Positions 1 to 30,938 of a stretch of DNA of 30,938 nucleotides are shown one piece after another. The position numbers and the translations under genes were made by a program. Each line of letters starts with the position of its first letter. The first letter of the stretch is position 1. Source of the stretch: a virus; IMG/VR virus record IMGVR_UViG_3300050138_000086, positions 1 to 30,938 of that record; one strand, given 5' to 3'. The notes beneath the pieces are model-generated. The model was not told where the DNA came from. It saw only the letters and a list, made by a program, of their open reading frames with translations, and searched no databases.

Positions 1-259
1 CGACCGATAGCATCGTGTCGGGAACTGCTTCTGGAAATGCCGGCGCAATCGGTGCCGCGCTCACTGCGACGGCGAGCACGGTCGACGGCACGGCGAACGG
101 CGCGGCGGCGGCAACTGGATCGACGCTCACTCCGACCGATAGCATCGTGTCGGGAACTGCTTCTGGAAATGCCGGCGCAATCGGTGCCGCGCTCACTGCG
201 ACGGCGAGCACGGTCGACGGCACGGCGAACGGCGCGGCGGCGGCAACTGGATCGACGCT
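1..259 (+). repeat. 132-bp tandem repeat, two near-identical copies
   Basis: Positions 1-127 recur without a mismatch at 133-259, giving a 132-bp (44-codon) period. The first difference is position 128 versus 260 (c/t). Each 44-residue unit is itself two diverged 22-residue units. A third, clearly diverged copy begins near 265. The left edge of the array lies outside the window, so the copy number is unknown. Confidence 0.95.
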
Positions 260-782
260 TACTCCGACCGACAGCATTCTCGCTGGTTCTGAATCTGGCG
301 ATGCCACCGCCGCGGGATCGACGCTAACAGCGACGGTAAGTTGTTTCGGCGGTGTGGCAGGTGGTGACGTTCTCAATGCGACGGCATTAGGAGACATCGT
401 ATTAGCTACAGTTGAATTGATCGAAGGTGTTGCTTCCGGCGTCATCGTGGCACGAGCACAAGGTGGCGGTGCCGGTCGCAGTCGCAATCACGGTCATTCT
501 GCCCCGGCATGGAAATATCCGACTCTCAGCGTAGTGAGATCGGCGTCAGCACCATCACGGACGATTGAGTGTACAACAATCTTGCTCACCGGCTCCGCAA
601 CGGCGGATGCGAGGGCAAAAGGAAAAGCTCTACGAGTTAAAGTTAAAATCGTCCGCGGCAAGGCACGCGGAAGCGCTACAGCGCGCGGCGCTGTGATTGA
701 TATGAAATCCGATCTGTTGCCAGGAACGGCGGATGGTTTTGACGCCATCGCCTACGACAACGACTTTCTTCTCGCCGCCTAA
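3..782 (+). CDS. Repeat-containing phage structural protein, C-terminal part (5' truncated)
   Basis: The reading frame is open from the first bases of the window, so the true start lies upstream; the GTG at 15 is inside a repeat and is not a credible start. The visible part is built of 22-residue units rich in Gly, Ala, Ser and Thr, with the pattern G-x-A-x-G-x-A-x-A-x-G-x-x-L. They are almost identical near the left edge and decay toward the C-terminus, where weak copies (for example LLPGTADG) remain before the end. Such units occur in phage virion proteins and probably fold as short beta repeats. It ends 15 bases before the prohead protease, in the position where a portal or a protein following it is expected. 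No portal-like sequence is visible, so the full identity is unknown. Being structural is inferred from position and composition. Confidence 0.7.
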   Translation, partial: TDSIVSGTASGNAGAIGAALTATASTVDGTANGAAAATGSTLTPTDSIVSGTASGNAGAIGAALTATASTVDGTANGAAAATGSTLTPTDSILAGSESGDATAAGSTLTATVSCFGGVAGGDVLNATALGDIVLATVELIEGVASGVIVARAQGGGAGRSRNHGHSAPAWKYPTLSVVRSASAPSRTIECTTILLTGSATADARAKGKALRVKVKIVRGKARGSATARGAVIDMKSDLLPGTADGFDAIAYDNDFLLAA

Positions 783-797
783 ACCGAGGACATCAAC

Positions 798-1766
798 ATG
801 CGCAATCTTGAGATTTTCGTCGCGCCGACAGAATTCAAATTTGTTGGCGATGCACAACCCGGCGAATTCGAAGGCTATGGAGCCATCTTCAACAAACTGG
901 ATTCGCATAAGGATGTGATCGCGCCGGGCGCCTTCACGGAATCGTTGGCCGAACACAAGGCCAAGGGCACGCTTCCCGGTCTCTACGTCGAGCATAGCGC
1001 GTTCGTCGGCGGCGATCCGCTGCCGGTCGGCGTCTATTCCGAAATGAGCCAGGATAATCACGGGCTCAAGGTTAAGGGCAAAATCAGCGCGCTCGACACC
1101 GATCACGGTCGGCGCATTCGCGGATTGATGCAGGACGGTGCGCTCAGCGGATTGTCGATCGCCTATACGGTGCCGCCCGGCGGTGCCATCATGGGCAAGT
1201 CGCAGGGTGAACCGCGCCGCAAGTTGATCAAGGTTTTGTTGCACGCCATCGACATCGTGCGAGATCCAAGCAATTCCGCCGCGCGCATCCAGGAACTCAA
1301 ATCATCTTTCATGCACCGGCTCAAATCGACCGATAGCGTAAGCACGGTCGATCCCGACGGCGATGACGATTTCGATCCTGATGTTGATGGTGCGGTCAAC
1401 TCTCTGGCTTCTGCCATCGGCATGCAAGACAATGTCATGAACGCCGGCTATGGTCTGATGAGCTCGACCAACGGCAAGCATGACGCCGTTCTCATGAATC
1501 ATTTGCAGGATGCCCATGCGGCATTAACCGGCGATCGCGTGCCTGATGGCGTGACCGGCTGGACGAAAAGCGCAACCATTGGCGGGATACGGACAATCCT
1601 CGTGAAAGAGTTAGGTCTGTCCCGCAAACGAGCAGATGACGTCGCCAAACTTCTGTTCGGATCGCTACCTCGTGATGAGGGAAGCAACCAGGCAAACCAT
1701 GTCGGCACCAAGGACGCGGTGAAAGCTCTCAGCGCGCAACTGGCCGATTTTTCCCTCACGAAATAA
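798..1766 (+). CDS. Prohead protease (HK97 gp4-like, peptidase U35 family)
   Basis: This 322-residue protein is the capsid maturation protease, which cleaves the N-terminal scaffold part of the capsid protein inside the prohead. Residues 1-170 carry the family layout: the GYGAIFN segment near residue 26, a DVIAPGAF block near 39, the catalytic-type histidine in YVEHSAF (His66), and the serine in LSGLSIAY (Ser120 as the likely nucleophile). The segment after about residue 185 starts with an acidic linker (DPDGDDDFDPD) and is longer than in minimal proteases; it may act as scaffold, which is inference. The start ATG follows a GAGGA ribosome site about 6 bases upstream. The capsid gene begins 39 bases downstream, the usual order for this module. 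Confidence 0.93.
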   Translation: MRNLEIFVAPTEFKFVGDAQPGEFEGYGAIFNKLDSHKDVIAPGAFTESLAEHKAKGTLPGLYVEHSAFVGGDPLPVGVYSEMSQDNHGLKVKGKISALDTDHGRRIRGLMQDGALSGLSIAYTVPPGGAIMGKSQGEPRRKLIKVLLHAIDIVRDPSNSAARIQELKSSFMHRLKSTDSVSTVDPDGDDDFDPDVDGAVNSLASAIGMQDNVMNAGYGLMSSTNGKHDAVLMNHLQDAHAALTGDRVPDGVTGWTKSATIGGIRTILVKELGLSRKRADDVAKLLFGSLPRDEGSNQANHVGTKDAVKALSAQLADFSLTK

Positions 1767-1805
1767 CGCCGCAACGGCGTTTCACCCCAAACGAGGAATG
1801 TGATC

Positions 1806-3230
1806 ATGAAAAACGTCACCCTTCTCAGAATCTCTTCGGCGCTGCTGGCGGTTGCCAGCATGACGGCCGCAGTCGGTTCCGAGATCAATGCTCTGCAGAA
1901 TCGTCCCATCCCCGCCGGCATCTTCGCCTTAGCGCATCCGTTCGGTCGCGGCGTGGTTTTTGAAGCGCCGAACGACCAAGGTGGTGCTGGCAACGTCACC
2001 GAAGTCGAGCTCAAGGCGCTTATGGCAGGTCTGACCAAAGCGACCGTCGAGGTCAAGGAATGGCATAAGACCTCAAAGAACGAGATCGAAACTCTCGGTA
2101 AGCTGACCAAGGAGACCAAGGACGGCGCCGACAAAGCGCTGAGCGAGATGAATACCAAGCTCACCGCGCTCTACGACGACTTCGAAAAGAAGACCGGCGC
2201 GCGTATCGGCGACATCGAACAGAAGATGGCCCGTCGCATTGGCGGAATGCAATTCGAGGAAACCAAGTCGGCCGGTCAGGTGGTGATCGAAAACGAGGCG
2301 GTCAAGAGCACACTTCTGGGTGGGGCCCGTCGCGGCGCCATCTCAGTCGTGATGGAACGCAAGAACATCACCAGCAACGTGGCTACCGTCGGCTCCGGTG
2401 CCTCTGCGGCAACCTCCCTTGTCGTTCCGCAGCGTGAACCGATGGTCGGTCTGCCTCAGCGCAAGATGACCGTGCGTGATCTTTTGACTCCCGGAACGAC
2501 GATCTCAAGCAACATCGAATACCCGGTGGAAACCGGTACGGTTCCCCCGACGATTGCCGCCACGGTTGTTTCGGAAGGTGGGCTCAAACCGCAGGGCAAT
2601 CTGACCTACGATCTGAAAACTTCTCCGGTGCGCACGATCGCCTGGATCATGAAGGCATCGCGTCAGATTCTCGACGACGCGCCGCAACTGCAGAGCTACA
2701 TCGACGGCCGTCTGCGTTACGGCCTCGAATATATCGAGGAAGTGGAATTGCTGACCGGCGACGGTACAGGAAACCACATCTTTGGACTCGTGCCACAGGC
2801 GACGGCCTACAGCGCGGCATTCTCACCGACTGACATCCAACAGATCGACAAGCTGCGTCTTGCCGCGCTGCAGGCAGCGTCAGTCTCTCTGTTCCCGTCG
2901 ACAGGGTATGTCGTTCACCCGACAGACTGGGCACGAATCGAAACTTTGAAGAACAACCTTGGTAACTATATTATTGGTGATCCCCAAGGAACCCTTCAAC
3001 CGATGCTGTGGAGTCTTCCTGTGGTCGAGACGATTGCGATGACGACCGGCCACTTTCTTGCTGGTGCCTTCCGGCTCGGAGCGCAGATTTTCGACAGAAT
3101 GGGCATTGAGGTCTTGATTTCGACGGAAGATTCCGACAACTTCCAGCGAAACCTCATCACCATAAGGGGCGAAGAGCGCCTGGCTCTCGCCTGTTACCGA
3201 CCCTCGGCATTTATTTATGGTGCCTTCTAG
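1806..3230 (+). CDS. Major capsid protein, HK97 gp5 fold
   Basis: The product has 474 residues from the ATG at 1806. This start is preferred over the GTG at 1800 because GAGGA at 1793-1797 is well spaced for it. Residues about 65-145 are charged and coiled-coil-like, matching the delta scaffold domain. The mature shell domain probably starts near the KSAGQ segment (about residue 154), as the following VVIENEAVK and ARRGAI stretch is typical of HK97-type mature N-termini. Later family segments include SEGGLKPQ, ASRQILDDAP, LLTGDGTGNHIFGL and the terminal RGEERLALACYRPSAF. Residues about 5-25 are unusually hydrophobic and resemble a signal or membrane segment, odd for a capsid precursor, though the protease should remove them. 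A possible terminator follows the gene. Confidence 0.95.
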   Translation: MKNVTLLRISSALLAVASMTAAVGSEINALQNRPIPAGIFALAHPFGRGVVFEAPNDQGGAGNVTEVELKALMAGLTKATVEVKEWHKTSKNEIETLGKLTKETKDGADKALSEMNTKLTALYDDFEKKTGARIGDIEQKMARRIGGMQFEETKSAGQVVIENEAVKSTLLGGARRGAISVVMERKNITSNVATVGSGASAATSLVVPQREPMVGLPQRKMTVRDLLTPGTTISSNIEYPVETGTVPPTIAATVVSEGGLKPQGNLTYDLKTSPVRTIAWIMKASRQILDDAPQLQSYIDGRLRYGLEYIEEVELLTGDGTGNHIFGLVPQATAYSAAFSPTDIQQIDKLRLAALQAASVSLFPSTGYVVHPTDWARIETLKNNLGNYIIGDPQGTLQPMLWSLPVVETIAMTTGHFLAGAFRLGAQIFDRMGIEVLISTEDSDNFQRNLITIRGEERLALACYRPSAFIYGAF

Positions 3231-3285
3231 TAAGTAACGAGGGAAAAGAGTCCTTGCCATAAGCGAGGCAGGATGACAAAATGCG

Positions 3286-3318
3286 AAACCCGCCGAGACT
3301 TGTGATCTCGGCGGATTT
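3286..3318 (+). terminator. Possible intrinsic terminator after the capsid gene
   Basis: CCGCCGAG (3290-3297) and CTCGGCGG (3307-3314) form a perfect 8-bp stem with a 9-base loop. Outside it, AAA (3286-3288) faces TTT (3316-3318). The T-run is short, so termination may be partial, which would separate abundant capsid transcription from the HNH gene. Confidence 0.5.
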
Positions 3319-3345
3319 CTAACGCCTCCGAATGGATTAGATTCG

Positions 3346-4350
3346 ATGACGCTGATAAATGAATACACCCCTAAAGTGCCGTGCTGCAAGAAATGCGGAG
3401 GGTATTTTGAAACACCCCCATCCCGCAGCAACCTTCCTCATTATTGTGGCCCGTGCGGGATCGCGGTGAGGCTGGCAAATGGTGCCGCATCCGCCGAGCG
3501 CCGTCGCCGCCGCAAAGGAATTCCACTTAGAAAAGGCACGCAGATTAAGTGCCATGACTGTGGTGATCTCGCCGAACGCGGTGATCACGGGACCAATCGG
3601 ATGCGGTGTGTTCCATGCGCCGAAGACCGGCGCCTGGAATTGGCAGTCGCGAGAAATACAGCGGCGGGCGAGGCCAAGCGGCAGGAGCGCCGCGCGAGAG
3701 GACTCCCGATTCGTGGTGATATTCTGAAATGCGTTGATTGTAAGCAAGATTTTATCTTTAAGAACAATGACAAAACCGATTGCTGTCGGCCCTGCGCATA
3801 TAAGCGCAATCTTAAGAAAATTAAGGAGAACTACCCAGAGTTAGCGCGGATTCAAGGCAGGACATCATTCGGCTCTCAAATATTATGTGGAAACTGTGAG
3901 CGTACTTTCGTATTTACTGCACAATGTCAAAAATATTGCCCTGAATGCCAGAATAGAGGGCCAGAGGTTGTAAAATCTCGCTATCTTGAATGTAAGCGCA
4001 TACGTGCAAAAGAGAGACGACTGACGGACCCTACGTGGGCTCTAAACCAGAGAATGCGAACGGCGATGCGGCGCGGTCTTGTCGAGCGTCGGCCGCGCGG
4101 AAAACTGCAAAGACTTCTCGGTTGGAGCATCAATGATCTAGCCATTCATCTTGAAAAGCAATTCAAAGACGGGATGTCGTGGTCAAATATGGACAAATGG
4201 GACGTTGATCACGTAGTTCCGCTCGTAAAGTTCAAGTTCACGAGCAATCGAAGTCCAGAATTCAGAGCGGCATGGGCCATTACCAATCTTCAACCCATGT
4301 GGTCCGGTGAGAACCGCAAAAAGAGCGCGCATCGCCTTTATCTTCTCTAG
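3346..4350 (+). CDS. HNH endonuclease with four tandem zinc ribbons
   Basis: This 334-residue protein probably nicks or cuts DNA. The C-terminus holds an HNH-type core: WDVDHVVPL with Asp288 and His289, then NLQPMW (Asn314) and GENRKKSA (Asn323). Before it are four CxxC...CxxC ribbons at Cys14/17-34/37, Cys69/72-88/91, Cys129/132-147/150 and Cys181/184-198/201, separated by Arg-rich linkers. The last third is more AT-rich than the flanking genes. Sitting between the capsid gene and the next head gene, it looks like a mobile or homing-type insertion; that is inference from context. The ribosome site before the ATG is weak. Phage HNH enzymes can also assist terminase, but those are usually shorter and near the packaging genes. 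Confidence 0.88.
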   Translation: MTLINEYTPKVPCCKKCGGYFETPPSRSNLPHYCGPCGIAVRLANGAASAERRRRRKGIPLRKGTQIKCHDCGDLAERGDHGTNRMRCVPCAEDRRLELAVARNTAAGEAKRQERRARGLPIRGDILKCVDCKQDFIFKNNDKTDCCRPCAYKRNLKKIKENYPELARIQGRTSFGSQILCGNCERTFVFTAQCQKYCPECQNRGPEVVKSRYLECKRIRAKERRLTDPTWALNQRMRTAMRRGLVERRPRGKLQRLLGWSINDLAIHLEKQFKDGMSWSNMDKWDVDHVVPLVKFKFTSNRSPEFRAAWAITNLQPMWSGENRKKSAHRLYLL

Positions 4351-4359
4351 GAGAGAATT

Positions 4360-4653
4360 ATGTCAGTTCGAATGAAAGCCTTGCGCTCCTGGCACAATGC
4401 CGAGCACGAGGGCACTGTCCATATTGGGCAAGAATTTGAAGCAACGGATGCCCGCGCTGGTGATTTGGAACGCGCACAATTGGCGGCGCGCGTCACATCG
4501 GCAAAGCCGAAGATTGAAATTCAATCGCAGGTGCCGCGCCCTTTGGAATTCGGCGATCATGGCGGTGTCATACAGCCGTCATCGTCGCCAGCGGTCCAAG
4601 CGCAGCCAACGAAAACCTTGCGCAAGCCCGCGGGCGAGCGAAAGTTCTTGTAG
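4360..4653 (+). CDS. Small protein with a domain shared with the GT9-like gene; possible 5' part of a frameshifted gene
   Basis: In frame this encodes 97 residues, starting at ATG 4360 behind a GGAGAGAA ribosome site. Residues 5-44 form a short domain (MKALRSWHNAEHEG, then VHIGQEFEA) that reappears at the start of the gene at 5164 (MRALKPWFNAEHEG, VEVGQIFIA). Small proteins of this style are common near phage head genes and lack a known function. The tail of this ORF, Pro/Ala/Lys-rich, overlaps in another frame a well-conserved DUF115-like segment (VIVASGPSA). The downstream frame has no start codon, so the domain may be the N-terminus of one longer protein of about 296 residues made by a -1 shift. 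Whether the 97-residue form, the fusion, or both are made cannot be settled here. Confidence 0.7.
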   Translation: MSVRMKALRSWHNAEHEGTVHIGQEFEATDARAGDLERAQLAARVTSAKPKIEIQSQVPRPLEFGDHGGVIQPSSSPAVQAQPTKTLRKPAGERKFL

Positions 4654-5249
4654 TCAATGAAAGTTGGCGGCTCGCTCCTTGGGCGGATGCCCTTTATGCG
4701 GGCGATGGCAAGTGGTGGGTTTTGAATGCCGGCGTGTCGGAATTCAAGGGAGATAAATTCACCTGCTTCAGGGAGACTTGCGAACTATATCCCGCACTGC
4801 AATTTATCGAATGTGTCAATCCCGGCGAGGGCTACGAAGGCTGCAATCGCATCATCACAGCTCCGGGCTATATCGGCGCCGGCGGCAACAGCGGATTTCA
4901 GGCGATCAATTTGGCGGTGCAACTCGGAGCGCGCCGCATCGTCCTAGTCGGCTTCGATATGCGGGTCGACAACGGCGTTCACTGGCATGGTGAACATAGA
5001 ACGGAGCTCGGGAATCCTGGTCTCGATAACGTAATCAAGTGGCGACGCATTCTTGATGAGGCCGCCGGCGATCTGGCTGGCATGGGTATCGAAATCATTA
5101 ACGCGAGCGCGTGTTCGGCGCTAACCGCATATCCGATCATGAGTTTGGAAAAGGCACTAAACCGTGATTGTGATGAGGGCGCTAAAGCCTTGGTTCAACG
5201 CCGAGCACGAGGGCAACGTCGAAGTCGGGCAGATATTTATAGCGAGTGA
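4518..5249 (+). CDS. DUF115/MAF-like protein lacking its own start codon
   Basis: This frame is open from 4518 and contains no ATG, GTG or TTG until TTG 4722, which lies inside the conserved domain. The domain starts with HTAVIVASGPSA and continues with RAKVLVVNESWRLAPWADAL, GGNSGFQAINLA, ARRIVLVGFDM, HWHGEH and GIEIINAS. This is the pattern of phage DUF115/MAF-like proteins, which have a Rossmann-type fold and are associated with glycan modification; the actual reaction is unknown. The missing start and the intact domain imply translation by -1 frameshift from the gene at 4360, or a single-base lesion or error. The last 28 codons or so run into the next gene (86-base overlap from GTG 5164) and look unrelated to the domain, as if the original stop were lost. 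Confidence 0.7.
   Translation, partial: NSIAGAAPFGIRRSWRCHTAVIVASGPSAANENLAQARGRAKVLVVNESWRLAPWADALYAGDGKWWVLNAGVSEFKGDKFTCFRETCELYPALQFIECVNPGEGYEGCNRIITAPGYIGAGGNSGFQAINLAVQLGARRIVLVGFDMRVDNGVHWHGEHRTELGNPGLDNVIKWRRILDEAAGDLAGMGIEIINASACSALTAYPIMSLEKALNRDCDEGAKALVQRRARGQRRSRADIYSE
4539..4545 (+). other. Candidate -1 slippery heptamer CCCTTTG
   Basis: In the reading frame of the 4360 gene the bases read C CCT TTG, which fits the X-XXY-YYZ pattern. A -1 slip here would lead into the open frame that encodes the DUF115-like domain. No stimulatory structure was identified, and an indel or sequencing error would look the same. Confidence 0.35.
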
Positions 5250-6366
5250 ACAGCGCGCGAAGGTGTTGGAAGTCAACGGGCTTGCGACGCGGGATGATGA
5301 AATAGCGAATGGCGCCCGAACGGCGGCGACACTCATACCTCTTCTAATCCAGGGCATGCACGGGCTTGGCGACAACATCCATCAGCGCGCGGTGATCCGG
5401 CAACTGATGGAGCAACACGAAATCTGGCTAGAGACGCCTTGGCCATGCGTTTATCACGATCTAGTCGGCCCGCGGCTCAAGCTATTGAATAAAAATTCGT
5501 ATCTGAGAACGCAGGCGAAGAACGCAAAACGAGAGGCAAAGAACTATTCGCGAATAACATCGGTCGCCGGCATGAAGGCGATGCGCATCTGGTACACGCA
5601 TGACGGCATCCGCAAGTCGGGTTTTCTCGGCGCGATGATGGATAATTGCCGGTGCGATGATGCAGCGGCCGACTATCGCATGCCGATTGCGGCAAAGTGG
5701 ATTAAGAAAGCGCATGCTAAACTCGAACAATGGCAACCGACAAAGCCGTTGCTGATCTATCGACCGTTGGTCGAGCGCATTGAATGGAATGGCTGCGCAG
5801 CGCGCAATCCTGATCACGCTGCTTATGCCGCGTTGTTCAATTCCATCCGCGAATCATTTTTCGTTATCAGCATTGCCGATACCGCTCCTGGCAAGGAATG
5901 GATTGTCGGGCCGAAAGTAAAAGCCGACGTCGAATGTCATGAAGGTGAACTCGATTTCGAGACCATCGCCGCGCTGACGGCTTCGGCTGCGCTGATGTTC
6001 TGTTCGCCGGGGTTTGCTCTCATTCTCGCGCAGTCCGTGAGCACTCCTAACGTCTGTGTCTTCGGCGGCCACGAAAGTTCTCGGCTCTATTCGGCCGGGG
6101 CAAGGTTTGCGCCATTCCTGGGCATCGATCCTATCAAACCGTGCGAATGCTTTAGCAAAGATCATCGATGCGCCAAGGCAATCGACTTGCCGAAGGTGCG
6201 AGCAAGACTGGAAGAGTTTGTTTATGTCGCTACCGAAGGTTCCAAAATCGCAACTCGATATCCGGGAGATAAATTGGGCCGGACTTCCAAAGCGGTTCAT
6301 GAATCCGGGCGAACTCGAAGTGCTGATCGCACTCGTTCGCTCGGTGCATCCCAAGGCGGTGCTTGA
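5164..6366 (+). CDS. GT9-like (heptosyltransferase-fold) glycosyltransferase with an N-terminal accessory domain
   Basis: The product has about 400 residues. GTG 5164 lies about 8-9 bases behind GGAAAAGG; ATG 5173 is the alternative start. Residues 4-45 repeat the small domain seen at 4360. Then comes LIQGMHGLGDNIHQRAV, the Gly-rich loop typical of GT9/ADP-heptose transferase folds. Near residue 270 is the second half, FETIAALTASAALMFCSPGFALILAQ-type sequence followed by TPNVCVFGGHES, the usual nucleotide-sugar-binding side. A transferase role is inferred from the fold; donor and acceptor are unknown. The domain probably ends near RARLEEFV; the remaining 45 or so residues are Arg/Ser-rich and encoded opposite frame to the next gene, giving a 143-base overlap. 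It forms a cassette with its two neighbours. Confidence 0.72.
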   Translation: MIVMRALKPWFNAEHEGNVEVGQIFIASEQRAKVLEVNGLATRDDEIANGARTAATLIPLLIQGMHGLGDNIHQRAVIRQLMEQHEIWLETPWPCVYHDLVGPRLKLLNKNSYLRTQAKNAKREAKNYSRITSVAGMKAMRIWYTHDGIRKSGFLGAMMDNCRCDDAAADYRMPIAAKWIKKAHAKLEQWQPTKPLLIYRPLVERIEWNGCAARNPDHAAYAALFNSIRESFFVISIADTAPGKEWIVGPKVKADVECHEGELDFETIAALTASAALMFCSPGFALILAQSVSTPNVCVFGGHESSRLYSAGARFAPFLGIDPIKPCECFSKDHRCAKAIDLPKVRARLEEFVYVATEGSKIATRYPGDKLGRTSKAVHESGRTRSADRTRSLGASQGGA

Positions 6367-6811
6367 ATTCGGGGTGAATGAGGGGCGAACTGCCAAGGCT
6401 ATTCTCGACAATATTCCCGGTATTGAACACTACCAGGGCATCGACGTACCGCTCGGCTATGTCCCAGCCAAGGCGGTGCAGGCGAACGAAGTTCCAGCAC
6501 AGCCCGGTCATCTGGTAAAAAGTGATCCGCGTTTCGAATTGATTCTGCGCCAGCACGGCTCGCATGATCTTAAAGTCGCCGATCTAAAACTCTGCGATGC
6601 GGCATTCATCGACGGCGATCACAGTTTTAAGGGCGTGATGCACGACACGGCGCTGGCCCGCAGGCTAGTGCGCGGAGGCGGCATCATCGTCTGGCACGAT
6701 TATCATGATCTTGGAACCGTCGACGTGCGCGACGTGCTTGATGAGTTTCACAAAGCCGGCGACGATATCGTTCACGTCGAAAGTACATGGCTGGCGTTCC
6801 AGTTGGTGTGA
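6224..6811 (+). CDS. Class I SAM-dependent methyltransferase (Methyltransf_24-like)
   Basis: ATG 6224 is chosen because GGAAGAG sits at a good distance upstream; a longer in-frame reading from 6056 would extend deep into the preceding gene and add an unrelated sequence. The 195-residue product has the SAM-binding motif I (AVLEFGVNEGRTAKAI, about residue 45), a middle block YQGIDVPLGY and the later AAFIDGDHSFKGVMHD, then GGGIIVWHDYHDLG. These match small phage and bacterial sugar- or small-molecule-type methyltransferases. It follows two glycosyltransferase-like genes, so methylation of a sugar or of a capsid or tail modification is plausible, but this is inference and the substrate is unknown. 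Confidence 0.83.
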   Translation: MSLPKVPKSQLDIREINWAGLPKRFMNPGELEVLIALVRSVHPKAVLEFGVNEGRTAKAILDNIPGIEHYQGIDVPLGYVPAKAVQANEVPAQPGHLVKSDPRFELILRQHGSHDLKVADLKLCDAAFIDGDHSFKGVMHDTALARRLVRGGGIIVWHDYHDLGTVDVRDVLDEFHKAGDDIVHVESTWLAFQLV

Positions 6812-6813
6812 CG

Positions 6814-6996
6814 GTGAAAGAATTCGTGGTGATGGTGGTTGTTCGTGGCCGCGATGAAGCAAGTCCAGAGTTATTAAAGACTTGCGTTGAAATCCTTTTG
6901 CATCGGGCGCGGCGGTTTTCTCCGGACAATCGATTTGATTGGCAGTCGTTTGATGTGATTGTTGATTATCAGCCGGACTCACACAATAAGCGGTGA
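6814..6996 (+). CDS. Small hypothetical phage protein
   Basis: A 60-residue reading from GTG 6814, two bases after the methyltransferase stop; ATG 6787 would add nine residues and overlap that gene. The sequence reads as a compact alpha/beta protein (KEFVVMVVVRGRDEASPE, then an amphipathic helix, then FDWQSFDVIVDY). No known domain was recognised. The uninterrupted coding spacing to the connector gene 3 bases downstream supports it as a real gene. The ribosome site is weak for either start. Confidence 0.6.
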   Translation: MKEFVVMVVVRGRDEASPELLKTCVEILLHRARRFSPDNRFDWQSFDVIVDYQPDSHNKR

Positions 6997-6999
6997 ACA

Positions 7000-7734
7000 A
7001 TGTCACTCATTCTTGTCACCGGCCCGGCTGTTGAGCCATTGACCGCCGCGGAAGCGAAGGCGCGGCTCAATATCGGCAATGAGGTTTCCGACGATGTGAT
7101 CAAGGCGCTGATCACGGCTTCACGGCAGATGATCGATGGTAAGGATGGATGGCTCGGCCGCGCGATCAATACGCAGACTTGGGATCTGGTATTGGATCGC
7201 TTTCCGACCTCAAATTACTACTACCAGGAAAAGGGCTTCTATCCGCAGGAAGTCTGGTATCCCTATCCGCAAGAGGTTTGGGGGCAATATCCCTATTCAT
7301 CGAAAAGGCGCCACGGCATCACCATTCCGCTGCCGCCCTTGCAGCAAGTCGTCAGCGTCACCTATCTCGACATTAATGACGCGGTGCAGACGCTCGATCC
7401 TTCAACCTATGTCGTCAATTCGGATGCGCCGAGCGATCTCTCGCTGATCGAGAGTGCGACCTGGCCGACGGCGGCGTTGCGCGCCGGCGCCGTCAAGCTC
7501 CGCTTCATCGCAGGCTACGGCGATGCCGGTTCCGATGTCGACGAAACAATCCGCATGGCGATCGCGCTGCAGGTCAGCCATTTACGGTCGCTTACACAAC
7601 AGAACTTATTCATCAGCCGAGAAAACCTTCCCGGCGTTATGGATACGAGCTGGACGATGGGCGGCGGCGCAGAAGCAGCGCTTAGCGGCGCGGTAATGGC
7701 GTTACTGCAAAATCTGCGCGTCTGGAATCATTGA
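7000..7734 (+). CDS. Head-tail connector protein (gp6-like / phiE125 gp8-like)
   Basis: This 244-residue protein is probably the adaptor ring that attaches below the portal. The N-terminus has the family pattern VEPLTAAEAKARLNI, followed by an alpha-helical DDVIKALITASRQMID. The middle carries the IPLPPLQQVVSVTYLD strand pair and TYVVNSD, and the C-terminal part has VKLRFIAGYGDAGSDVDE followed by helical IRMAIALQVSHLRS; all are standard for the family. Residues about 71-104 form an unusual Tyr/Pro-rich insertion with a duplicated YPQEVW, where related proteins usually have a short loop. It opens the connector block, with the next gene 12 bases downstream. Confidence 0.87.
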   Translation: MSLILVTGPAVEPLTAAEAKARLNIGNEVSDDVIKALITASRQMIDGKDGWLGRAINTQTWDLVLDRFPTSNYYYQEKGFYPQEVWYPYPQEVWGQYPYSSKRRHGITIPLPPLQQVVSVTYLDINDAVQTLDPSTYVVNSDAPSDLSLIESATWPTAALRAGAVKLRFIAGYGDAGSDVDETIRMAIALQVSHLRSLTQQNLFISRENLPGVMDTSWTMGGGAEAALSGAVMALLQNLRVWNH

Positions 7735-7746
7735 GGTTGGATCAGC

Positions 7747-8148
7747 ATGGACAATCCCGGCGTCTATCCGCTCGCCTCGCTTAATTTGACGGCCGCGCTT
7801 TCCGCGCAGGTGCAGACGGCGATCATCGATCTCGACGGTATGACGGCGGTCACGCTCGATGCGGAATTTGGTTGGGGTAGCGGCGGTGTGACAGCAACAG
7901 CGAAGGTGCAAACATCGTTCGACGGCGGAACGGTATGGTTTGACGTGGCGGAATTTGATTTCACCACGGCATCACGCAAGGCGGTCTGTAATTTGTCCGG
8001 GCTATTGTCGAAAGCGGTGGCGACTTACACGGCGTTGTCGTCGGAGGGCGTCATCGATGGCGTGCTCGGCAATATGCTGCGCACCGTTGTCTCGACGACA
8101 GGAACGTATGCGAATACGACGCTGGCGGTACGCGCTTCGGTGCGCTGA
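7747..8148 (+). CDS. Beta-rich phage virion-associated protein of unknown role
   Basis: A 133-residue protein with alternating small and hydrophobic residues (LNLTAALSAQ, VTLDAEFGWGSGG, AKVQTSFDGGTVWFDVAEFDF, TTLAVRASVR) that suggests a beta-sandwich. Similar proteins recur in alphaproteobacterial siphophages between connector and tail genes, where they may decorate or complete the head; this is an inference from memory of the pattern, not from a search. The stop overlaps the next start by one base (TGATG), indicating translational coupling. Confidence 0.72.
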   Translation: MDNPGVYPLASLNLTAALSAQVQTAIIDLDGMTAVTLDAEFGWGSGGVTATAKVQTSFDGGTVWFDVAEFDFTTASRKAVCNLSGLLSKAVATYTALSSEGVIDGVLGNMLRTVVSTTGTYANTTLAVRASVR

Positions 8149-8528
8149 TGAGCAATTACATCGCATCGCTTGACAAGCAACTGGCGAAAGTTGGCGAACA
8201 GATCAAGTTGCGCCGCGTGGTCGGCACCGCACCCAATCAAATCTTCATCGATGTCGAATGTCTGGCACAGGTTACTTTCAAGGCGGCTGAGGATCTGGTC
8301 GGCTCGGTCAGCATGAACGAATATGTCTGCATCCTTTCGCCGACCGAGATCAACAAAGCGCAATGGCCAGGGGCGCAGCCGCCAACAGTGACAGGCGACG
8401 CCCGCATTCCAAGCAAGACGCGCGGTGATTTGGCATTTGTGCGCGGGGCATGGCGGGCGGTGCAGACAGCCGCAGGGCAATATCCAGGTGCGGAATTGGT
8501 CAGGATTGATATGCGGGTTTTGGGCTGA
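8148..8528 (+). CDS. Putative head-tail joining (head-closure) protein
   Basis: This 126-residue product sits between the connector and the tail-completion genes, the usual place of the head-closure protein. The pattern EQIKLRRVVG, VECLAQVTFKAAEDLVG, VCILSPTEINKAQWPG, DLAFVRGAWRAVQTA and a final ELVRIDMRVLG resembles short beta-barrel head-closure proteins of phages. Both ends use TGATG overlaps with neighbours, so it is translated in a coupled block. Assignment rests on size, order and motif style. Confidence 0.72.
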   Translation: MSNYIASLDKQLAKVGEQIKLRRVVGTAPNQIFIDVECLAQVTFKAAEDLVGSVSMNEYVCILSPTEINKAQWPGAQPPTVTGDARIPSKTRGDLAFVRGAWRAVQTAAGQYPGAELVRIDMRVLG

Positions 8529-9196
8529 TGTCGAGCTCGCCGCAATTTGTTTCTCAGCAATTCAGCGTTGCCAAACAAAACACGCTTGCGGCAACGCAAA
8601 GATTGATCGTAACGACAGCGAAGACTCGCCACGGCGAGATAATGAATTCCGACCCACAACCCGGATCGTTCCGGCGATGGGTCGACGGTGTACTCAGTGT
8701 CGCAGAGGAAATGGTTAAGCCGGATGGTATAATAAAATATAATTATAATCGGCTTGATCTGGTCGTTCAATTTGCGATGGAAACGCTGTTCGAAAAGTCG
8801 CCAGTGCTAAGCGGAGATTACCGAAACGCACATACAATTTTTATGAATGGCGTAGAGGTCAGTAATTTGGCCGATTATAAATCTGGTTATGAAATTGTAA
8901 TTTTGAATCCTCTTCCATATGCGCGAAAAATTGAAATTGGCAAGATGAAGATGACGGTTCCCGGAACCGATCAAGTTTATCACCAGGCCGAGCAGATTGT
9001 GAAAAGTAAATATGATAATTTTGCAAAAATTGCATTTGACTATCGAGGTGTTGTCGATGGAATTGTGTTTGGAAAGTCTGGGCCGCGGCCAAAACGAACA
9101 GGGCCAAAACCCGGTCGAGAATCCAAGCGACCAGCTGCGGCGCAAAATAGATCAGATCTTCGCTATCCCGCCCTCGTAATTTCCGAGCGATTATAA
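8528..9196 (+). CDS. HK97 gp10-like tail-completion / neck protein
   Basis: A 222-residue protein. The core runs from about residue 75 with FEKSPVLSGDYRNAH, followed by NPLPYARKIEIGK and VYHQAEQIVKSKYDNFAKIAFDY-type sequence, which is the layout of gp10-like neck proteins (the SGxxRxxH-type N-terminal helix, then an NxxPYA turn). The C-terminus is basic and Pro-rich (RPKRTGPKPGRESKRPAA), probably disordered. The middle of the gene (about 8700-9070) is visibly more AT-rich than its neighbours, which may mark recent exchange. It precedes the tail terminator by one base of spacer. Confidence 0.77.
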   Translation: MSSSPQFVSQQFSVAKQNTLAATQRLIVTTAKTRHGEIMNSDPQPGSFRRWVDGVLSVAEEMVKPDGIIKYNYNRLDLVVQFAMETLFEKSPVLSGDYRNAHTIFMNGVEVSNLADYKSGYEIVILNPLPYARKIEIGKMKMTVPGTDQVYHQAEQIVKSKYDNFAKIAFDYRGVVDGIVFGKSGPRPKRTGPKPGRESKRPAAAQNRSDLRYPALVISERL

Positions 9197-9197
9197 A

Positions 9198-9650
9198 ATG
9201 GCGGACTATGCCGGCGCGGTTGCGGCCATCCAACAGCGGTTGCGGGATAATTGGTCGACAACAGAGATCGCGTTTCAGAATGAAACGCCGCCCGATCCGT
9301 GGCCTCCCGTTGATGGCAATGGCAATCCGGCGCCGTGGGTCGATCTCGAAGTCATCCAGACCACAGGCAAGCCATACGCGACGGGGACGCCAGGCGCGCA
9401 GATTTGGCTTCACATCGGATTGATCTATGCCCATGTCTTTGTACCGGTGAACAGCGGAAGCCTAATCGCGCGGCAGTATGCCTGGTCCATCGGTGAAATC
9501 TTCCGCAACCAAATATTCTACAACGACACACCTCCAACTCGCGTTCGCACGATCACACCCAGCATCGATGGCGGTGATAGCAGCGCGGACAATGCCGGCT
9601 GGTGGCGAGTAACGACGACGATCGATTTTGAATTCTTTTACTCCGGTTAA
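9198..9650 (+). CDS. Tail terminator protein
   Basis: This 150-residue product probably caps the tail tube and joins it to the neck (lambda gpU-type role). Features include an N-terminal helix (AVAAIQQRLRDNW), then TEIAFQNETPPDPW and PWVDLEVIQTTG, a strand pair with IGLIYAHVFVPVNSG, a helical stretch ARQYAWSIGEIFRNQ, and a final WWRVTTTIDFEFFYSG. This alpha/beta pattern and length match phage tail terminators. It lies directly before the tail tube gene, as expected. About 90 bases without a gene follow. Confidence 0.85.
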   Translation: MADYAGAVAAIQQRLRDNWSTTEIAFQNETPPDPWPPVDGNGNPAPWVDLEVIQTTGKPYATGTPGAQIWLHIGLIYAHVFVPVNSGSLIARQYAWSIGEIFRNQIFYNDTPPTRVRTITPSIDGGDSSADNAGWWRVTTTIDFEFFYSG

Positions 9651-9741
9651 GCCATGTCGGCGTGACGCCCGCGCCGCATCGATGATCTTGTGAGCTTGGG
9701 CAACTCGCAAATTTCGGATTCCTTGAAAGGGAGCCCAGGCC

Positions 9742-10968
9742 ATGGTCGCACCAACTTATCAGACGAATTTCAATGGTTATACTGCCTTCATGCTGCAAAG
9801 TGGGATTGGCACTCCGCAATCCGGAGCAGGTGCCACCATCCTGCGGCAGACCGGCGGCACGCCGGGTAAACTGTCCAAGGCTGCGATCGAGAGCAAGGAA
9901 GTCCGCCGCGATGCGCAACACACGCGCGGTCGTCACGGCATGCAGACGGCGATTGGTGGTCCCTACGCTTGCGAATTGTCGGTTGGTTCATTCGATCCAA
10001 TTCTGCAGGCGGTATTGCGCGGCAGTTGGGATACCGAGATCTCGGTGGCGGCGGCAGATTTTACATCAGCCACGACCACTGCAAATACCATCGTTTGGGC
10101 CTCGGGAAATCCAATCACCAAAGGAATCCGGGCCGGCGATGTGATCGAGATTACGGCATCCGCCACCAGTGCCAACAATGCCCGCGACCTGCGCGTAACG
10201 GGTGTTTCGTCGACCGCCATTACGATCGATGAAACACTGACCGTTGATTCCACTCCAGACACCAGCCTTACACTGAAGCGTCGCGGTCGAAAGGTTATTA
10301 TGCCGGCGGGCGGATCGTTGGTGAACAGTTATTTCTCCATCGAGGAATTTAATTACGACATGGGCAAAAGCCGATTTTTCCAGGATTGTCTCTGGAAATC
10401 GGTAAAGATCGCCATGGCGCCGAATGGAATCATCACCTTCGAACCGTCGTGGGTCGGCACCGGAAGCATGGTGCTGGAATCTTCAGCAGTTCTAACCACG
10501 CCGACTTTGCCAACCAGTCAGCCATTGGCGGCGTTGGATGCAGTCTTGAGCATCGGCGGCGTCGATCAGGTTGATCTTACTTCGTTCGACGTCACGATCG
10601 ACAATGCGGCGGTGGCCCCCGCGGTTGCCGGTAGCAAGGTTTCTCCGACCGTGCTTCCCGGTATGAATACCGTGGTGATGAATCTCAAGTTCTTGCGCAA
10701 AGACACAACCTGGGACGCCGATTTCCTGAACGAAACAAGTCTTTCGTTGAAGCTAATGGCGGTCGATCAGACAACCGAGCCGAAGAACTTCATCTCGATC
10801 AATGTGCCGTATTTCACTCTCGGGTCGGCCGATGTGTCGGCGATGAGCACCGCCGGCGGTGCGGCGGAGACGACGATCTCGATTCCATCTTCTCTTGTCG
10901 GTCATGATCCGACTGGGGCGGGGAACGATGACACGATGATAAGTTTCCAAGTGAGCAATAATAGCTAA
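9742..10968 (+). CDS. Major tail tube protein
   Basis: A 408-residue protein; the ATG follows AAAGGGAG with good spacing. It is rich in beta segments and Ser/Thr/Ala/Gly, has the ESKEVRRDAQHTRGRHG motif near residue 50 that is characteristic of phage tail tube proteins of this family, and an inserted beta domain at about residues 105-185 (GIRAGDVIEITAS, LRVTGVSSTAITID) resembling a small Ig-like or OB-like module. The region from 190 on (LVNSYFSIEEFNYDM, WKSVKIAMAPNGIITFEPSW) repeats the tube fold. The order tail terminator, this gene, chaperone, tape measure agrees with the siphovirus tail module. A hairpin overlaps its stop codon. Confidence 0.9.
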   Translation: MVAPTYQTNFNGYTAFMLQSGIGTPQSGAGATILRQTGGTPGKLSKAAIESKEVRRDAQHTRGRHGMQTAIGGPYACELSVGSFDPILQAVLRGSWDTEISVAAADFTSATTTANTIVWASGNPITKGIRAGDVIEITASATSANNARDLRVTGVSSTAITIDETLTVDSTPDTSLTLKRRGRKVIMPAGGSLVNSYFSIEEFNYDMGKSRFFQDCLWKSVKIAMAPNGIITFEPSWVGTGSMVLESSAVLTTPTLPTSQPLAALDAVLSIGGVDQVDLTSFDVTIDNAAVAPAVAGSKVSPTVLPGMNTVVMNLKFLRKDTTWDADFLNETSLSLKLMAVDQTTEPKNFISINVPYFTLGSADVSAMSTAGGAAETTISIPSSLVGHDPTGAGNDDTMISFQVSNNS

Positions 10969-10983
10969 TCGCAGAGCGATTAG
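10965..10983 (+). promoter_or_regulatory. Perfect hairpin overlapping the tail-tube stop codon
   Basis: CTAATCGC (10965-10972), loop AGA, GCGATTAG (10976-10983) form a perfect 8-bp stem with a 3-base loop that contains the TAA stop at 10966-10968. There is no following T-run, so an intrinsic terminator is unlikely. It may act as an RNA stability or processing element that lets tube mRNA exceed that of the chaperone gene; that is inference. Confidence 0.5.
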
Positions 10984-11078
10984 AGCTCGGCGCCGAAACC
11001 GCCGACGAGGTTGTCGCGACAGCACGGCGGGCGCGGGTTCGGCCGCGTCCGCCACTCCTACCGAACGAGGAAAACACC

Positions 11079-11552
11079 ATGACAAATCCGAAAGCCGTCG
11101 AAGACTCCGAAAAGATCAAGCCGATCGATATCGATGTCGGGGATTTCGATGCCGCCGACGAATCCGACATGACCGTCGAGCTCAACGGCAAGCTTACGAC
11201 ATGGATATGGACCTTTGCCGGGCCAGGGCATGACAGAACGGTTGCGCAATCAAATCGGCTATCGCGTGAGCGGTTGCATCGCGACCGCGAGCAGGAAGCA
11301 TCTCGCGTTAATGGCCGCAAATGGAAGGCCGACGAAGATACTCCCGATGAGATGCGCCAGCGCAATGTCGGTTTTGTGGTGGAGCGTTTGCTGCGCTGGA
11401 CGCCGATCAAACTCAATGGCGAGGAATTGGCGTTCTCAAGCGAAGCGGCCAGCAAACTTCTGGGCGATCCGCGCAAAGTGTCACTATTGACACAAGCACT
11501 GGAATTCCTCGGTGAGCAGAAATCTTTTATTCGGCGCTCTGCGACGAGTTAA
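11079..11552 (+). CDS. Tail assembly chaperone, short form (G-like)
   Basis: This 157-residue acidic protein follows the tail tube gene and precedes the tape measure, the position of the lambda G gene. It is mostly helical with charged segments (SRERLHRDREQEASRVNG) and a conserved MTVELNG-type strand start. The ATG follows ACGAGGAAAA. The TAA stop at 11550 terminates the short product. Just before it the -1 frame is open, so part of the translation is expected to continue into the C-terminal extension. Its role is to coat the tape measure before tube assembly; that follows from family knowledge. Confidence 0.85.
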   Translation: MTNPKAVEDSEKIKPIDIDVGDFDAADESDMTVELNGKLTTWIWTFAGPGHDRTVAQSNRLSRERLHRDREQEASRVNGRKWKADEDTPDEMRQRNVGFVVERLLRWTPIKLNGEELAFSSEAASKLLGDPRKVSLLTQALEFLGEQKSFIRRSATS

Positions 11553-11935
11553 GAGCATTCGCGGAGCGTCACTTTGTGCTCAATGCGGCGGATAAGGACG
11601 GCTTCTCAAAGCGAGAAAAGCTGGAAGGCTTGATCCAACGCTCACGCAAGCCGGAAAAACGGGCGGAATACGAAGCCGATCTTGCCTGTCCTCCTTTACC
11701 ACCCTCGCTGATCTATCTGTGGAACACGTTCAATCGATTGTCGTCGCGCCGCAGTTCGAATGGGTTCGGGGTTAATCCGATCTCTTGGGCCGATATCGAT
11801 GCCTTCGTGCGTCACAGCAAGTTTGCATTGGCACCATGGGAAATAGAGACCATCGAAGACCTCGATAGACTGTTCCTCGCTGAAATCTCCCGCAATCAAT
11901 CTGAAAATAAGCCACCGAAAAAGCCGCAAGAATAA
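11079..11935 (+). CDS. Tail assembly chaperone, frameshifted long form (GT-like)
   Basis: The long form would use 11079-11528, then slip -1 and continue through 11935, giving about 285 residues. The -1 frame is open from 11516 and begins FYSALCDELRAFAERHF, continues LIQRSRKPEKRAEYEADL and PPLPPSLIYLWNTFNRLSS, then PISWADIDAFVRHSK, typical of the T part of such chaperones. The frame relation is exactly -1, as in G/GT pairs of many siphophages. A GTG at 11576 is present but has no good ribosome site and would remove the conserved FYSAL segment. The stop is two bases before the tape measure ATG. Frameshifting is inferred. Confidence 0.8.
11525..11530 (+). other. Candidate -1 slip site TTTTAT in the tail chaperone gene
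   Basis: The zero-frame codons TCT TTT ATT let a tRNA on TTT (11526-11528) re-pair with TTT one base back (11525-11527). This gives the join KSF-YSALCDELR that matches the conserved frame. It is not a canonical X-XXY-YYZ heptamer, so the exact site is uncertain. Confidence 0.45.
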
Positions 11936-11937
11936 GC

Positions 11938-14900
11938 ATGGCAAGCGAACAAATCGTCACTGAACTTACCATCGACTCCAGCGGTGCTCAGCGTGGGCAG
12001 GCTGACTATGTGAGTACTTTGAATGCGTCGGAGCAGGCGATCAATAAACTGTTAGCCGCCAATGATAAATATCAACTTGCGTTGACGAATCAGCAGCGCA
12101 CGATGGATTTGCAAGTTCAGGCGACCAAACAAGTTACCGCGGCCAATAGTGATCTTTCCAGAAGCATGAGTGCCGCCAACGATAACGTGCAATCTGCCGG
12201 CAAGGGGTTTTTGTCTGCCGGGGTAGATTTTGCGACGGCGACCAATCATCTAAAGCTAGCGGCATTGGGTGCCTATGCACTGGTGCCGGCTTTTCGTTCG
12301 TTTGTTAATTCGGAGATCGGTCCGGGAATAAAACTAATCACAACAACCATAGGAACAATTGCGCCGACGGCGGCCGCTGCTGGTGGAGCAATTACTTCTG
12401 CATTGATGCCGGCGCTGGCGTTTCTAAGTGCTATTGCCATTCCTGTGGCTATTGGAGCGGCAGCCATTGTTTTGTTTGGCAAAGCGGTGTCTGACGGTGC
12501 TGATCGCATCAAAGAATTGAATGACGTAAACAATGAAGCTGCTAAGCTCATGACGAATACCACATTCTGGCAGCAACAAAAGAAAGGCGCGGAGGATATG
12601 GGCATCTCGGTCGAGAATTTAACCGCGATGTTTACTAAATTTAATGAGATAAGTCAGCCAAAGTTGGGTGGTAGTGATCTTCAAAAGAGTGTTGATGCAC
12701 TCACTGCCGCTGGCAATTTCCAGGGAAATTCAGGCGTAGCCGAACTTAAAGCAGCCACCGACCTTCAATCTCGTTGGACTGCTATTACAGATTTGATCAC
12801 TGAAGCCATAAACAAGGGTGAGCGATTGGCTGCACTTGATATTGCAGCCAAATTTATGCCGCCCGGAGTCTTGGTTAGACAGAAGCAATCAAATGATTTG
12901 CTTGACCAGTTACGCGACAAGGCCACTGAGGCCGCGGCGCCATTTGATTTGATCGCGGTGGCCGTCGGGGTTTCACTTCAATCTCGTCTTGATGCGGCTA
13001 AAAAGACTATCGCTGATTTTAAGGTTCCTATGCTGGACCTGACTAGTTTGGGATTAGTCATCTGGGGTCAATGGATCAACATCGTTGAGACCTTTGCCAG
13101 CGCATTGGGCTGGGTCGATAAATTGATTGAGAAGATTGGTAACGGGTTTAAGGATGGGCCTCCTATACTCTTTACGAGTGATCAAGTCAGCATTGGTGCT
13201 CTCATCTTAATGGTGTGGGGAGGGATCGTTGGCTATATCCAACAAATCCCCAACTTAATTCCTGACAATGTAATGAGTGGCTTCAGGGTTATAAGCCAAG
13301 GAATTAAAGACGTCTGGGATGGCATAGTGGCGGGGATCGCGTGGGTAAGAGACCACACACCTAGCCTTCCGGGGGGCACGCCAGGTAAAGATTATAGCAG
13401 CTTGGCGCCGACTGAGGTTCCCGGTGTCAGCCTGGTACAGGTTCCGCCTTCACTAGCCGCACTTGACCAGACCATTGTTGATTACAACGATATTAACAAG
13501 GCTCTCGACTTGATGGCCAAGAATACGAAGGCTGTTGCTGTCATCCAAGGCACCGCAAATGCCAGTCTTAAAGATACATCACAGCCTATTGTTGCAGGCA
13601 TCAACGCTGAAAGAGATGCCTTCGATAAGGCCGTCGTGTCCATCGAAAAACACATCGGCGCATTGGCGGCCGAGTCATTGACGATCGGGCAGTCGGTCGG
13701 CGCCATCGCCGGCATGAAGACCGAATTCCAATTGCTTGAGGCTGCCAAGGAAGCCGACAAGGAAGCAACGGACGCGCAGAAGACGACATGGGATCAGCAG
13801 ATCGCAGCCTATACCACCTTACGCGCGACAATGAGCAGCAAGCAGGCGCTCGATCAATCCGGCATTGAATTGACCGATGCGCAGCGCGCCGCTTTCTTGC
13901 GGCTGCCGCCGGCCATCGATGCGTCGACTCAATCCTATGAAAAATTGAAGGTCGCCAGCCAGATTAGTTTTGATCGGCAAACCGCATTGCTTTCGCCACA
14001 AGACGTGCAGATCGCGCAACAGCTCAAGGGCATTTACGGCAACGACATCCCGGCCGCCTTGAATAGCTCCGAAGCTGCCCAGATACGCTTCAACACTGCA
14101 TTGAAGGACGTGGGCACTCAGGCCGGGACTTTCGCCTCCGGGTTTGCACTCGATCTTTCGCATGGCGTGCAGATCATGACTGCGCTGCAAACGGCTACCC
14201 AGAAACTTGCCGATACGCTGATCGATATGGCGGCGAAACAGCTTATGTCGACGTTTCTCAGTGGCGCCGCGCCGAGCTTGCTTAGTGGAGCATCGAGTAC
14301 AGCCACACAGACGGCCGGCGCGACCTCCGCCGCTACGATTCTGACTACGGCCGGTGCATCGGTTGCCGCTTCATTTGTTTCCGGTGCCACCGCCGCGGCT
14401 TCAATTCTCGGCATTGCCGCGCCGGCCGCAGGTGGGGAATTGGCCGCAGGCGGCGCGGCCGCCGGAGTTGCTACGGAATCAGGCGGTATTTTGGCCGGGA
14501 TTACGACTGCACTAGGCGGCACAACCGCGGGGGCGGCTCTCGTCGCTGGCGGCATGGCTGTTGCGGCGGCATTAGAAGGGCCGCTCGGCATAATGCTCGT
14601 GCTTGCCGCCGCCGCCGTCGGGTTTTCTTTTATTGAATCGAAACAACAAAAATATGATCAGGCGGAGCAGGCATTCCAGCAGGCGCAGGATTCCTGGGCC
14701 AAGATGGCGATCGCGGTCGCTGCCTGGACCGCGACCATGCAAGGCAACGTCGTCGGCACGCTCGGATCGAGTCTCGCCAGTGCTACCGCACAAGCACAGA
14801 CCTATGCCGATGCCGCACACGCCGCCGGGCGATCGAGCGATCAATTGCAGGCGAGCCTAGAAACATTCGCCGTCGCCGCGGCAACCAAATTCGTCGGCTC

Positions 14901-17145
14901 GTTCGACGTGATGATCGAGGCGATGAATCAGGGACTCGGGGATAATAGTCCGGCAGTAAAGGCGGCACAAAATATCCAGACGATCGGCACTGCGCTGCAG
15001 GGTTTCCTTTCTGATACCGCGATGCTCGCCGGAACAGGATCGTCTGCTTATGGCGCCGCGCAAAGTTCGGCGCTGAATTATGCCGTATCGCTTTTGCAGA
15101 CCGCGCCAGTTCTTACGACCGTACAGACCGCGCTTTTGACCTTGCGCGGTAACGCGCAACAATTGCAGCAGACGCTACAAGACCTCGGCATGACATCGAC
15201 GCAGGCCGCCGCTTCCATTGCGTCCGGGGTGAAGGCCGCACTCGCACAAATCTCGACGACATTCACGCAAGGTCTGCAGGCACAGATCAATACCGCACAG
15301 GGCAAGGATTATCTCAATACGACTGGGGCTCTTATTACCTCAAGCGTGAGCAATCTGAATGACGCGCAATTACTCGGGACCGATCCGAAACAAGTGGCAC
15401 TGGCGTTCCAAACGCAAGCGCAGCAGATTGTTGATAGTGCGGGATTGGTTGGAGCATCATTCCAAGACTTCATTAATCAATTTCCTCAACTCGCCGGCGT
15501 GGTGCATGTATCGACGACCGCGCTCCAGACATTGACCGCTGCCCAAACTGCGGCTCAGACGGCGCAACTAACGGCGCAGACCAACTACGATACTGCCCTT
15601 AGAGCCGAACAAACGACGGCCTTAACGGCGCAAGCGACAGCTCAGACCACTTACTATAATGCCCTTAGGACTGACCAAACGACGGCTTTGACAGCGCAGA
15701 CGACAGCGCAGACGAGATTGACAACCGCACAAACTGCGGCAGTCGCTGCAGTGCAATCTCTCGCTGATGCAACGACCCAGTTTTATTCTGGACTTCAAAC
15801 AACGATTTCAACTTATCTGCACGGCTTAAACACCGGATCATCATCCCTATCGCCACAAGCTGCGCTCACGGCCGCTCAGTCTGATTATAATGCGCAACTC
15901 ACTTTGGCGCAGAGTGGTGACCGAACTGCGCTCGGAAGCATTACAACATACTCAACAGATCTGTTGACTGCAGCAAAGAATTACTTTGCCTCGTCGAGCG
16001 GATATCAAACAATCTTGGACAAGGTGGAAACGGAATTAACGGCACTGCCTGCTTTAGCGCAGCTGGCCGATCCGATTGTAGCGCAGCTACAGCAAGCCAA
16101 TGCCTTTCTTGCGCAGAATAATATGCTGACCGTAACTGGCAACACTAATACGTCCACTGGGAACACTATTGCATCAACACAAGCAGAACTTATTTCCGCG
16201 CAGAACGCAATGGTGGGTGTAAACAATGCTCTAGCGGTCGCCAATAATGCTCTAACCGCAAATGGTCTTTCGCTCACCGTAAGCACCAATGCGACCTTAG
16301 ATGCGCAGACTGCATGGTCCGCTGCGAACGCGTCTCTTCTTGCAGCTAATAATGCCCTGACGGCGAATGGGCTGTCTCTCACTTCGACTACCAATGCAGT
16401 GTTGGATGCGCAGAATGCTTTGGTGACCGCGAATAACGCCCTGACAATTGCCAACAATGCTCTGGCTACAGCGGGAAACACTTCTACTGCTGACTCAGCC
16501 GCAAGCCTTAGCGCATTGCAGGCATTGCAGACTGCAACGACACAATCGTCAGTAAATATTTCAGCTTCGGTGACGCAGCTCGGGGCGCAAGGTGCATTCG
16601 TCGCTGACACGCAGGGAAGTCAATATTTTGGGCCGATGAATCAATATCTAGCCCAGATTGCAGCCAATACATTACTGAGTGGGTCACCCGCATCTGCGCC
16701 AAGCAGCAAATTCGTATGGTACAATCCTTTCACTTGGTTCCATGAAGGAGGCATTGTTGGTGGCTATGCCCCTGGCGGCATCGTCGGCAACGGGCTCTAC
16801 AATATCGACAGTGTGCGAGCTCGCTACGCTGGCGGCGGGGATATCCTGCTTGGGGGTGGCGAGGCGGTGACGCGGGCGACATCGGTCAATCCGATGACGA
16901 TGCCGATGCTCGATCATATCAACCGCAATGGGTCTCTTCCGTCAAATGACAATGGCAAGAATTTTCAGGATCTCGGCAGCACGCTCGTTCGCGCGATGGC
17001 CGGTGTGTCGATGGCCGAAACAGGCGCCATGCGGGATAACATCGATGCGCTGCGCTCGGATATTCAGCAGCTTGCGGCTGCAATGAAGACTGACAAGACC
17101 AGGCCGCGGGTTCCCGGCACATCGACTATGGTGCGGGCTGCGTAG
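11938..17145 (+). CDS. Tape measure protein
   Basis: The longest gene, 1735 residues, sets tail length and forms the core that is released during DNA injection. It begins with coiled-coil-type Ala/Gln/Asp repeats, then a long hydrophobic block (about residues 130-185) and a second one (about 765-895) typical of tape measures that interact with membranes. The C-terminus has the family ending with FVWYNPFTWFHEGGIVGG, APGGIVGNG and a coiled segment. Two internal repeat blocks lie near residues 1210-1260 and 1435-1505. By the usual relation of about 0.15 nm per residue, the tail could be near 260 nm; that is inference. Stretches near 12240-13500 look more AT-rich and may be exchanged segments. 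Confidence 0.95.
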   Translation: MASEQIVTELTIDSSGAQRGQADYVSTLNASEQAINKLLAANDKYQLALTNQQRTMDLQVQATKQVTAANSDLSRSMSAANDNVQSAGKGFLSAGVDFATATNHLKLAALGAYALVPAFRSFVNSEIGPGIKLITTTIGTIAPTAAAAGGAITSALMPALAFLSAIAIPVAIGAAAIVLFGKAVSDGADRIKELNDVNNEAAKLMTNTTFWQQQKKGAEDMGISVENLTAMFTKFNEISQPKLGGSDLQKSVDALTAAGNFQGNSGVAELKAATDLQSRWTAITDLITEAINKGERLAALDIAAKFMPPGVLVRQKQSNDLLDQLRDKATEAAAPFDLIAVAVGVSLQSRLDAAKKTIADFKVPMLDLTSLGLVIWGQWINIVETFASALGWVDKLIEKIGNGFKDGPPILFTSDQVSIGALILMVWGGIVGYIQQIPNLIPDNVMSGFRVISQGIKDVWDGIVAGIAWVRDHTPSLPGGTPGKDYSSLAPTEVPGVSLVQVPPSLAALDQTIVDYNDINKALDLMAKNTKAVAVIQGTANASLKDTSQPIVAGINAERDAFDKAVVSIEKHIGALAAESLTIGQSVGAIAGMKTEFQLLEAAKEADKEATDAQKTTWDQQIAAYTTLRATMSSKQALDQSGIELTDAQRAAFLRLPPAIDASTQSYEKLKVASQISFDRQTALLSPQDVQIAQQLKGIYGNDIPAALNSSEAAQIRFNTALKDVGTQAGTFASGFALDLSHGVQIMTALQTATQKLADTLIDMAAKQLMSTFLSGAAPSLLSGASSTATQTAGATSAATILTTAGASVAASFVSGATAAASILGIAAPAAGGELAAGGAAAGVATESGGILAGITTALGGTTAGAALVAGGMAVAAALEGPLGIMLVLAAAAVGFSFIESKQQKYDQAEQAFQQAQDSWAKMAIAVAAWTATMQGNVVGTLGSSLASATAQAQTYADAAHAAGRSSDQLQASLETFAVAAATKFVGSFDVMIEAMNQGLGDNSPAVKAAQNIQTIGTALQGFLSDTAMLAGTGSSAYGAAQSSALNYAVSLLQTAPVLTTVQTALLTLRGNAQQLQQTLQDLGMTSTQAAASIASGVKAALAQISTTFTQGLQAQINTAQGKDYLNTTGALITSSVSNLNDAQLLGTDPKQVALAFQTQAQQIVDSAGLVGASFQDFINQFPQLAGVVHVSTTALQTLTAAQTAAQTAQLTAQTNYDTALRAEQTTALTAQATAQTTYYNALRTDQTTALTAQTTAQTRLTTAQTAAVAAVQSLADATTQFYSGLQTTISTYLHGLNTGSSSLSPQAALTAAQSDYNAQLTLAQSGDRTALGSITTYSTDLLTAAKNYFASSSGYQTILDKVETELTALPALAQLADPIVAQLQQANAFLAQNNMLTVTGNTNTSTGNTIASTQAELISAQNAMVGVNNALAVANNALTANGLSLTVSTNATLDAQTAWSAANASLLAANNALTANGLSLTSTTNAVLDAQNALVTANNALTIANNALATAGNTSTADSAASLSALQALQTATTQSSVNISASVTQLGAQGAFVADTQGSQYFGPMNQYLAQIAANTLLSGSPASAPSSKFVWYNPFTWFHEGGIVGGYAPGGIVGNGLYNIDSVRARYAGGGDILLGGGEAVTRATSVNPMTMPMLDHINRNGSLPSNDNGKNFQDLGSTLVRAMAGVSMAETGAMRDNIDALRSDIQQLAAAMKTDKTRPRVPGTSTMVRAA
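15577..15708 (+). repeat. Two 66-bp (22-residue) tandem repeats in the tape measure
   Basis: Residues encoded at 15577-15642 (QTNYDTALRAEQTTALTAQA...) are repeated with a few changes at 15643-15708 (QTTYYNALRTDQTTALTAQT...). The Gln/Thr/Ala composition suggests helical repeats. Such length-changing repeats are common in tape measures. Confidence 0.8.
16243..16452 (+). repeat. Two 105-bp (35-residue) tandem repeats in the tape measure
   Basis: Both units, 16243-16347 and 16348-16452, begin NNALTANGLSLT and continue with TNAxLDAQ and AN-rich helical segments. The similarity is clear at protein level and moderate at DNA level, so the duplication is older than the one at the left end of the window. 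Confidence 0.8.
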
Positions 17146-17229
17146 TTCGTTTTACCTTTTGAAAATTGAATCTCAATAACCCGCCAAGCCCATCAGCTAG
17201 GCGATCACCCTTAACCGGAGGCCACGTCT

Positions 17230-17658
17230 ATGGGCATCAGCGACACCACACGAAACAACATTCTCAAGCTGATCTTCAACGCTGTGAATTGGGCGAATGT
17301 CGCCGATAACGCCGCTGGAACGCCAGCGACGAATTTTTATCTCGCGCTGCACACCGCTGACCTCGGCAGCGCTGGTTTACAGAACACGAGCGAAGCCGCC
17401 TATACGGGTTATGCCCGCATTGCCTCGCCAAGAAACTCCGGCGAGTGGACCGTCACCGGAAACGTTGTGGCCAACACCACTGAAATGTCGTTCCCAATCG
17501 CCTCTGCTGGGTCTGAGACTGAAACCTTCGGCTCAATCGGTATGCTGGCAAGCGGCGCCGGAATTGTACTTATATCCGGTGCGATATCCCCGACCATCGT
17601 CGTTGTCGCCGGGGTTACTCCAATCTTCACGTTGGCCTCCACCATAACGATTACCTGA
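17230..17658 (+). CDS. Tail-associated phage protein of the LALHTADLG type
   Basis: A 142-residue protein starting behind ACCGGAGG. It has the order NNILKLIFNAVNWANVAD, FYLALHTADLGS, YTGYARIASPR, EWTVTGNVVANTTEMSF and a final GVTPIFTLASTITIT. This pattern recurs in many tailed phages as a beta-rich protein near tail tip or fiber genes. The function is not known; a distal tail role is inferred from its place directly after the tape measure. Translation may be coupled with the next gene, which begins two bases after the stop. Confidence 0.78.
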   Translation: MGISDTTRNNILKLIFNAVNWANVADNAAGTPATNFYLALHTADLGSAGLQNTSEAAYTGYARIASPRNSGEWTVTGNVVANTTEMSFPIASAGSETETFGSIGMLASGAGIVLISGAISPTIVVVAGVTPIFTLASTITIT

Positions 17659-17660
17659 TC

Positions 17661-18008
17661 ATGGTGAAGACGGTCACGTTTTACGTCGGGTTGGCGCGGC
17701 GATCCCATGAAATTGAGATCAGGGGTTACAAACGTCAGCCCTTGATCTTGACTCTTGATGCCACAGCAACGAGTTATGCGAACGCAGCCCCGATTGATTT
17801 TGGATGTCCATTTCGGTCGTGGGGCCTGATCGATGGGCTGGCATTGAGCACGTCGATGCAGGGTCCGGTCGTGGCTATCAGCCCATTGTTGATTCCGATG
17901 TTCGCCAAGGCCGGTATTTGGTTTAGTTTTGCAGTGGGCGCTATAACCATGAACATCAAATCGATTGACACCATCCCGAATCGTCGGCCGGTATCACTCG
18001 CATCTTGA
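17661..18008 (+). CDS. Hypothetical tail-region protein
   Basis: This 115-residue product was not recognised. It is moderately hydrophobic with predicted strands (TVTFYVGLARRSHEIEI, PLILTLDATATSY) and a hydrophobic stretch MFAKAGIWFSFAVGAITMNI near residue 80. No signal peptide is apparent. Position between two tail-associated genes and compact spacing suggest a virion or tail assembly role, with no direct evidence. Confidence 0.65.
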   Translation: MVKTVTFYVGLARRSHEIEIRGYKRQPLILTLDATATSYANAAPIDFGCPFRSWGLIDGLALSTSMQGPVVAISPLLIPMFAKAGIWFSFAVGAITMNIKSIDTIPNRRPVSLAS

Positions 18009-18056
18009 TGTTCTTCTCATCGCAGCACGGAGCTCATGCTGAAAGGCCGATGATCT

Positions 18057-18794
18057 ATGTTTAGCATCGGTCCATTTAGCAAATATCCGTTCAGCGATGA
18101 CGGAAATAGAGCAGGTCCGATCTGGACCGTTTCCGCCGCTGGCACCGCGACCTTCAAGGGATCGAGCGGGGCAGTCTGGTCAACGGCTGGTGTTGGCACC
18201 GCAACCTTCAAAGGTTCGCGCGGCGCGGTCTGGTCAACGGCTGGTATTGGCACCGCAACCTTCAAAGGAGCAAAGGGAGGTAAGTGGACTGCCTCCGGGT
18301 CGGGGGTAACTAACTGGATCGCTGCACCGGGAGGTAAGTGGACTGCCTCCGGCGTTGGCAGCGCGACATGGTTTGGCTCGCGCGCACCAGCATGGCACGC
18401 ATCCGGTGTCGGTACTGTAACGTGGTTTGGTTCACGCGGCGCGGTCTGGTCCGCATCCGGTATTGGTGCAACGCATTGGTTAGCCTCACGCGGCGCAATC
18501 TGGTCAGTATCAGGCATTGGCACGGCGACCTTCAAAGGGTCGCGCGCCGCAATTTGGTCGGCTACGGGCGCTGGCGCTTTCGTATTCAAGGGCAGTAATG
18601 GCGGCAAGTTCACTGCTTCTGGTGCTGGCGCAACGCATTGGTTCGGCGCAGCTGGACCATATTGGCATTGCGGTGGAGTGGGATCGATATTGTTTGGAGG
18701 CTCAACCGTTTGGGATCAAACGCTGGAAGACCCCGACGCGATGATTGTCTACACCGCCGAAATTGAGACGTGGACTTTGACGGATAGAGCATGA
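18057..18794 (+). CDS. 18-residue-repeat tail protein (probable beta-solenoid)
   Basis: A 245-residue protein made mostly of ten 18-residue units from residue 29 to 208. Each has the pattern G-x-x-x-[FW]-x-x-x-x-G-x-x-W-x-x-x-G-[VIA], for example GTATFKGSRGAVWSTAGI. The strict spacing and periodic aromatic residues point to a stacked beta-solenoid or Trp-rich spine, which is inference. A distinct header, MFSIGPFSKYPFSDDG, precedes the array, and a unique tail (VYTAEIETWTLTDRA) follows it. The same header and one or two units open the hub gene at 20165. Trp content is very high. A role in tail tip, side fibers or virion decoration is likely, but no family was recognised. Confidence 0.8.
   Translation: MFSIGPFSKYPFSDDGNRAGPIWTVSAAGTATFKGSSGAVWSTAGVGTATFKGSRGAVWSTAGIGTATFKGAKGGKWTASGSGVTNWIAAPGGKWTASGVGSATWFGSRAPAWHASGVGTVTWFGSRGAVWSASGIGATHWLASRGAIWSVSGIGTATFKGSRAAIWSATGAGAFVFKGSNGGKFTASGAGATHWFGAAGPYWHCGGVGSILFGGSTVWDQTLEDPDAMIVYTAEIETWTLTDRA
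18141..18680 (+). repeat. Ten tandem 54-bp repeats in the beta-solenoid gene
   Basis: Ten in-frame 54-bp units are contiguous and without length variation. The first units (GCACCGCGACCTTCAAGG and similar) are close to each other at DNA level while central units diverge, suggesting recent expansion at both ends. Unlike a CRISPR array, there are no unique spacers and the whole stretch is coding. Confidence 0.9.
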
Positions 18795-18797
18795 CGC

Positions 18798-20087
18798 ATG
18801 GCTGACAGCGACATTACTCTTTCGGTTCCTGTCGTGACCCCCGCAGTTGGTCATAACGACATCGCCTGGACAGTAACCGATCCGCATTGGAACGGACTTA
18901 TTTATCTCTCGCTCGATCTAGTCGAAGTGTGGGCATCGAGTAGCAATGATCGAAGCACGGCCGCAAGGGTTGCCAATGGTAGCCTGACCGGCACTGTACA
19001 CTATGGCGTTCAAGAGGAAGCCACTCTTTATTATTGGGCCAGGCCGAAGAATAATTCAGGACAATATGGGGAGTGGAGTCCGGTAGGTTCGACCGCAGGG
19101 GTAGCCTGTACTGCAAGAGGAATGACTGGTCTTGCGGTAGGGATGGAGAACGGTCAGATCACCGCAACGGTTGCATCAAACGCCCTCACCATTGCAATCA
19201 AGACCGCAGCCGGGAGCGATCCAAGTCCTAGCAATCCAGTGTTCATGGCGTTTCGGAATGCCAACCTCACGGGTGGCAGTTATCAGGTTCGGGCGATCAC
19301 CGCGGCATTATCGTTAGTGGTGTCGCCAGGATCAACGCTTGGGGTTAGGGCTGGTTGGCCATTCCGATTATGGGTCGTGCTGTTCGATGATGCCGGCACG
19401 CTGCGGCTCGGCGTTGTTCTTGCGACCGGAGTAAGCTCGGTTTATTGGCTTGTGGACACTGCGCTTGGCTCTTCCACGGCAGAAGGTGGCGTGGGAGGTG
19501 CTGATAGCGAAGCCACCATCTATAGTGGAACGGCAGTAACAGCGAAACCGTTCCGAATTCTCGGCACATTGGATTATGTAGGAGGTCTTGCGGCTGCAGG
19601 AACATGGTCGATCGCACCACCTGTAATAGCCCTATTTGGCATTGGCTCTTATCACCCCGGTGCGATCGTAGCGTCCGGCAAAGAGATGATCCGTGGTGGA
19701 ATCACTACCACTAATCTGTTCCCAATCACAGGTTCCATACCGACCACAGCGGATGGTATTGAAATCTATGCTCTGACTATCGTTCTCACTTCGCCCATTA
19801 ACAAAATCGAAATCGAATTCTATTTTAATTTATTTCACAGCGTCGGCAGTCCGGTTTCGATTGCGGTGTTTCGAAATTCTGAAGTCAATGCCATCGCTGT
19901 CGTCTGTGGAATTGCAAACACCGCGACATCGATGATGTTAAGTTTTGTCGACAATCCGAACGCGGGATCTGTCACCTATAGGTTTCGCGGCGGCGGCAGC
20001 TTAGCTGGGACGTTCTATGCGGGATCGCCCACGCTCTATGGCGGAATACTGGCAAATTATATAAGCGCCAAAGAAATCGTAGCATGA
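18798..20087 (+). CDS. Tail tip/fiber protein with beta-domain C-terminus
   Basis: This 429-residue protein starts 3 bases after the previous stop. Residues 1-105 look like an Ig/Fn3-type fold (AWTVTDPHWNGLIYL..., TLYYWARPKNNSGQYGEWSP). The middle has ITATVASNALTIAIKTAAGS, DPSPSNPVFMAFRNAN, LVVSPGSTLGV, RLWVVLFDDAGTLRLGV, a recurring phage tail-fiber domain. The C-terminus has IEIYALTIVLTSPINKIEIE and SVTYRFRGGGSLAG, as in small trimeric adsorption domains. A receptor-contact or tail-fiber role is therefore likely. The receptor is unknown. Confidence 0.8.
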   Translation: MADSDITLSVPVVTPAVGHNDIAWTVTDPHWNGLIYLSLDLVEVWASSSNDRSTAARVANGSLTGTVHYGVQEEATLYYWARPKNNSGQYGEWSPVGSTAGVACTARGMTGLAVGMENGQITATVASNALTIAIKTAAGSDPSPSNPVFMAFRNANLTGGSYQVRAITAALSLVVSPGSTLGVRAGWPFRLWVVLFDDAGTLRLGVVLATGVSSVYWLVDTALGSSTAEGGVGGADSEATIYSGTAVTAKPFRILGTLDYVGGLAAAGTWSIAPPVIALFGIGSYHPGAIVASGKEMIRGGITTTNLFPITGSIPTTADGIEIYALTIVLTSPINKIEIEFYFNLFHSVGSPVSIAVFRNSEVNAIAVVCGIANTATSMMLSFVDNPNAGSVTYRFRGGGSLAGTFYAGSPTLYGGILANYISAKEIVA

Positions 20088-20164
20088 GCAATCGCATGGT
20101 TGCTGGATACTTGCGATCTCGTTGCCGGAGGCATTGGCTTCGCTAAACTGGAAGATGACGATTC

Positions 20165-20326
20165 ATGTTTAGCATCGGCCCCTTTAGCAGATACCCGTTC
20201 AGCGATGACGGAAGTCGATTACCTCTCGGTAGTGCGCTTTGGATTGCAGTTGGCGTCGGCACAGTTACTTTCAAAGGAACACCCGGCGACGGCTGGCATG
20301 CGGTTGGCGTCGGCACAGCGGCCTTC
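20165..20326 (+). repeat. Copy of the MFSIGPFS header and 18-residue repeat at the start of the hub gene
   Basis: Bases 20165-20214 match 18057-18106 closely: both start ATGTTTAGCATCGG and then run TTCAGCGATGACGGAA. The protein header is MFSIGPFSRYPFSDDG. One full 18-residue unit (GTVTFKGTPGDGWHAVGV) and part of another follow. This shows a module duplicated between two genes two kilobases apart. Confidence 0.85.
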
Positions 20327-21826
20327 AGTGGCCGCGGCGGTGCCTTAAAACTCTACGCGGCGACAAACCAGTTTGCTACTTTGCCAACAGATATTTTGCC
20401 TAGCCAACCATTTCGCGGAACGTTGGGAAGCTATTCCTTCCAACGTTCGATCCTCGGCACCGAGATCGGAAAATTTACTGCGGGCAGCGGGACTCTAGTG
20501 ATTTCGAACGTCGATGCGTTTTATGATTTTCTGCCGCAATATTATACGGTTGATGCGCGCCAGATTGTGCTGCGCGTGACGCGGAAAGACGGCTCCTACA
20601 ACGATGCTTTTCCATTTGCAAAGATTACATCGACCGGGTTGAATGTAGACACCACAAGCGTAACAATCACGCTGTGCGATTACGGCTACAAACTCACCGT
20701 ACCGATGCAGCCAAATTTGTACGGAGGTACAGGTGGGGCGGATGGTGGGGCCGATCTAGCTGGTAAGACAATCCCGATGGTGTTCGGGGTTGCTCTTAAT
20801 ATTTCGCCGCCGCTCGTGGTTTCTAATTTATTGATCTATCAGGTCAATGACGGATCACTTCAAGATATTAACGCCGTCTACGATTATGGTGTGCCGCTAA
20901 CTTTCGAAGCGGACTATGCGACCTACGCCTTGCTCGCGGCGGCAACGGTAGCCCCAGGGAATTTTGCGACCTGCTTGGCACAGGGTTATTTTAGGCTCGG
21001 CAGTACGCCGTCAGGAACGATCACGGCCGATGTCGATGGAGATAATTCGGACGGCTATGTGGTGACGACGGCGGACATCGTTCGCTGGGCTGTTCGTAGG
21101 CGGACAGTTCTTATCGATCCTGATGATCTCTACGTTCCGTCATTTACTGCGTTGAATTCCGCACAGCCGGCTCCGATCAACTACTGGATCGGCCCAAATG
21201 ATTCACTGATGGTCTCCGACTTCATCTCAAATATCATGGGCGGCATTGGAGGGTGGGGAGGGCTTCGCCGCGACGGAACGTTTGAGGTTAGGATATTCGA
21301 GGCTCCGGCTGGTGATCCGATAGCACGCTTTAATCGCAGAGATATTTTGGGAAACGATATTGTTCGTGAGCAATTGCCATCCGCCTATCTGCCTCCACCA
21401 TGGCGCTGGCGCGTACCCTATCAGCAGTCATGGACGGTGCAGACAAACTTGGTGGGGGGTGCAAGCGATACACAGCGGGCCTTTGTCGCACAACCCTATC
21501 GATTGGCGGGATCGTGGGACGCATCAATCAAGGCCGACCATCCATTTGCTCAAGACCCGGCTCCGATTCAGGCATATTTTTCGTTTCACTCTGATGCAGT
21601 AGCGGAGGCATCACGTCGTCTTGATCTATTCAAGTCATCGCACAAGATTTACACCGCAACACTACCGCGCCGCGCGCTTCGGCTTAATCTTGGCGATGTC
21701 ATTGAAATCACGCATGAGCGACTTGATCTGGCTCAAGGCCGCTTAATGGCGGTCGTCGAGATCAACGAAGGCGTTACCTTCGGTCCCGGTCAACTCGATA
21801 CGGTCACGGTGAAAGCCTATGGCTAA
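20165..21826 (+). CDS. Tail hub / tip attachment protein (gpJ-like)
   Basis: A 553-residue protein. It opens with the header and one or two 18-residue repeats found in the gene at 18057 (residues 1-60). Next is a central region, beginning LYAATNQF and continuing through SFQRSILGTEIGKF, VLRVTRKDGSYNDAF, DYGYKLTVPM and PMVFGVALNISPPLV, that fits a phage tail tip or baseplate hub. The later part carries IGPNDSLMVSDFISNIMGGIGGW, RRDGTFEVRIFEAP and, near the end, LRLNLGDVIEITHERLDL, a hub-domain pattern. ATG 20165 is preceded by GGAAGA. It probably links the tail tube to adsorption proteins. The N-terminal repeat addition is unusual for a hub. Confidence 0.85.
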   Translation: MFSIGPFSRYPFSDDGSRLPLGSALWIAVGVGTVTFKGTPGDGWHAVGVGTAAFSGRGGALKLYAATNQFATLPTDILPSQPFRGTLGSYSFQRSILGTEIGKFTAGSGTLVISNVDAFYDFLPQYYTVDARQIVLRVTRKDGSYNDAFPFAKITSTGLNVDTTSVTITLCDYGYKLTVPMQPNLYGGTGGADGGADLAGKTIPMVFGVALNISPPLVVSNLLIYQVNDGSLQDINAVYDYGVPLTFEADYATYALLAAATVAPGNFATCLAQGYFRLGSTPSGTITADVDGDNSDGYVVTTADIVRWAVRRRTVLIDPDDLYVPSFTALNSAQPAPINYWIGPNDSLMVSDFISNIMGGIGGWGGLRRDGTFEVRIFEAPAGDPIARFNRRDILGNDIVREQLPSAYLPPPWRWRVPYQQSWTVQTNLVGGASDTQRAFVAQPYRLAGSWDASIKADHPFAQDPAPIQAYFSFHSDAVAEASRRLDLFKSSHKIYTATLPRRALRLNLGDVIEITHERLDLAQGRLMAVVEINEGVTFGPGQLDTVTVKAYG

Positions 21827-22604
21827 TGCCGCAATCGTAATCAACAATTTAGCCGACGTCGGGACAATAGGTGCGTCGAGCGCGGTAGTGACTATGTCGA
21901 CGGCTAATCTGTTGACGCCGCACGTCTCCGAACGCTGGCGCAGTCAGTTAGGAACGGCATGGTTTGTGCTCGATCTCGGTTCATCTCAGTCCGTTGATAC
22001 CGTGATGCTTCGAGGAATGACGCTTGGTGCGTCTAGCACGGCGCGGGTGCGGTTATCTTCGAGCGACAGCACGGGCGCTGCTGGTGATGTTTCAGACAGT
22101 GGATCGTTGACCTCGGGAGCATCCACTTATTTCGATCTGGATTATGGCGCGCTGGTCTATCTGTTATCAGCACCAGCGAACTGCCGCTATGTTCGCATCG
22201 ATCTCACTGATCCGGATGCGGCTTACGTCGAAGCGGGCGCATTGCTTGCGGGTCTGCGCGAGCAATTCGATGTTAATTTTTCGGTTGGTTCCGGGATCAC
22301 CACGATTGATCGCAGTCGCAAGGCATCGAGTTCCGGCGGACAAACGCTAACCTGGAACGACAATCAGTATCGCCAGATCGCCTTGACGTTTGATTGGATC
22401 AACGCGACACAGCGCTATGGCGTGCTTGAGCGCATGTTGCGGGTCAATGGCACACATAAGAACGTGCTTCTGATCACTGATCTCGCCAGCACCAATCTCG
22501 CTCGGGATTCCATCTTCGGTTTGGTTTCTAGCCAGACCCCGGTTGCTTATCTGGCCTTACCCGATCTATTCAGCCAACAACTCACAATTGACGAGAGGCT
22601 CTAA
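21819..22604 (+). CDS. Distal tail protein with discoidin-like domain
   Basis: The 261-residue product starts inside the end of the hub gene (8-base overlap). Residues about 15-140 have the pattern RWRSQLGTAWFVLDLGSSQSVDTVMLRG, followed by CRYVRIDLTDPDA, as seen in discoidin (F5/8 type C) folds that bind carbohydrate or act structurally. The C-terminal part (QLTIDERL ending; IALTFDWINATQRYGVLERM) resembles phage distal tail proteins of rhizobial siphophages. A structural or carbohydrate-contact role is plausible. The stop overlaps the next start (TAATG), so translation is coupled. Confidence 0.75.
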   Translation: MANAAIVINNLADVGTIGASSAVVTMSTANLLTPHVSERWRSQLGTAWFVLDLGSSQSVDTVMLRGMTLGASSTARVRLSSSDSTGAAGDVSDSGSLTSGASTYFDLDYGALVYLLSAPANCRYVRIDLTDPDAAYVEAGALLAGLREQFDVNFSVGSGITTIDRSRKASSSGGQTLTWNDNQYRQIALTFDWINATQRYGVLERMLRVNGTHKNVLLITDLASTNLARDSIFGLVSSQTPVAYLALPDLFSQQLTIDERL

Positions 22605-23944
22605 TGGCAGCTTATGTCGCGCCCAAAGATCGCGTAATGGAACATTCGACCTCGAACAGCCAAACGGTGTTCGCCGTAACCGGGGCCATCGATACGTCGT
22701 ATAATGCTTTCAGCGCGAGCATGAGCGTGAACGATTGGACGATCGGATGCGTCGTCGAGCCTGGTGTGGCGTTCGCCAGCGGCATTCTCACCTATAGTGC
22801 CACCAACCAGATCACCATCAATTCCACTGGCTTTGAAAGCAAGGGGACATTCAGCAGCAGCGGCACCAAGGATGTGTTCATGGGGATGCCGGCAAATGCG
22901 GCGGCAGCCCTCTTAGACGCGCTCGCCTACAATGGTATGCAGGTCAACGGCTCAATGGACGTGAGCCAAGTTAATGGAACGACCGTCGTTGCGTCTGGAT
23001 ATGTGGTTGACGGATTTACTTTAGAGATTAGTGGTTCACAGGTCGTATCAGCCGCGCAAGTCGCTGACGCCCCTCCGGGCTACAGCAACTCGATCAAAGT
23101 CACTGTTAGCACGGCAAACGCCTCCCCAGGTGCTGGTGATTTAGTTGACATTCACACGTCGATTGAGGGCTATCGGGTTTCGCGGTTGGCCTTTGGCGGC
23201 GCATCTGCGCAATCTGTTTCCATTGGGTTCTGGACTAAGATACATCGGACGGGAACTTACTCAGGCTCAATCCGCAATAGCGGATGCAATCGCTCTTATC
23301 CGTTTTCTTTCACACAGAACGTGGCGGATACTTGGGAGTTCAAGACTGTCACTATTCCTGGGGACACTACTGGAACGTGGCTTACAACGAATGGGATCGG
23401 GTTGGTGCTGGCGGTCTCTATGCTGGCTGGCACTACGTATCAAGGAACCGCAAATGCTTGGGCCGCAGCAGACTATTTAGGGGTTACAGGTGCCACCAAC
23501 GGGGTCGCTAACACCTCCGATGTGTTCCAGATCACGGGCTTCATTGTTCTTCCTGGCATTGAGCTTCCGTCTGCTACCCGCACGCCGTTCATCATGCGGC
23601 CGTTCGACCAGGAATTTATTTTGTGCCAGAGATATTACGAAACTACATTTGATTACGGAACGGCAATAGGTACCAGTACAGTGAATGGCTGGGTAGATTA
23701 TACATTCGGGGCGTTGTCGACGGGAGAGTTTAGAGTGTGTATGCCGTTTGTCGTTGGCAAACGCGCGGCGCCCTCTATGTCATTTTACGACAACGCGGGC
23801 AACGCGGGTAAGTGTTACCGGGGCGGCTCAAACAAAGCGCTGACGTTGTACACCATTGGGCTGAAGCGATTTACCGTCGGAACGATCGACGCGACCTCCG
23901 CAAATGAATTTGCTTTCCATTTTGCCGCCGACGCGAGGTTCTAA
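22604..23944 (+). CDS. Tail fiber / receptor-binding protein
   Basis: A 446-residue protein with a beta-rich N-terminus ([39 protein letters not shown]) that resembles attachment domains in rhizobial phages, and a carbohydrate-module-like middle segment ([35 protein letters not shown]). The segment [19 protein letters not shown] near residue 335 is typical of receptor-binding C-terminal domains in tail fibers. It is followed by an adsorption-type tip ending [11 protein letters not shown]. Coupled to the previous and next genes by TAATG junctions. The host receptor cannot be predicted. Confidence 0.83.
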
Positions 23945-24303
23945 TGTACCAGCTCACAGAGACAGATGTGGTCATTCGGCTCTCCGACGGAGTCTCGATC
24001 CCGAACGATCCGGCCAACCGCGACTATGCCAAATATGAGGCTTGGCTCGCCGCTGGCAGCACTCCGGTCCCTTACGTTCCACCACCCGCGCCAAGGCGAC
24101 TCGTGCCTAAATCTCTGATTGTTGATCGGCTCAACACCACTGGAAAACTCGCCGCCGCCCAAGCCGCGCTCAATGCCAATCTTTACGTGCGCGAGCGTTG
24201 GTACGCCGCCGATAAGCCGGCCATCTATGCCGATGACCCGGAAGTGCTGGCGCTGCTGACTGCTATCGGGGCCGATCCAAATGTGATCCTGGCTCCGGAC
24301 TAG
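23944..24303 (+). CDS. Tail-fiber-associated small protein (possible chaperone)
   Basis: This 119-residue protein begins [37 protein letters not shown]-type sequence, a pattern found in tail fiber assembly proteins and in the C-termini of fibers of many phages. A Pro-rich hinge ([10 protein letters not shown]) precedes a helical C-terminal part. It overlaps the fiber gene stop (TAATG) and ends the tail module; about 80 non-coding bases separate it from the lysin gene. Chaperone versus virion component is not decided by the sequence. Confidence 0.72.
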
Positions 24304-24382
24304 CCCAGGCATAGTTTTGTTTTCCTTTCGCGGTGCTTAGCGCCGAATACACGAACCTATTGCAGATCATGAAGGTGACGCG

Positions 24383-25243
24383 ATGATCACTCTTGCATTA
24401 ATGCAACATCTATGGCCGAACGGGAATAAGAAAATCCCTGGTCTAATCGAAGGCACCGTCGCCACGGCTCCGGCCGTGTTCGCCAAGTATGGCTTCAATA
24501 ACGATCTGGTCATCGCCCACGCCATGGCGCAGTTCTCACACGAGTGCGGCGCTGGTTTGGAGATGGTCGAGAACACCAATTACACCGCCGCACGCGCTTG
24601 TGCGGTGTGGCCAAATCGTTTTCACAGCGAGGCGGACTGCTACGCCAAGGTTGGTTCATTTGCCGGCGATCCACAGTTCCACACCAAGCTGATCGATCAT
24701 GTCTATGGCGGGAGAATGGGCAACGCGCCTTACCCGTCGCATGATGGATCAAACAACGTCGGGCGCGGGTTCAGTCAGATCACCGGCCACGATGGTTATC
24801 TTGCGGTAAAGAATAAGACCGGGATCGATCTGATCGGCCATCCAGAATACGCCAGCGATCCGAGATACGCACTCGAATGCGGCGTCGCCGATCTCGTTAT
24901 CTGCGGCTGTCTGCCATACGCGCAAAAAGATGATCTGCTCGGGGTGTCATCGATGCTCAATGTCGGGCATCTGGTATCCGATCCAGCCAAGGTGGTCGGG
25001 TACAATGAACGCAAGATTTGGTTGGCGCATTGGAAGAAGGATTTGGCCGATCCTCAATTCCGCTCCGCCGCACAGGCAGAGCAGCCAACAGCAGCCGCGC
25101 CCGCTCGGGTGCTCGCGCATACGCCTGAATTAGTGCTGCCGCCGGCGCCTACTGTCGCGCCTGACGCGCCGCCTTCACCCAAGAAGTCCGAGAGCTTCTT
25201 GGGACGTCTGTTGGCGGCCGGTGAATATCACGTCGGCGGCTGA
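24383..25243 (+). CDS. Endolysin, GH19 (chitinase-like) glycosidase
   Basis: This 286-residue protein should cleave peptidoglycan sugar chains at lysis. Residues 5-215 show the GH19 phage-lysin fold: AQFSHECGAGLEMVENTNY with the likely catalytic Glu54 and second acid Glu63, then YGGRMGN, VGRGFSQITGHDGY and LECGVADLVICG, all typical. There is no signal peptide, so a holin is needed for access to the wall. The C-terminus after residue 225 is Ala/Pro-rich and ends with a short amphipathic FLGRLLAAGEYHVGG, possibly an outer-membrane-interacting tail. ATG 24383 follows GAAGGTGA. A run of small membrane proteins follows. Confidence 0.92.
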   Translation: MITLALMQHLWPNGNKKIPGLIEGTVATAPAVFAKYGFNNDLVIAHAMAQFSHECGAGLEMVENTNYTAARACAVWPNRFHSEADCYAKVGSFAGDPQFHTKLIDHVYGGRMGNAPYPSHDGSNNVGRGFSQITGHDGYLAVKNKTGIDLIGHPEYASDPRYALECGVADLVICGCLPYAQKDDLLGVSSMLNVGHLVSDPAKVVGYNERKIWLAHWKKDLADPQFRSAAQAEQPTAAAPARVLAHTPELVLPPAPTVAPDAPPSPKKSESFLGRLLAAGEYHVGG

Positions 25244-25285
25244 TTCCATCTTTCATCTTCAAGGCCACAACGAAAGGACTATGCG

Positions 25286-25603
25286 ATGAATATCGAGGGC
25301 AATTTCATCATCGATGCCGGCTTGCTGATTGTCGGTGCCGTGATCTGGCATTTCATCCACAAGGGTGCGACCGCGTTCTCCAGCGGCATCAAGACGGCGT
25401 TCGCAACCGACATTTTGGCGCTGCAAGCAGACGTTGCCGGCCTCAAGAGCAAGGTAACGACGGTTCAAACCGCCGTGACGCATGTTGCCTCTACGGCAGC
25501 GGTTGCTGCGACCGGGGGAACGACCGTGGCCGCTGCAGCAGTTGCCGCGCCGCCCGCCATTCCAGCCGTCGCCGCAATCATAAATCCCCCTCTTGCAGCG
25601 TAA
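25286..25603 (+). CDS. Small membrane protein, lysis region
   Basis: A 105-residue protein starting behind GAAAGGAC. Residues 8-25 form one membrane segment (IIDAGLLIVGAVIWHFI), followed by a charged region and an Ala/Val-rich low-complexity C-terminus. No family was recognised. Next to the lysin and holin-like genes, it may help membrane permeabilisation, which is inference. Confidence 0.65.
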   Translation: MNIEGNFIIDAGLLIVGAVIWHFIHKGATAFSSGIKTAFATDILALQADVAGLKSKVTTVQTAVTHVASTAAVAATGGTTVAAAAVAAPPAIPAVAAIINPPLAA

Positions 25604-25608
25604 GCGGC

Positions 25609-25890
25609 ATGGGCAAGTTCCTCGGCGGTCAAAAAGTCGGCCCCACCCTTATCTCGGTGTTGGTCGTGGTTGGCTTCGTGACGGTGCTTGTCCTGATGAT
25701 TGTTCGCCCGGTCGCGCTCGACGCGACCGTGGCGGACATCCTGAAGATTCTGATCGGCACGCTGGCCGCCAAATTCGGCGACGTGGTGCAGTATCACATT
25801 GGCGACACGGCTGCATCGAAAGAGAAGACGACAATGGTGCGCGATCTCGCGTTGCAGACGCCGCCGCCGGACGCTGATCCTAAGCCGTAA
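25609..25890 (+). CDS. Holin-like small membrane protein
   Basis: A 93-residue protein with a strong membrane segment (TLISVLVVVGFVTVLVLMIV, residues about 13-32) and a second weaker one (ILKILIGTLAAKFGDVV, about 45-61), then a basic and acidic C-terminal tail. This size and layout fit a phage holin. It begins five bases after the previous gene and is followed by another holin-type gene, so which one forms the lesion is unclear. Confidence 0.65.
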   Translation: MGKFLGGQKVGPTLISVLVVVGFVTVLVLMIVRPVALDATVADILKILIGTLAAKFGDVVQYHIGDTAASKEKTTMVRDLALQTPPPDADPKP

Positions 25891-25903
25891 AAGGGATAAT
25901 ATA

Positions 25904-26359
25904 ATGAGCATCCTCGATTGGTTCAGCCCATCCGCCCTAGCGGCAAAACTCGTCGGCGCGATCGGCGGTCAGGTGGCTGGTGCTGTCCTCGGCTATCACA
26001 AAGATACCCTTGATGCTGCCAATACTCACGATCGCATCAATGCTGATCTCGCTCAGCGCGAGCTAGCTGTGCAGGACACCGAGACCAAGGTGCAGGCACA
26101 GCTCAAGATCGCGGAAGTCGGTCATCCGTGGGAGCCTGAGAAGCTGTTCGCCTATGTAGTGTTGATATATTTTGCCAAGTCGATTGTGTGGGACAAAGTG
26201 ATTGGAAGTCTAATGGGCCATTCATGTTATCGGGGCGAGTGCAGCGTCTTTAATACTGATGCCATCACCAGCGATCTGCTGACATGGACCGGAATGATTT
26301 TCATATTTCTGTTCAGCAAGCGCGGCATCGAAAATGTCGTGCGCATCATCAAGAGGTGA
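25904..26359 (+). CDS. Three-segment membrane protein, putative holin
   Basis: The 151-residue product starts at ATG 25904, eight bases after AAGGGA; an upstream in-frame extension would run into the preceding gene and is not supported. It has an N-terminal hydrophobic region with Gly/Ala (LVGAIGGQVAGAVLGY), a charged middle helix, and two membrane segments (FAYVVLIYFAKSIVW and LTWTGMIFIFLFSKR). A terminal RIIKR is basic. Similar proteins with an acidic-charged middle and a C-terminal Lys/Arg end occur as putative holins in alphaproteobacterial phages. The pairing with a GH19 lysin supports it. Confidence 0.7.
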   Translation: MSILDWFSPSALAAKLVGAIGGQVAGAVLGYHKDTLDAANTHDRINADLAQRELAVQDTETKVQAQLKIAEVGHPWEPEKLFAYVVLIYFAKSIVWDKVIGSLMGHSCYRGECSVFNTDAITSDLLTWTGMIFIFLFSKRGIENVVRIIKR

Positions 26360-26362
26360 GCC

Positions 26363-26530
26363 ATGCCCATGGTTGACGTCATTGTCGTCATTGTAGGTGG
26401 CTTCCTGTGCTGGCTAGCCCTCGAAATAGTTGTGCGCCGGCGCGAGGCCCGCAACCCGCAATCTCGGATTCAGCCAGCCATCCCCACCAAGGGCCCACGC
26501 GACGCGCGCGGCCGTTTCTGCAAGCGGTGA
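26363..26530 (+). CDS. Very small membrane protein (55 residues)
   Basis: ATG 26363 opens a 56-codon frame that ends at the TGA at 26528-26530. The N-terminal 24 residues form one membrane segment (VDVIVVIVGGFLCWLALEIV), followed by a basic tail rich in Arg and Pro. It begins three bases after the preceding gene and ends six bases before the next, consistent with a real gene in the lysis block. A spanin or antiholin role is possible but is only inferred. Confidence 0.6.
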   Translation: MPMVDVIVVIVGGFLCWLALEIVVRRREARNPQSRIQPAIPTKGPRDARGRFCKR

Positions 26531-26536
26531 CACGAT

Positions 26537-26950
26537 ATGCAAATCAACGTCGACAAGATTGCCGAAAGTACGGCGAGCCGGGCACTGTCTCGTCTCGCCA
26601 TCATTCTCATGTTTCCGCTGCTCGGGTTCATCGGCTGGATGGTGCAGCATGAAATTTCGATATTGGAAGGCGCTAATAAGACGCTCGAAACTGCAATGAC
26701 GGAACGCAGCAAGGTTCTGTGGGACCAGGTTGGCAAGATGACCACCGTACAAAACGACACGGTGAATAAGCTGACGATGGTGGGTACCCGCTTCGACGAC
26801 CACGCAAAGGACGATGATAAGTTCTCTTCGAACGTCACCGACTCACTTAAGAACATCGCACAGCAATTGCGCGACATTACAGTTTCATCGGCGCGGGTTG
26901 CGCCAGTGGCCCCGGCTGCAACTGCGCCAGCAGCAACTCCGAAACCATAG
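26537..26950 (+). CDS. Membrane-anchored coiled-coil protein (possible i-spanin-like)
   Basis: This 137-residue protein has one N-terminal membrane segment (LAIILMFPLLGFIGWMV, about residues 20-36), a long charged helical segment (about 40-115: LEGANKTLETAMTERSKVLW... and SSNVTDSLKNIAQQLRDI) and a Pro/Ala-rich end. A single anchor with a periplasmic coiled coil is the layout of an i-spanin, but no lipoprotein partner is seen in the window. Other envelope roles are equally possible. Confidence 0.65.
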   Translation: MQINVDKIAESTASRALSRLAIILMFPLLGFIGWMVQHEISILEGANKTLETAMTERSKVLWDQVGKMTTVQNDTVNKLTMVGTRFDDHAKDDDKFSSNVTDSLKNIAQQLRDITVSSARVAPVAPAATAPAATPKP

Positions 26951-26958
26951 GTCATTTA

Positions 26959-27381
26959 ATGAGCCCAGGATTTATGACCTACTGTCGAAATCGGTTATTC
27001 GAGTTGGTGATGACCCTCGCGATGCTTGGGATGGCCTTTGAGATCGCCATCTGGCCCAATGCCGTTGGTGCTAGTTCATTTCGGTTGATGCTTCTCGTTA
27101 TCAGTCCTTTGAACATTGGCATGTTCTTCACGGTGTTCGGATTGTTGCGCATCACTGCTCTGATCGCCAATGGAAGTTGGCCCGATCATGGTCCGCGCCT
27201 GCGGGCAATGGGTGCTGGGGCTGCTGCGTTGATGTGGGGCCAGATGTGCGTCGCTCTTGTGATGTTGATCCCACAGAATAACGGCATCCCTTCGCCTGGT
27301 ATAGCGTTGTATTTTTTTCTCACCATCGGAGAATTAGTCTCCTCATACCGCGCGGTAAGCGATGCCAGACCTGGGAATTGA
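26959..27381 (+). CDS. Multi-pass membrane protein
   Basis: The 140-residue product has about four membrane segments (near residues 12-33, 44-66, 83-105 and 113-130; for example LLVISPLNIGMFFTVFGLL). It belongs to no family recognised here. It overlaps the next gene by 20 bases. Its location in the lysis/envelope block suggests a membrane effector or exclusion-type protein, but no function is claimed. Confidence 0.65.
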   Translation: MSPGFMTYCRNRLFELVMTLAMLGMAFEIAIWPNAVGASSFRLMLLVISPLNIGMFFTVFGLLRITALIANGSWPDHGPRLRAMGAGAAALMWGQMCVALVMLIPQNNGIPSPGIALYFFLTIGELVSSYRAVSDARPGN

Positions 27382-27700
27382 TAAACTTGGCCCTTTTCCT
27401 CTTTTGCAGCTTGCCGCTGCAATGGTGATCCTTGCTGGACTTGCGGTTGCGGTTTATCGCGGAACGCGCGACCGCAAGCTTTCGGCAGATCAGTACTCCA
27501 TGCCGGGTAGTGCCCGTTGGTACTTTGACGGGCCACTGAACGCAGCACTCGAAACTCTGCGCGACACATACCGAGTCATGTGCAACATCGATCATCAGGT
27601 TGCAACGTTTGGGGAACTGTTCCGCACTCATATACGTTTACTCGATGAAATTAAAGCCGAGATACACGACATCAGAAATACGAAGGATCGACGACGCTAA
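27362..27700 (+). CDS. Single-pass membrane protein with cytosolic or periplasmic helix
   Basis: This 112-residue protein overlaps the previous gene by 20 bases. Residues about 14-32 form one membrane segment (LLQLAAAMVILAGLAVAVY), followed by a charged, helical region (LNAALETLRDTYRVMCNID and LLDEIKAEIHDIRN). No family was recognised. It closes the membrane-protein run; a weak terminator-like hairpin follows. Confidence 0.62.
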   Translation: MPDLGIDKLGPFPLLQLAAAMVILAGLAVAVYRGTRDRKLSADQYSMPGSARWYFDGPLNAALETLRDTYRVMCNIDHQVATFGELFRTHIRLLDEIKAEIHDIRNTKDRRR

Positions 27701-27739
27701 CGAAGGAGGCCCCTATCTCGGCGGCGGCCTCGTTCTTTA
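27701..27739 (+). terminator. Weak terminator-like hairpin
   Basis: GAGGCC (27706-27711) pairs with GGCCTC (27726-27731) around a 14-base loop, followed by GTTCTTTAATT. The stem is short and the T-run broken, so efficiency is doubtful. It may end the lysis operon before the secreted protein gene at 27828. Confidence 0.4.
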
Positions 27740-27827
27740 ATTCCCTTCACATTCCCTGAAACTGACAAACGCCCATAGGAGGTGGACGAAAGCTATTTGA
27801 ACATCAACAACGACCTGGAGAGACACC

Positions 27828-28373
27828 ATGAAGTTTTCTGTCATGGCGGCCCTACTTGCCGTCGCCTTGCTCACAGTAGCAACGTCCGCCGAAGCGCGGA
27901 ACTATCGACACCGTCACCACGCCGCGCGCATCCAAGCAACTGACGCCAACGGCAACCGCGCGAGCGGGATGGTCACCGTCGACGTCGCTGGTGGCCACCG
28001 AATCACGGTGTCTCAGGCTTTCGCCGAGCCGATAACGTCGCTGATTGCCGATCTCGACGCCCGAGGTTATCGGTTCACCCGCATCAAGTGCTTCGCAAAT
28101 CACGGGGAAGGCCACCACAAGAGCCGGTCGAACCACTGGACCGGCGACGCCTGCGACTTCTTCGGCCAACACCCGCCAGCTCAGCTCGTGCGCGAACACG
28201 GATTGAGAAGTGGGCGCGACTTCGCCGATAGCATGCACGTCGACAACGCCCACAACGTCGGCGGCGTCGCCTTCTGGAACAGCGTGAAGCACCGGCACTA
28301 CGCGGCGGTAGGTAGATCGACGAGATCCTACGCCGCGCATCGCCATCATCATCGAAGGTACGCAAGCCGATGA
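27828..28373 (+). CDS. Secreted M15-like peptidase / extensin-like protein
   Basis: A 181-residue protein with a clear signal peptide (MKFSVMAALLAVALLTVATS, cleavage likely after AEA at 23). The segment SNHWTGDACDF (101-111) fits the S-x-H-x-x-G-x-A-x-D metal motif of M15 D,D-peptidases, with His103 and Asp110 as ligands and MHVD (His137) as a probable third. A His/Arg-rich tail ends the protein. Related exported proteins of rhizobia are often named extensin-like. It may cut peptide stems in peptidoglycan after export by Sec, in addition to the GH19 lysin. The start ATG follows CTGGAGAGAC. It overlaps the next gene by four bases (ATGA). Confidence 0.68.
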   Translation: MKFSVMAALLAVALLTVATSAEARNYRHRHHAARIQATDANGNRASGMVTVDVAGGHRITVSQAFAEPITSLIADLDARGYRFTRIKCFANHGEGHHKSRSNHWTGDACDFFGQHPPAQLVREHGLRSGRDFADSMHVDNAHNVGGVAFWNSVKHRHYAAVGRSTRSYAAHRHHHRRYASR

Positions 28374-28957
28374 GGGACCGATTGAAAGGAAAGACATTCG
28401 GGTTCCTGACCGCCCTATCGCGGTCACCCCGCAGAACGAAGGCGCGGCAAAGCTACGAGTTATGCCGCTGCATCTGCGGAAATGAGATCGAGGTCCGTTG
28501 CGACACGCTCGCGAATGGTAACTCGCGTTCCTGCGGGTGCCTCCGGCAGCTCTCCTCGGTCGGCCGCGTGAAGAAGATCGGGCGCGACGCAAGCGGTCAC
28601 TTCTTGGCCGTCGCGATCTTCGCCGGGTTTGCCGCCGTCCTCGGGCTACTACTGATCACCTATCCGGTACACGCCCAGGACAACTGGATCGGTCGCGGCG
28701 CTGTTCACAGCGCAGCCGGGGAGTGGTGCTGCGGCATCGCGGACTGTGGCGTGTTCCAAGGGCCTGTCCCGGTAACCTCGCAAGGCTATCGGCTGAAGGG
28801 TGTCGTCAGGATGCAATCGAATGGTGGATGGCTCGACCCTGTGGACGAGACTGTTCCATTCAGTGAGGCACAGGTCTCGCCGGACGGAGCATTCTGGCGA
28901 TGCAAGAAACCGGATGGATCGCGGCGGTGTTTCTTCGCTCCCCCGCCGGGGAGTTAA
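28370..28957 (+). CDS. Zinc-ribbon protein fused in frame to an exported domain
   Basis: The 195-residue frame contains two unlike halves. Residues 1-60 (LKGKTFGFLTALSRS, LCRCICGNEIEVRCDTL, SRSCGCLR) form a Cys-rich ribbon of a type common in phage HNH/AP2-associated proteins. From residue 67 (GTG 28568, VKKIGRD) a second signal-like part follows: a hydrophobic segment about 79-97 and a cleavage-like VHAQ near 100-103. Then comes an exported domain with EWCCGIADCGVF, then PDGAFWRCKKPDG and RRCFFAPPPGS at the C-terminus, typical of small rhizobial exported proteins. It may be one fusion or two nested products with an internal start; no ribosome site decides this. Confidence 0.6.
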   Translation: MRDRLKGKTFGFLTALSRSPRRTKARQSYELCRCICGNEIEVRCDTLANGNSRSCGCLRQLSSVGRVKKIGRDASGHFLAVAIFAGFAAVLGLLLITYPVHAQDNWIGRGAVHSAAGEWCCGIADCGVFQGPVPVTSQGYRLKGVVRMQSNGGWLDPVDETVPFSEAQVSPDGAFWRCKKPDGSRRCFFAPPPGS

Positions 28958-28959
28958 GC

Positions 28960-29256
28960 ATGGGGCAAGCCGGCAAATACCTGCGCAAAACGACAAGCGG
29001 CTATGCCCATTATTGTCCGGGCTGCGAACTGCTTCACGCTTTCGCCGTCGACAAGCCATTCGATAACGGGTCGCGCTGGAGCTTCGACGGCAATCTGGAA
29101 AAGCCGACGTTTTCGCCCAGCATGAATATCGGCAACAACTGGTGCCACTACACACTGACGGCAGGCATGCTGAAGTTTGTCGAAGGCTGCCGTGGGCACA
29201 AGCTGAGCAATCAAACCGTGCCACTGCCGGAGCTGCCGCCTGAGGATCGTGACTAG
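28960..29256 (+). CDS. Small Cys/His phage protein (FDGN family)
   Basis: ATG 28960, two bases after the previous stop and behind GGGGAGT, gives 98 residues; an earlier in-frame ATG at 28900 would overlap the previous gene. The core is GYAHYCPGCELLHAF, then RWSFDGNLEKPTFSPSMNI and WCHYTLTAG, a pattern common in phages (often called 'ammonia monooxygenase' by transfer, without support). Paired Cys and His suggest zinc binding. It shares the FDGNxEKPT signature and the xAG ending with the next gene, so the two may be paralogs. Function unknown. Confidence 0.7.
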   Translation: MGQAGKYLRKTTSGYAHYCPGCELLHAFAVDKPFDNGSRWSFDGNLEKPTFSPSMNIGNNWCHYTLTAGMLKFVEGCRGHKLSNQTVPLPELPPEDRD

Positions 29257-29577
29257 ATGCGAGAAGGCAAGCGCGACGCGCCGTGTGTGATCGTGGACGA
29301 TCTGCCTTTCAATGCGCCGGCTGGGCACACGATGTTCCACCGTCACGATGACGGTACTGTTCTTGGATTGACGTTCGGCTGCCCGTGCGGCTGCGGTGCT
29401 CACCATGGCGGCAGGTTCACTGGTATTGAAAAACCATGGGGCTTCGACGGCAACATGGAGAAGCCGACAGTGACCGGTTCGTTTGGTTGCCACCGTAGCT
29501 ATCGGGAGCAACCTTGCGGCGCAGATGGTTATCACTGGCATGGCTTTCTCCGCGCTGGTAGTTTCGAGGAATGCTGA
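29257..29577 (+). CDS. Small Cys/His phage protein, paralog of the preceding gene
   Basis: The 106-residue product starts directly after the previous TAG. It has CPCGCGAHHGG, PWGFDGNMEKPTVTGSFGC and YHWHGFLRAGSF, which parallels the previous gene. The many Cys and His residues suggest metal binding. Both genes lie just before the tmRNA; whether they belong with it is unknown. No known function is assigned. Confidence 0.7.
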   Translation: MREGKRDAPCVIVDDLPFNAPAGHTMFHRHDDGTVLGLTFGCPCGCGAHHGGRFTGIEKPWGFDGNMEKPTVTGSFGCHRSYREQPCGADGYHWHGFLRAGSFEEC

Positions 29578-29903
29578 ACTCAGTTTCGTGTCGCAACTGC
29601 GAAAGATGGTGCTGAACCTTCGATAAGAAGATCGTCGGACCCGGGGGCAGTACCCGGCGCCTCCACCCGGACTGTGTGTTGGTTACTGCTCTCATTCCCG
29701 CTTAAGCCGCTCGGTGAGAGTGATCCTTCGGTGACGTTGGATTCAGCGCACAGTCTCGGCGGGGGCGACATAGGATCGACGGCGCTCGGATGATCGAAGC
29801 TGTACTCGGCGTGACCTGCCGCGATCGGTCAAAATACCCGCCAACGACAATCAGTTGGTCGGTCAGGAACTGCGCCTCGCGGCGTAAGTGCTGATCCGAG
29901 TTT
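29578..29903 (+). ncRNA. ssrA: Two-piece, circularly permuted tmRNA gene
   Basis: The gap after the coding block encodes a tmRNA in permuted order: acceptor piece (about 29578-29667), intervening segment (about 29668-29760), coding piece (from 29761). GGGGGCG (29761-29767) pairs with CGCCTCC (29658-29664) as a 7-bp acceptor stem, with the G3-U70 pair used by alanyl-tRNA synthetase, followed by discriminator A29665. CCGGG (29641-29645), a 7-base loop and CCCGG (29653-29657) form the T-arm. CTTCGAT (29618-29624) pairs perfectly with ATCGAAG (29793-29799), joining the two pieces. GACTGTGTG (29670-29678) pairs with CGCACAGTC (29747-29755) with one wobble, the precursor stem expected before processing. 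The coding piece has ATAGGATCGACGGC and then the tag. This permuted form is known from alphaproteobacteria. CCA is not encoded. Outer ends are approximate. Confidence 0.92.
29840..29887 (+). other. tmRNA tag reading frame
   Basis: From the resume codon GCC (29840) the frame reads ANDNQLVGQELRLAA and stops at TAA 29885-29887. ANDN at the start and LAA at the end fit alphaproteobacterial tags, where the terminal residues target tagged proteins to ClpXP. The middle is unlike the usual FAPVA or FAEEF types. Confidence 0.88.
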
Positions 29904-29933
29904 GGCCGTTTTCTTGGGAAAAGAAAAACGGCC
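29904..29933 (+). terminator. Strong hairpin after the tmRNA coding piece
   Basis: GGCCGTTTTCTT (29904-29915) pairs with AAGAAAAACGGCC (29921-29933) with one bulged A around a loop of about five bases. There is no T-run after it, so it may end or process the tmRNA precursor rather than being a classic terminator. Bases 29934-29962 hold nothing beyond the start region of the methyltransferase. Confidence 0.6.
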
Positions 29934-29962
29934 GCTCATTCCAGTTTGTCGCATGGAACTAA

Positions 29963-30700
29963 ATGACAGAACGTATAATCACAGGCGACTCCAGGATGAG
30001 GATGGGCGAATTTGGTCCATTCGACCTCATTATTGCAGATCCGCCCTATGGGGATACGTCGCTGAAATGGGACACGCGGATCGAGGACTGGCCGCATCGC
30101 ACCATCGAAATGCTTAAGCCCAACGGCTCTATGTGGGTCTTTGGGTCAATGCGATATTTCCTGGATCAGGGTTTGATCTTTGCCGCCGCTGGCTGGAAAC
30201 TGGCGCAAGACTTGGTTTGGGAGAAGCACAACGGGTCCGCTTTCCATGCAGACCGCTTCAAACGGGTGCATGAGAATATCATTCAATTCTATCGCAGCAT
30301 CGATTCGTGGTCATCCATCTACAATGAAGTGCAGACCACGCCGGATGCGGTCCATCGATCTGTGCATCGGAAAAAGCGCCGGCCAGCGCATCTAGGGCAA
30401 ATTCAGACCGCAGCCTACCATAGCGAGGATGGTGGTCCGCGCATCATGCGATCGGTAATTTTTATGCCGTCGATGCACGGTCACGCCATTCATCCAACCG
30501 AAAAGCCGTCCGATCTGATCGAGATTTTAATTCGAACTTCATGCCCGGTTGGCGGCCTGGTCGGCGACCCCTTCGCCGGCTCTGGCGCTGCGGGCGAAGC
30601 CGCATTACGCGCCGGTCGTGAATATCTCGGGTGTGAGATTGATCCGGTGATGGCTCTCAAGGCGAATGACCGCCTTAGGCAATTGCTGCCGCTAAATTGA
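29963..30700 (+). CDS. DNA methyltransferase, beta class (N6-adenine or N4-cytosine)
   Basis: A 245-residue enzyme. The catalytic motif IV, DPPY, is at residues 26-29 (IADPPYGD), and the SAM-binding motif I is near the C-terminus (GDPFAGSGAAGEAAL from 201 and GCEID near 223). This order, IV before I, defines the beta class, which includes CcrM. HPTEKP (177-182) is the usual motif before motif I. The middle part, about 85-165, is probably the target recognition region. The start ATG has GGA upstream; no restriction gene is adjacent, so it is an orphan enzyme. Protection from host restriction or control of phage DNA is likely. The recognition sequence is not predictable. Confidence 0.93.
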   Translation: MTERIITGDSRMRMGEFGPFDLIIADPPYGDTSLKWDTRIEDWPHRTIEMLKPNGSMWVFGSMRYFLDQGLIFAAAGWKLAQDLVWEKHNGSAFHADRFKRVHENIIQFYRSIDSWSSIYNEVQTTPDAVHRSVHRKKRRPAHLGQIQTAAYHSEDGGPRIMRSVIFMPSMHGHAIHPTEKPSDLIEILIRTSCPVGGLVGDPFAGSGAAGEAALRAGREYLGCEIDPVMALKANDRLRQLLPLN

Positions 30701-30731
30701 ACGCTTGCTGCATCGCGTCAATCTCCGAACC

Positions 30732-30769
30732 AGCCCGCCGCCTGGATGCCCCGGGTGTGCGGGCTTTTT
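30732..30769 (+). terminator. Intrinsic terminator after the methyltransferase gene
   Basis: AGCCCGC (30732-30738) pairs with GCGGGCT (30759-30765) around a 20-base loop and runs directly into five T residues. This is the best intrinsic terminator in the window and ends the rightward transcript. Confidence 0.75.
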
Positions 30770-30881
30770 CGTTTGCGCCCGCCGGCGTCGGCCACTCTCG
30801 TTGGGTGTTTTTTGCCCGGGATCCAGGTATAGGCTAGGCCGCGAAGCGGAAAAGCCCGGTTTCCTGGCGTTGACAACGTCC

Positions 30882-30899
30882 GTAGCGGGCCCCCGCTAC
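30882..30899. other. Perfect inverted repeat in the right-end non-coding stretch
   Basis: GTAGCGGG (30882-30889), CC, CCCGCTAC (30892-30899) make a perfect palindrome. On the minus strand, TATAAT is present at 30914-30919, without a visible partner element because the window ends. The 240 bases after the methyltransferase otherwise hold only the terminator. Confidence 0.4.
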
Positions 30900-30938
30900 C
30901 AGCACACAAAAATACATTATAAGTCATATAGTTATAGA

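Follow-up and report, generated by a model that had tools for sequence, protein, structure and literature searches.

A repeat protein gene of a siphovirus tail region as the putative detached N-terminal arm of a T5 pb3-type hub

The virus record analyzed here (30,938 bases; hereafter the window) showed a siphovirus gene order of protease, capsid, connector, tail, tape measure, tip genes and lysis, and it raised the question of what a small repeat protein, here called gene A, has to do with the tail hub. A preliminary description had noted that two separate genes of this DNA open with almost the same header and the same 18-residue repeat; the interval it covered (18057-20330) takes in an unrelated 429-aa gene and no more of the hub gene than its first ~166 bp. 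The features concerned are as follows.

11938..17145, + strand: tape measure protein (phrog_16823), upstream of the tip genes
18057..18794, + strand: gene A (ORF, 245 aa), putative detached N-terminal hub arm, with syntenic equivalents directly before the hub gene in relatives
18057..18110, + strand: header 1 (gene A residues 1-18, MFSIGPFSKYPFSDDGNR)
18114..18707, + strand: eleven 18-residue units (gene A residues 20-217)
18708..18791, + strand: conserved C-terminal element of gene A (residues 218-245, ending in WDQTLEDPDAMIVYTAEIETWTLTDRA), similar to strand 1 of hubs encoded by one gene in profile comparisons and an ORF scan
18798..20087, + strand: inserted tail-fibre-like gene (429 aa) between A and hub, with weak matches to phrog_31 and, by tblastn, to a tropism determinant protein
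20165..21826, + strand: baseplate hub protein of T5 pb3 / T4 gp27 type (553 aa; phrog_8917)
20165..20218, + strand: header 2 (hub residues 1-18)
20231..20338, + strand: two 18-residue units (hub residues 23-58; unit profile and alignment)
20345..20425, + strand: hub strand 2 region (residues 61-87), where the match to single-gene hubs begins
21819..22604, + strand: tail-tip neighbour with a discoidin-like N-terminus (phrog_8610)

Gene A consisted of a 16-residue header, 11 consecutive 18-residue units with zero indels and a 28-residue tail. The identity at a lag of 18 residues was 0.49, compared with 0.12 ± 0.02 in 2000 shuffled sequences (maximum 0.20), and chance is therefore excluded as the source of the periodicity. 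A profile search with the unit, which had been proposed as a check, recovered 11 units in gene A and two in the hub; the repeat is thus present in both genes as described, in eleven rather than ten units in the former and in two units, previously given as one or two, in the latter. Within the window, the unit was always aromatic at position 4 (W in ten units and F in one) and at position 14 (F in six and W in five), and it contained G at positions 8, 10 and 16 and S/T/K at alternate positions, so that small or aromatic residues alternate with S/T/K residues as they would in a strand. An antisense ORF at 18017-18613 was a mere shadow of the repeat, and a gene with a 22-residue repeat at 15-782 showed no match to the 18-residue unit profile. 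Sequence searches of gene A in Pfam, NCBIfam, PHROGs and the PDB revealed no match, nor did tblastn against 50,697 phage records.

The identity of the second gene was clearer. The AlphaFold2 model of the hub, based on 22 hub sequences, had a pLDDT of 84, and Foldseek revealed T5 pb3 as the best match (E 1e-18), followed by gp27-type hubs, VgrG and tip proteins; 61 PDB matches were found at E <= 1e-3, and those listed were hubs, VgrG and tip proteins. In the VIA comparison, the hub and T5 pb3 showed a Z-score of 16.7 over 459 residues with an rmsd of 4.4. On this model, the gene is a baseplate hub of the T5 pb3 / T4 gp27 type, with a predicted gp27-like fold (hdI to hdIV), and its location after the tape measure gene and before the fibre genes was noted as well. 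As a hub of this type, it would form a trimer that closes the tail tube, with the plug in an insertion of hdII. The hub of the window aligned along its length with T5 pb3 (BHPpb3), its last residue falling at about pb3 residue 710; in contrast, T5 pb3 continues with a C-terminal FNIII extension that is absent from the window hub, and no separately encoded repeat arm is part of T5 pb3 as described (PMC10038345). Residues 1-59 of the hub, comprising the header and the units, were unordered in the model with a pLDDT of about 30, and claims about the fold of the hub-borne repeat are therefore unsupported.

The family was found with the hub as bait and not with the repeat or the header, as scans with the repeat only or the header only revealed just a near-identical contig and one relative. 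Profile searches with the hub yielded 45 viral and 15 bacterial loci, scans of alphaproteobacterial genomes added loci from 6 of 392, 4 of 397 and 26 of 385 genomes, and a scan for the C-terminal motif of A gave six further members. In 14 of the 15 phages compared, A abutted the hub gene, the gap being -4 to +6 nt, and A likewise adjoined the hub in the six later-found members. The window was the exception, with a gap of 1370 nt; the 429-aa gene found there separates A from the hub in this phage only, lacks the 18-residue repeat and is unrelated to A. The association of A with the tail tip, which the preliminary description had suggested, is supported by this abutment to a T5-pb3-type hub gene in related phages. 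A programmed frameshift joining A to the hub was considered and dropped, since the frame relation of the two genes was not fixed and varied between phages.

Throughout the clade of the window, A followed one plan: a GPFSxxPFS-like header, a repeat tract and a C-terminus of the form xFDxMLxDPxARxxYxxEIEPWxLTDR. The tract had a period of 18 in one subclade, while a sister subclade (L013, L016, L070, L071 and L076) contained an unrelated 39-residue repeat in the same slot. Tryptophan-rich tracts comprised 11 units in the window and about 16 in L008, L012 and L052; aromatic-poor tracts comprised five units in L009, L015, L117 and L118 and six in L053, a prophage of Bradyrhizobium sp. AUGA SZCCT0158, and in L011; and intermediate tracts comprised 11 units in L111 and L116, five in L112 and one in L010. 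The aromatic positions, strict at 4 and 14 in the window, were thus not conserved and were absent in several relatives, so that a defining role for the aromatics, as implied in the preliminary description, is not supported. Unit numbers across relatives were about 1, 5, 6, 11 or 16, so the idea that the repeat can be extended by recombination holds to the extent that unit number does differ between relatives; this variation was not free, however, as the tracts were exactly equal in length within classes (91 residues in four proteins, 196 in two and 284 in three), which argues against frequent gain or loss of units.

We compared the headers of the two genes. Those of gene A (MFSIGPFSKYPFSDDGNR) and the hub (MFSIGPFSRYPFSDDGSR) had 16 of 18 residues in common, and their DNA was 92% identical over 49 bp, which bears out the near-identity noted previously. 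Eleven of the 15 shared non-Met codons were identical, compared with 5.6 expected if codons were drawn independently; this excess points to a fairly recent copying of the 5' end. In the rest of the clade, hubs contained the header and no 18-residue units, and where the window hub has its two units they had a short hydrophobic stretch of ~18 residues. Because of this difference, the header and the two units of the window hub look like a local copy of the 5' end of gene A, as judged from sequence comparison, and the simplest reading is that the copying took place at or near the arrival of the inserted gene. Phage by phage, the headers of A and hub co-varied, that of A being closest to that of its own hub (34.5 versus 22.5 ± 2.3, calculated without the window), a co-variation that is partly owed to the relatedness of the phages.

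The other end of gene A pointed to the origin of the protein. Its C-terminus (FDxMLxDPxARxxYxxEIEPW) resembled the first strand element of hubs encoded by a single gene. When a profile of this C-terminus was run against 6325 ORFs from loci that had not been used to build it, the top two matches were N-termini of single-gene hubs, each at the expected place (L080, MSAFDALIADPLARRRYLVILEPYD, E 0.035; L055, E 0.36), although these E-values are weak by themselves. In a comparison with ten unsplit hubs, the real C-terminus outscored all 400 column shuffles when strand 1 was used, and 3 of 400 shuffles scored as high when strands 1 and 2 were taken together. A comparison with six hand-picked hubs gave an hhalign probability of 93%, with 1 of 500 shuffles, an outlier, scoring higher, but the selection of the hubs weakens this comparison. 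The matching stretch is ~25 residues long, and the E-values of single sequences are weak; that the C-terminus of A is hub strand 1 is moderately supported. Additionally, the hubs of the two-gene phages matched the unsplit-hub profile only from strand 2 on (profile position 21), preceded by a short hydrophobic stretch of their own.

Joined forms with the parts in the same order were present in relatives. In particular, the single-gene hub of L055 (Bauldia) read header, FDVDAMLSSDDPLIYTVEL, an inserted domain and strand 2; that of L077 read header, other repeats and hub; and in those of L056 and L057 the header was followed by strand 1, another header and strand 2. The two-gene state has a single origin: in a tree of 90 hubs, the 16 two-gene hubs formed one clade (97/96), with the single-gene hubs L055 (97/82) and L077 (100/97) as successive sisters, and one fission is the simplest reading of this branching order. 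We consider it somewhat better than an even bet, with a probability of roughly 0.55, that A represents the N-terminal arm of a hub of the T5-pb3 type, split off in one gene fission. In the ancestor, one gene would have contained header 1, optional repeats, strand 1, a loop, strand 2 and the rest of the hub, and in the lineage of the window a stop/start junction would have arisen in the loop that connects the two strands. After this event, A would have kept header 1, the repeats and strand 1, while the hub gene would begin with a second header and a short linker, followed by strand 2 and the remaining hub; the two genes would have stayed adjacent and usually translationally coupled.

Two other accounts of A bear on this conclusion. 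A may be an independent tail-tip fibre or tip protein, its C-terminal motif being a general attachment tag and its header a common assembly or attachment signal; the headers of A and hub are alike in related phages, A has a start of its own, and one type of repeat can be exchanged wholesale for another, as the 39-residue repeats indicate. We hold this to be rather unlikely, as L055 and L077 are single-gene hubs in which one reading frame holds the same header, the same C-terminal motif and the hub, and the single origin of the two-gene state and the near-constant abutment of the genes also argue against it. It seems more improbable still that A is a partial duplication of the hub N-terminus, a paralogous, repeat-bearing decoy or remnant beside a hub whose first domain is complete. 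The hub does keep a header and the ~18-residue hydrophobic stretch, with a spacing before strand 2 similar to strand 1, and the window hub itself carries a copy of the 5' end of A; the strand-1 profile was unmatched by the split hubs, however, and a break before the second header in the order of L056 and L057 simply gives A plus hub.

Structure prediction of both N-termini, as proposed in the preliminary description, was informative for gene A; the hub N-terminus has been dealt with above. The AlphaFold2 model of A was solenoid-like and showed two strands per unit, with a pLDDT of 68 overall and of 75-83 over much of the tract. Foldseek of this model against the PDB and BFVD revealed no match at E <= 0.001. 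The top VIA match was the MpAFP beta-solenoid 3p4g (Z-score of 19.2 over 218 residues, rmsd of 3.2); the matches were mostly generic solenoids and were not used to infer function. MpAFP region IV resembles gene A only as a predicted solenoid (11% identity) and differs in that the core of gene A contains no acidic residues and hence no acidic calcium ligands there; in 11 of 14 proteins the tract contained no acidic residue.

AlphaFold2 builds confident solenoids from arbitrary perfect repeats, and false positives are known (PMC11795689). This documented bias, together with a glycine, alanine, serine and threonine content of 60-77% and DNA identities of up to 83% between adjacent units, would suit a repeat tract that is a disordered or low-complexity linker whose periodicity merely reflects recent tandem duplication. 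We give this little credence: the 18-residue period was free of indels even in diverged members, tract length was exactly conserved, the residues alternate as in strands, and the pLDDT values of 75-83 were obtained with a repeat that is imperfect, unlike the perfect repeats of the solenoid artefact. Gene A also has the strict tandem repeat of about one coil that characterizes beta-solenoids. Because the repeat is imperfect and the alternation is plausible for strands, we rate it as likely that the tract forms a beta-solenoid of known type, as predicted at moderate confidence. The solenoid-like character put forward in the preliminary description therefore stands as a prediction by a biased method, but its novelty does not, as the predicted solenoid, if formed, would resemble known beta-solenoids and would be no new fold.

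With A as a detached hub arm, a role at the tail tip can be outlined. The C-terminal strand element of A would dock on hub domain hdI beside strand 2, each subunit of the hub trimer would carry one A, and A would thereby be part of the virion. The 18-residue units, as a predicted beta-solenoid, would form a basic rod of set length projecting from the tail tip, the site of first contact between virus and cell; the rod probably serves as a surface-binding or spacing arm in adsorption, the most likely roles being to bind the cell surface or to determine how far the tip reaches. No evidence was found for assembly end to end with the hub via the repeats, as had been suggested, and the better-supported link is the hub's first strand element at the C-terminus of A. 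A more specific proposal is that A completes the first domain of the split hub by strand complementation and that its interchangeable rod, in selected length classes of about 1, 5, 6, 11 and 16 coils, acts as a ruler or reach-setting arm; we regard this as tentative and, on balance, somewhat doubtful. The hydrophobic stretch of the hub itself weakens the notion that A simply supplies a strand missing from the hub, and we keep this notion as an inference; given that stretch in the split hubs, the strand of A may be an unused remnant.

RcGTA and roseophage R4C offer a precedent for a hub fold that is shared out over two genes. In RcGTA, the domains of hub and megatron jointly superpose on T4 gp27 (PMC7296036), and both proteins align with T5 pb3 (PMC10038345); the megatron likewise has N-terminal accessory domains before its central domain. 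There, however, the division lies between large domains, whereas the split proposed for the window lies within the first strand loop and would detach a repeat arm, and no sequence relation of A to the megatron was found. Within the same hub family, gp72 of EBPR siphovirus 2 and the L073 hub contain many N-terminal GxFxLxGQ repeats before strand 1; they differ from the window in being encoded by one gene, in having another repeat and in not lying close to the split clade in the tree.

These results describe an unannotated family of repeat proteins, tied to the tail hub, in siphoviruses and prophages of soil bacteria, namely Bradyrhizobium and related Alphaproteobacteria, and in one case they let the putative gene fission be seen together with its single origin and the sister lineages that have a single gene. 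With length classes this exact, one can test whether selection acts on how far a tip appendage reaches. Should the arm complete the hub fold, the N-terminus of the hub would be a natural site for swapping tail-tip appendages.

The repeat tracts of the gene A family, whose member in the window is read as a detached N-terminal arm of the baseplate hub, fell into exact length classes of 23, 89-91, 110-111, 196-198 and 284 residues, and acidic residues were almost absent from them. Counted in units, the classes at roughly 5, 11 and 16 are approximately multiples of about 5.3. In five related loci (L013, L016, L070, L071 and L076), the gene preceding the hub carried a different, 39-residue repeat (QQQFAAFVKAxPFxExVTADRWVPPLAEPVRFR), which was flanked by the same header and C-terminus as in the gene A family. 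Long N-terminal GxFxLxGQ repeats were also found in one-gene fusions with the hub (L006 5017-7776, L033 and L073); EBPR siphovirus 2 gp72 is such a hub.

Two further genes of the window were considered:
Window 18798-20087, fibre-like gene (429 aa) between gene A and the hub
Window 15-782, repeat-bearing gene, left end of the record

The fibre-like gene separates gene A from the hub in the window phage only, and part of its product showed weak similarity to a Pseudomonas phage AH02 protein named 'major tropism determinant'. The left-end gene contained a 132-bp tandem repeat with 98% matches (1-336), which encodes 22/44-residue units rich in G/A/T (TASTVDGTANGAAAATGSTLTPTDSIVSG); the profile of the 18-residue unit did not match this gene. 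As its reading frame was open up to the edge of the record, the gene is probably truncated. A 66-bp tandem repeat was also present in the tape measure gene (15559-15713).

Among the single-gene hubs, the loop between strands 1 and 2 contained a second header-like motif in L056, L057, L031, L083 and L085, two of which had a fused N-terminal hydrolase-like region; examples of the motif in such loops are TWGTYAWGTLPYS, MSGAFSNAGFSEVAFSG and ALPWATLPP. An insertion was observed in one related locus:
L055 5230-7479, single-gene hub with an inserted domain matching phrog_24476

This domain of ~150 residues lies between strands 1 and 2 and corresponded to phrog_24476, a phosphodiesterase (E 4e-12). 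The loop in which the split occurred thus seems to tolerate insertions as well.
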